The notes below the pieces were generated by a model that saw only the letters and a list, made by a program, of their open reading frames with translations, was not told the DNA's origin and ran no database searches. From Wenzhouxiangella sp. XN79A (GTDB lineage Bacteria > Pseudomonadota > Gammaproteobacteria > Xanthomonadales > Wenzhouxiangellaceae), in assembly GCF_012272825.1 (NCBI RefSeq), contig NZ_JAAWWS010000162.1, positions 1-64,000 on the forward strand: DNA of 64,000 nucleotides. Direction: 5' to 3'. Positions 1-64,000 of the stretch are shown here, piece by piece. How positions within the stretch are numbered: the stretch's first letter is position 1; the number at the start of each line of letters is the position of its first letter. The position numbers were made by a program, and so were the translations under genes.

Positions 1-390
1 TAGGCGCTCAGATCATCCAGCGGCGTGGCGAAGACGAAGCTGCCGTTGGCGTTGATCTGGAGATCGTCGCTGCCGTTGTTCTGCAGCACCAGGCCGCTGC
101 CGGCCAGGCCGGAGACCGTGCCGCCGACGGTGAACGTGTCGGTCACGCAGTCGACCGTCACGTTGGTGACGTTGGCGCCGGCCAGGTTGCCGCTGCCGTT
201 GCTCACCGAGCAGGTCTGGCTGGGGCCCGTGGGCGGGGTCAGCACGGTCACCGCGTAGGCGCTCAGATCATCCAGCGGCGTGGCGAAGACGAAGCTGCCG
301 TTGGCGCTGATCTGGAGATCGTCGCTGCCGTTGTTCTGCAGCACCAGGCCGCTGCCGGCCAGGCCGGAGACCGTGCCGCCGACGGTGAAG
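1..390 (-). repeat. 255-bp (85-aa) C-terminal tandem repeat, at least 1.5 copies
   Basis: The segment starting taggcgctcagatcatccag at 1 recurs at 256 with almost complete identity, giving a 255-bp in-frame period. The encoded unit contains TVGGTVSGLAGSGLVLQNNG and a pair of Cys residues (QTCSVSN and VTVDCVTD). The array continues beyond the left edge, so copy number is unknown. Confidence 0.9.
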
Positions 391-2573
391 ACGGAATCGA
401 ATACGTAGGCCGCGCCGGCAAAGCTCGCCGCGTTGCTGGCCGGATCGCCATCGACGCCGGTGGCATCGCTGTCCTCGCCTGGCGCACCGACCACCACGGT
501 GTCGCCGGAGACCGCGACCGATTCACCGAACAGATCCCCGGCATCGGTATTGGAGGCCTTGAGGTAGGCCTGCTGCGACCAGCCGGTGCCCGCGCGCACG
601 AACACGTAGGCCGCGCCGGCCTCGGGCGCCGCGTTGCTGGCTTGATCGCCGTCGACGCCGGTGGCATCGCTGTCCTCGAATAGCGCACCGACCACCACGG
701 TGTCGCCGGAGACCGCGACCGATTCACCGAACCGATCCCCGGCATCGGTATTGGAGGCCTTGAGGTAGGCCTGCTGCGACCAGCCGGTGCCCGTGCGCAC
801 GAACACGTAGGCCGCGCCGGCACTGATCGCCGCGTTGCTGGCTTGATCGCCATCGACGCCGGTGGCATCGCTGTCCTCGTCTGGCGCACCGACCACCACG
901 GTGTCGCCGGAGATCGCGACCGAGAAGCCGAACTGATCGAAGGCATCGGTGCTGGAGGCCTTGAGGTAGGCCTGCTGCGACCAGCCGGTGCCGGCGCGCA
1001 CGAACACGTAGGCCGCGCCGGCCTCGGGCGCCGCGTTGCTGGCTTGATCGCCGTCGACGCCGGTGGCATCGCTGTCCTCGTTTCGCGCACCGACCACCAC
1101 GGTGTCGCCGGAGACCGCGACCGATTCGCCGAACCGATCCCCGGCCCCGGTATTGGAGGCCTTGAGGTAGGCCTGCTGCGACCAGCTGGTGCCGGCGCGC
1201 ACGAACACGTAGGCCGCGCCGGCCTCGAGCGCCGCGTTGCTGGCTTGATCGCCATCGACGCCGGTGGCACTGCTGTCCTCCCGGAATGCACCGACCACCA
1301 CGGTGTCGCCGGAGACCGCGACCGATTCGCCGAACTCATCTTCGGCACCGGTATTGGAGGCCTTGAGGTAGGCCTGCTGCGACCAGCCGGTGCCGGCGCG
1401 CACGAACACGTAGGCCGCGCCGGCCCGGGTCGCCGCGTTGCTGGCTTGATCGCCGTCGACGCCGGTGGCATTGCTGGACTCGCCCGGCGCACCGACCACC
1501 ACGGTGTCGCCGGAGACCGCGACCGATCGGCCGAACCGATCCACGACCCCGGTATTGGAGGCCTTGAGGTAGGCCTGCTGCGACCAGCCGGTGCCCGCGC
1601 GCACGAACACGTAGGCCGCGCCGGCATTGTCCGCCGCGTTGCTGGCTTGATCGCCGTCGACGCCGGTGGCATCGCTGTCCTCGCCCGGCGCTCCGACCAC
1701 CACGGTGTCGCCGGAGACCGCGACCGAGAAGCCGAACTCATCCCCGGCCTCGGTATTGGAGGCCTTGAGGTAGGCCTGCTGGGCCAGCGGATCGATGGTG
1801 ATCGGGTAGCGCGCGGTGTCTGCCTGCACGCGCAGTTCCAGTCGATCGCCGCCGGCCAGGAAGCGCGCCGGCAGCACAACGCCGTCGGCATCCCAGACCT
1901 TCAGTCCGGCGTAGGTCAGTCGGGTCTGGCCGTGGCCGTCGACAAAGGCGACGTCGCGGCCGCTGGCCTCGATGCGCGCGCGCAGATCGCCGATCACGTC
2001 CAGCGCGAACGCCAGTTCGTCGGTGCCGTCGGAGCTTGCACCGGGCGGCGGCGCATGCACCGTGAAGCCATGCTCCAGGCCGCGCCGGTCGTTGATGAAC
2101 CATTCTTCCAGGCCGTCACCATAGCGGTAGACGGCGCGAGTGCCCTCGGCGCGCACCTGCTCGGGTGTGGCCACCGGCGCCAGTGCCCCGGCACGGCCCC
2201 AGCCGGCCAGGGCCAGTCCCCAGCGCCACTGGCCGTGGTCGGGCTCGACCACGAAGCCCTCGCCCTCGAAGCGGCTGTGCCATTGCTGGCCCGGATTGCG
2301 GGCGCGCAGGCGCCCCGGACGATCCTCGACCATCGCGTGCCGGCCGGCCTCGTAGGCGGCGCGAATGCCCTGCCAGTCGGAGGCACTCAGGCCCTCGGGC
2401 AGATGCTCGGCGCTGCCGCGACCCGGGGCCGGATCCAGCGAGCCCGGCGGCCCGGTCCACGCCGGATCGGACGACACCGCCGCGGCCGCCAGCGGCAGCA
2501 GGGCCGCGAGCAGGAAGGCGGCGCCGGAGCGGACGGAACGGCGCGCTCGCGCCTCGGAATGGATTCTCTGCAT
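1..2573 (-). CDS. Giant secreted FG-GAP-like repeat protein (3' end beyond window)
   Basis: Partial gene of at least 857 codons, open to the left edge. It starts at the ATG ending at 2573, six bases after an AGGGGA Shine-Dalgarno, and begins with an Arg-rich n-region and an Ala/Leu signal peptide (about residues 16-36). Residues about 37-260 form an N-terminal region. Seven 67-residue units with exact 201-bp period follow (about 489-1760); each reads like QAYLKASN...GDEFG.SVAVSGDTVVVGA..ED...AAYVFVR, the FG-GAP/integrin-type blade, so a seven-bladed propeller is likely. Then come 85-residue repeats (TVGGTVSGLAGSGLVLQNNG..., Cys-containing) with 255-bp period that continue past the edge. Probably a surface or extracellular protein; function unknown. 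Longer open frames on both strands here are artefacts of the repeat. Confidence 0.85.
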   Translation of the reverse strand, partial: MQRIHSEARARRSVRSGAAFLLAALLPLAAAAVSSDPAWTGPPGSLDPAPGRGSAEHLPEGLSASDWQGIRAAYEAGRHAMVEDRPGRLRARNPGQQWHSRFEGEGFVVEPDHGQWRWGLALAGWGRAGALAPVATPEQVRAEGTRAVYRYGDGLEEWFINDRRGLEHGFTVHAPPPGASSDGTDELAFALDVIGDLRARIEASGRDVAFVDGHGQTRLTYAGLKVWDADGVVLPARFLAGGDRLELRVQADTARYPITIDPLAQQAYLKASNTEAGDEFGFSVAVSGDTVVVGAPGEDSDATGVDGDQASNAADNAGAAYVFVRAGTGWSQQAYLKASNTGVVDRFGRSVAVSGDTVVVGAPGESSNATGVDGDQASNAATRAGAAYVFVRAGTGWSQQAYLKASNTGAEDEFGESVAVSGDTVVVGAFREDSSATGVDGDQASNAALEAGAAYVFVRAGTSWSQQAYLKASNTGAGDRFGESVAVSGDTVVVGARNEDSDATGVDGDQASNAAPEAGAAYVFVRAGTGWSQQAYLKASSTDAFDQFGFSVAISGDTVVVGAPDEDSDATGVDGDQASNAAISAGAAYVFVRTGTGWSQQAYLKASNTDAGDRFGESVAVSGDTVVVGALFEDSDATGVDGDQASNAAPEAGAAYVFVRAGTGWSQQAYLKASNTDAGDLFGESVAVSGDTVVVGAPGEDSDATGVDGDPASNAASFAGAAYVFDSVFTVGGTVSGLAGSGLVLQNNGSDDLQISANGSFVFATPLDDLSAYAVTVLTPPTGPSQTCSVSNGSGNLAGANVTNVTVDCVTDTFTVGGTVSGLAGSGLVLQNNGSDDLQINANGSFVFATPLDDLSA
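489..1895 (-). repeat. Seven tandem 201-bp (67-aa) coding repeats
   Basis: The string gaccaccacggtgtcgccgg recurs at 489, 690, 891, 1092, 1293, 1494 and 1695, exactly 201 bp apart. The units are near-identical at DNA level and differ mainly at a few codons (for example the residues before GD.FG and after VVGA). The uniformity suggests recent expansion or gene conversion. The seven copies match the blade number of an FG-GAP propeller. Confidence 0.95.
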
Positions 2574-3084
2574 GGGGTTCCCCTGACCTTGGTGTCGACA
2601 ACCCGATCGGTTGCGGTTGACGCGCCTCGACGTCGCCGGCAAACGAACCGACCTCCCTTCAAGCCTTCGATGAGCTTGCTGTCGATCTGCTCTGCTCCGC
2701 TGGCAGGCCGCGGTGCACGAAGCCCGCGGCGGCACCGGGAACATAAGCTCGACTCGTTCCAGCATCGGCGCGACCAGGGACCTTGCCCTGCCGATCAGCG
2801 CGATGAGGTGCGGGCTGGACGCGGATCGACAGGAAGTATAAGCAGCGCATTTCCCGGATTCCATAGGAATCGGCCATCGGTATCGGACGCTGCGCCGAGC
2901 CGGGATTCACCGGTGCGGGCCAGGCGGGGAGCGCAGACACCGCCCGCATCAGGATCGTGAACCGGCGACGCAGGGCGGGGAAGGCATCGATGGCTTCTCC
3001 TTTTCTTCGGCCGTGTCTCGTTGGATGAACGGGGCGAACCCATCGTCTCGGCACGAGCGCTCGATTCGGCGGAGGACGGCATGC
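2574..3084. other. Intergenic, no supported gene
   Basis: About 510 bases between the cusA stop and the repeat-protein start. The open frames here (for example 2659-3054 minus) have no recognisable protein features. The stretch probably holds the promoter of the left-edge gene. Confidence 0.6.
2835..2863 (-). promoter_or_regulatory. Candidate sigma70 promoter for the left-edge repeat protein
   Basis: On the minus strand a TATACT -10 hexamer lies at 2840-2835, with a weak TGGAAT -35 17 bases upstream. It would give a leader of about 255 nt before the ATG at 2573. Confidence 0.35.
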
Positions 3085-6000
3085 TCATGACTCGAATCCG
3101 CGAGATGCGCTTTGCCCGTGCCACAGCCGGTACGCCGCCGGCAGCACCACCAGCGCCGATAGCCAGACCGCGAACACGCCGCCGATCATCGGCGCGGCGA
3201 TCCGCTGCATGACTTCCGAGCCGATGCCGGTGGTCAGCATGACCGGCAGCAGGCCGAGGAAAACCGTGGCCTGGGTCATGGTGATCGGACGGACGCGCCG
3301 CACGGCGCCCTCGATGATGGCCTGGTCCAGCCCGTTGCCGTCGAGTGCGACGCCAGTGCCGCGGTGCTCGTCCACGGCCTGGTTCAGGTAGACCACCATC
3401 AGCACGCAGACCTCGGCGGCCAGCCCGGCCAGCGCGATGAAGCCGACCGCCACGCCGACCGACAGGTTGTAGCCCAGCAGCCACATCAGCCACAGCCCGC
3501 CGGCGATCGACAGTGGTGCGACCACCAGCACGAGGGCCACGTCGGAGGCGCGGTGGAAGGTCAGCATCAGCAGCACCACGATGATCGCCAGGGTCACCGG
3601 GATCATCAGCTGCAGTCGTTCCGAGGCGCGTTCGAGGTACTCGTACTGGCCCTTGATCGCGAACGCGTAACCGGGCGGGAAGTCGACCTCGGCGGTCAGC
3701 ACCTCGCGGGCCCGATCGACCCAGTCGCCCAGGTCCTGACCGTCGACCTCGACCAGCACCAGGCCGGCCGGCCGGGTGTTCTCGGTGCGGATTCGCGGCG
3801 GCCCGTCGTCGATGGCCACTTCGGCAACCTGGCCCAGCGTGATCGTGCCCCCGTTCGGGGTCGTGAACGGCAGATCGACGAGCTTCTGCGGCGAATCGCG
3901 CCAGTCGGCCGGCAGCCGGAGCGTGACCGGGAAGCGTTCCAGGCCTTCGACGGTCTCGGTGACCGTCGCGCCACCGAGACCGAAGCGGACCAGCTCGTGG
4001 ACGTCGGCCACCGACAGCCCGTAGCGAGCCAGCGCGGGGCGGTCCAGCGACAGCGTCACGTAGCGCCCGCCGGCCGGTCGTTCGGCGAACGCGCTGGCCG
4101 TGCCGGGCAGCGATTCGACGCGCTCGGCGATGCCGGTGGTCAGCTGCTGGATGGTGGCCAGGTCCGGGCCGGTGACGAGGATTCCGACGTCGGTCTGGAT
4201 GCCGGTCTGGAGCATGTCGATCCGGGTCTGGATCGGGAACACGAAGGCGTTGGTCAGGCCCGGGATGTCGACCATCTCGTCGAGCTCGCGCTGGATGTCG
4301 GCGGTGGTCGTGCCGGGCCTCCATTGATCGCGGGGCTTCAGCGTGATGAAGGTCTCGATCATCGTCAGCGGCGCCGGATCGGTGGCTGTTTCGGCGCGGC
4401 CGATCTTGCCCATCACGCGCTCGACCTCCGGGTGCGAAGCGATGATCCGATCGGTCTGCTGCAGCAGCTCGCGGGCCTCGCCGGGGCTCAGGCCGGGCAG
4501 CGTGGTCGGCATGTACATCAGGCTGCCTTCGTCCAGCGTGGGCATGAACTCGCTGCCGATCCGCGAGTACGGAAACAGCGCCGAGGCGCCCAGCGCAAGG
4601 CCGACCAGCACGACCAGCAGCGGGCGCTTCACGGCCAGCGCGATCACCGGGCGGTAGACGGTCTGCAGGCCGCGCGCGACCGGGTTGGCGCTGCGCCCGC
4701 GCAGCCGGCCGCGGATGAAGTACCCGGCCAGCACCGGCACCAGCGTCACCGCCAGCCCGGCCGCGGCCGCCATCGCGTAGGTCTTGGTGAAGGCCAGCGG
4801 CGCGAACAGCCGGCCTTCCTGGGCCTGCAGCGCGAACACCGGCAGGAACGACAGCGCGACCAGCAAGAGCGTGAAGAAGATCGGCCGCCCGACCTCGAGC
4901 GCGGCGCGCTCGACCACGGCCCAGCGGCGCGACTCGTCGAGATTCTCGCCCTCGCGCTCGAAGTGACGGTGGACGTTCTCGATCAGCACGATCGCCGCAT
5001 CGACCATCACGCCGATCGAGATCGCGATCCCGCCCAGCGACATGATGTTGGCGTTGATGCCCTGCAGCTGCATGATCACGAACGCCGCCATCACGCCCAG
5101 CGGCAGCGACACCAGCACCACCAGCGACGATCGGAAGTGCCACAGGAACAGTCCGATGATCAGCACCACGACGACGAACTCGCCGACGAGCTTGGTCCAC
5201 AGCGTCGATACCGCCGCATCGATCAGGCCGGAGCGATCGTAGGTCTCGACGATCTCGACGCCCTCGGGCAGGCTGCCGGCCAGCTCATCGAGCCGGGCCT
5301 TGACCCGCTCGATCACCGCGCGGGCGTTTTCGCCGTGGCGCATCACGACGATGCCGCCGACCACTTCTCCTTCACCGTCGAGTTCGACCATGCCGCGCCG
5401 GGCGACGGGGCCGCGACGGATCTCGGCGACGTCGCCGAGCAGCACCGGCGTGCCGTCGGCAACCAGCCCGGTGGGAACCGCGCGCAGGTCGGCCAGCGAC
5501 TGCAGGTAGCCGTCGGCCCGGACCATGTACTCGGCCTCGGCCAGTTCGATCAGCGAGCCGCCGGTTTCGGCGTTGTTGGCTTCGATGGCCTGGCGCAGCT
5601 GGCGCAGGTCCAGCCCCAGCGCGCGCAGCCGGTTCGGGTCGGGTATGACCTGATAGCCACGCACCTGACCGCCCATCGTGGCCACTTCGGACACGCCCGA
5701 AACGGCCTGCAGCTCGAACTTCAGGAACCAGTCCTGCAGCGCGCGCAGTTCGGCCAGGTCGGTGGTGCCGGATCGATCGACGAGCACGTACTTGTAGATC
5801 CAGCCGACCCCGGTGGCGTCCGGCCCGAGCTCGGCGCGCACGCCGTCGGGCAGCCGTCCGGATACCTGGCTGAGGTACTCGAGCACGCGTGCGCGGGCCC
5901 AGTACGGGTCGGTGCCTTCCTCGAACAGGATGGTGATGAACGCGTCGCCGAACATCGAGAAGCCGCGCACCGTGTGGGCCCCGGGCACGGCCATCAGCGC

Positions 6001-6213
6001 GGTGGTCAGCGGGTAGGTGACCTGGTTCTCGACCACCTGCGGCGCCTGGCCCGGATACGGGGCGCGGACGATCACCTGGGGGTCGGACAGGTCGGGAATG
6101 GCGTCGACCGGCGTTTCCCGCAGCGCGTACAGCCCCGCGCCGAACAGCACCAGGGCCAGCACAACGACCAGGCCCCGGTGGGCGATCGAGGCGCGGATGA
6201 TGGCATCGATCAT
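3085..6213 (-). CDS. cusA: Cu(I)/Ag(I) efflux RND pump, CusA/CzcA family
   Basis: 1042 residues, the usual length for heavy-metal-efflux RND proteins. It is the inner-membrane proton-driven pump that exports monovalent metal through CusBC. Visible features: N-terminal TM1 (MIDAIIRASIAHRG...), TM4 with GVMVDAAIVLIENVHRHFE carrying the relay Asp, and the CusA-type segments SEFMPTLDEGSLMYMPTTLPG and TRIDMLQTGI, whose methionines correspond to the Cu/Ag-binding methionines of E. coli CusA; this favours copper/silver over Zn/Co/Cd. GGAGG lies nine bases before the ATG. The gene follows the CusB-like gene by 27 bases. Substrate is inferred from the Met motifs and the neighbouring Met/His-rich adaptor. 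Confidence 0.93.
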   Translation of the reverse strand: MIDAIIRASIAHRGLVVVLALVLFGAGLYALRETPVDAIPDLSDPQVIVRAPYPGQAPQVVENQVTYPLTTALMAVPGAHTVRGFSMFGDAFITILFEEGTDPYWARARVLEYLSQVSGRLPDGVRAELGPDATGVGWIYKYVLVDRSGTTDLAELRALQDWFLKFELQAVSGVSEVATMGGQVRGYQVIPDPNRLRALGLDLRQLRQAIEANNAETGGSLIELAEAEYMVRADGYLQSLADLRAVPTGLVADGTPVLLGDVAEIRRGPVARRGMVELDGEGEVVGGIVVMRHGENARAVIERVKARLDELAGSLPEGVEIVETYDRSGLIDAAVSTLWTKLVGEFVVVVLIIGLFLWHFRSSLVVLVSLPLGVMAAFVIMQLQGINANIMSLGGIAISIGVMVDAAIVLIENVHRHFEREGENLDESRRWAVVERAALEVGRPIFFTLLLVALSFLPVFALQAQEGRLFAPLAFTKTYAMAAAAGLAVTLVPVLAGYFIRGRLRGRSANPVARGLQTVYRPVIALAVKRPLLVVLVGLALGASALFPYSRIGSEFMPTLDEGSLMYMPTTLPGLSPGEARELLQQTDRIIASHPEVERVMGKIGRAETATDPAPLTMIETFITLKPRDQWRPGTTTADIQRELDEMVDIPGLTNAFVFPIQTRIDMLQTGIQTDVGILVTGPDLATIQQLTTGIAERVESLPGTASAFAERPAGGRYVTLSLDRPALARYGLSVADVHELVRFGLGGATVTETVEGLERFPVTLRLPADWRDSPQKLVDLPFTTPNGGTITLGQVAEVAIDDGPPRIRTENTRPAGLVLVEVDGQDLGDWVDRAREVLTAEVDFPPGYAFAIKGQYEYLERASERLQLMIPVTLAIIVVLLMLTFHRASDVALVLVVAPLSIAGGLWLMWLLGYNLSVGVAVGFIALAGLAAEVCVLMVVYLNQAVDEHRGTGVALDGNGLDQAIIEGAVRRVRPITMTQATVFLGLLPVMLTTGIGSEVMQRIAAPMIGGVFAVWLSALVVLPAAYRLWHGQSASRGFES

Positions 6214-6240
6214 GGCCGACCTCCGTGGTGGGCGACGGAC

Positions 6241-7680
6241 TCAGTGGTGCGCATGCCCGCCTCCTTCCATCCGCGCGCCGTCGGCGGCGACATTGGCCTC
6301 GGAGTCGAGCAGGAACTGCCCCGAGGTCACGACCGTCTCGCCGGGGCGCAGGCCCGCCAGGATCGCGACGAACTCGCCGGACTCCATGCCCGAGGTCACG
6401 TCGCGGACTTCGAACGACTCGGCGTCGGTGCGCACGATCACCCGCTCGTTCTGCCCGGTGCGGATCAGCGCTTCGCGCGGAACGAACAGGTTGCCGTCGA
6501 CCGGGCCGGCGAAGATCCGGACATCCACCCACATGCCGGGCTTGAGCAGCGGCACCTCGAGGGCCACCGGCAGGCGGACGCGCTGGGTGCGCGTGACCGG
6601 GTCCAGTTCCGGATACAGGTAGTCGATGCGCGCACGGAAGGTCGTCCCCGGCCGGTAGTCGGTGGTGATTTCGGCGACCTGGCCCTCGGCCAGCCAGTCG
6701 ACCTGGCGGCCGGCCACGTCGGCGATCACCCAGATCGACGTTTCGGCCGCGATCTCGAACAGCTCGAGGTCCGGGGTGACCCGCATGCCGTCGCGGGCGC
6801 CGAGCATGCTGACCACGCCGGAGCGCTCGGCATACCAGGGCAGATACTCCAGCGCCCGGCCGTCCCGCTCGATCCGCTCGATGACCGCGTCCTGAACGCC
6901 GAGCGTGCGCAGTCGGGCGCGGGCCGAAGACAGCAGGCCGGCGCCGCCGTTGCGCGCGCGCAGCAGCTCGTCCTGGGCGTTGGCGAGCTCGGGCGAGTAC
7001 AGGGTGTAGAGCAGCGAGCCGGCTTCGATCCGGTCGCCGACGGCGTCGACGGCCAGTTCACCGATCCAGCCCGACACGCGCGAATGGACGTGGCTGAGCC
7101 GCTCGGCGTCCCAGGTCACCCGTCCGACCGTGTCGATGCGCCGCCACAGCCGGCCCTCGCGGACGCGCGCGGTGCGCAGGTTCATCTGTTGCTGCACCGC
7201 CTCGCCGACCCGCACGGTGCCCGGCGGCGCGAGTTCATCGACGTAGACCGGCACCAGGTCCATGCCCATCGGTGATTTCCCGGGCCGGTCGCGACGGAAG
7301 TTCGGATCCATCGGCGCGACCCAGTAGGCGATCTCGCGCTCGCCGGCAGCGGCGGGCTGCGGGTCGGCGTCCGGAGCCATGGCCGACTGATCCATCGAGG
7401 AATGGTCCATCGAGGAATGGTCCATCGAGGAATGATCCATCGAGGAATGGTCCATCGAGGAATGGTCCATCGAGGAATGGTCCATCGAGGAATGGTCCAT
7501 CGAGGAATGGTCCATCGAGGAATGATCCATCGAGGAATGGTCCATCGAGGCGTGGTCCATCGAGGAGGACTCCGTCCCGGTCGACGGGACATCGTGCCGG
7601 TCGTCCTGGGCGGTCAGTGCGCCGGCGGCGGTCAGCGACAGCGCCAGCAGCGCGGCGCTCGGGAATCGTTGCTTGGTCAT
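6241..7680 (-). CDS. cusB: Metal-efflux periplasmic adaptor (CusB-like) with MDHSS repeat tract
   Basis: 479 residues. A signal peptide (residues 1-24, ending ALTAQ) is followed at about residues 41-100 by twelve consecutive MD(H/Q)xx units, mostly MDHSS. Next is a heavy-metal-binding domain (YWVAPMDPNFRRDRPGKSPM, then GMDLVPVY), then the HlyD-type adaptor core (GWIGELAVDAVGDRIEAG..LYTLYSPEL lipoyl half, beta-barrel and membrane-proximal parts) and a C-terminal GGHAHH. It links CusA to the outer-membrane channel. The Met/His tract is likely a periplasmic Cu/Ag sponge, perhaps replacing CusF, for which no gene is seen. Its start overlaps the upstream stop by one base (TGATG), implying translational coupling. 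Confidence 0.93.
   Translation of the reverse strand: MTKQRFPSAALLALSLTAAGALTAQDDRHDVPSTGTESSSMDHASMDHSSMDHSSMDHSSMDHSSMDHSSMDHSSMDHSSMDHSSMDHSSMDHSSMDQSAMAPDADPQPAAAGEREIAYWVAPMDPNFRRDRPGKSPMGMDLVPVYVDELAPPGTVRVGEAVQQQMNLRTARVREGRLWRRIDTVGRVTWDAERLSHVHSRVSGWIGELAVDAVGDRIEAGSLLYTLYSPELANAQDELLRARNGGAGLLSSARARLRTLGVQDAVIERIERDGRALEYLPWYAERSGVVSMLGARDGMRVTPDLELFEIAAETSIWVIADVAGRQVDWLAEGQVAEITTDYRPGTTFRARIDYLYPELDPVTRTQRVRLPVALEVPLLKPGMWVDVRIFAGPVDGNLFVPREALIRTGQNERVIVRTDAESFEVRDVTSGMESGEFVAILAGLRPGETVVTSGQFLLDSEANVAADGARMEGGGHAHH
7389..7568 (-). repeat. 15-bp tandem repeat encoding (MDHSS)n
   Basis: Twelve in-frame 15-bp units (tccatcgaggaatgg on the plus strand). The first encoded unit is MDHAS and the last is MDQSA. 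Near-perfect DNA identity makes copy-number change by slippage likely without loss of frame. Confidence 0.95.
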
Positions 7681-8891
7681 CAGCGGCCTCCCAGGTAGGC
7701 GAGTTCGACGCGGGCCAGGTCATGGTCCAGCTGCGCCTCGGTGCGTTCGTGCTCGACGTCGAGTACTTCGAGCTCGGCGGCCAGCACATCTTCGAGCGGA
7801 ATCGAGCCGTTGCGGTACTTGTCGCGCGCGGCGTCGGCGGCGGCCTGCGAGGCCGGCAGGACCTGTTCGCCGTACAGCGTGACCAGCTCGCCGAATGCCC
7901 CAGCGGCATCCCGGGCGCCGGCCCGGCGGGCTTCGAGCGCGCGGCGGACCTGGACCGGCCCGGTCGCCGCGGCCCGGTGCCGGGCGCGGGCGGCTTCGAG
8001 CCGCTTCGACTGCCGTCGCTCGGTGAACAGCGGCAGGTCGATCGCCAGCCGGGCGTTGAGCAGCGTGTCCGACGGTGCGCCCAGCGGCGTATCGCCGACC
8101 CGGCGACCGACCCCGACCGACCACGACCAGCCCGGGTCGAAGGCCGCTTCGGCCGCGGCGATCTCGGCCTCGGTGCCGAGCAGGTCGGCCGCGGCGGCAC
8201 GAACCTCGGGGTGGTCGTCCAGGTCGGTCGCGACGATTTCGGGCAGCGAGGCCGGAGACAGGGGAGCAGGCAGCACCACGCCCGGGACCCGCTCGCCGAG
8301 CCGGGCCCGCTGCTCGGCCAGGCGGGTGCGCAACCCGGCCAGCTCGCGCTGCACGCGGATCGCCCGGCTGCGCCCCTCGAGCAGGGTCTGCTGGCTGACC
8401 CGGCCGCTCTGCAGGCCGTCGTCGAGCGCTTCTGAATAGCGCTGCAGCAGTGCGGCGCGCTGCTCGGTCAGCTCGATCAGGTCCTGCAGGCGAACGGTGG
8501 TCACCCAGGCCGTCCGGACCTCGGCCCGGACCTTCAGCGCACGGGCCCGGGCCTCGAGGGCCAGCCCTTCGGCGTCGGCGGTGGCGCGACGGGCCCGGGC
8601 CTCGCGCAGCGAACGGGCCGGCACGCGCTGCTCGATGCCGAGCTGCAGCTGGGTCATCGGCTCATCGATGATGTCGAAGTCCGGCAGCGGCACGCTCTGG
8701 GCACCGAGCTGCAGTTTCGGGTCCGGCAGCTGGGCGTCGGCGACCGCGTCGAGGACGCGCGCATCGCCGCGCGCGGCCAGCGCCTGCAGCGTCGGGTCGG
8801 CTTCGATCGCGAGGCGTTCGGCCTCGCTCAGTTCGAGGGCGCCGGCCGGTTGAACGGCAAGCGCCAGGAGCACTACAACAACGGTACGCAT
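7680..8891 (-). CDS. cusC: Outer-membrane channel of the metal efflux system (TolC/CusC family)
   Basis: 403 residues from the ATG at 8891, which begins a clear signal peptide (MRTVVVVLLALAVQPAGALE). The open frame extends further upstream, but those residues look like out-of-frame translation. The two long Ala/Arg/Glu-rich helical halves (EIAAAEAAFDPGWSWSVGVG, LEDVLAAELEVLDVEHERTE) are the OEP/TolC pattern. It probably forms the trimeric exit duct for the CusA/CusB pair. The lipobox Cys of E. coli CusC is absent. It lies directly upstream of cusB with a one-base overlap. Confidence 0.88.
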   Translation of the reverse strand: MRTVVVVLLALAVQPAGALELSEAERLAIEADPTLQALAARGDARVLDAVADAQLPDPKLQLGAQSVPLPDFDIIDEPMTQLQLGIEQRVPARSLREARARRATADAEGLALEARARALKVRAEVRTAWVTTVRLQDLIELTEQRAALLQRYSEALDDGLQSGRVSQQTLLEGRSRAIRVQRELAGLRTRLAEQRARLGERVPGVVLPAPLSPASLPEIVATDLDDHPEVRAAAADLLGTEAEIAAAEAAFDPGWSWSVGVGRRVGDTPLGAPSDTLLNARLAIDLPLFTERRQSKRLEAARARHRAAATGPVQVRRALEARRAGARDAAGAFGELVTLYGEQVLPASQAAADAARDKYRNGSIPLEDVLAAELEVLDVEHERTEAQLDHDLARVELAYLGGR

Positions 8892-8964
8892 GGTCGATCT
8901 CCAGTCACGACAACAGCACGCACGGGCCGGCGGCCCGTACGAACGACGGTGAATCGGGGATCGA

Positions 8965-9348
8965 CTATTCGTCGAAGCGGACGTGGACCAGGTGCGGTCG
9001 GGGCCCGGCGCGGGCCAGCGCCGAGAGCGGCGGCGGGCCGTCGCGCTGGAGTGACCCGCGCGGCACGGCGTCGGCCGAAGCGGACGGCAGCACCATGACG
9101 AACTGGCCCGGATCGACGCTGCGCGCGCGATCGGCGGGCTCGGCCTCGTCGCAGTCCGGCGGCCCGGCCTGGTCATGGCAGGGCTGCGGCGGGCAGTGCG
9201 GGCAGTCGTGGGTCGCCATCGGCGGCGGCTCGGACTGCATCGCCATCACGCACGGCGTGGCCACCACCGTGGCCCACAGCACGACGAACAGCACCGCATG
9301 GAAGCGGGCCAGTCGGGGCAGGAGGCGGCGGATGCGATGCAGGACCAT
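8965..9348 (-). CDS. Small exported Cys/His-rich protein at head of cus operon
   Basis: 127 residues. An Arg-rich n-region and hydrophobic stretch (AVLFVVLWATVVATPCVMA) suggest export or membrane anchoring. A short Cys/His cluster follows (HDCPHCPPQPCHD, then PDCDE), and the rest is Ala/Pro/Arg-rich. No family is recognised with certainty; position and composition recall CopL-type or DUF2946-type proteins found with copper-resistance genes. A role in binding or sensing Cu/Ag is inferred. It is 73 bases upstream of cusC on the same strand. There is no Shine-Dalgarno, and a TATCCT -10 (9355-9360, minus) lies so close to the ATG that a leaderless start is possible. Confidence 0.6.
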   Translation of the reverse strand: MVLHRIRRLLPRLARFHAVLFVVLWATVVATPCVMAMQSEPPPMATHDCPHCPPQPCHDQAGPPDCDEAEPADRARSVDPGQFVMVLPSASADAVPRGSLQRDGPPPLSALARAGPRPHLVHVRFDE

Positions 9349-9410
9349 GGCGATAGGATACCGCAGCGCCTGCAGGGTTCCCGATCACACGACGATTCAG
9401 GCCGGATGCA

Positions 9411-10280
9411 TCAGCCTGTCAGCGCCGCTATCCGCCGTCGTGCGTCGTCGAGGTAGGCGCCTCCGAACAGCAGTGCGTGGTTCAGTACGTGGTAGAGCTG
9501 GTAGAACGCCCGGCGGCGTTGCCAGCCGGGTTCGAGCGGCCAGGTCGCGTCGTAGGCCTGGAAGAACGCCGCGCCGAACCCGCCGAACAGGGCGGCCATG
9601 GCCAGGTCGCACTCGCGGTCGCCATGGTGGACGGCCGGGTCGAAGACCACCGGCGTGCCGTCGGCCAGCATCCCGGCGTTGCCGCCCCACAGGTCGCCGT
9701 GCAGCAGCGACGGCACGGGGCGGTGGTCGGCGAAGTCGCGCTGCCAGGCCTCGCGCAACCGGTCCGTGGTGCCGGGGTCGAACCCCGTTCCCGCCTCGGC
9801 CAGCCGCTCGATCAGCGCACCGATCCGGTGCCGGAACAGGAACTCGGTCCAGTCCTCGGTCGGCGTGTTGACCTGCGGCGTGGCGCCGATCCGGTTGTCG
9901 CGCTCCAGGCCGTGCCGTTCGGCGACGGCCGAGCGGTGGTGCTCGGCCAGCGTCCGCCCCAGCGATCGGGCGGCAGCGGTCGTCAGTGGCCGCAGGTCCA
10001 GCCATTCGAGGACCAGCCAGGTCTCGCCGCCGGTTTCCAGCAGGTCATGAAAGCGGGGGATGCGAAGGCAGGCGGGCTCGGCAAGGCGCTGAAGACCGTC
10101 GGCCTCCGAGACCAGCGGGTCGTCGAACTCCCTGCGGGCACCCTTGACGAAGCGTGCCCCATCGGGGCCGTCGAGCCGGAAGGTGGAGGTGGCTCCGGCG
10201 CCGCCGAGCGGGCGGAGTCGAACGGCGTTTGCGGGGAGGCCGAGCGCCCGGGCCAGCGTTTCGGTCTGCTCGGTGCGCAT
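9411..10280 (-). CDS. Fructosamine kinase family protein
   Basis: 289 residues from the ATG at 10280 (MRTEQTETLARALG). It has the aminoglycoside/fructosamine-kinase fold: GGAGATSTFRL near the N-terminus, the hinge-like WLVLEWLDL, the catalytic HGDLWGGN (His194, Asp196) and VVFDPAVHHGDRECDLAM with the Mg-binding Asp. Bacterial members phosphorylate ketosamines or ribulosamines and start protein deglycation. The 289-residue length is normal. A strong terminator hairpin lies between it and the upstream gene, so it is probably transcribed alone. Confidence 0.9.
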   Translation of the reverse strand: MRTEQTETLARALGLPANAVRLRPLGGAGATSTFRLDGPDGARFVKGARREFDDPLVSEADGLQRLAEPACLRIPRFHDLLETGGETWLVLEWLDLRPLTTAAARSLGRTLAEHHRSAVAERHGLERDNRIGATPQVNTPTEDWTEFLFRHRIGALIERLAEAGTGFDPGTTDRLREAWQRDFADHRPVPSLLHGDLWGGNAGMLADGTPVVFDPAVHHGDRECDLAMAALFGGFGAAFFQAYDATWPLEPGWQRRRAFYQLYHVLNHALLFGGAYLDDARRRIAALTG

Positions 10281-10294
10281 CGGGCCGGATGAAC

Positions 10295-10321
10295 GGAGCC
10301 GGTCCGTGGCGGACCGGCTCC
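10295..10321 (-). terminator. Intrinsic-terminator-like hairpin
   Basis: A perfect 12-bp stem (10295-10306 with 10310-10321) with a 3-nt loop lies just downstream of the IPTL-CTERM gene and before the fructosamine kinase start. The following T-run is weak. Confidence 0.65.
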
Positions 10322-10336
10322 GAAAGCAGTCTCGGT

Positions 10337-11008
10337 TCAGGCGCTCGCGCGCTGCCGCATGACCAGCGTGCCGACCACGGCCATGGTCAGCAGCAGCACC
10401 GCAAGCCCTGCCGCAGACAGCGTCGGCACCGTGGTGGCCTGCGGCGCGCCGGCCGGGCGGAAGCTGGTCAGCAGCATGGCTTCGCCTGCGCCGCCGTTGG
10501 CGGAGATTTCGAAGAAGAACGTGCCTTCCGGCGGCAGCCCGCCGAAGCCCTGGGGCGCCGGTGGGTTGGCGTAGCGGTCGTCGCTGGCCTCGCCGCCGCC
10601 GCCGCCGCCGCCGGTGAAGATGTTGAAGTCGCCGCCGGCTCCGGCGCTCGGCGTGCCCCAGGGGTCGCCGTCGGTCGGCTGGCCGACGAGCTCGGCGTCG
10701 AGATCGAGCGCGCCCCCGTTGGTGTCGAAGATGATCGTGCCGTAATCCGCGATGGTAAAGGTGCCGTCGCCGCTGGTCGAGCCGCTGACCGTGATCTCGA
10801 AATCGAGCACCGCCGGGTCGGGCAGGTTCCAGACGAAGTCGCCCGGCGTGGCCACGAGATCGCGGTCCAGCACGATGAAGCCGCTGGCCGTGGTGCTGCC
10901 GGTGGCGTCGGACCACTCGAGCGTGTACTCGACCGGGGTCTGAGCGCCGGCGTGGGCGGCGGCGAAGGTGGCGACGAGCGCGAGGCTGGCGAGCAGGCGT
11001 GATTTCAT
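10337..11008 (-). CDS. Exported protein with IPTL-CTERM sorting signal
   Basis: 223 residues. A signal peptide (MKSRLLASLALVATFAAAHAGA) is followed by a predicted beta-rich extracellular domain (VEYTLEWSDATGSTTASGFIVLD..., DFEITVSGSTSGDGTFTI) and a GGGGGGGE linker. The C-terminus is a tripartite anchor: VPTLSAAG, a hydrophobic helix (LAVLLLTMAVVGTLVM) and basic RQR. This is the IPTL-CTERM arrangement, a variant of the PEP-CTERM class. It is likely surface-displayed or secreted after C-terminal processing; function unknown. It is preceded by its own leader and followed by a terminator. Confidence 0.8.
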   Translation of the reverse strand: MKSRLLASLALVATFAAAHAGAQTPVEYTLEWSDATGSTTASGFIVLDRDLVATPGDFVWNLPDPAVLDFEITVSGSTSGDGTFTIADYGTIIFDTNGGALDLDAELVGQPTDGDPWGTPSAGAGGDFNIFTGGGGGGGEASDDRYANPPAPQGFGGLPPEGTFFFEISANGGAGEAMLLTSFRPAGAPQATTVPTLSAAGLAVLLLTMAVVGTLVMRQRASA

Positions 11009-11101
11009 GATTGAAGTCCTTGAAGTGTCGGGTCAGGGCCGAGAGGATACCTGCTCGGCGGTCGGCTCACGAGCCCCGCGTGCCTGGCCGAGCTGCGAAC
11101 G

Positions 11102-11530
11102 TCAACCGGTGACGTAGCGCTCGAGCTGCTCGATCAGGTGATGCTGGTCGTCGATCACTGCGTTGACCAGGTCGCCGATCGAGACCACGCCCTTCAGGTC
11201 CTTGCCGTCCATGACCGGCAAGTGACGGATGCGCTTGCGGGTCATCAGGGCCAGGCCGGCATCGGCGGCAGCGCCGGGATCGATGGTGATCAGCGGCGCG
11301 GACATGATGTCGGCGACCTTCGTCTCGCGTGAACTGCGGCCTTCCAGGATGACCTTGCGGGCGTAGTCGCGCTCCGACATCATGCCGATCGGCATCCCGT
11401 CGTCGGTGACCAGCAGCGCGCCGATGCCGAGTTCGGCCATGCGTCGGACCGCGTCGAACACGCTGCTGCCCGGATCGATCCAGTGGATGTCGTGGCCCTT
11501 GCGATCGAGAATCTGCTGAATCGTGTGCAC
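11102..11530 (-). CDS. CBS-pair domain protein
   Basis: 142 residues from a GTG at 11530, with AGGAG eight bases upstream; the longer open frame is an extension through the next gene. Two CBS motifs occur (about residues 10-65 and 75-130): GIGALLVTDDGMPIGMMSERDYARKV and IRHLPVMDGKDLKGVVSIGDLV. Stand-alone CBS pairs bind adenine nucleotides (AMP/ATP/SAM or NADH) and act as regulatory modules; the partner here is unknown. Separated by 83 bases from the amidohydrolase upstream. Confidence 0.92.
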   Translation of the reverse strand: MHTIQQILDRKGHDIHWIDPGSSVFDAVRRMAELGIGALLVTDDGMPIGMMSERDYARKVILEGRSSRETKVADIMSAPLITIDPGAAADAGLALMTRKRIRHLPVMDGKDLKGVVSIGDLVNAVIDDQHHLIEQLERYVTG

Positions 11531-11613
11531 GGCCGCTCTCCTTTGGCTGGACTCGATTCCAGTATAGGCCGTCGATGGCCGATCGGACAATCGCCCGGGC
11601 GGCGTGGCCGGGA

Positions 11614-13215
11614 TCAGTCTCCGGTTCCCGGTTGTTCGAGGCTTCGTCCGGCCGCCTGCCAGGCCTCGGCCACCATCGCGCGGACCTCGGCGCGCAGCGC
11701 CGCGGCGTCGAACACGATGCCGTCGCGGACCGTCCACTTCACGCCGCCGGCGCGCACCGTGCGGTTGTCCTCGGTGACCCGGATCGCGCCGGTGCCGAGC
11801 AGCACCTGCCAGTCGGCCAGCGGGTTGGCGTCGACCACCAGCAGGTCGGCGCGCTTGCCGACCTCGATCGAGCCGGTCTCGTCGTCCAGGCCGAGCGTCT
11901 CGGCGCCATGCAGGGTGGCCGCGCGCAGCACTTCCAGCGGGTGGAAGCCGGCTTCCTGCAGCAGCATCAGTTCTTCGATGGTGCCGAAGCCGTAGAGCTT
12001 GTAGATGTAGCCGGAGTCCGAGCCCACGGTGACCCGGCCGCCGTGGTTCTTGTAGTCGTTCAGGAAGCTCATCCAGCGGCGGAAGTTGTCCCGCCAGGCG
12101 ATCTCGTCGGCGGTGGTCCAGGCGAACCAGTAGCTGCCGTGGGCGTTGCGATCGGGGGCGAAGAAGTCCCACAGCGAGGGCAGGGTGTAGTCGGCGTGCC
12201 ACTCGGCGGTGCGCGCGGCCATGAAGTCGCGATTGGCCTCGTAGATGGTCAGCGTCGGGTTGAGGGTGAAGCCGAGCTCGATCAGCTCGTCGCGCACGGC
12301 GTCCCATTCCGGGTCGCCGGGCCCGGCGGCCTGGGCCCAGAGCCGGCCGGCTTCGGCGAAGCGGTGCTGCTCGTCGGCGTAGTTGTAGTCGGCCGGGTAG
12401 TGCTGGAGGGTCCTGTCGTGGAACATCGCTTCGGGCAGACCGTACCAGTGCTCCATCGTGGTCAGGCCGGCCCGCGCGGTGTCGAGCACGTCGGCCCGGG
12501 CCACGTCCATCTGCGCGTGGTGCATCGCGCTGCCGATGCCCTGCTCGCGGCACTCGTCGATCGCGGCCAGCAGGATGTCGGGCCGGGCGCCGAAGAACTT
12601 CACGCCCTTCGCCCCGCGCTCGGCGACCTCGCGGACCCAGCGCCGGGCCTGCTCCGGTGAGGTGATCGGCTCGTCGCGGCCCATGCCGAAGGCCACGTAC
12701 GGCACCAGCTTCGGCGCGGCGATCTCGCCGGCGGCGCTGCGCTTCGCTTCCGAAAGCGTCCAGTCCAGTCCGTTGAACGAGCCCGGGTCACGCACCGTGG
12801 TGATGCCGTGGCCCAGCCACAGCTTGTAGACGTACTCCGCCGGGGTGCCCTGGGCGGCGCCGCCGATGTGGCCGTGCAGGTCGACGAGGCCGGGCAGGAT
12901 GTAGTGGCCGGACACGTCCAGCTCGCGCCCGCCCTCGCTCAGTTCGGGCCGGTCCGCCGCTGCGATCGGCAGGCCCGGTGCGCCGAGCGTCACGATCCGG
13001 CGGATCCGGTCGTTCTCGATGACGATATCGACCGGGCCGACCGGCGGCGCGCCGGTGCCGTCGACCAGGATGCCGCCGCGCAGGATCAGCTGCTCGAACG
13101 GACCGTCGCCGGCCTGCCGGTCCGGGGCCGGTTCGATGCGGGCCGTCGCCGGCGTTGTCAGGGCGAGCGCCAGGATCAGCGCGAGGAAGCGGGGCAGGGA
13201 GGCGTGCAGGGGCAT
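11614..13215 (-). CDS. Exported metal-dependent amidohydrolase
   Basis: 533 residues with a signal peptide (MPLHASLPRFLALILALALTTPATA). The amidohydrolase-superfamily metal site is visible: DLHGHIG (His114, His116), a Lys in GVKFFG, His in AMHHAQ and MEHWYG, and the Asp of GSDSG, plus the C-terminal beta-sandwich strand GSIEVGKRADLLVVDANPL. It resembles imidazolonepropionase/prolidase-like secreted amidohydrolases that cleave cyclic amides or peptides. Substrate not predictable. Confidence 0.88.
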   Translation of the reverse strand: MPLHASLPRFLALILALALTTPATARIEPAPDRQAGDGPFEQLILRGGILVDGTGAPPVGPVDIVIENDRIRRIVTLGAPGLPIAAADRPELSEGGRELDVSGHYILPGLVDLHGHIGGAAQGTPAEYVYKLWLGHGITTVRDPGSFNGLDWTLSEAKRSAAGEIAAPKLVPYVAFGMGRDEPITSPEQARRWVREVAERGAKGVKFFGARPDILLAAIDECREQGIGSAMHHAQMDVARADVLDTARAGLTTMEHWYGLPEAMFHDRTLQHYPADYNYADEQHRFAEAGRLWAQAAGPGDPEWDAVRDELIELGFTLNPTLTIYEANRDFMAARTAEWHADYTLPSLWDFFAPDRNAHGSYWFAWTTADEIAWRDNFRRWMSFLNDYKNHGGRVTVGSDSGYIYKLYGFGTIEELMLLQEAGFHPLEVLRAATLHGAETLGLDDETGSIEVGKRADLLVVDANPLADWQVLLGTGAIRVTEDNRTVRAGGVKWTVRDGIVFDAAALRAEVRAMVAEAWQAAGRSLEQPGTGD

Positions 13216-13246
13216 TCGGGTCTCCAGTCGATGGGCCGGAACGAAA

Positions 13247-13269
13247 CGCGCCCGGCGGGGCCGGGCGCG
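13247..13269 (-). terminator. Intrinsic terminator after the secreted hydrolase
   Basis: A perfect 10-bp stem (13247-13256 with 13260-13269) with a GGG loop; on the minus strand it is followed by TTTCGTT. It lies between the stop at 13294 and the amidohydrolase start at 13215. Confidence 0.75.
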
Positions 13270-13293
13270 GAGTGCGGTGCGTTCGGCCGACGC

Positions 13294-15219
13294 TCAGCGC
13301 GCGGCGGAACTGTTCATCACCGAGTTGCGGCTCGCGTCGCGCACCTGCGGCGGATCGCGCATGCCCTCGGTGTGGCACCAGCCGGTCTTGTGGCCCCGAT
13401 TGTACGCTCCGGACAGCTGGCCTCGGGCGCGCTCGGTGGTGCCGTCCTCGGGGTCGCTCAGCAGCAGGTCGGAACCGATGTTGCAGTAGTCCCATCGCCA
13501 CCAGGCCGTCGCGAACGAGGTGGTGTAGTAGTTCACCCGCGAGCGGGCCCACGACGGGATGCCGGCCAGCCAGCTCGATGCGCCGGAGTAGGTCAGGTCG
13601 GTGTTGGTGCCGCAGCCGACGCCGAACACGTCGCCGATCGCGGCCAGGTTGCCGGCCAGCGAGGTGCCCTGGTAGGGCGTGCCGACCGACTGGATCAGGC
13701 GGCTGCCGGAGGCATCGTCGAGGCCCGACCAGTAATAGGTGTACAGGTGGGTGGCGGCCGCACCGCCCTGGCTGTGGGCGACGATGCCGAACGAATCGAA
13801 CTGGTCACCGAAGGCGCGGATGCGCAGCGCGAAGTCGTTGTGCGAACGGTTCTGGTTGAAGTCCTGGAACTTCACGCTCGACGTGAACTGGCTCTGCACC
13901 GGGCCCCAGGCGTCGCCGGAGCAGTAGCCGTGGACCAGCATCAGCCGTGCGCCGGCACGCTGGCCGCTGCTGCGGGCCGGACGCGGACCCATCCGCATGG
14001 CCTCGTCGATCTCGTGCGGAAGCTCGCTCGCCGAGCGCGGCAGCTCGCCAAGATCGAGCGGCATCCGGGCGTGCTGGACCAGCGGCACGAAGTGGTCGGC
14101 GTTCTCGATCCGTACGTTGCGCAGCTCGAACGGCGCGCTGGCGCCGGACAGGGCGATCCAGCGTGCGTCGAGGTGCAGCCGCGGCTGGCCGGCCGGGACC
14201 ATGCCGCCGATCCAGGCGACCGGGACGTCGGCCTTGCCGATCGTGCCCCAGACCTCGGCATAGGCCCGGTAGAAGCCGTCGGCGCGGCGCGAGCTGACGC
14301 CGAGATCGATCGCCAGCCGGGTGTCGTCGACCGCCTCGGCCACGCCCAGCGGTTCGCGCGTGGCGACCAGGTCGTTGTCGACGACGACCAGTGCATGCTG
14401 GGTGCTGCGCACGAACGGTGTGCCTTCGGGCGTGGCGCCACGAACGGTGATCCGGACCGTGTACGGACCGGCCCGATCGGCGGTGAAGGCGCCCGACAGC
14501 GTGTTGCCGTCGAAGCGCTGTGCGCTGAGCGCGTCTTCGGCCTGGCCGGCCAGGTTGAACGTGCGGGTCGCGCCGCCGGGGCCGGTCACGGCCATCGAGG
14601 CCTCGCGGATGCGGGCGCGGGCGTCGGCGTCGGTGGCATGGCGAAGCTCGGTGACGAAGGCCAGCGTCTCGCCGACCCGGTGATTGCGCGCGGCCGGCCA
14701 GCTGGCCTGCGTCCAGGGGCTGTCGCTGCCGACCAGCAGCAGGCCTTCGGTGTGGACCGGGTTGTCGGCCTGCACCCGGACCGACCATTCGCCGGCCGGG
14801 GCGCCCTCGAAGCGGAAGCCGGCCCCGGCGTGGCGTTCGTTGTTCAGGCCCAGGGTGCCGTCGGCCAGCTCGCTGGCGGCGACCGAGGCGTCGGCCAGCT
14901 GGGCACGGCCGGGTGCGGCGGTCTGCAGGTGCCAGGCGTCGTCACCGCCGGTGAACAGCACCATGCGCGGGTCGGCGCCGTCGATGGCGACCCGGCCCTG
15001 CCAGGACCAGCCGTCCCGGCCGGGGGAAAGCTTGACCGGTAGTAGTGCGCTGGTCGAAAGGACCGCGGCGTCTTCCGGTGCCGGCAGCTGCATCTCGCGG
15101 AACTCCGACGGCGGACCGGCCAGTTGTTTCGGGACCGGCGCGGAACCCTGCGCGACGGCCAGGCCGCACGAAATCAGCGCGGCCAGCGGCAACGCCGCGA
15201 TGGACGTGATTCGATTCAT
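13294..15219 (-). CDS. Secreted alpha/beta hydrolase (lipase-like) with N-terminal beta domains
   Basis: 641 residues with a signal peptide (about 1-23). Residues about 25-420 form beta-rich domains (TAAPGRAQLADASVAASE..., SGAFTADRAGPYTVRITVRG, Ig/VWA-associated in style). The C-terminal 220 residues are an alpha/beta hydrolase: an oxyanion-type LVHGYCSGD, nucleophile elbow AHSQGG (Ser483) and late His residues (NRGHKTGWCHTEG). Four or more Cys suggest disulfides in an extracellular protein. It resembles large secreted lipases or the 'conditioned medium factor' type. Substrate unknown; a terminator follows. Confidence 0.75.
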   Translation of the reverse strand: MNRITSIAALPLAALISCGLAVAQGSAPVPKQLAGPPSEFREMQLPAPEDAAVLSTSALLPVKLSPGRDGWSWQGRVAIDGADPRMVLFTGGDDAWHLQTAAPGRAQLADASVAASELADGTLGLNNERHAGAGFRFEGAPAGEWSVRVQADNPVHTEGLLLVGSDSPWTQASWPAARNHRVGETLAFVTELRHATDADARARIREASMAVTGPGGATRTFNLAGQAEDALSAQRFDGNTLSGAFTADRAGPYTVRITVRGATPEGTPFVRSTQHALVVVDNDLVATREPLGVAEAVDDTRLAIDLGVSSRRADGFYRAYAEVWGTIGKADVPVAWIGGMVPAGQPRLHLDARWIALSGASAPFELRNVRIENADHFVPLVQHARMPLDLGELPRSASELPHEIDEAMRMGPRPARSSGQRAGARLMLVHGYCSGDAWGPVQSQFTSSVKFQDFNQNRSHNDFALRIRAFGDQFDSFGIVAHSQGGAAATHLYTYYWSGLDDASGSRLIQSVGTPYQGTSLAGNLAAIGDVFGVGCGTNTDLTYSGASSWLAGIPSWARSRVNYYTTSFATAWWRWDYCNIGSDLLLSDPEDGTTERARGQLSGAYNRGHKTGWCHTEGMRDPPQVRDASRNSVMNSSAAR

Positions 15220-15277
15220 TCTTGTGTACTCCCTGTCTACCCGATGCCCGGGAGGCCGGTGACCCGGGCAGGTCGTC

Positions 15278-15299
15278 GTCCGATCCCCTCAGATCGGAC
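15278..15299 (-). terminator. Terminator-like hairpin
   Basis: An 8-bp stem GTCCGATC/GATCGGAC (15278-15285 with 15292-15299) lies between the DUF945-like gene and the hydrolase start. No T-run; it could also be a leader element of the hydrolase. Confidence 0.4.
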
Positions 15300-15382
15300 C
15301 GGGCTGCGAGGCGTGTCGAGCCCGACCGGCGCAGGGACTATACCGCCGGGACCGCGGCGATGCCAATTCGACCGGCTGTCGG

Positions 15383-16429
15383 TCAGCGTGCGGGGTCGCT
15401 CGGCCCGGTCGGCTCGGTCAGCGAGAAGCGGTCGCCGTCGAGGCTCAGTGCGCCGCGCTCGGCGGCCCGTTCGAACTGCAGCCGCAGTTCGTCGCGCAGC
15501 TGCGCCGCGGGTTCGGCGCGGACCAGCCCCAGGATGGGCACCAGCCAGTGCTCCACCGCCGTGATGCGGCCGCCGCCGGTCCACGCCGGCGCGCCGGCAG
15601 CCGGTTGCCAGCGGCCCTCGATCCGGGCCTCGCCGTCGAGCGCCAGCGGGTCCACGGTCAGCGACAGGCCGGCCCGGGCCAGCTGTTCCCACGCGCTGGC
15701 CACGCCCAGCCAGGCGATCGATGCGCCGGCGCTGCCCGGCCGGGTGGCCAGCGCCGCGGACACGGCCTCGATCACGGCGCCGGCCCGTTCGCGATCGATG
15801 CCGTCGGCGGCAACACGCAGTCGACTGGCGGGCTGGCCGGGACGGCGTGCGTCCAGGTCGATCGACAGGCGGCCGGGGTCCGCGCCGTCGTCGGTCACGC
15901 GAAGCGACGGGTCACGAACGCTCAGGCGCGCATCGGGCGGGCCGGTCAGCGAAAGTTCCGCAGCGCCGAGTTGAAGGTCCACGGCCCCGTGCCGACGTCG
16001 AAACAACGCAAGCGTCGGCCGTTCGGCGGTCCAGCCGACGCCGGTGTCGGCCTGCTGCAATCGTGCGGCTTCGGCGTCGAGACCGAGGTGCAGCGGCCAG
16101 TGCAGCGTGGCATCCAGCGCGATCCGGCCCTGCGGCGCGGCCAGCGTCAGGGTGCCGTCGGCGGCCAGCGGGCCGGCCAGGTCGGTCGGCGGATGGGCCA
16201 GGCGCAGCACCAGGTGGGTCCGACCGTCGGCGGCCTCGAGCCGGCTCGAGAACCAGCCGCGCTGCCAGCGCACCGTGGCGTCGGGCCAGCTCTCGGCCAG
16301 CCAGGCCTCGGTGCGCTGGTGCACCAGCAGGCCGAGCAGACCCGGCGTCAGCAGCGTCAGCGCGACGACCAGCGCGACGGTCAGCGCGAGCAGCAGCCGG
16401 GGCCAGCGTCTTCGGCGGTGAGCGGTCAT
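15383..16429 (-). CDS. DUF945-like membrane-anchored periplasmic protein
   Basis: 348 residues from the ATG at 16429; a longer in-frame start at 16507 would add 26 residues before the basic RRRRWPR and membrane anchor (LLLALTVALVVALTLLTPGLLGLLV). The residues after the anchor (WPDATVRWQRGWFSSRLEAADG) resemble the conserved N-terminal block of DUF945/YdgA proteins; the remainder is an Ala/Leu/Arg-rich beta-type domain. Function unknown. No good Shine-Dalgarno at either start. Confidence 0.6.
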   Translation of the reverse strand: MTAHRRRRWPRLLLALTVALVVALTLLTPGLLGLLVHQRTEAWLAESWPDATVRWQRGWFSSRLEAADGRTHLVLRLAHPPTDLAGPLAADGTLTLAAPQGRIALDATLHWPLHLGLDAEAARLQQADTGVGWTAERPTLALFRRRHGAVDLQLGAAELSLTGPPDARLSVRDPSLRVTDDGADPGRLSIDLDARRPGQPASRLRVAADGIDRERAGAVIEAVSAALATRPGSAGASIAWLGVASAWEQLARAGLSLTVDPLALDGEARIEGRWQPAAGAPAWTGGGRITAVEHWLVPILGLVRAEPAAQLRDELRLQFERAAERGALSLDGDRFSLTEPTGPSDPAR

Positions 16430-16592
16430 GCCCGGAAGACTACCCGACCGGACGTCCGATGGCGTGTCCGGCACCGGAAACGCGTAACCAGTAACGACAA
16501 GACGCATGCCGGTGCGGGTGCGTCATCGAGTCGTCGACACCGTCCAAGCGGCATCCGGCCGCGCGCGGTTCCGGCGGCGGGAGGGAGTGGTC

Positions 16593-18017
16593 ATGGATCA
16601 TCGAATCAACCGACTGGCGGCCCTGGTGGCCGGCCTCGGCCTGTGCCTTCCGGCGCTGGCCGCGATCGACCCGTTCACCGTTGCCCAGGGTCCGCTGACC
16701 GCGGGACCGGGCGAGGAAATCGCCCCGGAACTCGGCGTGATCGACGCGCCGGGCGTGCTCGGCGGGTTCCGCATCATGGCGCCGGCCATGGGCGATGAGG
16801 CGCCGGCCGGCTCGTTTTCGACCGTCGCTGCCGGCGGCGGTCAGTGGGATTGCGTGATCGACGTCGCGCAGGTCGATCCGGTAACCGCCAACGGCGGCTG
16901 TTCGACCGGCTGGGATCGATCCGAGGGTGCCTTGTTCGATTTTTCGATGGTCGATACCTTCGATCTTGACGTGCTCGAGGTCACCGGTGTCGCGACGCTG
17001 GCGCTGCAGGTCGTCGACGGCGACGAGACGCTGGCCTCCGCCTTCGTCGAGAACCTTGCCGCCGGCCCGCTGCAGATCCCGCGCAGCGCGTTCTTCCCGC
17101 TGACCTTCGGCGAGATCGACTGGGCCGCCATCGACAGCCTGTCGCTGGTCGTCATCAACGGCGAAGGCGCCGACGCCCGGGTGCGGATCGGTGCGCTGGG
17201 CGCGACCGGTGTGATCCCCGGCGCGCAGGACCCGCCGCCGGGGCCCTCCGACGCCGAGCTGAGCGATACCGTGTCCGGCAACTGGTTCAGCCCGTCCCGC
17301 TCCGGCGAAGGCTGCCAGTTGACCCGCGAGGCGGACGCTTCGACGTTCATCCTGACCTGCTACGTCTACCGCGCCGGCGGCCAGGTCTGGATGATCGGCA
17401 CCGGCGCGTTGGTCGACGGCCGCATCGTCAGCGACAACATGGTGATCACCCGGGGCGCGCAGTACGGTGCGCTGTTCGATCCCGACGAGGTCGAGCGTTT
17501 GCCGTTCGGCACCGTCAGCATCGATTTCGCCGACTGCAACAGCGGCTCGGTTTCGATGAGCCCGACCATCGATGGCTTCGCGCCGGTGCTGCTGCCGATG
17601 CAGCGGATCGTGCCGGTGGCCTGCGACCAGGGCGTGCCGGACCCGGTCAACGCGGTTCGCGCCGGCAACTGGTTCGACCCGCAGCGTTCCGGTGAGGGTT
17701 TCCAGCTGGCGCCTGAAGGCAGCAGCGGCCTGCACGTGATCACCTACTACACCTACCTCGACGGTGAACCGGCCTGGCTGATCGGGACCGGCACCATCGC
17801 CGGCAATCGGATCGAATTCGCCGATGTCGTGGTCACTTCGGGCACCGGCTTCGGTGCCGACTTCGAGCCCGACGAGGTGGTCCGTACGCCGTTCGGCCGG
17901 CTGATTGTCGAGTTCGACGACTGCAACAACGCGTCGATGCTGGTCGACGCCGACCTGCCGGCATTCGCCGATCAGAACCTCGACCTGACCCGGATCGTCC
18001 AGGGGACCTGTCCCTGA
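16593..18017 (+). CDS. Exported protein with duplicated GNWF/RSGEG domain
   Basis: 474 residues from the ATG at 16593, with GGGAGGGAG eight bases upstream. Signal peptide (RLAALVAGLGLCLPALA). Residues about 25-220 are a unique beta-rich domain. Two homologous domains of about 115 residues follow, each starting GNWF.P.RSGEG.QL, then YxYxxGxxWxIGTG, G..FGA.F.PDEV.R.PFG, and ending F.DCN.....; paired Cys occur in the first copy. The family is not one I can name. The duplicated motif block suggests an extracellular ligand-binding or beta-propeller-like fold. A TATAAT element downstream belongs to rsmG. Confidence 0.8.
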   Translation: MDHRINRLAALVAGLGLCLPALAAIDPFTVAQGPLTAGPGEEIAPELGVIDAPGVLGGFRIMAPAMGDEAPAGSFSTVAAGGGQWDCVIDVAQVDPVTANGGCSTGWDRSEGALFDFSMVDTFDLDVLEVTGVATLALQVVDGDETLASAFVENLAAGPLQIPRSAFFPLTFGEIDWAAIDSLSLVVINGEGADARVRIGALGATGVIPGAQDPPPGPSDAELSDTVSGNWFSPSRSGEGCQLTREADASTFILTCYVYRAGGQVWMIGTGALVDGRIVSDNMVITRGAQYGALFDPDEVERLPFGTVSIDFADCNSGSVSMSPTIDGFAPVLLPMQRIVPVACDQGVPDPVNAVRAGNWFDPQRSGEGFQLAPEGSSGLHVITYYTYLDGEPAWLIGTGTIAGNRIEFADVVVTSGTGFGADFEPDEVVRTPFGRLIVEFDDCNNASMLVDADLPAFADQNLDLTRIVQGTCP

Positions 18018-18072
18018 AGGACAGCGGCGCTGCGGGATCGACCGCGCAGCCCGGCTCTGCCGGTCCCGCTTC

Positions 18073-18078
18073 TATAAT
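18073..18078 (+). promoter_or_regulatory. -10 element upstream of rsmG
   Basis: A consensus TATAAT in otherwise GC-rich sequence, 28 bases before the rsmG start. No convincing -35. Likely promoter for rsmG and perhaps parAB. Confidence 0.6.
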
Positions 18079-18105
18079 CGGCGCCTGCCCGGAACCGATG
18101 CCCGC

Positions 18106-18768
18106 ATGCCGCCCTCATCCCGAACGCCCGCCTTCGACCGCGACGCGGTAGAGGCCCGACTGCAGGACGGGCTCCAGGCACTTGGCCAGGACCTGCCGCC
18201 GAGGACCCGTGAGGCCCTGGTCGACTACCTGGCCGAGCTGGCCCGCTGGAACGCGGCCTACAACCTGACCGCCCTGAAGGATCCGCTGGCCATGGTCGAC
18301 CGCCACCTGGTCGACAGCCTCAGCCTGCGCCCGCATCTCGAAGGCCGGCGGATTCTCGACGCCGGCACCGGTGCCGGGCTGCCCGGCCTGGTGCTGGCGA
18401 TCTGCGAGCCCGGGCGACGGTTCGTGCTGGTCGACGGCAACGGCAAGAAGGTGCGCTTTCTTCGCCACGTGCAGCGCGTCCTGGGGCTGGACAACATCGA
18501 GCCGATCCAGGCCCGGCTGGAAGCGCTGGACCTCGAATCGCCGCCCGATGCGCTGGTCGCACGGGCCCTGGCGCCGCTACCGAGGCTGGTCGACTGGCTG
18601 GCCCCGTGGCTCGATCGCGGGGCGCCGCTGCTGGCGATGAAGGCCGGGCTCGAGGCCGACGAGGTCGGCGGCGTGGCGGCCGGGTACTCGGTCGAGGTCC
18701 GGTCGCTGGACTGGCCCGGCCAGGAGGCACCGCGTTCGCTGGCGGTGGTCCGCCGCGACGCGGGCTGA
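18106..18768 (+). CDS. rsmG: 16S rRNA (guanine527-N7)-methyltransferase RsmG
   Basis: 220 residues. SAM-dependent methyltransferase that makes m7G527 in 16S rRNA. Seen: LARWNAAYNLTALKDP near the N-terminus, HLVDSLSL, the SAM motif ILDAGTGAGLPGLVLAI, then FVLVDGNGKKVRFL and VARALAPLPRLV, all RsmG/GidB signatures. It sits directly before parA as in many gammaproteobacteria, but the usual mnmG upstream is replaced by an unrelated secreted-protein gene. Confidence 0.95.
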   Translation: MPPSSRTPAFDRDAVEARLQDGLQALGQDLPPRTREALVDYLAELARWNAAYNLTALKDPLAMVDRHLVDSLSLRPHLEGRRILDAGTGAGLPGLVLAICEPGRRFVLVDGNGKKVRFLRHVQRVLGLDNIEPIQARLEALDLESPPDALVARALAPLPRLVDWLAPWLDRGAPLLAMKAGLEADEVGGVAAGYSVEVRSLDWPGQEAPRSLAVVRRDAG

Positions 18769-18787
18769 CGCGCCGGCCCGGCCTGCT

Positions 18788-18793
18788 TACAAT
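18788..18793 (+). promoter_or_regulatory. -10 element upstream of parA
   Basis: TACAAT 48 bases before the parA GTG. It could give parAB its own promoter in addition to read-through from rsmG. Confidence 0.45.
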
Positions 18794-18841
18794 GGTCGGC
18801 CCGCATCGTGCGGCGACGGACCGGTCAGGAGAGGCCCCAAC

Positions 18842-19618
18842 GTGACGAAATCGACTCGCATTCTCGCGATCGCCAACCAGAAGGGCGGCGTGGGCAAGAC
18901 CACGACTGCGCTCAACCTGGCAGTCGGCCTGTCCGCGCTGCAGCGCCGGGTCCTGCTGCTGGACCTCGATCCGCAGGGCAACTGCACGACCGGTCTGGGC
19001 GTCGAGCTCGATCCGGACCAGCCGACCATGGGTGACGTGCTGGTCGGTAGCCATTCGCTCGAAGCGGTGATCGTCCGTCCCGCTTCGGCCGAGCTCGACC
19101 TGGGCCCGGCCAACGGCGACCTGACCGCCGCCGAAGTCGCCCTGATGGAGCGCGAGGACCGGGCCGGTGCACTGTCGGCGGCGCTGCAAGCGGTCGCCGG
19201 GCGGTACCACGACGTGATCATCGACTGCCCGCCGGCGCTCAACGTGTTGACGCTCAACGCGCTTACCGCCGCCCACCGCGTGATGATCCCGATGCAGTGC
19301 GAGTACTATGCGCTGGAGGGCCTCAGCGCGCTGGTCGACACCATCGAGCAGATCCAGGCCTCGGTGAATCCGGGGCTGGAAATCGAAGGCCTGGTCCGGA
19401 CCATGTACGACATCCGCAACAACCTGTCGGGCGCGGTCGCCCGCCAGCTCGCCGACAACTTCGGCGACAAGCTCTACAACACCATCGTGCCGCGCAATGT
19501 CCGGGTGGCCGAATCGCCGAGCTACGGCGAATCGGTGCTGACCTACGATCCCGAGTCGCGCGGCGCCCTGGCCTACCGGGGGCTGGCCGGGGAATACGTC
19601 CGACGCATGGGAGCCTGA
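18842..19618 (+). CDS. parA: Chromosome-partitioning ATPase ParA
   Basis: 258 residues from a GTG start. Deviant Walker A KGGVGKTTTALNLA, A' motif LLLDLDPQGN and Walker B VIIDCPPALN define the short chromosomal ParA/Soj type, which lacks an N-terminal HTH. With ParB it segregates the origin region. The stop is four bases before parB. Confidence 0.96.
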   Translation: MTKSTRILAIANQKGGVGKTTTALNLAVGLSALQRRVLLLDLDPQGNCTTGLGVELDPDQPTMGDVLVGSHSLEAVIVRPASAELDLGPANGDLTAAEVALMEREDRAGALSAALQAVAGRYHDVIIDCPPALNVLTLNALTAAHRVMIPMQCEYYALEGLSALVDTIEQIQASVNPGLEIEGLVRTMYDIRNNLSGAVARQLADNFGDKLYNTIVPRNVRVAESPSYGESVLTYDPESRGALAYRGLAGEYVRRMGA

Positions 19619-19622
19619 TCCG

Positions 19623-20522
19623 ATGGCCACGCGCAAGAAGGCCCCGCTGGGCAAGAACCTCAACGCACTGCTGGGCAAGTCGCGCAGCGGACACGCCGCA
19701 GCGACCCGCGACGCTCCGCCCGATGCCGCCGACGGCACGCTGAGAAACCTGCCGATCGAGCAGATCCGACCGGGCGAATACCAGCCGCGCACCGGCATGG
19801 ACCCCGACCGGCTCGACGAGCTCGCCGAGTCGATCAAGGCCCAGGGCGTGGTCCAGCCGGTCGTCGTGCGTTCGCTCGGCGCCGGCAAGGGCTATGAACT
19901 GATCGCCGGCGAGCGCCGCTGGCGGGCCTCGCAGAAGGCGGGCCTCAGCGAGATTCCGGCGGTCATCCGCGACGTGCCGGACGAGGTCACGCTGGCGATG
20001 GCGTTGATCGAGAACATCCAGCGCGAGAACCTCAACCCGATCGAGGAGGCCGGTGCGCTGGCCCGCCTGATCGAGGAGTTCGAACTGACCCACGAACAGG
20101 CCGCCGCCAATGTCGGCCGGTCGCGCGCCGCGGTCAGCAACCTGCTGCGGCTGCTCGACCTCGAGCCGAAGGTGCGAGCCCTGGTCGATGCGAAGAAGAT
20201 CGACATGGGGCACGCCCGCGCGCTGCTGGCGCTGAGTGGTCCGGCCCAGCTCGACGCTGCGCGCCAGGTCGTCAACCTGGATCTTTCCGTGCGCCAGACC
20301 GAGGCGCTGGTCAAGCGGATCAAGGACGGTGGTGGTGTCGGAACGAAGAAGCCGCCCCGGCCCGATCCCGACATCCAGCGCCTGGAGCAGGAACTGACCG
20401 AAACCCTGTGCGCGCCGGTCAGCCTTCGCCACTCGGCATCGGGCAAGGGCCAGGTGACCATCCGCTACACCAGCCTCGACGAACTCGACGGCCTGCTCGA
20501 GCGCTTCCGGGGCGGTGGCTGA
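19623..20522 (+). CDS. parB: Chromosome-partitioning protein ParB
   Basis: 299 residues. The N-terminal CTPase/ParB-N domain has the GERRWRASQKAGL box and ALIENIQRENLNPIEEA; a central HTH follows (LTHEQAAANVGRSRAAVSNLLRLL); the C-terminal dimerisation part ends TIRYTSLDELDGLLERF. It binds parS and spreads as a CTP clamp. I could not find a parS consensus in the window. The 3' end overlaps the next gene by eight bases. Confidence 0.96.
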   Translation: MATRKKAPLGKNLNALLGKSRSGHAAATRDAPPDAADGTLRNLPIEQIRPGEYQPRTGMDPDRLDELAESIKAQGVVQPVVVRSLGAGKGYELIAGERRWRASQKAGLSEIPAVIRDVPDEVTLAMALIENIQRENLNPIEEAGALARLIEEFELTHEQAAANVGRSRAAVSNLLRLLDLEPKVRALVDAKKIDMGHARALLALSGPAQLDAARQVVNLDLSVRQTEALVKRIKDGGGVGTKKPPRPDPDIQRLEQELTETLCAPVSLRHSASGKGQVTIRYTSLDELDGLLERFRGGG

Positions 20523-21282
20523 GCGACCGCCCATCGAGGCCCGGGGGGGTGGGCCGTCCGGCGACGCGGTCGATACCCCGGGCGCCCGGTCCCGCGACCG
20601 CGATCACGCCGCCGAGGTCCGGCGTGCGTTGCTGGCCGGTGACGATGCTCCGCGGCGTTCGTTCGACGACGGCGCGACCGTTCGTCCTGCCGGACAGCCG
20701 CGCAATGCGGTCTTCGTCATCGAGGCCGGCTGGCTGTATTCGGCGCGCATCCTGCCGGATGGCCGGCGCCAGCTGCTCGAGGTCTGGCTTCCCGGTCAGA
20801 TCGTCGGGCTCGGTGAGCACGGCCTGCAGCGACCATTGTCGGCGCTGTATGCACTGGGGCCGACCGAGCTGCACGAGATCAGCTGGGAGCGCCTTCGGGA
20901 ACGGATGTGCGCATCGGGCGAACTCAGCGACCAGGTCGCCATGCTGATTGCGCACGAGCGATTGATGTTCGAAGAGCGCCTCACCTCGCTGGGTCGACGC
21001 GATGCCGCCGAGCGGCTGGGCCATTTCCTGCTCGAGATGCACCATCGTCTGCGGCCGTCGGCAAACCGATTTCGTCTGCCGGTCACCCAGGCCTTTCTGG
21101 CTGACATGCTCGGCCTGACCTCGGTCCACGTCAGCCGGATGCTCAGCCAGCTTCGCGATGAAGGCCTGGTCGACATGAACGATCAGGGCGTGCACCTGCT
21201 CGATATCGACACGCTGAGACGGGCCTGCGATTTCGATCCGGGGTATCTCGCAGTGGACCCGGTCTGCAACGACGCGGATTGA
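20515..21282 (+). CDS. Crp/Fnr-family transcriptional regulator
   Basis: 255 residues if the GTG at 20515 is used, overlapping the parB stop. A cNMP-binding-type beta-barrel (about residues 45-140: AVFVIEAGWLYSARILPDGRRQLLEVWLPGQIVG) is followed by a helical dimer interface and a winged HTH (VTQAFLADMLGLTSVHVSRMLSQLRDEGLV). FNR iron-sulfur cysteines are absent, so it is probably not an oxygen-sensing Fnr; the effector is unknown. It lies downstream of parB rather than atpI and marks the start of the accessory segment. Confidence 0.88.
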   Translation: MAERPPIEARGGGPSGDAVDTPGARSRDRDHAAEVRRALLAGDDAPRRSFDDGATVRPAGQPRNAVFVIEAGWLYSARILPDGRRQLLEVWLPGQIVGLGEHGLQRPLSALYALGPTELHEISWERLRERMCASGELSDQVAMLIAHERLMFEERLTSLGRRDAAERLGHFLLEMHHRLRPSANRFRLPVTQAFLADMLGLTSVHVSRMLSQLRDEGLVDMNDQGVHLLDIDTLRRACDFDPGYLAVDPVCNDAD

Positions 21283-21482
21283 CCGCACCGTTGCCGCATT
21301 TTTTCCGGCGACTGTGCAGAGCCACTGACTCCTTAGCCGTTCGGGGGCGTGCCTGATGCGACTTGCGAGGCCGGACGACCGGGCCAACGGCAGGGGTTGT
21401 GTTCGAGAACCGCAGTGTTACTTCATCGATTCCGAATCGTCGATTCCCACGCGCTCTGTACGTCACACAAGGAGTGGCGGGC
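21283..21482. other. Intergenic sequence before the inverted-repeat element
   Basis: About 200 bases with no supported gene. It contains a near-perfect palindrome CGATTCCGAATCG (about 21427-21440) of unknown role. Confidence 0.5.
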
Positions 21483-21750
21483 TAGTGGGCCATGCGGCAA
21501 ATCAGGTGACACTCGGCCGTCGCACCCGCTTCGTATGCAAGGCGCGCAAGTGCAGGCGTCCTTGCCGGGCCGTCAAGCGAGCGGAACGCAGCATACGGTG
21601 CGGGTGCGACGGCCCTTCGGGAGTCACTGTGCCGACACGACCCGGCGTTGCGTTTCCTGGCAAGGGAGAGGCAATCCCCTGCGAAACGCGCCTTGATTCG
21701 CGCCGGCACAGTGGCTCTGAGCGTTACCTGATCTGTCGCATGGCCCACTA
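21483..21750. mobile_element. 268-bp MITE-like element with nested inverted repeats
   Basis: The terminal arms 21483-21514 and 21719-21750 are inverted copies matching at 28 of 32 positions (TAGTGGGCCATGCG...). Inside are two further hairpins: 21515-21538 with 21591-21614 (22 of 24 paired), and 21622-21634 with 21704-21716 (12 of 13), the latter enclosing a GCGTTTC/GAAACGC stem. The whole can fold into a branched cruciform. Both ends sit in CTAG (21482-21485 and 21748-21751), consistent with a TA or CTAG target duplication as made by IS630- or IS5-type transposases. It encodes no protein. The right end provides the TAG stop of the DUF1328 gene. Confidence 0.7.
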
Positions 21751-21912
21751 GACCCGAGGTCTGCGCCCGACGACCGCGAAGATGATCGCCAGCACGATAC
21801 CGACGACGAACAGGATCCAGGCAATCTGCGTGGCAGCACCGGCGATGCCGCTGAAACCGAGAACGCCGGCGATCAGGCCGACGACGAGAAAGACAAGCGC
21901 CCAACCCAGCAT
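21748..21912 (-). CDS. DUF1328 small membrane protein
   Basis: 54 residues with AGGAG seven bases before the ATG at 21912. Two hydrophobic helices ([20 protein letters not shown] and [20 protein letters not shown]) and a basic tail GRRPRV match the DUF1328/YtjA family. Its TAG stop is made by the first bases of the adjacent inverted-repeat element, yet the length is normal for the family, so insertion occurred at or just after the original stop. Role unknown, often stress-associated. Confidence 0.85.
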
Positions 21913-22048
21913 GGTGAGCTCCTTTCGGTTCGAATGAAGTTGTAGCCTAGGCGTCGGACCGTCCCGGCTCGTTAATCTGAATCAAGGCACTGCACGCTGC
22001 AGCCGCCTAGCGTGAAGCTCACATCGACGAAACCGGAGGAAAACACCG

Positions 22049-22297
22049 ATGAAGGAGCTTCAGAAATCGATACGAGGCCTTTTGCCTGCGATCGGCATTG
22101 CCATGGCGCTGGCCGGGACGGCGCTGCTGACGAGTGGTTGCGTCGTCGATGACGACGGTCCGGCCGAAGAAGCCGAAGACGCGGTCGAAGAAAGCGTCGA
22201 CGCCACCGAGGACGCGATCGAGGATGCGGCCGACGACACCGAAGATGCCGTCGACGAGATCGAGGACGACATCGACGGCGGCATGCGCGGCGCCTGA
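22049..22297 (+). CDS. Small acidic exported protein/lipoprotein
   Basis: 82 residues with GGAGG before the ATG. A signal-type helix (LLPAIGIAMALAGTALL) ends in TSGC, a poor but possible lipobox. The rest is an extremely acidic Ala/Glu/Asp heptad-like stretch (AEDAVEESVDATEDAIEDA...), predicted amphipathic helix or coiled coil. Small acidic lipoproteins of this type are common but uncharacterised. It ends a few bases before a truncated FG-GAP/DUF11 gene. Confidence 0.7.
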   Translation: MKELQKSIRGLLPAIGIAMALAGTALLTSGCVVDDDGPAEEAEDAVEESVDATEDAIEDAADDTEDAVDEIEDDIDGGMRGA

Positions 22298-22305
22298 GGC
22301 GCGGT

Positions 22306-22842
22306 CCGGACGCGGCCGGCGACGTCAACGGCGACGGCATCGACGATCTCATCGTCGGGGCGTTCGGCGCCGACCCCGACGGCAACGGGAGCGCCGGCCG
22401 CAGCTACGTCATCTTCGGCCGGGCCGCCCGCGACCTGGCCGTGACCAAGACCAACGGCTCGGCCTTCGTCGACACCGGCCTGCCGACGACCTGGTTCATC
22501 GAGGTTTCCAACTCCAGCCCGGTCGCCATCTCGGGCGCGACCTTGAGCGATCCCGAGCCTGTGGGCGTGACCGGGGCGAGCTGGACCTGCTCCGGCTTCG
22601 GCGGTGCGGTCTGCGCCAACGCCGGCGGCAGCGGCGGCATCGACGAGCCGGTCGACCTGCCGGCCGGCGCCGGCCTGCTCTACGAACTCACCGCCACGGT
22701 CACGGCCACCGAAGGCCAGATCGTGACCAACACCGCCACGGTCACCCTGGCCGCCGGCCAGACCGACATCGATCCGGGCAACAACAGCGCGACCGATGCC
22801 GATCCGGTCGGCCTGTTCGCCGACGGGTTCGAAATCGAATAG
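22306..22842 (+). pseudogene. 3' fragment of an FG-GAP/DUF11 secreted protein gene
   Basis: 179 in-frame codons without a plausible start or signal peptide. It begins within an FG-GAP blade (GDVNGDGIDDLIVGAFGADP...GRSYVIFGR), passes into a DUF11 domain (VTKTNGSAFVDTGLPTTWFIEVSN...) and ends LFADGFEIE-stop. The 5' part is missing and abuts the small acidic gene at about 22300. Its last 250 bases are duplicated at 25838-26087. Confidence 0.8.
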
Positions 22843-23010
22843 TCCGGCCGCGCCGTTCCGACCTCGATGGCCGTCGCGCTGGTCGACCGGGGCGCCTGTT
22901 CAGCAGCCCGGAGGCCCCGATGACCGACACCGCACCCGCCCCGCCGAGCGCCGGAACGTTCATGCTCGACGTCTCGCGCCAGTTCGAGTCCTGGCTGGAC
23001 GGCTCCAACG
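22593..23010 (+). repeat. 418-bp direct duplication, copy 1
   Basis: Nearly identical (about five differences) to 25838-26255 at a constant offset of 3245. It spans the end of the DUF11 fragment, the intergenic gap and the first 30 codons of a TIGR03032-type gene. Confidence 0.95.
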
Positions 23011-23249
23011 CAAGCATCGCGTTTTCGACCGACCAGGCCGGCAAGGTGGTCTTCATTGGTCACGGCGCGCAGGTCAACAGCATTGCCGAGCGCACCTTCG
23101 CCGGCTGCATGGGCCTGGCCGCGCGCGACCAGCGCAGGTACCTGGCCAGCCTCCACGCGCTGTGGCGGTTCAACAACGTGTTCGATCCGGTCGCTTTAGA
23201 AGCTCACGTTCCGCCGATTCCAGGACGATCTTCGGGGCCACACGCATGA
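22920..23249 (+). pseudogene. Truncated TIGR03032/DUF4915 family gene
   Basis: 109 codons from the ATG at 22920. The sequence FMLDVSRQFESWLDG...IAFSTDQAGKVVFIG...ERTFAGCMGLAARD...YLASLHALWRF matches the N-terminal blade of TIGR03032 proteins (usually about 350 residues or more), then diverges after NNVFDP and stops. It is therefore a 5' fragment and likely non-functional. Confidence 0.75.
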
Positions 23250-23304
23250 TTTATCCCGAGGTTGGAAGAGGCCTCATATTTTTCAGGATTTGCGGCGGGG
23301 CGCA

Positions 23305-25686
23305 CTAGGGCGTCTCGAAGCCGTCGGCGAAGGGCACATCGCTGCGGCCGCGCAAGCTTGTGATCGTCGGACCGCCCGGCGCGTTGCTTTCCAGGCGTAG
23401 GCTGGCGTTGCGCAGCCCCGGTGCAGTGGGCTCGAAGCCGATCGCGATGGTGCAGGTTTCGCCGCTGGCGAGCGGCACGCCGGAGCAGGCGTTCAGCTCG
23501 ATGCTGAAGTCGGCTGCCTGTGGTCCGGTGATCGAAACGGCTCCCGGCTGCAGCGAGCTGCCGCCGATGTTTTCGACTGTCAGCAGCTCGATCGCCTGCA
23601 TTCCGGCATCGACCTCACCGAAGTCCAGCGGATCGGGCGCCAGCGCCGGCACCGGCGCCGGCAGGCCGGTGCCCTGGAGGTCGAGGTTGTCCGGGCTGGT
23701 CGTGGAGCTGCCGCTGAAGCTGATCGATGCCTGGACCGGGCCCTCCGCGGTCGGCGCGAAGGCCAGCTCGACGATGCAGGTGGCACCGACCGCAATCCGG
23801 ATCGGCAGCGCGCCGCAGCTGCCGTTGCCGGCCAGCAGGAACGGTGCCTGCACGTCGATGGCGTCGATCTGCACCAGGCCGGTGCCCGGATTGCGCACGG
23901 TGAGCGGCTGCGGAGCGGTCGATGCCCCGACAAATGCCGAGCCCAGGTCGAACAGGGCGAGGCCGTTGAAGTCGAGCGCCGGCGTGCCGGTGATCCGGCC
24001 GAACAGCACGTGGCTGCGGCCGGCACTCAGGATGCCTCCCGGACCCGCGCGCGGCGCGCCTACGACCAGGTCGGCGACCCCGTCGCCGTCGAGATCGCCG
24101 GCCGAAGCCACGGCCTGGCCGGCATTGTCTCCGGCGGTCTGGCCGGTCAGCGCGAAGCCGTCGCTGCCGTCCAGTCCGGACAGCGGCAGCGGCGAGCTGA
24201 AGGCGCCCTGGCTGGCCGCGTCGCGACCGAACACCACGTAGCTGCGGCCGGAGTCGCTGCCGTTGGCGTCGGCGAACACCGCACCGATGATCAGATCGTC
24301 GACGCCGTCGGCATTGACGTCGCCGGCGCCGGCCACCGCGCTGCCCGAGCGCTCGCCGGGCTGACCGTCGAGCTTGAAGCCGTCGCTGCCGTCCAGATCG
24401 GCCAAGGCCAGCGGCGAGACGAATCCGCCCTGGCCCGCGACATTGCGACCGAAGACCACGTAGCTGCGGCCGGACTGGCTGCCGTTGACGCTCGCGGCAT
24501 AGGCGCCGATCACCAGATCGTCGATGCCGTCGCCGTTGACGTCGCCGGCCCCGGCCAGCCGGTTGCCGGAAAAGCTGTAGCTGGCCTCGCCGTCGATCCT
24601 GAAGCCGTCGCTGCCGCTCAGACCGGCCAGCGCCAGCGGTGAGGAAAAGTCGCCCTGGGCGGCCGTGTCGCGGCCGAACACCACGTAGCTGCGACCGGCA
24701 GATCCGTTGCCGTTCGGATCGGCGAAGCGCGCGCCGAGGATCAGGTCGTCGATGCCGTCGCCGTTGACGTCGCCAGCGATGCCGACCGCGGTGCCGGACT
24801 GGTCGCCGACGGCTTCACCGTCGATCTTGAAGCCCTGCTGTCCGTCCAGCCCGGACAGAAGGATCAGCGCAGCGAAGGAGCCCTGGGTGGCGACATCGCG
24901 ACCGAACACCACGTAGCTACGCCCCGATTCGACGCCGTTGGGCTCGGCGCGCGGCGCGCCGATGATGATGTCGTCGATGCCGTCGCCGTTGACATCGCCG
25001 CCGCCGCCGACCGTGAACCCGGAAAAATCGCCGGCGGCCTCGCCGTCGATCGCGAAACCGTCGCTGCCGTCGAGATCGGACAGCAGCAGCGGTGAGGCGA
25101 AGGCGCCCTGGAGGTCGGTATTGCGCCCGAACACCACGTAGCTGCGGCCGGCGTTGGCCCCGGCATCGTCGGCACCCCAGGCACCGACGATCAGGTCGTC
25201 GATGCCGTCGCCGTTGACGTCGCCGGCCGCGCTCACCGCCGCGCCGGCGTAATTGACCGCGCCCTGGCCGTTGATCGCGAAGCCGTTGCTGCCGTCGAGG
25301 TCGGCCAACGAGAGCGACGACGGGAATCCACCCGGGGTGGCGGGGTCGCGACCGAACACCACGTAGGCGCGACCGACCGGGAAGAAGCCGTTGAAGTTCA
25401 CGCTCGGCGCGCCGACGATCAGGTCGCCGATGCCGTCGCCGTTGATGTCGCCGGCAGGCGACACCGCGTACCCGGAGCGACCGTCGATGCCTTCGCCATC
25501 GATCGCGAAGCCGATCGACCCGTCCAGCGTGCCCAGATCGATGACTGGTGGAAAGTCCTGGGCGGTGGCCGTGCCGTGAAGCGCGCCGCTCAGAAGCAGT
25601 GAAGAGATCGCCAGGCTCAGCGGGCTCGGGGGGGTGTGGGCTGTTTCCCGACGAGACGGGAACGAAGCGTGCAGGGCCATGGGCAT
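23305..25686 (-). CDS. Secreted FG-GAP propeller / choice-of-anchor D protein
   Basis: 793 residues; the ATG at 25686 has AGGAG nine to ten bases upstream. The signal peptide ends near TATAQ. Seven FG-GAP blades follow (about residues 45-520), each with a calcium-binding loop such as DVNGDGIDDLIVGA and a GRSYVVFGR strand. Two choice-of-anchor D Ig-like domains come next (about 560-680 and 685-785), and the protein ends VPFADGFETP. Probably a calcium-stabilised extracellular adhesin or enzyme scaffold. Paralogous to the gene at 26302-28614. Confidence 0.88.
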   Translation of the reverse strand: MPMALHASFPSRRETAHTPPSPLSLAISSLLLSGALHGTATAQDFPPVIDLGTLDGSIGFAIDGEGIDGRSGYAVSPAGDINGDGIGDLIVGAPSVNFNGFFPVGRAYVVFGRDPATPGGFPSSLSLADLDGSNGFAINGQGAVNYAGAAVSAAGDVNGDGIDDLIVGAWGADDAGANAGRSYVVFGRNTDLQGAFASPLLLSDLDGSDGFAIDGEAAGDFSGFTVGGGGDVNGDGIDDIIIGAPRAEPNGVESGRSYVVFGRDVATQGSFAALILLSGLDGQQGFKIDGEAVGDQSGTAVGIAGDVNGDGIDDLILGARFADPNGNGSAGRSYVVFGRDTAAQGDFSSPLALAGLSGSDGFRIDGEASYSFSGNRLAGAGDVNGDGIDDLVIGAYAASVNGSQSGRSYVVFGRNVAGQGGFVSPLALADLDGSDGFKLDGQPGERSGSAVAGAGDVNADGVDDLIIGAVFADANGSDSGRSYVVFGRDAASQGAFSSPLPLSGLDGSDGFALTGQTAGDNAGQAVASAGDLDGDGVADLVVGAPRAGPGGILSAGRSHVLFGRITGTPALDFNGLALFDLGSAFVGASTAPQPLTVRNPGTGLVQIDAIDVQAPFLLAGNGSCGALPIRIAVGATCIVELAFAPTAEGPVQASISFSGSSTTSPDNLDLQGTGLPAPVPALAPDPLDFGEVDAGMQAIELLTVENIGGSSLQPGAVSITGPQAADFSIELNACSGVPLASGETCTIAIGFEPTAPGLRNASLRLESNAPGGPTITSLRGRSDVPFADGFETP

Positions 25687-25837
25687 GTCAGCGCACTCCT
25701 GATCGAGGGTGCAAAGACGCGCCGAGTGGTCGCGTGACTGATCGCACCCGCTCGGAGCGTAGCACGCGGATCGCTGTTGCTGCGACTGGAGCTGCGCCGG
25801 GCGCGCCGCTCCAGCGGCGAAATGGATGTCAGCCGGA

Positions 25838-26255
25838 CGGCTTCGGCGGTGCGGTCTGCGCCAACGCCGGCGGCAGCGGCGGCATCGACGAGCCGGTCGA
25901 CCTGCCGGCCGGCGCCGGCCTGCTCTACGAACTCACCGCCACGGTCACGGCCACCGAAGGCCAGATCGTGACCAACACCGCCACGGTCACCCTGGCCGCC
26001 GGCCAGACCGACATCGATCCGGGCAACAACAGCGCGACCGATGCCGATCCGGTCGGCCTGTTCGCCGACGGGTTCGAAATCGAATAGTCCGGCCGCGCCG
26101 TTCCGACCTCGATGGCCGCTGCGCTGGTCGACCGGGGCGCCTGTTCAGCAGCCCGGATGCCCCGATGACCGACACCGCACCCGCCCCGCCGAGCGCCGGG
26201 ACGTTCATGCTCGACGTCTCGCGCCAGTTCGAGTCCTGGCTGGACGGCTTCAACG
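25838..26255 (+). repeat. 418-bp direct duplication, copy 2
   Basis: Second copy of 22593-23010, same orientation. The two copies bracket the 23305-25686 gene. Breakpoints are sharp on both sides (25838 and 26255). Confidence 0.95.
25839..26087 (+). pseudogene. Duplicated C-terminal fragment of the DUF11 protein
   Basis: Encodes FGGAVCANAGGSGG... to LFADGFEIE-stop, with no upstream domain or start. It is a dead copy created by the 418-bp duplication. Confidence 0.8.
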
Positions 26256-26257
26256 AT
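26165..26257 (+). pseudogene. Duplicated 5' fragment of the TIGR03032-type gene
   Basis: About 30 codons (MTDTAPAPPSAGTFMLDVSR...) identical to the start of 22920-23249, then unrelated sequence. A remnant only. Confidence 0.75.
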
Positions 26258-26301
26258 GCTGTGCTTCTCGGGCGACTGATTCGCCGGATTCGATTTCCTG
26301 T

Positions 26302-28614
26302 CTACGGCGTCTCGAAGTCGTCGGCGAACAGCACACCGCTGCTGCCGCCGAGGCGTGCGACGTGGGGCCCCGCCGGCGCATTGGAGGCCAGCGTCAGAAT
26401 GGCGCCTCGGATGCCGGGCGCGGTGGGCGAGAAGCCGATGTCGATGCCGCAGGTCTCACCCGGGTCGAGCACGGCGCCGGTGCAGTCGTTCGACATGATC
26501 GTGAACTCGGCTGCATGGAGCCCGTCGATCGTCGCGGCCCCCGGCGCAAGCGCGCCGGCTCCGGTGCTCTCCACCAGCAGCATCTCGATCGCGAGGTCAC
26601 CCTCGGCAACGTCGCCGAACCGAAGCGGGTCCGGTCGCAGCTCCGCCTCCGGCATCGGCACGCCGCGGCCCTGCACGAAGATCGAGTCGGGGCTGGTCGT
26701 CGAGGTGCCTTCGAGCGTCAGCTGGGCCTGGGCCAACCCGACGGCCTCGGGCGCGAAACCGATCTCCAGCGTGCATGCGTCGCCGACAGGGATGCGGATG
26801 GGCAGTGAACCGCAGCTTCCGCCGGCGATCGAAAAGGCCGGATCGCCGACCGCGATGACGTCGATCGAGACCATGCCGGAGCCGGGATTGCCGAGCGTGA
26901 CCGTGCGCGGGGCGGCGTCGGTGCCGAGGAATACATCACCGAAGTCCAGGAACTCGGTGCCGCCGAAATCCAGTGCCGGGGTGCCGGTAACGCGGCCGTA
27001 GACAACGAAGCCGCGGCCCGACGAGGTGCTGTTGTAGGACGCGAACGGTGCACCCACGGCCAGGTCGTCGACACCGTCGCCATCGAGATCGCCGGCTGCG
27101 GCCACGGAGTCGCCGACGCTGTCGAAGTTCGCTTCGCCGTTCAGCCGGAAACCGCTGCGGCCGTCCAGCGCCGACAGCTGCAACGGGGAGATGAATCCCT
27201 CGGTCCGGCCGAAGATCACGTAGGCGCGCCCCGCGTTCACGGCGTTGCCGTCGGCGTTGCCGGCACCCACCGCCACGTCGTCGATGCCGTCGGCATCCAG
27301 GTCGCCTGCCCGGGCCACGGACAGGCCCGATTGGTCGAACGGTGTCTCGCCGTCGATCCGGATGCCTTCTGTGGCGTCCATCGTGGACAGATCCAGGGTC
27401 GCGGGGAAGCCCGTACTGCGTCCGAACAGCAGGTAGCTGCGGCCCGATTCCGTTCCGTTGGGCGAGGCCAGTGGCGCGCCCAGGAGCAGGTCGTCGAGGC
27501 CATCGCCGTTGACGTCGCCGGCACCGGCCACGGCCCAACCGAGACGATCCGGACTCGCTTCGCCATCGATGCTGAACCCGTCGCTGCCGTTCAGCGACCC
27601 GAGATCGAGCAGGGCCGGAAAGCCCGTGGTGCGCCCGAACACAACGTAGCCGCGCCCGGACTCGGCACCGCTGGGGGCAGCCCACGGAGCGCCGATGACC
27701 ACATCGTCGATGCCGTCCCCATTGACATCGCCGGCCGCGGACACGGAGCGCCCCGCGATTTCGCCTTCCGAAACTCCTGCCAGGACCGAGCCTTCGCTGC
27801 CGTCCAGTGTGGCGAGATCCAGCCGGGCGGGAAACGGCGCGGAGCGGCCGAAGACCAGGTACGCGGCACCGGTCCACAGTCCTGTCGGTTCGGCGTTGAG
27901 CGAACCCAGGATGATGTCGTCGATGCCGTCGCCGTTGACGTCGCCGGCACCGGCGACGGAGAAGCCGGTCCAGTCGTCCGTATCCGCGCCGTCGATCGAG
28001 AAGCCGTGCGTGCCGTCCAGCGACGAAAGCTCCAGGGTCGCCGGAAAGCCCGAACTGCGCCCGTAGACCACGTAACTGCGCCCGGACCGCGGTCCATTGA
28101 CGGAGTTCGCGAAGTACGCGCCGATGAGCAGGTCGTCGATACCATCGGCGTTGATGTCGCCGGCGCCCGCGACCGACCAGCCTGACGCGTTGTCGCTGCG
28201 TTCGCCGTTCAGCACGAAGCCGTCGCTGCCGTCCAGCGATGCGGGATCGATCTGTGCCGGGAAGCCGTCGGCGCGCCCGAACACCACGTAGCTGCGCCCG
28301 GTATTGCCCCTGCCCGGCAGGTCGAAACCATCGGCGCCGATGACCAGGTCGTCGAAGCCATCTGCGTTGATATCGCCGATGCCGGCCATCGACCGGGCGA
28401 ACGTGTCGCTGGGGCTCTCGCCGTCGGCGAACCAGCCGTTCGAGCCATCGAGCGAACCGAGATCGATCGCCGGCGGAAAGTCCTGCGCGGCCGCCGGGGC
28501 GGGAACTGCTGTGGCGGCCATCGTCGCCGCAACGGTCCAGACGCCCAGCGCAAGCAGCGCGGACCAGGACCTGCGGACTCGGCATCCGCTGTCGTGAATA
28601 AAGCGGTGTGGCAT
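26302..28614 (-). CDS. Secreted FG-GAP propeller / choice-of-anchor D protein (paralogue 2)
   Basis: 770 residues if the ATG at 28614 is used; it is eight bases after AGGGGA, while in-frame ATGs at 28620 and 28644 are worse placed. A signal peptide ends PAAAQ. Seven FG-GAP blades (DINADGIDDLLIGA, DVNGDGIDDIILGS and so on) with GRSYVVFGR strands are followed by two choice-of-anchor D domains and a C-terminus VLFADDFETP. The N-terminal DFPPAIDLGSLDGS block and domain order match the 23305-25686 protein, so they arose by duplication but are now diverged. Confidence 0.88.
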   Translation of the reverse strand: MPHRFIHDSGCRVRRSWSALLALGVWTVAATMAATAVPAPAAAQDFPPAIDLGSLDGSNGWFADGESPSDTFARSMAGIGDINADGFDDLVIGADGFDLPGRGNTGRSYVVFGRADGFPAQIDPASLDGSDGFVLNGERSDNASGWSVAGAGDINADGIDDLLIGAYFANSVNGPRSGRSYVVYGRSSGFPATLELSSLDGTHGFSIDGADTDDWTGFSVAGAGDVNGDGIDDIILGSLNAEPTGLWTGAAYLVFGRSAPFPARLDLATLDGSEGSVLAGVSEGEIAGRSVSAAGDVNGDGIDDVVIGAPWAAPSGAESGRGYVVFGRTTGFPALLDLGSLNGSDGFSIDGEASPDRLGWAVAGAGDVNGDGLDDLLLGAPLASPNGTESGRSYLLFGRSTGFPATLDLSTMDATEGIRIDGETPFDQSGLSVARAGDLDADGIDDVAVGAGNADGNAVNAGRAYVIFGRTEGFISPLQLSALDGRSGFRLNGEANFDSVGDSVAAAGDLDGDGVDDLAVGAPFASYNSTSSGRGFVVYGRVTGTPALDFGGTEFLDFGDVFLGTDAAPRTVTLGNPGSGMVSIDVIAVGDPAFSIAGGSCGSLPIRIPVGDACTLEIGFAPEAVGLAQAQLTLEGTSTTSPDSIFVQGRGVPMPEAELRPDPLRFGDVAEGDLAIEMLLVESTGAGALAPGAATIDGLHAAEFTIMSNDCTGAVLDPGETCGIDIGFSPTAPGIRGAILTLASNAPAGPHVARLGGSSGVLFADDFETP

Positions 28615-28817
28615 CGGCATCTTCCCCTGTGTCCGGACCTGCAAGCCTGCACCCCACCCGGTTGAACGGCGGCGCAGCGATTGTCTGCCTTGCTTCTATC
28701 TGCAGCAAAAGCGTCGCGAGAGTCTCAGCCGATTGCGAGACCCGGGGGCCGGACTGGCCTGCGGCGGCCGTTTTCCGACGCGGCCGGCAATCGGCGGGAT
28801 TGTCGTGACCGGACCCG

Positions 28818-28852
28818 TGACGGGTGTCAGCGATCCGGAGTGACAGGCGTCA
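28818..28852 (+). promoter_or_regulatory. Two tandem TGAC-N4-GTCA palindromes
   Basis: TGACGGGTGTCA (28818-28829) and TGACAGGCGTCA (28841-28852), start-to-start 23 bp, about two helical turns, just upstream of a TATATT -10. This is the layout of a dimeric-regulator operator for the export operon. Regulator unknown. Confidence 0.4.
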
Positions 28853-28876
28853 CTGTTTCGTGACATGCCGACCGGC

Positions 28877-28882
28877 TATATT
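28877..28882 (+). promoter_or_regulatory. -10 element of the HlyD/ABC operon
   Basis: TATATT 31 bases before the ATG at 28913. If correct, transcription begins after the earlier in-frame ATG at 28865 and supports the shorter protein. Confidence 0.45.
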
Positions 28883-28912
28883 CGAGGTCGAGGTTCACCG
28901 AAGTCGCGCGCG

Positions 28913-30154
28913 ATGGCCGAGTCCGACCCGCTGATCGACCGCTTGAAGATCTCCGACGCCCAGCGCCACGCCGACGTGGGGCGCCCGGTGTGGCCGTGGG
29001 TCGCGGGCCTGCTCGTGATCGCGGTGCTGGCCATCGGGGCCTGGCGCCTGCTGGGCGGCCCGTCGGCGGTCGAGGTCGAGCTCGTCCAGCCGGTCCGCGA
29101 GTCATCGGACGCAGGCTCGACCGCCGCCAGCGTGCTCGATGCATCGGGCTACGTGGTCGCGCGGCGCCAGGCCACGGTGGCCGCCGAGGTCACCGGCAAG
29201 CTGGCCGAGGTGCTGATCGAGGAAGGCATGCGGGTCGAGCAGGGCCAGGTGCTGGCGCGGATGGACGACGCGACCGAGCGCGCCCAGCTGGCGCTGACCG
29301 AGGCGCGGCTGCGCGCGGCGGAGACGGCGCTGCAGGAAATCCGGGTCCAGCTCGAAGATGCTCAGCGCACGCTCGAGCGCCAGCGCGAGCTGCGCGACCG
29401 CGAGCTGGCCAGCCAGTCCGACCTGGACCGGGCCGAGACGCAGGTCCGCGCCCTGGAGGCGCGCCTGGCGAATGGACGCGAGCAGATCGAGGTCGCGCGC
29501 AGCGAAATGGCGCTGCAGGCCCAGCTGCTCGAAGAACTGACCGTCCGCGCGCCGTTCTCCGGCGTGATCATCGCCCGTGCCGCGCAGGCCGGCGAGATGG
29601 TCTCGCCGATCTCGGCCGGCGGCGGTTTCACCCGAACCGGCATCGGCACCATCGTCGACATGGATTCGCTGGAAATCGAGGTCGACGTCAACGAGAGCTT
29701 CATCGATCGGGTCCGGCCCGGACAGCGCGTCACGGCCGTTCTCGATGCCTACCCCGACTGGGCCATTCCGGCCGAAGTCAACACCGTGGTGCCGGCCGCC
29801 GATCGGCAGAAGGCCACCGTGCGGGTGCGGGTGTCGATCCTCGAGCGCGATCCGCGCATCCTTCCCGAGATGGGCATCAGCGTCCGCTTTCTCGACGAGG
29901 AAACGGTAGCGCCGACCGGGGCGGACACAGCACCGGCGCTGACCGTGCCGGCCTCGGCGGTGTTCGATGTCGAGACCCGCCGCTACGTCTGGCGCGTCGA
30001 AGACGGCCGGCTCGAGCGGCGCGCGGTGAGCACCGGCGCTCGGCGCGGCGACCGGGTGGTGATCCTGGCCGGCTTGACCGAGCGCGATCGGATCGTCGAG
30101 AACGCCGGGCGCGATGCGCTGGCCGCAGGCGTTGCGGTCCGCGAGGGTGGCTGA
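28913..30154 (+). CDS. HlyD/MacA-type periplasmic adaptor of an ABC exporter
   Basis: 413 residues from the ATG at 28913. Cytoplasmic N-terminus, one TM (WPWVAGLLVIAVLAIGAWRLL), lipoyl half (ASGYVVARRQATVAAEVTGKL), a long coiled-coil hairpin (about residues 110-200, Glu/Arg/Ala-rich), second lipoyl half (LTVRAPFSGVIIARAAQAGE) and beta-barrel. Typical of adaptors for MacB-like transporters. It is followed by an ATPase and two FtsX permeases in the same operon. Substrate unknown. Confidence 0.9.
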   Translation: MAESDPLIDRLKISDAQRHADVGRPVWPWVAGLLVIAVLAIGAWRLLGGPSAVEVELVQPVRESSDAGSTAASVLDASGYVVARRQATVAAEVTGKLAEVLIEEGMRVEQGQVLARMDDATERAQLALTEARLRAAETALQEIRVQLEDAQRTLERQRELRDRELASQSDLDRAETQVRALEARLANGREQIEVARSEMALQAQLLEELTVRAPFSGVIIARAAQAGEMVSPISAGGGFTRTGIGTIVDMDSLEIEVDVNESFIDRVRPGQRVTAVLDAYPDWAIPAEVNTVVPAADRQKATVRVRVSILERDPRILPEMGISVRFLDEETVAPTGADTAPALTVPASAVFDVETRRYVWRVEDGRLERRAVSTGARRGDRVVILAGLTERDRIVENAGRDALAAGVAVREGG

Positions 30155-30191
30155 CCCACGAGGGCGGCCTGAAGCACGAGGAAACCTGGAC

Positions 30192-30875
30192 ATGAACGAA
30201 GTGATCGTCGACATCGAGCAGGTCGTGAAGACCTATCGCAAGGGCCGCGAGAAGGTCGAGGTGCTGCACGGTCTCGACCTGCAGATCCGGCGCGGCGAGT
30301 TCTGCGCGCTGATGGGGCCATCGGGTTCGGGCAAGACCACGCTGTTGAACCTGATCGGCGGGCTGGACCAGCCGAGCTCGGGTCGGATCCGGGTCAACGA
30401 CCAGCAGATCGAACGACTGGGCTCGCGCGACCTGGCCCGCTGGCGGGCCGGCCACGTCGGCTTCATCTTCCAGTTCTACAACCTGATGCCGATGCTGAGC
30501 GCGCAGCGCAACGTGGAGCTGCCGCTGCTGTTGAAGAAAATGTCGGGCAAGGAGCGCCGCGAACGGGCGCTGACCGCGCTGGAGATCGTCGGCCTGTCCG
30601 ACCGCGCCCGCCACCTGCCGCGCGAGCTGTCCGGCGGCCAGGAGCAGCGCGTCGCGATCGCCCGGGCGATCGTGTCGGACCCGGACCTGCTGCTGGCCGA
30701 CGAGCCGACCGGCGACCTCGATCGGGCCACTGCCGACGACATTCTCGACCTGCTGCACACGCTCAACGAACGCCACGGCAAGACGATCCTGATGGTCACC
30801 CACGATCCGGCCGCCGCCGAGCGCGCCGGCCGGATCGTCCAGATGGACAAGGGTACGCTGGCGGAGGCCGCTTGA
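30192..30875 (+). CDS. ABC transporter ATP-binding protein (MacB/LolD type)
   Basis: 227 residues from the ATG at 30192. Walker A GPSGSGKTTL, signature LSGGQEQRVAIARA, Walker B LLLADEPTGDL and switch His in MVTHD. The sequence FIFQFYNLMP before the signature is typical of MacB/LolD subfamily ATPases that power FtsX-type permeases. The stop overlaps the next ATG (TGATG). Confidence 0.95.
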   Translation: MNEVIVDIEQVVKTYRKGREKVEVLHGLDLQIRRGEFCALMGPSGSGKTTLLNLIGGLDQPSSGRIRVNDQQIERLGSRDLARWRAGHVGFIFQFYNLMPMLSAQRNVELPLLLKKMSGKERRERALTALEIVGLSDRARHLPRELSGGQEQRVAIARAIVSDPDLLLADEPTGDLDRATADDILDLLHTLNERHGKTILMVTHDPAAAERAGRIVQMDKGTLAEAA

Positions 30876-32032
30876 TGGGCATGCTGCTGCTGGTCGGCAA
30901 GAACCTGACGCGGTCCCGGCTGCGGACACTGTTCACGCTGGCCTCGGTGATCATCGCCTTCATGCTGTTCGCGCTGCTCGGCGGGCTCAATCGAGCGTTC
31001 ACCGCCGGCGTCGAGCTGGCCGGGGCCGACCGGCTGATCACGCTGCACCGGGTCTCGTTCATCCAGCCGCTGCCGCTGAGCTATGTCCAGCGGGTCCGCC
31101 AGATCGACGGTGTGGTCGAGGCCACCCACCAGACCTGGTTCGGTGCGTACTTCCAGGATCCGCGCTCGCAGTTCGGGCTGTTTCCGACCGAGGTCGAGGA
31201 ACTGCGACGGATCTACCCCGAGTTCGACGTGCCCGACGACCAGTGGCAGGCGATGCTGGACAACCGGACCGGGCTGATGGTCGGCCGGGCGATGGCCGAG
31301 TCGTTCGGCTGGGAGGTCGGCGACCGGGTGCCGCTGTTTTCCAGCATCTTTCCGCGCCAGGACGGCAACTTCTCCTGGCCGTTCGTGGTCGAGGCGATCT
31401 TCACCGGGTCGGGCAATGCGGCCGATGAGCAGCAGGCCTACATGCACTACGACTACTTCAACGAATCGCGCCAGTTCGGTCGCGACACGGTCGGCTGGAT
31501 GATTGCCCAGATCGATGACCCGGACCGCGCCGATGCGGTGGCCGAGGCGATCGACCGGCGCTTCGCGAACTCACCGACCGAGACCAAGACCTCGACCGAG
31601 GCCGGCTTCGCCGCCGGCTTCGCCAACCAGTTCGGCAACATCGGCCTGATCGTCCAGCTGATCATGGGCTGCGTATTCTTCACGCTGCTCCTGATCACCG
31701 GCAACACCATGGCCCAGGCGGTGCGCGAGCGGACCGGCGAGCTGGCCGTGCTCAAGACCATCGGCTTCAGCGACCGGCGCATTCTCGGCCTGGTCCTGGC
31801 CGAGAGCCTGGCCGTGGCGATCATCGGCGGGGCGATCGGGCTGGCGCTGGGTTCGCTGGCCGTGCAGGGCGCAGCGTCGGTCATGGCCCAGTTCTTCCCC
31901 GGCCTGGCGCCCAGCGTCGGTGCCTTGGGCTGGGGCCTGGCGCTGGCCGTGGTGCTCGGCCTGGTCACCGGCGCGCTGCCGGCCTGGCAGGCCGCCAGGC
32001 TGAAGGTCGTCGACGCGATGGGGCGGCGCTGA
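30875..32032 (+). CDS. FtsX-like ABC permease, first subunit
   Basis: 385 residues from the ATG at 30875. One N-terminal TM (LFTLASVIIAFMLFALLGGL), a periplasmic domain of about 230 residues (MacB_PCD-like) and three C-terminal TMs ending PAWQAARLKVVDAMGRR give the MacB-type topology without a fused ATPase. It probably pairs with the next gene as a heterodimer. One-base overlaps on both sides indicate translational coupling. Confidence 0.92.
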   Translation: MGMLLLVGKNLTRSRLRTLFTLASVIIAFMLFALLGGLNRAFTAGVELAGADRLITLHRVSFIQPLPLSYVQRVRQIDGVVEATHQTWFGAYFQDPRSQFGLFPTEVEELRRIYPEFDVPDDQWQAMLDNRTGLMVGRAMAESFGWEVGDRVPLFSSIFPRQDGNFSWPFVVEAIFTGSGNAADEQQAYMHYDYFNESRQFGRDTVGWMIAQIDDPDRADAVAEAIDRRFANSPTETKTSTEAGFAAGFANQFGNIGLIVQLIMGCVFFTLLLITGNTMAQAVRERTGELAVLKTIGFSDRRILGLVLAESLAVAIIGGAIGLALGSLAVQGAASVMAQFFPGLAPSVGALGWGLALAVVLGLVTGALPAWQAARLKVVDAMGRR

Positions 32033-33189
32033 TGATCGGCCAGGCCGCCGCGATCACGGCCGCCAGCCTGCGGGCGATTCCCGGTCGGCTCGGGCCGTCA
32101 CTGGTCGCGATCGTCGGCGTGGCCGGGGTGGTGGCCGTGCTGGTCGCGGTGCTTTCGATGGCGCGCGGCTTCGAGAAATCGCTGGAAGGGGGCGCATCGC
32201 CCGAGAACGTGGTCGTGATGCGTTCCGGCGCCGGCTCGGAGCTGGAATCCGGGCTGGAAGGCGAGCAGGTCCGGCTGATCGCCCAGGCGCCGCAGCTGAG
32301 GCTGGTTTCGCCGGAGGTCTACGTCATCATCGATCTGACCAAGGCCACGACCGGCACGTCGGCCAACGTTCCGCTGCGCGGCGTGGCACCCGAGGCGGTC
32401 GAAATCCGGTCCGATCTCGAGCTGGTCGAGGGCCGGATGTTCGAGCCGGGCCGGCGCGAGCTGATCGTCGGCGAAGGCGCGGCCGGCCAGTTCGTCGGGC
32501 TGGAGGTCGGCAACACGCTCGAGTTCGGCACCGAGCGCTGGGCGGTGGTCGGTCGTTTCGTCGGCGGCGGTCCGGCCAGTTCCGAACTGTGGACCGACAG
32601 CGCGGTGCTCCAGGGCGCCTACCGGCGCGGCAACAACTTCTCGTCGGTCTACGGTCGCCTGGTCGATGCCGGCGCATTCGGCGATTTCAAGGATGCCTTG
32701 ACCGCCGATCCGCGCCTTTCGCTCTCGGTCCAGCGCGAAACCGACTACCTGGCCGAGCAGTCGCAGGCCTTGTCGACCTTCATCCGGGTGGCCGGCTACG
32801 GCATCGCTGCGCTGATGGCGCTGGGTGCGCTGTTCGGGGCCCTGAACACCATGTACAACGTGGTCGCGCAGCGCGCCCGCGAGATCGGCACGCTGCGCGC
32901 GCTGGGTTTCTCGCCGGGCGCGGTGGTGGTCTCGGTGCTGGTCGAGGCGATGCTGCTGGCCCTGCTCGGTGGGCTGCTCGGCGCCGCGCTGGCCTGGCTG
33001 CTGTTCAACGGCGTGACGGTCTCGACCCTGAACTTCGCCAGCTTCACCCAGGTGGTGTTCGATTTCGCGATCACGCCGGAACTGCTCGTCCAGGGCCTGT
33101 TGCTGGCGCTGGTGATCGGCCTGGTCGGTGGTCTGGGTCCTGCCCTCCGCGCCGCGCGGATGCCGATCGTCGCGGCGCTGCGCGAGTAG
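32032..33189 (+). CDS. FtsX-like ABC permease, second subunit
   Basis: 385 residues with the same topology as its neighbour: TM1 (SLVAIVGVAGVVAVLVAVLSM), a large periplasmic domain, and three TMs including ALMALGALFGALNTMYNVVAQRAREIGTLRALGFS, the FtsX signature. It completes a four-gene adaptor-ATPase-permease-permease exporter. No outer-membrane channel gene is present here. Confidence 0.92.
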   Translation: MIGQAAAITAASLRAIPGRLGPSLVAIVGVAGVVAVLVAVLSMARGFEKSLEGGASPENVVVMRSGAGSELESGLEGEQVRLIAQAPQLRLVSPEVYVIIDLTKATTGTSANVPLRGVAPEAVEIRSDLELVEGRMFEPGRRELIVGEGAAGQFVGLEVGNTLEFGTERWAVVGRFVGGGPASSELWTDSAVLQGAYRRGNNFSSVYGRLVDAGAFGDFKDALTADPRLSLSVQRETDYLAEQSQALSTFIRVAGYGIAALMALGALFGALNTMYNVVAQRAREIGTLRALGFSPGAVVVSVLVEAMLLALLGGLLGAALAWLLFNGVTVSTLNFASFTQVVFDFAITPELLVQGLLLALVIGLVGGLGPALRAARMPIVAALRE

Positions 33190-33197
33190 CGATCGGC

Positions 33198-34022
33198 TCA
33201 GCCGCCGCGCTCGCGCTTCAACCGGTCCTTGGTCTTGCGGCCTTTCTTTTCCAGCATCGGCCGCAGCGCGCGGCCGACCCTCGGGAACAGGTAGGAAACG
33301 GTGGTCAGGACACCGCTGATCCGCGGCATCGGACGGTCCAGCGTCGCGTCGTCGACCAGCGCGACGATCGCCTCGGCCACCTGCTCGGCGGTGACGATGG
33401 GCTGCGAAAAGGTCAGGTCGGTGACCCGGTCGATGTCGTCCATGATGAACCCGGTGTCGATCGGGCCCGGCGAGACGCTGGCCACCTTGATGCCTTCGCC
33501 TCGGAGCTCCTCGTGCAGCGCCAGGCCGAATGCGCGAAGGCCGAACTTGCTTGCCGAGTAGGTCGCCGAGCCCGGCACCGGGGTGCGGCCGGCCAGCGAG
33601 GCAACGTTGATCACCGCCGGCCGCCGGGCCCGCCGCAGGTACGGCAGCGCCAGCCGGGTGGCCATGATCGGCGCCTTCAGGTTGACGTCGATCATCCGGC
33701 CGAGCTCGTCGGCATCCACGCTCTCGACCGGGCCGCGCGCGTGGTAGCCGGCGTTGTTGACCAGCACGTCGACCGAGCCGAAGCGCTGCTCGGTCTCGGC
33801 CAGCAGCGCGGCGAAGGCGTCGAGGTCGGTGACGTCCATCGCCGCGACATGAACCCGATCGCCGAGGTCGAGCGCCTTGTCGAGCGCGCGTAGCCTGTCT
33901 TCGCCCCGGGCGATCAGCACCAGATTCGCGCCGCGTGCGGCGAAGGCCCGCGCGGCGGCCGCGCCGACGCCCATCGAGGCGCCGGTGATCAGGACGGTGA
34001 CGTTTTCGAAGGATCGATCCAT
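33198..34022 (-). CDS. Short-chain dehydrogenase/reductase
   Basis: 274 residues. Classical SDR: TGASMGVG cofactor motif, NNAG, catalytic Ser in INVASLAG and YSASK. The Arg in VLIARGEDR suggests NADP preference. A basic C-terminal extension (KKGRKTKDRLKRERGG) follows. Substrate unknown. It is convergent with the exporter operon, only eight bases between stops. A TATAGT -10 on the minus strand (34063-34058) lies 35 bases before the start. Confidence 0.9.
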   Translation of the reverse strand: MDRSFENVTVLITGASMGVGAAAARAFAARGANLVLIARGEDRLRALDKALDLGDRVHVAAMDVTDLDAFAALLAETEQRFGSVDVLVNNAGYHARGPVESVDADELGRMIDVNLKAPIMATRLALPYLRRARRPAVINVASLAGRTPVPGSATYSASKFGLRAFGLALHEELRGEGIKVASVSPGPIDTGFIMDDIDRVTDLTFSQPIVTAEQVAEAIVALVDDATLDRPMPRISGVLTTVSYLFPRVGRALRPMLEKKGRKTKDRLKRERGG

Positions 34023-34343
34023 GGGGCAGGGCCTGTGCTCGATTGTCGACTGCGCCGACTATACCCAAGCCCGGTCGGCCCGGTCCGCCGTCGGCGGCCA
34101 ACCGGAACAGGGCGTCGATGAGCTGTCCGAAGGCGCGCGATCTGCCGCGCGACGGATTCTTCACCGATGCGAAAAGCAGGCCGCGGGCACTCTTCTCATT
34201 GAAGGCCGGATCGGACAGGGCGGGGATCCCGCCGTCGAAGGGTCCGAAACGGAGGTAGAGCAGGCCTGGCTGCTACCGGGCGCGGAACCGTGCGGGCGCA
34301 GCGGCGCCATGATCGTGCGACCCCTGTCTCCGGAGATCGCAGC

Positions 34344-34850
34344 ATGCCCCGTCGAACGCGTTCTCGACGCTCCCCGGCACTGGTCCCACCGGCACGGCTG
34401 GTCGCCATGCAGCTTTTGCCCGCGCCGATGCCGGCCGCCGGGGTCGGCTCGGCGCCGCTGCCGCGGTTCCCCATCCTGACCACCGAGCCGGGCGTTCATC
34501 GACTGTCGTTCGAGGCGCTGCGCGATCACGGGCTGGCGGGCGACGCTCCCGGCGCGCATCTGTCGCTCGAGCACGCCGGCGACCCGGTGCCCGTTCACCT
34601 CGAGGATGGGGGCGACGGGCGCTTCGGCCCCGGCGACGCGCTGCTCTTCCTGGCCCGGCCCGCGCCCAGCGGAGCGCCCCGCCTGCGTCCCGGCGCGACC
34701 GGATCGGCGGCGGCGCAGCCGGTCAGCAGCCGGAACTGTGCCAGCAGCGCGGCCTGCCGGCGCATGAGGCGTGCGGCGCGACCGCCGGGCCGTGGGTCCG
34801 TGGGCCAGGTGGCGGGACGCACCGCGTCGGGCTCCCGTTCGATGGGGTGA
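34344..34850 (+). pseudogene. 5' fragment of a C25 peptidase-like secreted protein gene
   Basis: Frame from the ATG at 34344. Codons about 35-115 read PGVHRLSFEALRDHGL, AGDPVPVHL and DGGDGRFGPGDALLFLA, a pattern I associate with the N-terminal domain of gingipain-like (C25) secreted proteins of about 1000 residues or more. After about 34700 the frame loses protein-like composition and ends at 34850. No catalytic domain follows, so it is a truncated remnant. Confidence 0.4.
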
Positions 34851-34995
34851 TGCGAAAGGATCGTCGACCAGGGCGGACCCCGGATCGGAGGCGGGTATCG
34901 AAAACGGTCTCGATCCATCGGCCCGGCCGATCGATCCGCTCCGTCGGTTCCGGCCCCGTCGCGAGCGGCGAATCGTCCCACCGCAAGAACGAAAC

Positions 34996-35004
34996 TGCTA
35001 TACT
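34996..35004 (+). promoter_or_regulatory. Extended -10 promoter of the atp operon
   Basis: TGC-TATACT, an extended -10, 91 bases before the atpI GTG; no strong -35. It is the only good -10 seen between the accessory region and atpI. Confidence 0.55.
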
Positions 35005-35094
35005 CCTCTGGCTCTGGAGCGCGCGATTTACGTTGCGAGCGCCGGCGGATCCAACGATGCACGGCGCGACGAGCGACGGAGATGTGCCAGGGAC

Positions 35095-35538
35095 GTGGCG
35101 ACCGAATCCGGACAGCCGAAACACAGCCAGATCGAAGAAACGCAGGCCGGGTTTGCCCGGATGGCGGTCTGGTTGTTGCGCACGCAGGCGGTGCTCGTCG
35201 TCGTCGGCGCCATCGCCGCGGTGCTCCTGGCGGGCACCGGCTCGGGGCTGGCGCTGCTGGCCGGCGGCGGGATCGGGATCCTGCTGACCGCGGTGGCAGC
35301 GCTGCGCACGGGCGTCGTGTCGGCGCGCGCCGGTGCCGCGACCATGGTCGCCGCGTTCTATCGCGCGATGGCCATGAAGCTGGTCGTCGCGGTGGCGTTG
35401 TTCGCCGCCGTCGCGTACTGGTTTCCCGGCTTTTTCGGGCCGGTGTTGATCGGATACATCGCCACGGTCGTGGCGTACTGGCTGGCCATGTGGCGACTCG
35501 GTCGCATGCAACCGGCATCGAACCAGCAGGACGACTGA
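35095..35538 (+). CDS. atpI: ATP synthase subunit I (AtpI)
   Basis: 147 residues from a GTG at 35095 (best in-frame start; weak AGGGA). Four hydrophobic segments (AVLVVVGAIAAVLLAG, GLALLAGGGIGILLTAVAAL, LVVAVALFAAVAYWFPGFFGPVLIGYIATVVAYWLAMW) match the AtpI family, thought to assist c-ring assembly. First gene of the atp operon, 24 bases before atpB. Confidence 0.85.
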   Translation: MATESGQPKHSQIEETQAGFARMAVWLLRTQAVLVVVGAIAAVLLAGTGSGLALLAGGGIGILLTAVAALRTGVVSARAGAATMVAAFYRAMAMKLVVAVALFAAVAYWFPGFFGPVLIGYIATVVAYWLAMWRLGRMQPASNQQDD

Positions 35539-35559
35539 CTGCAAGGGACCTGGAACTGA

Positions 35560-36662
<1,103 letters not shown>

Positions 36663-36711
36663 TCCTGCGGACGTCACCGTTCCAAAACCAACTGATCTGT
36701 AGGTTGCAGCT

Positions 36712-37185
36712 ATGGACTTGAGTCTAGGCACCATCATCGGGCAGGCCGGCACGTTCCTGGTCTTCATCCTGGTCACCATGAAATTCGTCTGGCCGCCGCT
36801 GACCCGGGCCATGGAAGAACGCCGGCAGAAGATCGCCGAGGGTCTTGCCCAGTCCGACGAAGCCGAAAAGGCGCTGGAAAAGGCCGAAGCCGAAGCCGAG
36901 CAGATCATCCGGCAGGCTCGGGCCAGGTCCAGCGAGATCATCGACCAGGCCGGCAAGCGCGGCAACGAGATCGTCGAGCAGGCCAAGCAGGATGCCATCG
37001 CCGAGCGCGATCGTCAGGTCGCGGCTGCCGAGGCCGAGATCAAGCTGGCCACCAACCAGGCCCGCGAAGCGCTGCGTGAGAAGCTCGCCGAACTGACCGT
37101 CACCGGCGCCTCGCGCGTGCTCGAACAGGAGCTCGATGCGGGTCGTCACAAGGTCATGCTCGACAAGCTGGCCGAGGAGCTCTGA
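36712..37185 (+). CDS. atpF: F0F1 ATP synthase subunit b
   Basis: 157 residues. One N-terminal TM ([21 protein letters not shown]) and a long charged helix ([17 protein letters not shown]...) that forms the dimeric stator stalk. Six bases before atpH. Confidence 0.96.
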
Positions 37186-37191
37186 CGCGCC

Positions 37192-37728
37192 ATGCTCGCC
37201 GAAACCACGCTTGCCCGACCCTACGCCCGTGCGGCGTTCGAGCTGGCCGACAAGGCCGGCACGGTCGATCACTGGAGCCGGGCCCTGGGGCTGGCGGCGA
37301 AGGTCGCCGCCGATCCCGATGCCGCAGCGCTGATCGGAAATCCGCGCATGGATGCCGAGCGGCTGCTGGCGCTGTTCGGCGACGTGCTCGGCGACAACAT
37401 GGACGGCCCCGTGCGCGGCTTCCTGGACGTGCTGATGCACTATCGCCGGCTGCCGCTGCTGCCGGAGATCGCCGCGCAGTACGAGACGCTGCGTCGGGCC
37501 AGCGAGGACCGCATCAAGGTGCGGGTGACCTCGGCGGTCGAAATGGACGATGCCCAGCGGGCCAAGCTGGCGGATCGTCTGAAACAGCGTTTCGGCAGCG
37601 ACATCGACATGGAAACCGAAGTCGACGCCGATCTGATCGGCGGCCTGATCGTCCGGGCCGGCGACAAGGTCATCGATGCCAGCGTGCGTGGCCGACTGCA
37701 GCAGCTCGGGCGCCAGCTGGTCCGCTGA
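37192..37728 (+). CDS. atpH: F0F1 ATP synthase subunit delta
   Basis: 178 residues. N-terminal LARPYARAAFELADKAG and C-terminal DLIGGLIVRAGDKVIDASVRGRLQQL are the delta/OSCP signatures. Connects the stator to F1. Confidence 0.96.
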   Translation: MLAETTLARPYARAAFELADKAGTVDHWSRALGLAAKVAADPDAAALIGNPRMDAERLLALFGDVLGDNMDGPVRGFLDVLMHYRRLPLLPEIAAQYETLRRASEDRIKVRVTSAVEMDDAQRAKLADRLKQRFGSDIDMETEVDADLIGGLIVRAGDKVIDASVRGRLQQLGRQLVR

Positions 37729-37783
37729 GCATTCGAGCCGACAATCCGCGGTATTTCACCGAATCTGAACGAGTAAACAAGCT

Positions 37784-39331
37784 ATGCAGCAGACTCTCAA
37801 CCCGACCGAAATCAGCGAACTGATCCGCAAGCGCGTCGAACAGTTCGACGTGGTCAGCGAGGCCCGGAACGAGGGCACCATCGTCAGCGTGTCCGACGGC
37901 ATCTGCCGGATTCACGGTCTTGCCGACGCCATGCAGGGCGAAATGATCGAGTTCCCCGGCGACACCTACGGGCTGGCGCTGAACCTGGAGCGTGACTCGG
38001 TCGGCGTCGTGATCATCGGTGACTACGAGCACCTGAGCGAGGGCGACACGGCACGCTGCACCGGCAAGATCCTGCAGGTGCCGGTCGGCGAAGGGCTGCT
38101 CGGCCGCGTGGTCGACGCTCTCGGCAACCCGATCGACGGCGCCGGCCCGATCGAGGCCCAGGGCAACGAGCCGATCGAAAAGATCGCGCCGGGCGTGATC
38201 ACCCGCCAGTCGGTCGACCAGCCGGTCCAGACCGGCCTGAAGGCGATCGACGCGATGGTCCCGGTCGGCCGCGGTCAGCGTGAGCTGATCATCGGCGACC
38301 GCCAGACCGGCAAGACCGCGGTGGCGATCGACGCGATCATCAACCAGAAGGGCACCGGCATCAAGTGCATCTACGTCGCCGTCGGCCAGAAGACCTCTTC
38401 GGTGGCCAACGTCGTGGCCAAGCTCGAAGAGCACGGCGCGATGGAGCACACGATCATCGTGGCGGCCAACGCGGCCGACTCGGCGGCCATGCAGTACATC
38501 GCGCCGTATGCCGGCTGCGCCATGGGCGAGTACTTCCGCGATCGTGGTGAAGACGCGCTGATCGTCTACGACGATCTGACCAAGCAGGCCTGGGCCTACC
38601 GCCAGGTTTCGCTGCTGCTGAAGCGCCCGCCGGGCCGCGAAGCCTATCCCGGCGACGTGTTCTACCTGCACTCGCGCCTGCTCGAACGCGCCGCGCGCGT
38701 CAACGCCGACTACGTCGAGAAGGCGACCAACGGCGAGGTCAAGGGCAAGACCGGCTCGCTGACCGCGCTGCCGATCATCGAAACCCAGGCCGGCGACGTC
38801 TCCGCGTTCGTTCCGACCAACGTGATCTCGATCACCGACGGCCAGATCTTCCTGGAAACCGACCTGTTCAACGCAGGCATCCGTCCGGCCATCAACGCCG
38901 GCCTGTCGGTGTCGCGCGTCGGTGGGGCGGCCCAGACCAAGGTCATCAAGAAGCTTGGCGGCGGCGTTCGACTGGCGCTGGCGCAGTATCGAGAGCTGGC
39001 GGCCTTCTCGCAGTTCGCATCCGACCTCGACGAGGCGACCCGCAAGCAGCTCGAGCGCGGCCAGCGGATCACCGAGCTGATGAAGCAGAAGCAGTACTCG
39101 CCGCTGTCGGTGGCCGAAATGGCCGTGTCGCTGTTCGCCGGCAACGAAGGCTTCCTCGACGACCTCCCGTTGAACCAGGTGGTGCCGTTCGAAAGCGCGC
39201 TGCTCGACTTCATGGCCAACTCGCATGGCGAGCTGATGAAGAAGATCAATGACACCGGCGATTGGAACGACGACCTGGCCGCGGAAATGAAGAAGGCCGT
39301 CGATGAGTTCAAGTCCACGGGCTCCTGGTGA
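37784..39331 (+). CDS. atpA: F0F1 ATP synthase subunit alpha
   Basis: 515 residues. Noncatalytic nucleotide-binding subunit: P-loop [15 protein letters not shown], and the alpha/beta signature [17 protein letters not shown]. Length and gene order as in E. coli. Confidence 0.98.
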
Positions 39332-39438
39332 GCCCCGTGGTCCGTCGATCGAGCGCCCGCGACCCCGATTCGCATCGCGTGCACTGAAGAACCCGAGACC
39401 GAGGCCGGGACTGAACCCTCCGCCTCCCGAGGAACGAC

Positions 39439-40302
39439 ATGAGTGGATCCAAGGAAATCGTCGGCCAGATCAAGAGCGTAAAGAACACCCGCAAGGTGAC
39501 GCGCGCGCTCGAGATGGTTTCGGCCTCGAAGATTCGCAAGGCGCAGGACCGCATGCAGGCCTCCCGGCCGTATGCGCGATTGGTCCGCCAGGCGGTCGGC
39601 CACCTGGCCCATGCCAATCCGGAGTACAAGCATCCGTTCACGCAGGCCCACGACCAGGTCAAGCGGGTCGGGTACATCATCGTCTCCAGTGACCGGGGCC
39701 TGTGCGGCGGCCTGAACAACAACCTGTTCCGCAAGCTGCTGGCCCGGTTCCGTGAGCACCAGGAAAACGGCCAGGAAATCCGGCTGGTGCTGGTCGGACG
39801 CAAGGCCGCGCAGTTCTTCAAGCGGATCCGGGTCGACATTGCCGCGGCCACCCAGGATCTCGGTGAGCAGCCGCAGCTCGAGGACCTGATCGGCGCGATC
39901 AAGATCATGCTCGACGGCTATCGCGAAGGCGAGCTCGATGAACTGCATGTCTGCTACAACCGGTTCATCAACACGATGACCCAGCAGATCACGGTCGACC
40001 AGGTGTTGCCGCTGCCGCCGACCGAAGACGAGCCGATGCTGCAGTACTGGGATTATCTCTACGAGCCGGACCCGGAGTCGCTGCTCGATGATCTGCTGGT
40101 GCGCTACATCGAGACCCTGATCTACCACGCCACGCTGGAGAACCTGGCCAGCGAGCACGCTGCGCGAATGGTCGCGATGAAGAGCGCGTCGGATAACGCG
40201 AACAACCTGATCGAGGAGTTGAACCTGGCCTACAACAAGGCCCGTCAGGCCGCGATCACGCAGGAAATTTCGGAAATCGTCAGTGGTGCGGCGGCGGTCT
40301 GA
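39439..40302 (+). CDS. atpG: F0F1 ATP synthase subunit gamma
   Basis: 287 residues. N-terminal [21 protein letters not shown], the central [14 protein letters not shown] and C-terminal [18 protein letters not shown] are gamma signatures. The rotor shaft. 107 bases after atpA. Confidence 0.97.
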
Positions 40303-40387
40303 CGACCGCGCGACGCCGGAAGAATCGAAAATCGGCTCGGCGACGGATGCTCCGGACGCCGGACCACGAACCAGAAACGAGGTTTGA

Positions 40388-41782
<1,395 letters not shown>

Positions 41783-41816
41783 GAGGACGCGCTTCGCGAA
41801 CGCTGACGGCGTTTTC

Positions 41817-41868
41817 GGCGCCGTCGGAATGCTCACGTACTGATGTACGCTCCGCTTCCGACGCCGCC
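41817..41868 (+). repeat. REP-like imperfect hairpin between atpD and atpC
   Basis: Arms GCCGTCGGAA and TTCCGACGCC, with an inner CGTAC-TGAT-GTACG hairpin. This cggaa...gtac-N4-gtac...ttccg style resembles intergenic palindromes found in many proteobacteria. It lies in the 164-base gap inside the atp operon. Confidence 0.6.
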
Positions 41869-41894
41869 TCAAGCCTTGTCAGCCTCCGCGAATC

Positions 41895-41920
41895 ACGCCC
41901 TCTCCCCGAAGAGAGGGCGT
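41895..41920 (+). terminator. Perfect 10-bp hairpin inside the atp operon
   Basis: ACGCCCTCTC paired with GAGAGGGCGT around a 6-nt loop, 27 bases before the atpC ATG. No T-tract follows (caagtag), so it is more likely an attenuating, processing or mRNA-stabilising structure than a strict terminator. Confidence 0.55.
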
Positions 41921-41946
41921 CAAGTAGACGCAGGAGTAACTGAACA

Positions 41947-42372
41947 ATGGCATCAACGATTCACGTCGACATCGTCAGCGCCGAGGCGGAAATCTTTTCC
42001 GGTGAGGCCAGCATGGTCGTGGTCACCGGCCAGGAAGGCGAGCTGGGAATCGCGCCGCGTCACGCGCCGCTGCTGACCCGCATCAAGCCCGGCCAGGTTC
42101 GGGTCATGCTCCCGGAAGGTGGCGAGGAGTTCTACTATGTCTCCGGCGGCATGCTCGAAGTCCAGCCGCACGTCGTGACCGTGCTGGCCGATACCGCTGC
42201 GCGGGCCCACGACCTCGACGAGGCCGCGGCCCTGCGGGCCAAGGAAGAGGCCGAGCGGGCGCTGTCGGACCGCACCGCCGACATGGAAATGGCCGAAGCC
42301 CAGGCGAAGCTGGCCGAAGCCGTGGCCCAGCTGGCTGCCCTCGAGCGCTTGCGCCGCAACCTGAAGCGCTGA
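41947..42372 (+). CDS. atpC: F0F1 ATP synthase subunit epsilon
   Basis: 141 residues with AGGAG before the ATG. N-terminal beta-sandwich ([39 protein letters not shown]) and a C-terminal helical hairpin (residues about 90-141, Ala/Glu-rich) that can inhibit F1. Last gene of the operon. Confidence 0.96.
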
Positions 42373-42578
42373 CCTATCCCCCGCGAGCGGTGCGGCCTCG
42401 GGCCCACCGCCCTGCGCCGGCGCGTCGATGGTCTCGTGGATCGCGGCCGGACCGGCGAGCTTCACCCCCGCCTCACCAGAACCGCGCACGATCGAACCTC
42501 GAGCCGGGACCTTTGTCCCATATGCGAAGCTGTTCGAATCTGCTACGCTTGGAAACAACAAAGTAACGGGGTGACATC

Positions 42579-42986
42579 ATGCGGACGTTTTCGCAGGTTC
42601 TGATCGTTTCGTTCTGCTTTGTGCTCGGGGGCTGCGGCGAAGGGGAAGCGCCAATCAGCAACGATCGTCTGATCGAGACTTTCGAGTCCGGTCGGACAGG
42701 TATCTGGGTCAGCGGTACCGGTCCGGTGAGCCAGATTCTCGGCGACACCGACATCGGGGGCGAGACCCAGCGATTCATCGTCAAGCCGAATGACCTGATC
42801 CAGGTCGAAATCCGGCATTCGCTGGACAACGCCGACCGGATTCCGGTCGAGCGCGGAGACCTCGTCAGGTTCCAGGGCTATTACGACTGGGAAGCGCGGG
42901 GCGGCATCGTTTCGCTGACCTACTTCGACCCCGAGCAGCCCGGTTCCGGGGGGTGGGTCGAACACGAAGGCACGCGCTACGACTGA
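42579..42986 (+). CDS. DUF3465 family lipoprotein
   Basis: 135 residues. Short signal peptide with lipobox FVLGGC (Cys19). The mature part (SGTGPVSQILGDTDIGGETQRFIV, LVRFQGYYDWEARGGIVSLTYFDP, GGWVEHEGTRYD) matches the DUF3465 family, a small OB-like domain of unknown function. Probably attached to the outer membrane. Convergent with the next gene, with a hairpin between. Confidence 0.85.
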   Translation: MRTFSQVLIVSFCFVLGGCGEGEAPISNDRLIETFESGRTGIWVSGTGPVSQILGDTDIGGETQRFIVKPNDLIQVEIRHSLDNADRIPVERGDLVRFQGYYDWEARGGIVSLTYFDPEQPGSGGWVEHEGTRYD

Positions 42987-43001
42987 GCCGCTCGAGACGA
43001 G

Positions 43002-43022
43002 CAGGAGCGCCTGGCGCTCCTG
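43002..43022. terminator. Bidirectional terminator-like hairpin
   Basis: Perfect 9-bp stem CAGGAGCGC/GCGCTCCTG with a CTG loop, centred in the 49 bases between two convergent genes. No T-run. Confidence 0.55.
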
Positions 43023-43035
43023 GCTCGGGGCTGGT

Positions 43036-43695
43036 TCAGTCGTTGTAGTATTCCGGTTCGGCGCCCTGGATCTCGCCGAGACGGGCAGTTTCGTGCACCC
43101 GCAGGGTGACCGGGCGCTCGAAGACCAGTGGTCCGGCCACCGTGACGTCCGACCGGATGTCGATCGATACCGGCTCGTCGTCGCCGCCGCGCGGCTTGCG
43201 GACACGCAGTTCGCCGTTCACGACGCTGCCTGGCTCCAGCACCATCCCGCCGTTGACGTTGACCAGGCTTCCGACCTCGGCGCCGCGCAGCAGCAGCTGG
43301 CCGTTGACGGCTGCGACCCGGCCTTCGACGACCGTGTCCTCACCCAGCGTCACCCGCCCGTTGACCGTCTCGACGTCGCCCGAAATGGCCGCCTGCCCGG
43401 CGATCTGGATCGCGCCGTTCACGGTTTCCACCGACCCGGCCACGACGTCCGGACCGAGCTCGATCTTGCCGTTGACGGTTGCCACGTCGCCGGCCTGGCT
43501 GCCGCGCGCCATCGCGATCGAGCCGTTGACGGTGCTGATGTCACCGTCCACGATCGCCCCGATTCCTACGTCGACCGAGCCGTTGACGGTGGAAATCGAG
43601 TTCGAGGTCTGGCCGTCCTCGACGACCACATCGCTGTTGATCGAAATGCACCCGGCCAGCGCCAGTGCTCCGAGCAAGGTCAGTACGTGCTTCAT
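43036..43695 (-). CDS. Lipoprotein with repeated TVNG motif (beta-helix-like)
   Basis: 219 residues from the ATG at 43695, which gives a clean lipoprotein signal (MKHVLTLLGALALAGC). Then nine or so repeats of about 18-19 residues, each with (S/T/A)VNG at the same place (ISTVNGSVDVG, VATVNGKIELG, VETVNGAIQIA...), up to about residue 165, and a tail ending EYYND. The regular spacing suggests a right-handed beta-helix like polymer-forming or DUF4097-type proteins. Likely outer-membrane anchored and periplasmic; function unknown. Confidence 0.8.
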   Translation of the reverse strand: MKHVLTLLGALALAGCISINSDVVVEDGQTSNSISTVNGSVDVGIGAIVDGDISTVNGSIAMARGSQAGDVATVNGKIELGPDVVAGSVETVNGAIQIAGQAAISGDVETVNGRVTLGEDTVVEGRVAAVNGQLLLRGAEVGSLVNVNGGMVLEPGSVVNGELRVRKPRGGDDEPVSIDIRSDVTVAGPLVFERPVTLRVHETARLGEIQGAEPEYYND

Positions 43696-43789
43696 CCTGG
43701 ACTCCGGTTTCGGCATGGGTAGATGCGGATTGTCGCTTGGCGTCGGAGGCATTGCCAGCGCCAGAGGTCACGCTCCGGCGGGGTGACGA

Positions 43790-44668
43790 TCAGCCCGTTG
43801 CCGGGCGGGTTCCGGGTATCAGCCAGTCCAGCGCGCCCGGTCCGCCTGCGTCGAGTGACTGGAAATCGAACAGTCCCGTGTCGCACAGCTGCGACGGCGC
43901 CACGTTGCACAGCGCGCGAAAGATGGTTTCGGTGCGTCCCGGTTGTTTGCGGTCCCAGCTGGCCAGCATCTGCTTGACGACCTGGCGCTGCAGGTTGGGC
44001 TGCGAACCGCAGAGGTTGCATGGAATGATCGGGTACCCGCGCAAACCGGCCAGCGTCTCGAGGTCGGACTCGCGGCAGTAGGCCAGCGGCCGGATCACGA
44101 CGTTGTCGCCGTCGTCGCTCTTCAACTTCGGCGGCATCGCTTTCAATGTTCCCCCGTAGAGCAGGTTCAGGAAGAAGGTCTCGACGATATCGTCCAGGTG
44201 GTGGCCCAGCGCGATCTTGGTGAAGCCGTTTTCGCGGGCGTAGGTGTAGAGATTGCCGCGGCGCAGCCGGGAACACAGGCCGCAGGTGGTCTTGCCCTCG
44301 GGAATGATGTCCTTGACGATCGAGTAGGTGTCGCGCTCGAGCACGTCGAACGGCACGCCCAGCCCGGTCAGGTACTCCGGCAGCACGTGTTCCGGGAAGC
44401 CGGGCTGTTTCTGGTCCAGGTTCAGCGCGAACAGCTCGAAGTCGACCGGTGCGCGGCGCTGCAAGCTCATCAGAAGGTCCAGCATCGCGTAGCTGTCCTT
44501 GCCGCCGGACAGGCAGACCATCACGCGGTCGCCGTCGCGGATCATGCCGTAGTCGCCGATCGCCTTGCCGACGTTCTTGCGCAGCCGCTTGTAGAGTTTG
44601 TCGGCGTTGTATTTCTGCGTGGTTCCGGCCGGCGGCGCAGCCGCGGCGGATCGAGGCCCGGTTTCCAT
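43790..44668 (-). CDS. ttcA: tRNA 2-thiocytidine(32) synthetase TtcA
   Basis: 292 residues. PP-loop [13 protein letters not shown], then the two CxxC motifs [12 protein letters not shown] and IPCNLCGSQ that hold the [4Fe-4S] cluster, plus [19 protein letters not shown]. It thiolates C32 of certain tRNAs. The N-terminus has an Ala/Pro-rich extension of about 18 residues. Confidence 0.96.
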
Positions 44669-44747
44669 GCTCCGCCTCCGCGGGGTTGGATATGTGTCGC
44701 CGCCAAGGATACCCGTTCCGGGGTTTCGGGCGGCGGGCAGCCTGCGC

Positions 44748-44753
44748 TACACT
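44748..44753 (+). promoter_or_regulatory. -10 element upstream of the DUF465 gene
   Basis: TACACT 41 bases before the ATG at 44795, in the gap between divergent ttcA and the DUF465 gene. No clear -35. Confidence 0.35.
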
Positions 44754-44794
44754 GGGCGGCCCGGAGCCGTTCCGGAATCGCACGGAACCGCTTG

Positions 44795-44998
44795 ATGAAC
44801 GATTCGCCGTCCGATATCGCCGAGTTCCTCGCCGAGCTCAAGGTCCAGCACCGCGATCTCGACGATGCGATCCACCGGCTTGGCGAGGCGCCCGCACCGG
44901 ACCAGCTGCAACTGACCCGGTTGAAGAAGCGGAAACTGCGCCTGAAGGACCAGATCGCGTACTGGGAATCGAAGCTGATTCCCGACCTGGACGCCTGA
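44795..44998 (+). CDS. DUF465/YdcH-like small protein
   Basis: 67 residues. A helical-hairpin protein: ELKVQHRDLDDAIHRLGEAPAPDQLQLTRLKKRKLRLKDQIAYWE matches the YdcH/DUF465 pattern (LxxxHxxLdxxI...LKKxKLxLKDxI). Function unknown. An adjacent in-frame TTG (44792) is possible. Confidence 0.85.
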   Translation: MNDSPSDIAEFLAELKVQHRDLDDAIHRLGEAPAPDQLQLTRLKKRKLRLKDQIAYWESKLIPDLDA

Positions 44999-45052
44999 AA
45001 CCGGGATCCGGACCGGGCGCCTCGCGGCACCGCCGCCGACCCCGGAACTCCA

Positions 45053-45081
45053 TTGACGACGGGGATTCATGCCCCCATACT
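45053..45081 (+). promoter_or_regulatory. Sigma70 promoter, probably giving a leaderless mRNA
   Basis: TTGACG (45053-45058), 17-bp spacer, CATACT (45076-45081). The expected start point (about 45088-45089) coincides with the ATG of the downstream hydrolase at 45089, and no Shine-Dalgarno exists in front of that ATG. Confidence 0.65.
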
Positions 45082-45088
45082 GTGCCGT

Positions 45089-45973
45089 ATGGAAGCAATA
45101 CGAAGCCTCAACACGCACGAGATCCGGCGTCGCCAGATCTGGACCGACGACGGCGTGCGGCTGGACGTCCGCTACCTCGGGCACGATCGCGCCCCCTGCG
45201 TGCTGCTGGCCCACGGATTCGGCCAGACCCAGCACGCCTGGGAGACCACGGCCCGGTACCTGGCCGCCAGCGGCTGGCAGGCGGTCAGTTACGACGCACG
45301 CGGCCACGGCAATTCCGACCGCGCACCGCACAACCGCTACGACTTCGAAATGTTCGTCGAGGATTTCCGCCGGGTCTGTTCCTCGCTGCCGCACCCGCCG
45401 CTGCTGGTCGGTGCATCGATGGGCGGCCTGACCGCGCTCCTGGCCCATTCCGAGAAGCCGATCGCCGAGCTCAAGGCGCTGGTGCTGGTCGATATCGCGC
45501 CGCGCTGGGACGACAAGGGTGTCGAGGCGATGCTGGCCTTCATGCGCCAGCACCCGAACGGGTTCGAATCCCTCGACGAGGCCCGTCAGGCGGTCAGGAA
45601 CTTCCTCCCGCACCGCCGCAGCGCGGCCACCGACGAGGGCCTGCGCCGCAATCTTCGTGAAGGCAAGGATGGCCGCTGGTACTGGCATTGGGACCCGGCG
45701 ATGCTGGCCCTGGCCGAGAAGAGCCGGAACCTCCAGAGCCGCCTGAAATCGGCCAGTCGCAAGCTCAAGAAGCCCACGCTGCTGGTGTCGGGCGGAAAGA
45801 GCGAGTTGATCTTCGACGAGCACGTCGAGGAATTCCTGAAGCTTGCGCCCCACGCCGAACACGTCGAGGTGCCGAACGCGACCCACATGGTCGCCGGCGA
45901 CGTCAACGATCGATTCCTCCAGGTCGTGATTCCGTTCCTGAAGAAGCACACCGGCCAAGGAGACACGAAATGA
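45089..45973 (+). CDS. Alpha/beta hydrolase
   Basis: 294 residues from the ATG at 45089 (MEAIRSLNTHEIRR). An upstream in-frame ACG/TTG region would fall inside the promoter. Seen: oxyanion LLAHGFGQT, YDARGHGNSD, nucleophile GASMGG (Ser110), and the catalytic His in NATHMVAGD near the C-terminus; a typical esterase/epoxide-hydrolase-like fold with a cap (about residues 150-220). The last bases overlap fadE (ATGA), so a role in acyl-ester or lipid turnover with FadE is inferred. Confidence 0.88.
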   Translation: MEAIRSLNTHEIRRRQIWTDDGVRLDVRYLGHDRAPCVLLAHGFGQTQHAWETTARYLAASGWQAVSYDARGHGNSDRAPHNRYDFEMFVEDFRRVCSSLPHPPLLVGASMGGLTALLAHSEKPIAELKALVLVDIAPRWDDKGVEAMLAFMRQHPNGFESLDEARQAVRNFLPHRRSAATDEGLRRNLREGKDGRWYWHWDPAMLALAEKSRNLQSRLKSASRKLKKPTLLVSGGKSELIFDEHVEEFLKLAPHAEHVEVPNATHMVAGDVNDRFLQVVIPFLKKHTGQGDTK

Positions 45974-48438
45974 TGATGCTGCTGTTCCTGCTGGCGCTGC
46001 TCGCCGTGACCGTGGCCTGCAGTTTCCTGAAGACCTCACTGACGGTGGGGACTGCCGCGTTCGGCGCGACGCTGCTGGCCTTTACCCTGGCCGGTGAGCC
46101 CGGCTGGCTGTCGCTGACCCTGGTCTGGCTGCTGTTCGCCGCAGCCGCGACCCTGCTGAACTACCTTCCCTGGCGGCGTGCCTTCATCACCCAGCCGATC
46201 CTGAAGACCTTCCGCAAGATGGTCCCGCAGATTTCGGAGACCGAGCAGGTGGCGCTGGATGCCGGCACGGTCGGCTTCGAGGGCGAGTTGTTCACCGGCC
46301 GGCCCAACTGGCGCAAGCTGATCGACCAGCCGCTGCCCGAGCTCAGCATGGAAGAGCAGGCCTTCCTCGACGGGCCGGTCGAGGAACTGTGCGACATGAT
46401 CGACGAGTGGGAATTCACCCACTACCGCGCCGACCTGTCGCCGCAGGTCTGGGATCACCTGAAGAAGCACAAGTTCTTCGGCATGATCATCCCGAAGTCC
46501 TACGGTGGCCTGGAGTTTTCGGCGATCGCCCACCGGGCGGTGCTCGAGAAGGTCGGCGGTATGAGCGCCACCGCCGGTTCGGTGGTCGCCGTGCCCAATT
46601 CGCTGGGACCGGCCGAGCTGCTGCTGCACTACGGAACCGACGAGCAGAAGAACCACTACCTTCCGCGCCTGGCCGCTGGCGAGGACATTCCGTGCTTCGC
46701 GCTGACTTCGACGACGGCCGGCTCGGATGCGACCTCGATCGCCGATTACGGCGTGGTCTGCGAAGGCGAGTGGGAAGGCAGGAAGACGCTCGGCATCCGG
46801 CTGACCTTCGAAAAGCGCTACATCACGCTGGCGCCCGTCGCCACCGTGATCGGCCTGGCGTTCCGGCTGTACGACCCCGACGGCCTGCTCGGCGAGACCG
46901 AGGACATCGGCATCTCGGTGGCGCTGCTGCCGCGTTCGACGCCCGGCCTCGACGTCGGCCGCCGTCATTTCCCGCTGAACAACCCGTTCCCGAACGGCCC
47001 GGTGCGCGGCAAGGACGTGTTCGTGCCGCTGGACTTCCTGCTCGGCGGCACCGAGTACGCCGGTCAGGGCTGGAAGATGCTGGTCGAGTCGCTGTCGGTC
47101 GGCCGCGCGATTTCGCTGCCGTCATCGACCACCGGCGGTGCCAAGCTGGCCTGCCTGGCCACCGGCGCCTACGCCCGGATCCGCAAGCAGTTCAACCTGC
47201 CGATCGGCCGCTTCGAAGGCGTCGAGGAAGCGCTGGCCCGGATCGCCTCCTACACCTACGCGACCAGCGCGCTGTCGCGCCAGACCGCCTCGGCCGTCGA
47301 TGCCGGCGAGAAGCCGGCGGTTCCGGGTGCGATCGGCAAGTACCACGCCACCGAACTGTCGCGCGAAGTGCTCAAGGACGCCATGGACATCCACGGCGGC
47401 AAGGGCATCATCCTCGGGCCGCGCAACTACCTCGGCCGCGGCTGGCAGGGGGCGCCGATCTGGATCACCGTCGAGGGCGCCAATATCCTGACCCGGTCGA
47501 TGATGATCTTCGGCCAGGGCGCGATCCGCTGCCATCCGTACGTGCTCAAGGAACTCGAGGCGCTGTCCATCGAGGACGAGGACGAGCAGCTGAAGGAATT
47601 CGACCGGCTGCTGTTCAGCCACATCGGTCACAGCATGTCCTGTGCGTCGCGCTCGTTCGTGCTGGGCATGAGCCTGGCCCGCTTCGCCGCGGTGCCCGGT
47701 GATCGTCAGACCCGGAGGTACTACCGCAAGCTCAGCCGCTACGCGGCGTCGTTCGCGCTGATGGCCGATGTGGCCATGCTGACCTACGGCGGCAAGCTGA
47801 AGATGAAGGAGAAGATCTCCGGACGTCTCGGCGATGCCCTGAGCTGGCTCTACATCTCCGCGTCCATGCTGCGCCGCTTCGAGTACGAAGGCCGCCCGGC
47901 CGCTGACCAGCCGATCATGGCCTGGGCCTTCCACGACGCGATCTACCGCATCCAGGAGGCATTGAAGGGCGTGATCGACAATTATCCGATCGCCTTCGCC
48001 CGGCCGATCCTGCGCCGCATCGTGTTCCCGCTGGGCGCCAACGAGCGTCGGCCGAACGACCGCCTCGGCCACAAGGTCGCAGCGCTGATGCTGTCGCCCT
48101 CGGAAACCCGTGAGCGCCTGACCCGCGGCTGCTACACCAAGGACCGGGAGGGCTGGGTCATCGGCAACATGGAAGCGCTGCTGCCCGACGTCATTGCCGC
48201 CGAGCCGCTGGAACGGCGAATGCTGAAGGCCCTGCGGGCCGGGAAGATTTCCGGCTATACCTTCGAAGAACAGCTCGACTCCGCGGTCGAGGCCAAGATT
48301 CTGTCGGTCGACGAGAAGAAATTCCTCGAGGGCGTGCGCGAGCGCGTGCTCGAAATCGTCGCGGTCGACGACTTCGACATCCGCGAGCTGCAGGCCGGGC
48401 TGTCCGACAAGGGCGAGGCCATCCGCGACGCGGCGTAG
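45970..48438 (+). CDS. fadE: Acyl-CoA dehydrogenase FadE
   Basis: 822 residues, close to E. coli FadE. AGGAG precedes the ATGATGATG start, which overlaps the hydrolase stop. N-terminal membrane part (MMMLLFLLALLAVTVACSFL, then SLTLVWLLFAAAATLLNYL), acyl-CoA dehydrogenase core (IIPKSYGGLEFSAIAH, CFALTSTTAGSDATSIADYG, DAMDIHGGKGIILG) and the long FadE-specific C-terminal helical domain. Catalyses the FAD-dependent first step of fatty-acid beta-oxidation at the inner membrane. Confidence 0.96.
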   Translation: MMMLLFLLALLAVTVACSFLKTSLTVGTAAFGATLLAFTLAGEPGWLSLTLVWLLFAAAATLLNYLPWRRAFITQPILKTFRKMVPQISETEQVALDAGTVGFEGELFTGRPNWRKLIDQPLPELSMEEQAFLDGPVEELCDMIDEWEFTHYRADLSPQVWDHLKKHKFFGMIIPKSYGGLEFSAIAHRAVLEKVGGMSATAGSVVAVPNSLGPAELLLHYGTDEQKNHYLPRLAAGEDIPCFALTSTTAGSDATSIADYGVVCEGEWEGRKTLGIRLTFEKRYITLAPVATVIGLAFRLYDPDGLLGETEDIGISVALLPRSTPGLDVGRRHFPLNNPFPNGPVRGKDVFVPLDFLLGGTEYAGQGWKMLVESLSVGRAISLPSSTTGGAKLACLATGAYARIRKQFNLPIGRFEGVEEALARIASYTYATSALSRQTASAVDAGEKPAVPGAIGKYHATELSREVLKDAMDIHGGKGIILGPRNYLGRGWQGAPIWITVEGANILTRSMMIFGQGAIRCHPYVLKELEALSIEDEDEQLKEFDRLLFSHIGHSMSCASRSFVLGMSLARFAAVPGDRQTRRYYRKLSRYAASFALMADVAMLTYGGKLKMKEKISGRLGDALSWLYISASMLRRFEYEGRPAADQPIMAWAFHDAIYRIQEALKGVIDNYPIAFARPILRRIVFPLGANERRPNDRLGHKVAALMLSPSETRERLTRGCYTKDREGWVIGNMEALLPDVIAAEPLERRMLKALRAGKISGYTFEEQLDSAVEAKILSVDEKKFLEGVRERVLEIVAVDDFDIRELQAGLSDKGEAIRDAA

Positions 48439-48542
48439 AGGTCGGCGCACCAATCGAGTCGTGCGGCCGATTCTCCAGGGCGCCCGCGCAAAGGCGCGAA
48501 GAGAACAGGCGAGAACGCCGGGTAGAACCGGTTCGAGAACCG

Positions 48543-48577
48543 ACGCCCCCGGAGCGCTACCCGTGCTCCGGGGGCGT
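48543..48577 (+). terminator. Strong terminator hairpin downstream of fadE
   Basis: Perfect 13-bp stem (ACGCCCCCGGAGC with GCTCCGGGGGCGT) around a 9-nt loop, followed by TGTCGTTGG. It lies 105 bases after the fadE stop. Confidence 0.7.
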
Positions 48578-48599
48578 TGTCGTTGGAGCACGGTGCCTT

Positions 48600-48800
48600 C
48601 GCTCCCTTGGAGGGTGCGCGCAACGACGCAAAGGTGCGAAGAAAACAGCAGCCGATCGGGATGGCTCGTTGCTGGTTGCCGGTCGCGGAAAGTGGGCTGC
48701 GCAGACGGTGGGTCGGAGATAAGGCGGGTTGCGGAAACCCGAAACCGTAAACCGAGTTTCCATTTTCCCGTGTTCCCCTTCGCGCCTTCGCGCGCATCAT
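48600..48800. repeat. Dispersed imperfect palindromic repeat, copy A
   Basis: Left arm like GCGCAACGACGCAAAGGTGCG, right arm like CCCCTTCGCGCCTTCGCGCGC. Same sequence family as 52592-52745 and 55660-55855. Non-coding. Confidence 0.5.
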
Positions 48801-48850
48801 CCGGAAAGAACCGGCCCCAACGCCGACCGGAGCCCGGCCTTCACGTTCTG

Positions 48851-48856
48851 TATACT
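48851..48856 (+). promoter_or_regulatory. -10 element for the cobalamin-riboswitch transcript
   Basis: TATACT about 40 bases before the riboswitch aptamer; no clear -35. Confidence 0.5.
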
Positions 48857-48895
48857 TCGCTGCGTCCGGGGAGGATTCCGGGCAAGTCATCAAGG

Positions 48896-49104
48896 TTCCA
48901 GGTGTCCCGTCCGGCGTTTGCGCGTCCGGCGGGGTGAAACGGGAAGCCGGTGGAAATCCGGCGCTGCCCCCGCAACTGTGAACCGGCGCCGTGCATCCCC
49001 TGCGATGTGCGGGCGAACCGATCGGCAACCACTGGCGCGCTGCGCCGGGAAGGGATCGGCTCCGTGGGCCAGGGCCCCGCCGGAAGCCAGGAGACCGGCC
49101 TCGA
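48896..49104 (+). ncRNA. Cobalamin riboswitch
   Basis: The conserved core is readable: GGGTGAAACGGGAAGCCGG, GGAAATCCGGCGCTGCCCCC, GCAACTGTGAACCGG, and finally the B12-box-type segment GCCGGAAGCCAGGAGACCGG (49079-49098). It lies directly upstream of a BtuB-like receptor gene, the classical target, and should reduce its expression when cobalamin is plentiful. About 130 bases follow before the ATG, room for an expression platform. Confidence 0.95.
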
Positions 49105-49233
49105 ACCCATCGTCAACCCGCCGCGGAGGGTGGTCGGGATCGTGGATGCGTTCGGGGTTCCCGACGCGGATCCGTGGTCTCCATGCACCGATGCGGCGCC
49201 GAAGGCGCGGGCGTGCGCCGGGAGACCGTTTCC

Positions 49234-51060
49234 ATGCTGAAGTTCGAATGTTTCACGGGCCGTCGGGCCCTGTCCGTTGTTTCTGCCCTTTCCCTTTGCC
49301 TGCTGATGGCCTCCGGCTCCTCCGGCGCAGCGCCCGATGCCGGCGCGGTGGTCGAGATCGATCCGCTGGTCGTGACCGCGAACCGCACCGAGCAGCGTGA
49401 GGCCGACGTGCCGGCGCGCGTCAGCGTGATCACGCGCGAACGCATCGAGGCCTCGCAGGCCCCGGACCTGGCCGAGCTGCTGCGGCTGGAAGCCGGCATC
49501 GACGTGGCCCGGCCGGGTGGGCCGGGCGGTCAGACCAGCGTGTTCCTGCGCGGAACCAACTCCAACCACGTCCTGGTGCTGATCGACGGCGTTCGGGTCA
49601 GCGCCAGCGGCACCGGGGCCTTCACCTGGGAGATCCTCGATCCGGCGCTGATCGAGCGGATCGAGATCGTGCGCGGCCCGCGCGCGGCGCGCTGGGGGTC
49701 GGACGCGATCGGCGGCGTGATCCAGATCTTCACCCGGCGGGCCGAAGGCGCATCGGCGCGGGTTGCGTACGGATCCGATCGGGACCGCTCGGCCAGCGTC
49801 TCGGTGGGCGGGGGCAGCGAAGACCACGCCCTGGACCTGACCGCCGCCTGGCGCAAGGTCGACGGGTTCTCGGCGCAGAACGAGAGCGGATTTGCCTTCG
49901 ACCCCGATGACGACGGGTTCGAGAACCTCTCCGCTGCGATCGGCGGCCGCCACGCGGTCGGCGGTGGCCGGCTCGACTGGCGTGGCCGCTTCGCCCGCGG
50001 CGAAACCGAGTTCGACCAGGGCGTCAGCGAGTTCGACAACGGGTCGCTGCGGATCGACTTCTCGCGGCGGCACGGTGACTGGCGGCTGCGCCTCGGAGGC
50101 GGCCTGCTGTCGGATGAACTCGAGACCGAGACCGGCTTCGGCCGCAGCCGGGTCGAAACCCGGCGGCTGCAGCTCGACCTGCAGGCCGAGCGGACGCTTG
50201 GCGCGGCGACCTGGCTGATCGGCGCCGATGCCTGGCAGGAAGACGGCGAATCGGCCGATCAGTGGAACGAGGACCGATTCAATCTCGGCCTGTTCACCGG
50301 GCTGGAAGGCGCACGCGGCGCGCTGGACTGGGAAGCCGCCGTGCGGGCCGACCGCGACAGCGAATTCGGCACCGAACTGACCGGCAACGCGGCGGTCGGC
50401 TATCGATTCGGCGAGCGCTGGCGGGCCTTCGGATCGATCGGTCGTGCATTCCGGGCGCCGAACTTCAGCCAGCTGTATTCGCCGGGCTTCGGCGGCCTGT
50501 TCGCCGGCAACCCGGACCTCGATCCCGAGCGGTCCTGGTCAGTCGAAGCCGGCCTGGACTGGCGGCCCACCGAACGCCAGGCGTTGACGCTCAGCGTGTA
50601 TCGGAACCGCATCGATGATCTGATCGACTTCTCCGGCGTCGACTTCCAGGCCATCAACATCAACGAGGCGCGGATCCGCGGCGTCGAACTGACCCATCGA
50701 TACTCCGCCGAGCGCTGGTACAGCGAAGCCAGCGCCACCTGGCAGGATCCGCAGGACCTCGCCGCCGATCGCGACCTTTTGCGCCGTGCCGAGGCCCGCT
50801 ATGCCTGGTCCGGCGGCTGGCGGCTCGACGGCGGGCACCGCCTCGGCGCGGAACTGCTTCATGTCGGCACGCGCCTGGACGTCGGCGGCCTGTCGCTGGA
50901 TTCGTATACCCTCGTCAACCTGCGCGGCGCGATTGCGCTGGGCCGGGACTGGACTGCGGAGGTGCGCGTTGACAACCTCGCCGACGAGGACTACGAACCG
51001 CTGGCCGGCTTCAATGCGCCGGACCGACGGGTGTTCCTGGCGCTGGCCTGGCGCCGGTAG
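49234..51060 (+). CDS. btuB: TonB-dependent cobalamin receptor, BtuB-like
   Basis: 608 residues from the ATG at 49234 with GGGAG upstream. Signal peptide (ending SGSSGAAP), TonB-box-like DPLVVTANRTEQ, plug domain (LRLEAGIDVARPGGPGGQTS, HVLVLIDGVRVSASGTGAF, EIVRGPRAARWGSDAIGGVIQIFT), then the barrel ending in ...LALAWRR. Riboswitch control supports vitamin B12 or cobinamide uptake across the outer membrane. Confidence 0.93.
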   Translation: MLKFECFTGRRALSVVSALSLCLLMASGSSGAAPDAGAVVEIDPLVVTANRTEQREADVPARVSVITRERIEASQAPDLAELLRLEAGIDVARPGGPGGQTSVFLRGTNSNHVLVLIDGVRVSASGTGAFTWEILDPALIERIEIVRGPRAARWGSDAIGGVIQIFTRRAEGASARVAYGSDRDRSASVSVGGGSEDHALDLTAAWRKVDGFSAQNESGFAFDPDDDGFENLSAAIGGRHAVGGGRLDWRGRFARGETEFDQGVSEFDNGSLRIDFSRRHGDWRLRLGGGLLSDELETETGFGRSRVETRRLQLDLQAERTLGAATWLIGADAWQEDGESADQWNEDRFNLGLFTGLEGARGALDWEAAVRADRDSEFGTELTGNAAVGYRFGERWRAFGSIGRAFRAPNFSQLYSPGFGGLFAGNPDLDPERSWSVEAGLDWRPTERQALTLSVYRNRIDDLIDFSGVDFQAININEARIRGVELTHRYSAERWYSEASATWQDPQDLAADRDLLRRAEARYAWSGGWRLDGGHRLGAELLHVGTRLDVGGLSLDSYTLVNLRGAIALGRDWTAEVRVDNLADEDYEPLAGFNAPDRRVFLALAWRR

Positions 51061-52084
51061 GCGTTCGCTCGCGCCCTCGAGCCGAACACGCGGCGGCCCG
51101 GCCGCCGCAGTGATCCTGGCCTCGATTCTGCTGGCCGCTTGCATGCCGCCGGAAGGCGACCACGATGCGACCTTCTTCGTGTTCGGCACCGAGGTCGAAG
51201 TCCGCCTGCGCGGCGTCACCGAAGCCCACGCGGCGAACGCCTTCCGCTTGCTGGGACCGGAATTCCAGCGCATGCACCGCGAGTGGCATCCGTGGGAACC
51301 CGGCGCCTTGACCGAGTTGAACGCCGAACTGGCCCGTGGCGGTCGCCATCGCACCACGCCGGATCTGGCCGAACTGATCGAAGTCGGCACAAGGCTGGAA
51401 ACCGAATCGATGGGCCGGTTCAATCCGGCGATCGGGGCGCTGGTGGCGCTCTGGGGCTTCCACACCTCCGCCTACCCGATCACCGATCCGCCGCCGAGCG
51501 ATGCGGCGGTTGCCGAGCGCCTGGCCTGGCAGCCGTCGATGCGCTCGCTGGTCCTCGATGGGCGCACCGTTCGGGCGCGAGCTCGCGGTGTGCAGCTGGA
51601 TTTTTCCGGCCTCGCCAAGGGCCTGGCGGTGCGGCGCGCTTGCGAACTGCTCGCCGGGGTCGAAATCACCGACGCGCTGGTCAATGCCGGCGGTGACGTC
51701 GCGGTCTGCGGGCCGGGCGCTCGTGCGTGGCGCGTCGGCCTTCGCGACCCGGCCGGAGGCGTGTTGACCACGCTGGAGATCCGGGAACCGGTGGCCGTAT
51801 TCACCTCCGGCAACGACTACCGATTCGGAGAATTCGACGGCGAGCGCTACGCGCACATCCTGAGCCCGTTCACCGGTCGCCCGGTCGATGCGGTGATGCA
51901 GGCCACCGTGATCCACGCCGATCCGCTCCGCGCCGACGCCGGCGCGACGGCGCTGGTCGTGGCCGGACCCGACGCCTGGCGGATGGTGGCCGACGCCATG
52001 GGATTGGATCGCGCACTGGTCGTCGACGCCGACGGTCGGGTCGAAGCGACCGAAGGGCTGATCGGCCTCGCCGATTCTCCGTAG
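51014..52084 (+). CDS. apbE: FAD:protein FMN transferase, ApbE-like lipoprotein
   Basis: 356 residues if the ATG at 51014 is used, overlapping btuB by 47 bases; a GTG at 51110 would give an unusually short signal. The Arg-rich n-region leads to lipobox ILLAAC. ApbE motifs: FGTEVEVRL, WEPGALTELN, GRFNPAIGALVALWGF, DFSGLAKGLAV, NAGGDVAVCG, SGNDYRF, RYAHILSPFTGRPVD and DAGATALVVAG. It attaches FMN to Thr/Ser of periplasmic or membrane flavoproteins (Nqr/Rnf type). Position after btuB implies control by the cobalamin riboswitch, which is unexpected. Confidence 0.85.
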   Translation: MRRTDGCSWRWPGAGRRSLAPSSRTRGGPAAAVILASILLAACMPPEGDHDATFFVFGTEVEVRLRGVTEAHAANAFRLLGPEFQRMHREWHPWEPGALTELNAELARGGRHRTTPDLAELIEVGTRLETESMGRFNPAIGALVALWGFHTSAYPITDPPPSDAAVAERLAWQPSMRSLVLDGRTVRARARGVQLDFSGLAKGLAVRRACELLAGVEITDALVNAGGDVAVCGPGARAWRVGLRDPAGGVLTTLEIREPVAVFTSGNDYRFGEFDGERYAHILSPFTGRPVDAVMQATVIHADPLRADAGATALVVAGPDAWRMVADAMGLDRALVVDADGRVEATEGLIGLADSP

Positions 52085-52137
52085 AATGAAGCCGAACGTG
52101 CCGGCGGTCGGCGCGGGGATGAAGAGGGTTGTGGACC

Positions 52138-52572
52138 ATGAATATCCAGGAACTGCTGAAGATCGGCGCGCAGGCCTTTCAATCCGGCGTGGCCGACCAG
52201 ATCACCGGCTCGCTGTCGCTGGACACGATCATGGATGCGCTGGCCGGGCTCCTGCCGGGCAAGGGCAGGAACGTCGACCTGGCCTCGCTGGTCGGCAGGA
52301 TGCAGGGAGGGGGCCTGGCTGCAATGGCCGAGACCTGGCTCGGCGACGGCGGCAACGCCGGCATCGATGCCGGTCAGCTGGTCGAACTGTTCGGTCGTGA
52401 CTCCATCCGCAGCTTTGCCGGCAAGCTCGGGCTGGACGAGGGTACAGCGCTGTCGGGCTTGCAGGAGGCCGTGCCGACGATGGTCGACCGGGCATCCAGC
52501 GGCGGTTCGCTGGAGTCGATCGGCGGCCTGTCGGGCGCGATCGGTCTGGCAGGGAAATTGTTCGGGCGTTGA
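52138..52572 (+). CDS. YidB/DUF937-like protein
   Basis: 144 residues from the ATG at 52138 (a TTG three codons upstream is less likely). The C-terminal half (AMAETWLGDGGNAGIDAGQLVELFG, AGKLGLDEGTALSGLQEAVPTMVDRAS) follows the YidB/DUF937 pattern of a W.G.G.N segment and a short helical repeat. No signal peptide. Function unknown. 53 bases after the ApbE gene. Confidence 0.75.
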   Translation: MNIQELLKIGAQAFQSGVADQITGSLSLDTIMDALAGLLPGKGRNVDLASLVGRMQGGGLAAMAETWLGDGGNAGIDAGQLVELFGRDSIRSFAGKLGLDEGTALSGLQEAVPTMVDRASSGGSLESIGGLSGAIGLAGKLFGR

Positions 52573-52591
52573 ACGCTTCCTGAAGACGGGT

Positions 52592-52745
52592 CTCGCAGAG
52601 GCGCAGAGACGCGAACGGACAGGCAGAAATCCGGGTTCCGGATTCCGCCAGCGCAAACAACCGACACGACCAACTGACAACCAGGCAACGCTTGTTCGCG
52701 TTTCGCCGTTCTCTTGGCGTCTTCGCGCGCACTTTCTGCTTTGCG
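52592..52745. repeat. Dispersed imperfect palindromic repeat, copy B
   Basis: Left arm CGCAGAGGCGCAGAGACGCG; right arm contains GTTCGCGTTTCGCCGTTCTC and GGCGTCTTCGCGCG; between them AAATCCGGGTTCCGG. It shares both arms and the AAATCCGG core with copy C at 55660-55855. Sequences of the tctgcgtctttgcg type recur in many bacterial genomes. Confidence 0.6.
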
Positions 52746-52755
52746 GCCTTTCTCG

Positions 52756-53997
52756 TCAGGCGCCCCGTGCCCAGCGGGCGTTGACCGCCTCGAGACGGGC
52801 CTGCAGGGCGTCGGGCACGTCGCCGGCGTTCAGTTCGGCCAACCAGTCGGCGGCCAGCGCGCGCCCGGGGTGCTCGGGCCGATCGGCGAGCAGTTCGCAG
52901 GCCCGCAGTCTGACGCTCGTGGCTTTGGCCGAGTTGGCGAACACCGCCAGGAAATTCTCCGCGAAGCGCATCGCGAGATCGGGGTGGTCCTGGTCGGCAG
53001 CCGCCACGACGAGTGCGCGCATGACCTCGGCGTCCGACAGGCAGAAACCCGGGTCCAGGTCCAGCATCGCTGCACTACGATCCACGGCCTCGACCGGGTC
53101 CTCGAAGGCCAGCAGCAGCGCCTCGATATGCATTCGGCCGTGGGTCAGCCGCCGGTCGGGTGGTCCGTCGACGACCAGGTGGCGGGCCAGCTCGGCGTGC
53201 ATCGCGCGCGAACCGCCGCGGCTGCGGATTTCTTCCCACAGTGCGTCCGGGTCGCGGGTGAAGCGTTCGGGTTCCGGTTCGACCTCGGTGTCGGGATCGG
53301 TCAGGTTGAGGTCCTCACGGTGAACGGCCACGGCGCGCCCGGCCAGGTGGAACCAGCCAAGGACGCCGGCGCTCCAGACCGTGAACTGCGCGATCGGGCC
53401 GAGCCAGCCGTCGGGCTGGACGATGCGGCCGACGCCCGCGGTCAGTGCATAGATCGCTCCGATTCCCAGCAGTGCGCCGCACAGCAGGCCGTAGTCGCGC
53501 CGGCCCAGGCGGGCGGCCAGGCGAAGCCAGGACGGCGGCCAGAGGGCGGTCAGCAGGCTGCGGCCGAGGGTCAGGAGAATCGTCGCGGCGGGCAGGACCA
53601 GCAGCAGGGCGAGCGCGCCGAGGGCCGTGCCGAACGGTCCGGCCCAGAGCGTGAGCGCGACCAGCGCCAGTGTGCCGATCAGCCAGAGCGCCACGTGTCG
53701 CCAGGCCAGGCCGTCGCCGCCTTCGATCCGGCGCGGCAGGCCGGGGGTGTCGTCGGCCGCTTCCAGCAGGGTCTCCGAGGCGATCCGGTAGAGCATGAAC
53801 CAGGCGATGAAGCGCAGTACGAACGCGGCCAGACCGCCGAGCGGAATCGGTGCGCGCGCCAGCGCTTCGATGAACACGATGGCGAACCAGAAGCCGGCTA
53901 CCCAGCGAATGCCCTCGGGCGAGCCGAGGTAGTCGAAGGCATCGGCGAGGCGCAGCGGCTGCGCGCAGGAATCCCGTTCCAGGCCGGTGCGCGCCAC
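52756..53997 (-). CDS. Polytopic membrane protein with C-terminal helical domain
   Basis: 413 residues from a GTG. Five or six hydrophobic helices in residues about 28-225 (including WVAGFWFAIVFIEAL, LGALALLLVLPAATILLTL and LLCGALLGIGAIYALTAG), then a soluble, Ala-rich, TPR-like helical domain (about 250-413). Not a family I recognise. It starts four bases after the sufT stop, so co-transcription is likely. Confidence 0.7.
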   Translation of the reverse strand: MARTGLERDSCAQPLRLADAFDYLGSPEGIRWVAGFWFAIVFIEALARAPIPLGGLAAFVLRFIAWFMLYRIASETLLEAADDTPGLPRRIEGGDGLAWRHVALWLIGTLALVALTLWAGPFGTALGALALLLVLPAATILLTLGRSLLTALWPPSWLRLAARLGRRDYGLLCGALLGIGAIYALTAGVGRIVQPDGWLGPIAQFTVWSAGVLGWFHLAGRAVAVHREDLNLTDPDTEVEPEPERFTRDPDALWEEIRSRGGSRAMHAELARHLVVDGPPDRRLTHGRMHIEALLLAFEDPVEAVDRSAAMLDLDPGFCLSDAEVMRALVVAAADQDHPDLAMRFAENFLAVFANSAKATSVRLRACELLADRPEHPGRALAADWLAELNAGDVPDALQARLEAVNARWARGA

Positions 53998-54001
53998 CGG
54001 T

Positions 54002-54553
54002 TCAGAACATGCCGGTATCGAGGCGCGCGGATTCCGACATCATTTCCTGGTTCCACGGCGGGTCGAAGGTCAGCGCCACGTCCACGGATTCGACCGTCGG
54101 GATGATCATCAGCCGTGAGCGCACATCGTCGACCAGGAAGTCGCCCATGCCGCAGCCGGGCGCGGTCAGCGTCATCGCGATCCGGATGTCGCGGTTGCCT
54201 TCATCGTTGCGCTGGATGTCGACCTCGTAGACCAGGCCGAGATCGACGATGTTGATCGGGATCTCGGGGTCGTAGCAGGTCTTGAGCTGGTGGACCACCA
54301 GCGCCTCGAAGTCCTCGTCCGACGCGTTCTCCGGCAGCTCGGGCCGCGCCGGCGGCTCGCGGCCGATCGCGTCGGCATCATCGCCGCCGAGCCGGAACAG
54401 GCGGCCGTCGACGTAGATCGTGAAGCTGCCGCCCAGCGACTGGGTCAGGTACCCGGTTGTCCCGGCCGGCAGCTCGAGCACCTGGCCATCGGGAATCAGC
54501 ACGACCTCGGCGTCGCGCTCGAACTTCACCGGCGTGTAGGACTGGGAAAACAT
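54002..54553 (-). CDS. sufT: Fe-S cluster assembly factor SufT (DUF59/MIP18)
   Basis: 183 residues from the ATG at 54553; the longer open frame is not protein-like. The N-terminal SufT-specific region (GTTGYLTQSLGGSFTIYVDGRLFRL) is followed by the DUF59 core: YDPEIPINIVDLGLVYEV and TLTAPGCGMGDFLVDDVRSR with the conserved Cys, ending LTFDPPWNQEMMS. It supports Fe-S cluster maturation; no suf operon is present here. Confidence 0.93.
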   Translation of the reverse strand: MFSQSYTPVKFERDAEVVLIPDGQVLELPAGTTGYLTQSLGGSFTIYVDGRLFRLGGDDADAIGREPPARPELPENASDEDFEALVVHQLKTCYDPEIPINIVDLGLVYEVDIQRNDEGNRDIRIAMTLTAPGCGMGDFLVDDVRSRLMIIPTVESVDVALTFDPPWNQEMMSESARLDTGMF

Positions 54554-54587
54554 CGTCGTCGGGCAGGGCGTTGAATTCAGGACCGAT

Positions 54588-54593
54588 ATTGTA
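54588..54593 (-). promoter_or_regulatory. -10 element of sufT
   Basis: On the minus strand TACAAT, about 35 bases before the sufT ATG. Confidence 0.45.
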
Positions 54594-54680
54594 CGCTTTC
54601 GGCGGCCGATTTTGCGTGGCCGAGGGGTGTGCCCTCTTTCTGGGTCGTGCTCGCTGCCTTGGAGGATGGACGCGAAGGCC

Positions 54681-54725
54681 GCAACGATCGCGAAGAGCAC
54701 GTCCTCGACCGTCGATGCCCAGCGC
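54681..54725 (+). repeat. 45-bp copy of the 3' end of the M1 peptidase gene
   Basis: gcaacgatcgcgaagagcac... through accgtcgatgcccagcg matches 55994-56037 with few changes and one indel. The second site contains the real stop and last codons (LGIDG) of the M1 peptidase. The two copies flank the Sel1 gene. Confidence 0.65.
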
Positions 54726-54799
54726 TCGCTGGGTGGCCGGTGCGAGCGCGGGTGCCGGGGTGGGTAGACTGGGGCGAGGTGGGCCGATGGAGGATCGTG

Positions 54800-55621
54800 A
54801 TGAACGGAAGGGTTCGATTCGTCCTGTTGGTGCCGGTCATCGCCGGCGCGTACTGGCTGGGACTGCATCACGGCGCCTCGCCCGTCGAGGAGGGTGCGCC
54901 GCAGACTGCAGCGGTACCGGATGCCGCGCCGCCTGCGTTTCGTACTCCCACCGCCGACCGTTTTCGAGCCGAGACTGCGGAGGCCGCGGCTCGGCTGCGC
55001 ACCCCGTCCGATCGTCCGGCCTTTCAACCGGCGCAGGACGACCCGGGCGCGGAGCCGCGCCCCGGCTCGGGCCGCGCCTGGATGCGCGAGCACGGATTTC
55101 CGCTGGACGACCTGGAAGTGCAGCGGTATTCGAACATGAGCGACGCCGAACTGGCCCGGCGCGCCGGCGAGGACAAGCTCGCGGCCTACGAGCAGTGCTA
55201 CCGGCAGCTCTTTCGAGACAACAGGGGGGAAGTCGCGCTGGACTGCTTCGTCGAACTGGCTGCGCGCGGCTCGCACTACGCGATGCAGATGCTGGCCTTC
55301 TCCTATCTGGGAACCGGCGCCGAAGGCGTGGTCGTGGATCCGCTGCTGGCCCAGGCCTGGTTCCGGGCCTCGTACCGGCTCGGCGACTGGACCGCGCTGA
55401 TGGTCGCGCATCGTTTGAACGCCAACGAGCCGATGCAGCCGGATGAACTGCTGCTGGCCGACGCGCTGGCTGCGCAGATCGTCGCCGACCTCGACCGCCG
55501 CCACCGCGCACGCACCGGCGAGCCGCTGCCCATCACCCCGCTACCGGGCCACGACCAGGCCATCGCCCACTACCTCGAACACGGCCTCGACGACCCCACG
55601 GCCTCGCCGCCTGATCCGTGA
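54800..55621 (+). CDS. Membrane-anchored Sel1-repeat-like protein
   Basis: 273 residues; GGAGG eight bases before the ATG at 54800. N-terminal signal anchor (VRFVLLVPVIAGAYWLGL), a Pro/Ala-rich disordered linker (to about residue 95), then a helical region with one clear Sel1/SLR unit (HYAMQMLAFSYLGTGAEGV, DPLLAQAWFRASYRLGDWTA). Probably periplasmic; role unknown. The gene lies between short direct repeats and dispersed-repeat sequence. Confidence 0.75.
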   Translation: MNGRVRFVLLVPVIAGAYWLGLHHGASPVEEGAPQTAAVPDAAPPAFRTPTADRFRAETAEAAARLRTPSDRPAFQPAQDDPGAEPRPGSGRAWMREHGFPLDDLEVQRYSNMSDAELARRAGEDKLAAYEQCYRQLFRDNRGEVALDCFVELAARGSHYAMQMLAFSYLGTGAEGVVVDPLLAQAWFRASYRLGDWTALMVAHRLNANEPMQPDELLLADALAAQIVADLDRRHRARTGEPLPITPLPGHDQAIAHYLEHGLDDPTASPPDP

Positions 55622-56017
55622 CTGTGCCCGGTTCGAGCGTGCCGGAATCGTCGTTGGAGGACGCGCGCGAAGGCGCGAAGGGAAAGGCAAAATCCGGTTT
55701 CCGGGTTCGGCAGTCGGCGCTCCTTCGACGGACCGCTCTTGCCACCCACCACCAACCAACAACCAACAACCAACAACCAACAACCAACAACAAAAATAAC
55801 GCCTGTTCGCGTTTCGCCTTTCTCTCCGCGTCTTTGCGTCTTTGCGCGAATCAGCTAGCGGATCGAAGCCAGCCCACCCGAATCCTCGACACCGCCCGCT
55901 GGATCGTCGACGCACAGGGAATCGCCCAAGAACATTCTCTTCGCGTTCTTCACCCCTTCGCCCGGTTCGCGTCCATCCTCCAGAAAATCAAGGCGCAACG
56001 ACCGCGAAGAGCCGCCC
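55622..56017. other. Intergenic with dispersed repeat and 7-bp microsatellite
   Basis: No gene supported. Contains repeat copy C and the AACCAAC tandem array. Confidence 0.6.
55660..55855. repeat. Dispersed imperfect palindromic repeat, copy C, with AACCAAC tandem array
   Basis: Left arm GCGCGCGAAGGCGCGAAGGG, core AAATCCGGTTTCCGGG, right arm CCTGTTCGCGTTTCGCC and GCGTCTTTGCGTCTTTGCGC. Between core and right arm is a 7-bp microsatellite (AACCAAC, about 5.5 copies, 55752-55791). Confidence 0.6.
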
Positions 56018-57940
56018 TCAACCGTCGATGCCCAGCGCGCGTTCGGCGGCGGCGCGGGTCATCGGGTGGTAGCGCGGGCGGGCACGCTGGTAGATCTCGA
56101 TGGCCCGGTCGCGGCCCCAGTCGGTGGCGGCCAGTTCTTCGTAGAGCGGACGGGTGAACTTGTTGCGGCCGACGTCGACCAGGAAACTTTCCAGCCGCTC
56201 CAGGCCCGGTTCGTAGCGGGTTTCGATGGCGCGCACCAGCCACAGGTACAGGATCTCGACGTTGCCGCTTCCGGTCAGGTCGTAGGCCGCGTCGAGTTCG
56301 GCCATCTGCTCGAGCGTCAGGACATCGCCCAGCCCGAGCAGGAACCGGCGCCACTCGCTGACCGTCCAGTCGGCGGTCGGGATGTCGGCCAGCTCGATCT
56401 CGCCGGCCAGCCACTGCCGGCGGTAGTCGTTGACGATCTCGAAGGCATCGGACTGCGGGATCACCGCGTCGTCGGGTAGGCCGGGCGCGTAGATCCATTC
56501 CTCGAGCTCGGCCTTCGTGACCCGTTCGCCGTGCTCGGCCAGCAGCGTGGTGTCGAGATAGGCGAGGAAGTCTTCGGTGTCGATGGATTCGAACGCGAAG
56601 TGATCGAAGTAGTCGGTCAGGAAGGCATCGAAGGCCTCGCGACCGACCCGGGCTTCGAGCCACTGCAGGAACAGCCGGCCCTTGTCGTAGGGGATGCCGG
56701 TGAAGGAGGCTTCCGGGTCCTGGCCGACCAGGTCGCGGGCCAGGACCTGCTCGGCGTCGCTCAGTTCCTCGAGCTGGGCCTTGAGGTTCTCGAAGTCCAG
56801 CGTGCCTTCCATGTCCTTGCGGCGCGTGCCGTAGAGGTTCTCGACGATCCGCGATTCGAAGTAGGTGGTGAAGCCCTCGTTCAGCCACAGATCGCGCCAG
56901 GCGGCGTTGGTGACCAGGTTGCCGGACCAGGAGTGGGCCAGCTCGTGCGCGATCAGCGCGGTCAGCGAGCGGTCGCCGGCGATCACGGTCGGGGTGATGA
57001 ACGACAGGCGCGGGTTTTCCATGCCGCCGAACGGGAAGCTCGGCGGCAGGATCAGCAGGTCGTAGCGGTCCCAGCGGTAGTCGCCGTAGAGCGCCTCGCC
57101 GACGTCGATCATTTCTTCCAGTTCACCGAACTCGTACGCCGCGGCCTCGAGCCGGGACGGTTCGGCGTAGACGCCCGAGCGCGGCCCGATCTCGCGGAAC
57201 TCGAGCTCACCGACGGCAATCGCCATCAGGTACGAAGGGATCGGCTGCGGCATCGTGAACGTGTAGGTGCCGTCGGCGGCCGGCTCGGTCGGGTTGCCGC
57301 CGGCGCCCATCACGGCGATGAGTCCGCGCGGCACGCGCACGGTGGCGTCGAAGGTGTAGCGAACGCCCGGCGTGTCCTGCAGCGGCACCCAGGTGCGCGC
57401 GAAGATCGGCTGCGACTGCGAGAACAGGAACGGCCGGCCCGACAGGGTCTGCCGGCCGTCGAGCCACTGCAGGCCGTAGGCTTCGGGGGTGGTCGAGTAG
57501 TCGATGCGGACCCGGTCGGCGCCGCCCGGCAGCGCAACGACCAGTGGCCGGCCGAGCCAGGGCTGGTCGGGATCGCCTTCGCCGAGCCGCCATGACAGCG
57601 GTTCGAGGGCGTCGTCGTCCAGGACCCGATTCACGTCGCGGATCTCGAGCTGGCGGGTATCGAGCACCAGCCGCTCGGCCGCGGCGCCCTCGATGCGTTC
57701 CAGATCGAGCACGACGAAGCCGTCGAGCACGCGCCGACGAAGGTCCACGTCGAGGTCCAGCGTCATGTGGTCGATGGCGACCGCATCGTGGTTGGCGTAA
57801 CTGTGCGGATCGGGGCCGGTCGGGATCGGTGCCGGCCGCTCGCCGCGGGCGACGTCCGGTGCGGTGGCGTCGGGCGCCGGCGAGCAGGCGGCCGCGCACA
57901 GCGCCAGCGCACCGCCGATCAGCAGTCGGTTCAGGGTCAT
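56018..57940 (-). CDS. M1 family metallopeptidase lipoprotein (LTA4-hydrolase-like)
   Basis: 640 residues from the ATG at 57940. Lipoprotein-type signal (LLIGGALALCAAAC). N-terminal beta saddle (DHMTLDLDVDLRRRVLDGFVVL), GGMEN (305-309) substrate anchor, zinc site HELAH (332-336) with distal Glu355 in LWLNEGFTTYFE, and a C-terminal helical domain like leukotriene-A4-hydrolase-type aminopeptidases. Likely a cell-envelope aminopeptidase for peptide scavenging. An Ala-only lipobox is slightly weak. Confidence 0.93.
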   Translation of the reverse strand: MTLNRLLIGGALALCAAACSPAPDATAPDVARGERPAPIPTGPDPHSYANHDAVAIDHMTLDLDVDLRRRVLDGFVVLDLERIEGAAAERLVLDTRQLEIRDVNRVLDDDALEPLSWRLGEGDPDQPWLGRPLVVALPGGADRVRIDYSTTPEAYGLQWLDGRQTLSGRPFLFSQSQPIFARTWVPLQDTPGVRYTFDATVRVPRGLIAVMGAGGNPTEPAADGTYTFTMPQPIPSYLMAIAVGELEFREIGPRSGVYAEPSRLEAAAYEFGELEEMIDVGEALYGDYRWDRYDLLILPPSFPFGGMENPRLSFITPTVIAGDRSLTALIAHELAHSWSGNLVTNAAWRDLWLNEGFTTYFESRIVENLYGTRRKDMEGTLDFENLKAQLEELSDAEQVLARDLVGQDPEASFTGIPYDKGRLFLQWLEARVGREAFDAFLTDYFDHFAFESIDTEDFLAYLDTTLLAEHGERVTKAELEEWIYAPGLPDDAVIPQSDAFEIVNDYRRQWLAGEIELADIPTADWTVSEWRRFLLGLGDVLTLEQMAELDAAYDLTGSGNVEILYLWLVRAIETRYEPGLERLESFLVDVGRNKFTRPLYEELAATDWGRDRAIEIYQRARPRYHPMTRAAAERALGIDG

Positions 57941-57964
57941 CGGGGTGGCCTCTCTCGAATCGGA

Positions 57965-57985
57965 CCGACCGGGCAGGGCGCCCGG
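57965..57985 (-). terminator. Weak hairpin between bfr and the M1 peptidase gene
   Basis: CCGGGC/GCCCGG 6-bp stem in the 62-base gap. No T-run; low support. Confidence 0.3.
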
Positions 57986-58002
57986 CCGGAGTCGGCGGTG
58001 GT

Positions 58003-58485
58003 TCAGCCTTCGCTGGCGGGTTTCATCTGCGATTGCAGGTAGTTCTGCTCGCCGAGCTTGTCCATCAGGGCAAGCTGGGTTTCCAGCCAGTCGACGTGGC
58101 CTTCTTCGTCGTTCAGGATCTTCTGGAACAGATCGCGCGAGACATAATCCCGGACCTGCTCGGCATACTCGACCGCGTCGCGCAGGTCGGGGATGGCCTG
58201 GTGTTCGAGCGCCAGGTCGCATTCCAGCAGCTCACGGACGTTCTCGCCGATGCGCAGCTTGCCGAGGTCCTGCAGGTTGGGCAGGCCTTCGAGGAACAGG
58301 ATGCGGTTGATGACCTCGTCGGCATGCTGCATTTCCTCGATCGACTCGGCGTATTCCTTCTTGCCGAGGATCTCCAGGCCCCAGTCGTCGAGCATGCGGG
58401 CATGCAGGAAGTACTGGTTGATCGCGGTCAGTTCGTTCTTCAGCACCTTGTTCAGGTGCTCGATGATGGTGGCGTCGCCCTTCAT
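58003..58485 (-). CDS. bfr: Bacterioferritin
   Basis: 160 residues, very like E. coli Bfr. Ferroxidase ligands in [30 protein letters not shown] with the haem-ligand Met (position 52), [10 protein letters not shown] and [14 protein letters not shown]. Forms a 24-mer iron-storage shell with haem at dimer interfaces. Confidence 0.97.
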
Positions 58486-58565
58486 GTGCGGTCGGCTCGG
58501 GTATGGATTTCAGGCGCGAGGATACCGCACCTTCCGACCGTCTCCGGGAATGAGAAGCGCTTGCG

Positions 58566-59078
<513 letters not shown>

Positions 59079-59128
59079 GCGGTTGCGCTCATCGAACGGG
59101 TGCGCCCGAGCATACCGCAGCCCGGCGC

Positions 59129-60073
59129 TCAGCCCAGCTTGCTGGAGTCCAGCCGTTCCAGACCGGGGTGGTGGCGCTCGAGATCGCGCAGGATGGCATC
59201 CCCGATGCGCCGGATCGCCGGCGAGGTGCCGGTGCTCTTGCGCCACGCCAGGCCGATCCGCCGGACCAGCGGATTGCCCTCGATCGGCCGGGCCACCACG
59301 TCGCCGCGACCGTCGATCTCGGAGGCCACGTACAGGTAGGGCAGGAAGCACACGCCGGTGCCCATGCCGGCCATCAGGCGCAGTGCGTCGAGGCTGGCCG
59401 AGTCGTAGCGGGCGTTGATCTCGGCGCCGTGTTTCCTGCAGAAGGTGTCGATCTGGCGGTGGTATTGCGACCGGGCGCTGAACGACAGCGCCTCGACGCC
59501 CTTGAGTTCCCTCGGGTGGATCGGCGTATCGCCGGCCAGCGGGTGGTCGAGCGCGCAGACCATCAGCAGCGGCTCCTCGAACAGTTCACGACAGACCAGG
59601 TCACCGCGCCCGGCCGGCATCTCGGTCAGGATCAGGTCGTGGACGCCGTTGAGCAATTGTTCGGCCAGCGGTTCGGAAAAGTCCTCGCGGATGCGCAGGC
59701 GCAGTTGGGGGAACTCCTTGTGCAGCCGGCGCACCACCGGCGGCATCAGGTACGGACCGACGCTGGTCTTGACGCCGAACTGCAGCGTGCCGCTGAGTGT
59801 CTTCATCGCTTCACTGGCGTAGTCCTCGAGCGCCTGGACCTCGCGCAGGATGGTGTGGGTCCTGGCCAGGACTTCGCGGCCGACGGGCGTCAGCTGGGCA
59901 CCGCGCCGTCCGCGCTCGGCCAGCCGGACCCCGAGGTGTGCTTCGAGCCCATCGATCTGTGCGCTGAGCGACGGCTGGCTGATGCCACACTGCTCGGCGG
60001 CCTTCCGGTAATTCTCGCAATCGGCGAGGGCAGAGAAGTAGCGGAGCTGCTTGAAGGTCAGTTCGCGGGACAT
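59129..60073 (-). CDS. LysR-family regulator, OxyR-like but lacking the peroxidatic Cys
   Basis: 314 residues from the ATG at 60073. HTH in residues about 5-65 (FSALADCENYRKAAEQCGISQPSLSAQI), hinge and effector domain with OxyR-type SVGPYLMPPVVRRLH and LDALRLMAGMGTGVCFLP. By eye alignment E. coli OxyR Cys208 is kept (DTFC) while Cys199 is replaced by Gln, so disulfide-based H2O2 sensing is unlikely. Divergent from the PLP enzyme operon, a layout typical for LysR targets. Confidence 0.88.
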   Translation of the reverse strand: MSRELTFKQLRYFSALADCENYRKAAEQCGISQPSLSAQIDGLEAHLGVRLAERGRRGAQLTPVGREVLARTHTILREVQALEDYASEAMKTLSGTLQFGVKTSVGPYLMPPVVRRLHKEFPQLRLRIREDFSEPLAEQLLNGVHDLILTEMPAGRGDLVCRELFEEPLLMVCALDHPLAGDTPIHPRELKGVEALSFSARSQYHRQIDTFCRKHGAEINARYDSASLDALRLMAGMGTGVCFLPYLYVASEIDGRGDVVARPIEGNPLVRRIGLAWRKSTGTSPAIRRIGDAILRDLERHHPGLERLDSSKLG

Positions 60074-60104
60074 TGCTCGTGCGATTCCGATGGAACAGGG
60101 CGGA

Positions 60105-60110
60105 AATATA
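60105..60110 (-). promoter_or_regulatory. -10 element of the LysR-type gene
   Basis: On the minus strand TATATT, about 32 bases before the ATG, overlapping the ATAG-N8-CTAT palindrome, consistent with autoregulation. Confidence 0.45.
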
Positions 60111-60123
60111 GTACATAACCTAT
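60108..60123. promoter_or_regulatory. ATAG-N8-CTAT palindrome in the LysR/PLP-enzyme intergenic region
   Basis: ATAGTACATAACCTAT; the arms equal the OxyR half-site arms (ATAG...CTAT, normally N7) with one extra spacer base. A candidate operator for the divergent regulator. Confidence 0.45.
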
Positions 60124-60223
60124 GAAAAGGCGAGCCTTCACGCCATCGATCGATCTGCACGACCGTGTTTTTCGGTCGGCAAGAGCGCATGCTATGCACC
60201 CCTGATCCACCGACGAGCTCGCC

Positions 60224-61369
60224 ATGACCGATCGAACCCGACTCCCGACCCTCTGTGTGCATGCCGGTCAGCGCAAGGGGCCGGCCGAGAACGGCCTGAA
60301 CACACCGATCGTCACCTCCACGGCCTACGACTACACCGGCGGCGAGGGCGTACGGTACCCGCGCTACCTGAACACGCCCAACCACCAGGTCGTGGCGGCC
60401 AAGATCGCTGCGCTGGAAGGTGCCGAGGATGCGCTGGTGTCCGCCTCCGGGCTGGGCTCGATCAGTGCGCTGCTGTTCGGCCTGCTCGAGCCCGGCGATC
60501 ACGTGATCCTGCTCGACGGACTCTACGGCGGGACTTCGGACCTGATCGACGGGCTGCTGGTGCCCTGGGGCCTGCGTCATTCGACCTGGGACGGCGATCC
60601 GGGCACGCTGGCGGGCCTGATCGAGCCGCGGACCCGGCTGGCCTGGGTCGAATCGCCGACCAACCCGCTGCTGCGGGTGATCGACCTGGCGGCGACCGCA
60701 GCCATCCTCAACGAACGCGGCGTGCTGGCGGCGATCGACAACACCTTCGCCACGCCGATCCTGCAGCGGCCGCTGGCGCTGGGCTTCGACCTGGTCATGC
60801 ACTCGGCGACCAAGTACTTCGGCGGGCATTCCGACCTGCTGTGTGGTGCGCTGGCCGGCTCGGCCGAACTCATCGACCGGATTCGCCCGGCCGCGATCCG
60901 GCTCGGGTCCAGCCTGAACGGCCAGGACCTCGCCCTGCTCGAGCGCTCGATGAAGACGCTGGCGCTGCGCGTCGAGCGGCAGAGCGCCAGTGCGCTGGAG
61001 CTGGCCCGCTCGCTGGCCGAGCATGCCGCCATTGCCGAGGTGTACTATCCGGGGCTGCCGGAGGATCCCGGCCATGCCATCGCGCGGCGGCAGATGGACG
61101 GCTTCGGCGGCATGCTCGGCTTCCGGCTGGCCGGCGATCGAGATCCCGGTCGGTTCCTGGCGGCGCTGGAGTTCATCGCGCCGGCGGTCAGCCTGGCCGG
61201 CGTCGAATCGACGATCTGCCAGCCGTCCCGGACCAGCCACGCGCGGGTCGCCGCCGCGGTCCGCGAGCGGCTGGGCATCGACGACCGGCTGATGCGCCTG
61301 TCGGTCGGCATCGAGTCGCTCGAGGACCTGGTCGAAGACCTCGGCCGGGCGCTCGGCCAGGCCGGTTGA
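60224..61369 (+). CDS. Cys/Met metabolism PLP enzyme (gamma-synthase/lyase family)
   Basis: 381 residues. TPIVTSTAYDYTGG, PLP-stacking Tyr in LLDGLYGGTSD, and Schiff-base Lys197 in HSATKYFGGHSD. It belongs to the cystathionine gamma-synthase / beta-lyase / methionine-gamma-lyase superfamily; the exact reaction cannot be fixed from motifs, although the N-terminal NGLNTPI and GLGSISALL residues fit a C-S lyase or synthase. Head of a four-gene operon with ATP-grasp and glutamate-cysteine ligase genes. Confidence 0.88.
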   Translation: MTDRTRLPTLCVHAGQRKGPAENGLNTPIVTSTAYDYTGGEGVRYPRYLNTPNHQVVAAKIAALEGAEDALVSASGLGSISALLFGLLEPGDHVILLDGLYGGTSDLIDGLLVPWGLRHSTWDGDPGTLAGLIEPRTRLAWVESPTNPLLRVIDLAATAAILNERGVLAAIDNTFATPILQRPLALGFDLVMHSATKYFGGHSDLLCGALAGSAELIDRIRPAAIRLGSSLNGQDLALLERSMKTLALRVERQSASALELARSLAEHAAIAEVYYPGLPEDPGHAIARRQMDGFGGMLGFRLAGDRDPGRFLAALEFIAPAVSLAGVESTICQPSRTSHARVAAAVRERLGIDDRLMRLSVGIESLEDLVEDLGRALGQAG

Positions 61370-61380
61370 AGGACCGTTCC

Positions 61381-62091
61381 GTGTCGCCCCCTGGCCGTGC
61401 GCCGCGGATCGAGGCCCAGCCCGACACCACGACCTGCGGGCCGACCTGCCTGCACGCCCTGTATCGGCACTTCGGCGATGGCATCGTCCTCGACGAAGTC
61501 ATCGAAACCATCCACCGGCTCGACCACGGCGGGACGCTGGACGTGTTCCTGGCCAACCACGCGCTGGCGCGCGGCTACACCGCCGAAATCCATACCTACA
61601 ACCTCGAGGTGTTCGATCCGACCTGGTTCGAGGGCAGGGTCGACATCGCCGAGCGTCTGCGCACCCAGGCCTGGGCCAAGAACAACCCGAAGCTGACCGT
61701 TGCCACGACCGGCTACCTTCACTTCCTGGCCGCCGGCGGCCGGCTGCGCTTCTCCGACCTGACCCGCACCCTGATCCGCCGCCTGCTCCGCGATGGGCAT
61801 CCGGTGCTGACCGGTCTGAGCGCGACCTACCTGTATCGCAGCATGCGCGAGTGGGGCCCGGACGACGAAGACGACGACATCCGCGGCCGCCCGGTCGGGC
61901 ACTTCGTGCTGCTGACCGACTACGACCGGACCACCCGCGAGGTCGGCATTGCCGACCCGATGGCCGGCAATCCGCTCGGCAGCCAGCGCTACCGGGTCCA
62001 TATCGACCGCGTGATCGGTGCGGTGTTGCTCGGCTCGCTGACCTACGACGCCAACCTGGTCGTGATCCGGCCGAGGAAAAACGCCGCATGA
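61381..62091 (+). CDS. Peptidase C39-like cysteine protease
   Basis: 236 residues from a GTG at 61381 with AAGGA eight bases before it (the stop of the previous gene is 12 bases upstream). Cys19 in QPDTTTCGPTCL, His174 in GHFVLLTDYD and Asp192 in GIADPM give a papain-like C39 triad. No transmembrane or transporter domains, unlike bacteriocin-exporter C39 domains. The stop overlaps the next ATG by four bases. Could cleave or condense a gamma-glutamyl or other peptide made by the neighbouring ligases (inference). Confidence 0.85.
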   Translation: MSPPGRAPRIEAQPDTTTCGPTCLHALYRHFGDGIVLDEVIETIHRLDHGGTLDVFLANHALARGYTAEIHTYNLEVFDPTWFEGRVDIAERLRTQAWAKNNPKLTVATTGYLHFLAAGGRLRFSDLTRTLIRRLLRDGHPVLTGLSATYLYRSMREWGPDDEDDDIRGRPVGHFVLLTDYDRTTREVGIADPMAGNPLGSQRYRVHIDRVIGAVLLGSLTYDANLVVIRPRKNAA

Positions 62092-63572
62092 AGCACTGGG
62101 TGGTGGCCGAAACGCTGGAGCCGTGGCTGACCGAACTGCCCGGCGTCGAGTGCGTTGCCGCGCGCGACTACCTGGCCGACCCGGCCCGTTCGGACCAGCG
62201 TGGCGTGCGTGTCTACAACCTCTGCCGCAGTCTGCGCTACCAGGCCACCGGCTACTACGTCTCGCTGCTGGCCGCCGCGCGCGGCCATCGGCCGCTGCCG
62301 TCGGTCGGCACGCTGCAGGACCTGAAGAACCCCTCGGTGGTCCGGCTGGTGTCCGGCGACCTGCAGGCCGCCATCCAGAAGAGCCTGAAGGCGCTGCAGT
62401 CGGATCACTTCGTGCTGTCGATCTACTTCGGTCGCAACCTGGCCGAACGCCACGACACGCTGAGCCGGGCCCTGTTCAAGCTGTTCCCGGCGCCGCTGCT
62501 GCGCGCCGAGTTCACCCGGGTCAACGACGAGTGGCTGCTGCGCCGCATCGCGCCGCTGGACTTCGCCGAGGTGCCGGAGGGCCACCGGGGCTTCCTTCAC
62601 GAGGCGGCGCGCCGGTATTTCGCCGGCGAACGTCCGCGCACGCCGCGCAGCAAACCGACGCGGTTCGACCTGGCGATGCTGGTCAACCCGGCCGAGGCCC
62701 ACCCGCCGTCCGACGAGCGCGCCCTGAAACGCTTCGAGAAGGCCGGCGCCGAGCTCGGGCTGGCGGTCGAGCGGATCGGCCCCGACGACATCGGCCGGCT
62801 GGCCGAGTTCGACGGCCTGTTCATCCGCGAGACCACCGCCGTCAACCACCACACCTTCCGCTTCGCGCGCAAGGCCGCCGCCGAGGGGCTGGTCGTCATC
62901 GACGACCCGGACTCGATCCTGAAGTGCACCAACAAGGTCTACCTGGCCGAGCTGCTGGCCCGCCACCACGTCGCCGCGCCGAAGACGCTGCTGGTCCACC
63001 GCGACAACATCGACCAGGTCGAAGCCGCACTCGGCCTGCCGGTGGTGCTCAAGCAGCCCGACAGCGCGTTCTCCGCCGGCGTGGTCAAGGTGCGCGAAGC
63101 CCGGGAGCTCAAGCCCACGATCCGCAAGCTGTTGAAGCACTCCGAGCTGGTCGTCGCCCAGGAGTACCTGCCGACCGACTTCGACTGGCGGGTCGGGGTG
63201 CTCGACGGCCGGCCGCTGTACGTGTGCCGCTACTACATGGCCCGCGGTCACTGGCAGATCATCAAGCACGACGGCGAGAAGGGCGCCGACGAGGGCAACG
63301 CCGACACGGTGGCCGTCGGTGAGGCGCCGGAGCGCGTGGTCCGCACGGCGCTGAAGGCCGCTTCGCTGATCGGCGACGGCCTCTACGGCGTCGACCTGAA
63401 GGAAGTGGACGGCCGCGTGCTGGTCATCGAGGTCAACGACAACCCGTCGATCGACGCCGGCTGCGAGGACGCGGTGCTGAAGGGCGCGCTGTACCGCGAA
63501 ATCCTGGGCAGCCTGCTCCGACGGATCGAGGCGCGAAAGCAGGGCCTGACCGCGGGACGCTCCGGAGACTGA
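62088..63572 (+). CDS. RimK-like ATP-grasp ligase with N-terminal RimK-like domain
   Basis: 494 residues. Residues about 1-180 match the RimK-like ATP-grasp N-terminal region (VRVYNLCRSLRYQATGYYVSLLAAARGH). ATP-grasp domain about 200-485: LPVVLKQPDSAFSAGVVKV, VVAQEYLPTDFDWRVGVLDG, and the Mg site VLVIEVNDNPSIDAG. Such enzymes form an amide between a carboxylate and an amino acid or peptide. Product unknown. Tightly coupled to its neighbours. Confidence 0.88.
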   Translation: MKHWVVAETLEPWLTELPGVECVAARDYLADPARSDQRGVRVYNLCRSLRYQATGYYVSLLAAARGHRPLPSVGTLQDLKNPSVVRLVSGDLQAAIQKSLKALQSDHFVLSIYFGRNLAERHDTLSRALFKLFPAPLLRAEFTRVNDEWLLRRIAPLDFAEVPEGHRGFLHEAARRYFAGERPRTPRSKPTRFDLAMLVNPAEAHPPSDERALKRFEKAGAELGLAVERIGPDDIGRLAEFDGLFIRETTAVNHHTFRFARKAAAEGLVVIDDPDSILKCTNKVYLAELLARHHVAAPKTLLVHRDNIDQVEAALGLPVVLKQPDSAFSAGVVKVREARELKPTIRKLLKHSELVVAQEYLPTDFDWRVGVLDGRPLYVCRYYMARGHWQIIKHDGEKGADEGNADTVAVGEAPERVVRTALKAASLIGDGLYGVDLKEVDGRVLVIEVNDNPSIDAGCEDAVLKGALYREILGSLLRRIEARKQGLTAGRSGD

Positions 63573-63573
63573 C

Positions 63574-64000
63574 ATGCCGACCCTGGATCCGCCCTACGAG
63601 ATCGAATTCCTGCACGCCTTCGCCGGCTACGGTATCGAGCTCGAATACATGATCGTCGACCGCGCCACGATGCGCGCGAAACCGATCGCCGACGTGCTGC
63701 TGCACGACGAGACCGGCGAGGTCGTCAACGAGGTGGCGCACGGCGACATCGCCTGGTCGAACGAGCTGGTCCGGCACGTCGTCGAACTCAAGACCAACGG
63801 ACCGGCGCCGACGCTCGACGGCCTCGGCGAGCGTTTCCACCGGGACCTCGTGACGATCAATCGGCGGCTCGAGACCGAAGGTGCCTGCCTGCTGCCGGGC
63901 GCGGCGCATCCGCTGTTCGAGCCGGACCGGGAAACGGTGCTGTGGCCCTTCGGCCAGAACGAGATCTACGCCGCCTACGACCGCATCTTCGGCTGCCGCG
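63574..64000 (+). CDS. Glutamate-cysteine ligase family protein (GCS2-like, 3' end beyond window)
   Basis: 142 codons visible; one base after the ATP-grasp stop. GYGIELEYMIVDRATM, AWSNELVRHVVELKTNGPAPTL, ETEGACLLPGAAHPLFEPD and ...IYAAYDRIFGCR match the GCS2/carboxylate-amine ligase family. Typically links glutamate to cysteine or another amino compound with ATP. Truncated by the window edge. Confidence 0.85.
   Translation, partial: MPTLDPPYEIEFLHAFAGYGIELEYMIVDRATMRAKPIADVLLHDETGEVVNEVAHGDIAWSNELVRHVVELKTNGPAPTLDGLGERFHRDLVTINRRLETEGACLLPGAAHPLFEPDRETVLWPFGQNEIYAAYDRIFGCR

What the first reader, a model, noticed from the sequence alone, without database searches (positions are those of the whole stretch)
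60224..64000. Uncharacterised peptide/thiol cassette: PLP C-S enzyme, C39-like protease, RimK-like ATP-grasp and GCS2 ligase
Four genes are packed with gaps or overlaps of +11, -4 and +1 bases. Two peptide-bond-forming enzymes of different folds, a soluble C39 protease without an exporter, and a sulfur amino-acid enzyme are together, next to a divergent OxyR-like regulator. ATP-grasp and GCS2 families make gamma-glutamyl or related amides; C39 proteins hydrolyse or transfer peptides. The combination suggests synthesis and turnover of a small peptide or thiol that is not classical glutathione (no gshB-type gene here). Identity of the product is inference.
Basis: partly seen in the sequence, partly recalled or inferred. 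Interest (0 to 1): 0.62.

Follow-up and report, generated by a model that had tools for sequence, protein, structure and literature searches.

The report
Conserved uncharacterised ligase-and-peptidase gene cassette
Four neighbouring bacterial genes, kept together in many distantly related bacteria, look like a system that builds and breaks down a small amino-acid-based molecule whose identity is still to be found.

Summary
The conserved unit is a papain-like C39 peptidase, an RLAN/RimK-like ATP-grasp ligase, a GCS2 ligase and often, here just past the window (64782-65540), an N-formylglutamate-amidohydrolase-like enzyme. The PLP gene is a neighbour only in this genus.

In Pseudomonadota the trio is rare (1 of 299). 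Catalytic residues are conserved. GCS2 is fused to the ATP-grasp in some genomes; RLAN ligases without GCS2 nearly always have a GNAT acetyltransferase, fused or adjacent.

The thiol idea is weak: the genome has true gshA and gshB elsewhere, and neither cassette ligase reaches a glutathione model. Best reading: a cytoplasmic make-and-break system for a small N-capped peptide, product unknown. Protein tagging is the main rival. The network is probably partly predicted by Iyer et al. 2009, which I could not read.

The parts
61381..62091 (+). C39-like papain-fold cysteine peptidase/transferase, 236 aa, GTG start; Gln13, Cys19, His174, Asp192
   Evidence: PF13529; residues invariant; fold
62088..63572 (+). 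RLAN + RimK-like ATP-grasp ligase, 494 aa; overlaps C39 by 4 bases
   Evidence: (PF14401, PF08443)
63574..64000 (+). GCS2 carboxylate-amine ligase, first part; the gene runs to 64815, and FGase (N-formylglutamate-amidohydrolase-like) follows at 64782-65540, both past the window on the same contig
   Evidence: (PF04107, PF05013)
60224..61369 (+). Cys/Met-metabolism PLP enzyme: neighbour, judged NOT part of the conserved unit
   Evidence: (no equivalog cut-off reached among the 25 shown of 50)
59129..60073 (-). LysR-type regulator, divergent; local neighbour only, role unknown
   Evidence: found again in G004, not in G002

Best explanation
A cytoplasmic make-and-break system for a small, non-ribosomal, N-capped peptide. 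Step 1 (inferred): GCS2 puts a gamma-glutamyl (or like) cap on an amino acid. Step 2 (inferred from fold): the RLAN/ATP-grasp activates the carboxylate of that compound and joins a further amino acid, probably glutamate, as RimK, LysX and ArgX do. Step 3 (inferred): the C39 enzyme, with an intact Gln-Cys-His-Asp site, cuts the product or passes its acyl group on, as the primitive phytochelatin synthase Alr0975 does with glutathione. Step 4 (optional, inferred): FGase splits off the acyl or glutamyl cap for salvage. In related systems GNAT takes the place of GCS2, so the cap would be acetyl. Shown: gene unit, co-occurrence, fusions, conserved catalytic residues, partner exchange. Not shown: any substrate or product.
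For: Unit: 59 of 80 wider loci hold C39 and GCS2 around the ligase, 37 of 80 all four (loci are the best 80 of 578 relatives). Co-occurrence: Planctomycetota 28 of 28 C39 genomes have ligase and GCS2, all on one contig; Bacteroidota 20 of 20 have the ligase, gaps -1 to 118. Where GCS2 is not adjacent although C39 is, 5 of 5 tested genomes hold it elsewhere. Fusions: RLAN-ATPgrasp-GCS2 in one frame of 1028 and 1021 aa; GNAT-RLAN-ATPgrasp; GNAT-C39. Ligase model nearest RimK and LysX/ArgX, Z 26. C39 model near leader peptidases (Z 16) and Alr0975 (Z 15). No small precursor ORF stood out beside the cassette. Precedent for GNAT+ATP-grasp making an acetylated dipeptide, with a peptidase in the operon: Ngg/NAGGN (PMC8070244, passages).
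Against: No biochemistry. In Pseudomonadota, the window's own phylum, 60 of 299 genomes have RLAN but only the own genome has this C39 and this GCS2 full length. C39 is absent beside ligase and GCS2 in L033, L063, L077, L102, L148 and L180, L181, so turnover by C39 is not obligatory or is done elsewhere. FGase is present in 36 of 53 loci with room for it. Four of 121 loci (L064, L101, L106, L116) and L170 have no partner nearby; three of these genomes have no such GCS2 at all. Similar folds do not fix substrates; a GNAT partner fits protein acetylation too.
Confidence: 0.5

Rival explanations
1. Protein tagging: the ATP-grasp adds amino acids to the C-terminus or a side chain of a protein, GCS2 or GNAT modifies the other end or the tag, and C39 is the eraser, as RimK/RimB act on ribosomal protein S6.
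For: Ligase fold nearest RimK; GNAT partners score just under the RimI model (84.1 of 86.4 bits for L168); a protease beside a RimK-like ligase is seen in rim and rlo operons (PMC12239564, passages).
Against: GCS2 enzymes known to me act on small molecules (recalled); no target gene recurs beside the cassette (one search found no further family common across phyla); the S6-ligase model is missed by far (27.5 of 331 bits).
Confidence: 0.22
2. A second low-molecular-weight thiol or glutathione analogue, gamma-Glu-Cys-X or similar.
For: GCS2 plus ATP-grasp plus papain-like enzyme parallels GshA, GshB and phytochelatin synthase; GshB is among the fold matches (1gsa, Z 21.2); a Cys/Met-type PLP gene is adjacent here.
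Against: PLP gene not conserved; neither ligase reaches a glutathione model; true gshA and gshB are elsewhere in the genome.
Confidence: 0.1
3. Ribosomal peptide (graspetide-like) maturation, C39 being the leader peptidase.
For: C39 fold nearest leader peptidases; ATP-grasp enzymes close lactams in graspetides (PMC8939145, passages).
Against: The leader-peptidase model PF03412 is not matched; small conserved ORFs beside the cassette were only all-frame echoes of a flanking gene (11 family loci, 900-base flanks); no exporter family recurs.
Confidence: 0.03
4. Mainly degradation: scavenging of glutamyl peptides or N-acyl amino acids, with the ligases in a side role.
For: Two hydrolase-type genes, C39 and FGase, in the unit.
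Against: Two ATP-using ligases with invariant catalytic residues are the most constant part; FGase is the least constant.
Confidence: 0.08

Closest known systems
Amidoligase gene neighbourhoods of Iyer, Abhiman, Burroughs and Aravind 2009 (Mol Biosyst 5:1636, PMC3268129)
   Same: Paper not held. PMC10318531 (passages) cites it for PF11814 C39-like domains fused to GNAT as possible peptide ligases; recalled: the RLAN domain and RimK-GCS2 neighbourhoods stem from it.
   Different: Could not check whether the C39-RLAN-GCS2-FGase order, the fusions or the GCS2/GNAT exchange are in it.
Glutathione synthesis with phytochelatin-synthase-like turnover (GshA, GshB, Alr0975)
   Same: Same enzyme kinds in the same logical order: GCS2 ligase, ATP-grasp ligase, papain-like peptidase.
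   Different: No glutathione model cut-off is met; the genome makes glutathione with other genes.
NAGGN operon (AsnO, Ngg, M42 peptidase)
   Same: GNAT plus ATP-grasp build an acetylated dipeptide and a peptidase gene is in the operon (PMC8070244); GNAT-RLAN fusions look alike in layout.
   Different: TIGR03103 is not met; no amidotransferase recurs here.
RimK/RimB and rlo operons
   Same: RimK-like ATP-grasp with a protease (PMC12239564).
   Different: Protease is retropepsin-like there, papain-like here; no GCS2 there.

Membership tests
RLAN/RimK-like ATP-grasp proteins (PF14401 + PF08443) | both Pfam cut-offs reached | tested here: met
   160.5 of 25 and 39.1 of 21 bits
GCS2 family (PF04107) | Pfam cut-off reached | tested here: met
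   94.1 of 21 bits
FGase family (PF05013) | Pfam cut-off reached | tested here: met
   90.4 of 28.9 bits; activity untested
C39-like peptidases (PF13529) | Pfam cut-off reached and Cys-His-Asp site kept | tested here: met
   35.8 of 24 bits; Cys19 64/64, His174 66/66, Asp192 66/66
C39 leader peptidase of ABC exporters (PF03412) | PF03412 match | tested here: not met
   not among matches at E 0.001, though the fold is near
DUF3335 C39-like family (PF11814) | PF11814 match | tested here: not met
   no match for the window protein; GNAT-fused cousins L114, L168, L119 match
Phytochelatin synthase (PF05023) | PF05023 match | tested here: not met
   no match at E 0.001; fold of Alr0975 near, Z 15.3, rmsd 2.6, 161 aligned
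Glutathione synthesis GshA/GshB | NCBIfam equivalog cut-offs | tested here: not met
   GCS2: TIGR02048 31.3 of 249; ATP-grasp: NF003573 22.5 of 272. Met by other genes of the genome: TIGR01436 684 of 463, NF003573 392 of 272
RimK ribosomal S6 ligase | NF007764 cut-off | tested here: not met
   27.5 of 331 bits
N-acetylglutaminylglutamine synthetase (TIGR03103) | model cut-off, tried on the GNAT-bearing relatives | tested here: not met
   L171, L141: no match at 1e-5; L168: 30 of 569 bits, GNAT part only
Graspetide system | precursor peptide gene nearby | tested here: inconclusive
   none seen in 11 family loci, simple ORF comparison
Small-peptide synthesis pathway | product made by the two ligases | not testable with these tools
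   needs enzymes and LC-MS

The most novel reading that the evidence does not exclude
The RLAN ligase is the core of an unrecognised, phylum-spanning family of pathways that each make a capped small peptide, with the capping enzyme exchanged between non-homologous GCS2 (gamma-glutamyl) and GNAT (acetyl) and with a dedicated papain-like enzyme for turnover; the GCS2 branch makes a new gamma-glutamyl peptide metabolite kept alongside glutathione, perhaps an osmolyte or nitrogen/redox buffer.
Probability: 0.33. Interest if true: 0.75.

Novelty: new variant of a known kind. Interest (0 to 1): 0.5.

Why it matters
If right, a small metabolite common to planctomycetes, Bacteroidota, Verrucomicrobia, Deltaproteobacteria and others awaits discovery, and its enzymes are now a defined, testable set of four genes, including in named cultured strains such as Pontibacter ruber, Rufibacter glacialis and Blastopirellula marina DSM 3645. 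The exchange of GCS2 for GNAT beside one ligase lineage gives a handle on the chemistry: both should do the same job for the product. If it is protein tagging instead, it would be a new writer-eraser pair.

Tried and rejected
PLP enzyme as a pathway member: rejected. Thiol product: weakened. Ngg-type NAGGN synthesis: not a member. Ribosomal precursor peptide: none seen (the shared short ORFs are echoes in several frames of a flanking gene, and the test covered 11 family loci only). Other partners common across phyla: none in the clustering of neighbours over 80 loci (small families and antisense ORFs make it coarse, and several listed clusters are synteny within Pontibacter). The first clustering of the 40 regions lumped GNAT-C39 and GNAT-only genes; its figure of 35 of 40 is superseded. 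RLAN domain fold: not tested, since the fold search was filled by the ATP-grasp part; the model is moderate there (pTM 0.62). Weak hits of the C39 and GCS2 profiles in Pseudomonadota (4 and 69 genomes at E 0.001) are partial and I did not count them as members. Literature: searches found no paper; some searches gave listings, of which I looked at passages in PMC12239564, PMC4431377, PMC8070244, PMC10318531 and PMC8939145; no whole paper or whole section was read. The library holds open-licence papers only, so absence there says little. Statements marked recalled come from no call.
Full report
What is there. The window is contig C45:1-64000 of a 3.75 Mb genome in 171 contigs. The contig goes on to 67304: GCS2 ends at 64815 and a further gene on the same strand, FGase (N-formylglutamate amidohydrolase family), runs 64782-65540.

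What the unit is. In these 80 loci C39 lies beside the ligase in 65, GCS2 in 63, both in 59, FGase in 39, all four in 37; with enough DNA to hold them, C39 in 63 of 77, GCS2 in 58 of 74, FGase in 36 of 53. The order C39, ligase, GCS2, FGase on one strand is the same as here. By record titles, loci with C39 and GCS2 come from Gammaproteobacteria, Planctomycetota, Bacteroidota, Verrucomicrobia, deltaproteobacterial groups, Tectomicrobia, Krumholzibacteriia, Ignavibacteriae, Sumerlaeota, Hydrogenedentota, Nitrospinota and Chitinispirillaceae; many are metagenome-assembled genomes.

Co-occurrence in samples not chosen by likeness to the window. Planctomycetota, 148 genomes, E up to 1e-20: C39 in 28, ligase in 40, GCS2 in 32; all 28 C39 genomes have both others, all three on one contig, C39-ligase gaps 1 to 2353 bases (27 of 28 at most 437), ligase-GCS2 gaps -4 to 210; Fisher p 4e-21 and 3e-26, which ignore kinship. 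Bacteroidota, 247 genomes: C39 in 20, ligase in 31, all 20 with C39 have the ligase, gaps -1 to 118, p 6e-22; GCS2 was not searched there. Pseudomonadota, 299 genomes: RLAN in 60, but full-length C39 and GCS2 of this kind only in the window's own genome: in its own phylum the trio is rare. In the window's family RLAN is in 19 of 37 genomes (G000-G036); of 13 family loci fetched, 13 hold C39, 12 GCS2 and 13 FGase (one cut by the contig end), and of two more, L152 has all four and L148 lacks C39.

The PLP gene is not part of it. It stands beside C39 in the window and in two more genomes of the genus (L153, L154), but in none of 8 loci of other genera of the family with several kilobases upstream (L157-L162, L164, L165), and in the 80 wider loci only three copies occur, kilobases away. 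The LysR gene recurs in L153, not in L154.

Partner exchange. The 40 further RLAN regions (35 of the 63 places, hand-picked for spread, and 5) together with the 80 loci and the window make 121. Within 5 kb of the ligase: C39 and GCS2 61; C39 only 6; GCS2 only 5; a GNAT-C39 fusion 23; GNAT without C39 22; none of these 4. So 111 of 121 have GCS2 or GNAT beside the ligase. Of the 6 with C39 only, 5 genomes could be searched and all 5 hold a GCS2 of this clade elsewhere, E below 1e-150; of 3 'none' genomes searched, none does. The C39 part of the GNAT fusion is PF11814, whose fusion to GNAT is in print (PMC10318531, passages). Fusions: RLAN-ATPgrasp-GCS2 in single frames of 1028 and 1021 aa (L166, L167; a third, G414, looks the same from coordinates alone); GNAT-RLAN-ATPgrasp in L141, L171, L172-L179 and L183 (L177 is the weakest). 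The 9 Planctomycetota genomes with ligase but no GCS2 have GNAT in 8 (3 GNAT-C39, 2 fused, 3 adjacent, two of these with a ligase split over ORFs) and nothing in 1, L170; the 11 Bacteroidota genomes with ligase but no C39 have a GNAT fusion in 8, GNAT-C39 in 1, GCS2 and FGase in 2. In a quick maximum-likelihood tree of the 121 ligases all C39/GCS2-type rows fall in one group of 83 (SH-aLRT 100), which also holds 8 GNAT-only and 3 partnerless rows; the fewest changes between GCS2-type and GNAT-type partner are 3.

Enzymes. C39: Gln13, Cys19 64 of 64, His174, Asp192 66 of 66, the papain set (recalled). Model pLDDT 93.6; Z 16.1 (rmsd 2.2, 138 aligned) to a double-glycine leader peptidase, Z 15.3 (2.6, 161 aligned) to the glutathione acyl-enzyme of Alr0975, about 11 to plant papain-like enzymes. 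By sequence no solved structure is close. Ligase: Lys283, Lys322, Glu448, Asn450 in 81 of 81; model pLDDT 83.9; residues 193-482 match RimK (7qyr, Z 26.4, rmsd 2.5, 267 aligned) and LysX/ArgX (5k2m, Z 26.4, rmsd 2.4, 260 aligned), GshB lower (Z 21.2); the RLAN part was not tested. GCS2: Glu22, Glu24 in 64 of 64; all NCBIfam GCS2-type models far under cut-off. FGase: Glu15, His16, His39, Asp43, His123, His127 in 40 of 40; nearest solved relative is a protein of unknown role (2odf).

Reading. Two ligases that never reach known-function models, tied by order, by co-occurrence even when unlinked, and by fusion, with a papain-like enzyme and often a deacylase-like one: the plainest account is a cytoplasmic cycle that makes and breaks one small capped peptide. 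That GNAT replaces GCS2 beside the same ligase lineage suggests that both cap an amino group, and the acetylated-dipeptide pathway of Ngg, which has GNAT and ATP-grasp activity and a peptidase in its operon, shows that such a cycle exists (PMC8070244, passages). Glutathione itself is excluded as the cassette's main job. Tagging of a protein stays possible, because the ligase is RimK-like. Nothing here shows a substrate.

Novelty. The families are catalogued, and the wider network is probably partly in Iyer et al. 2009, which is not held. I therefore file it as a new variant of a known kind (amidoligase cassettes of unknown product), with the fourth gene, the phylum-wide linkage figures, the fusions and the GCS2/GNAT exchange as what is added here.

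Noticed in passing
L003:11812-13257 (window 65812-67257): An ORF that reads by eye like an RHS-repeat core protein follows FGase at the contig end.
   Followed up: no
L107:738-6270: In a verrucomicrobial contig the RLAN ligase sits with GNAT among genes that read by eye like argininosuccinate synthase and DapA, an amino-acid synthesis setting.
   Followed up: partly
L030 (also L155): GCS2 is missing between ligase and FGase in a close relative, yet the genome holds it on another contig.
   Followed up: partly
G117, G121, G196: Three class relatives of one genus carry two RLAN ligases each; in G121 one is beside a GNAT-C39 fusion (L114), the other beside GNAT alone (L115).
   Followed up: partly
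window 58003-58485: Bacterioferritin-like ORF near the LysR gene, named by eye.
   Followed up: no
L148, L180, L181: Loci with ligase, GCS2 and FGase in order but no C39 found beside them.
   Followed up: no
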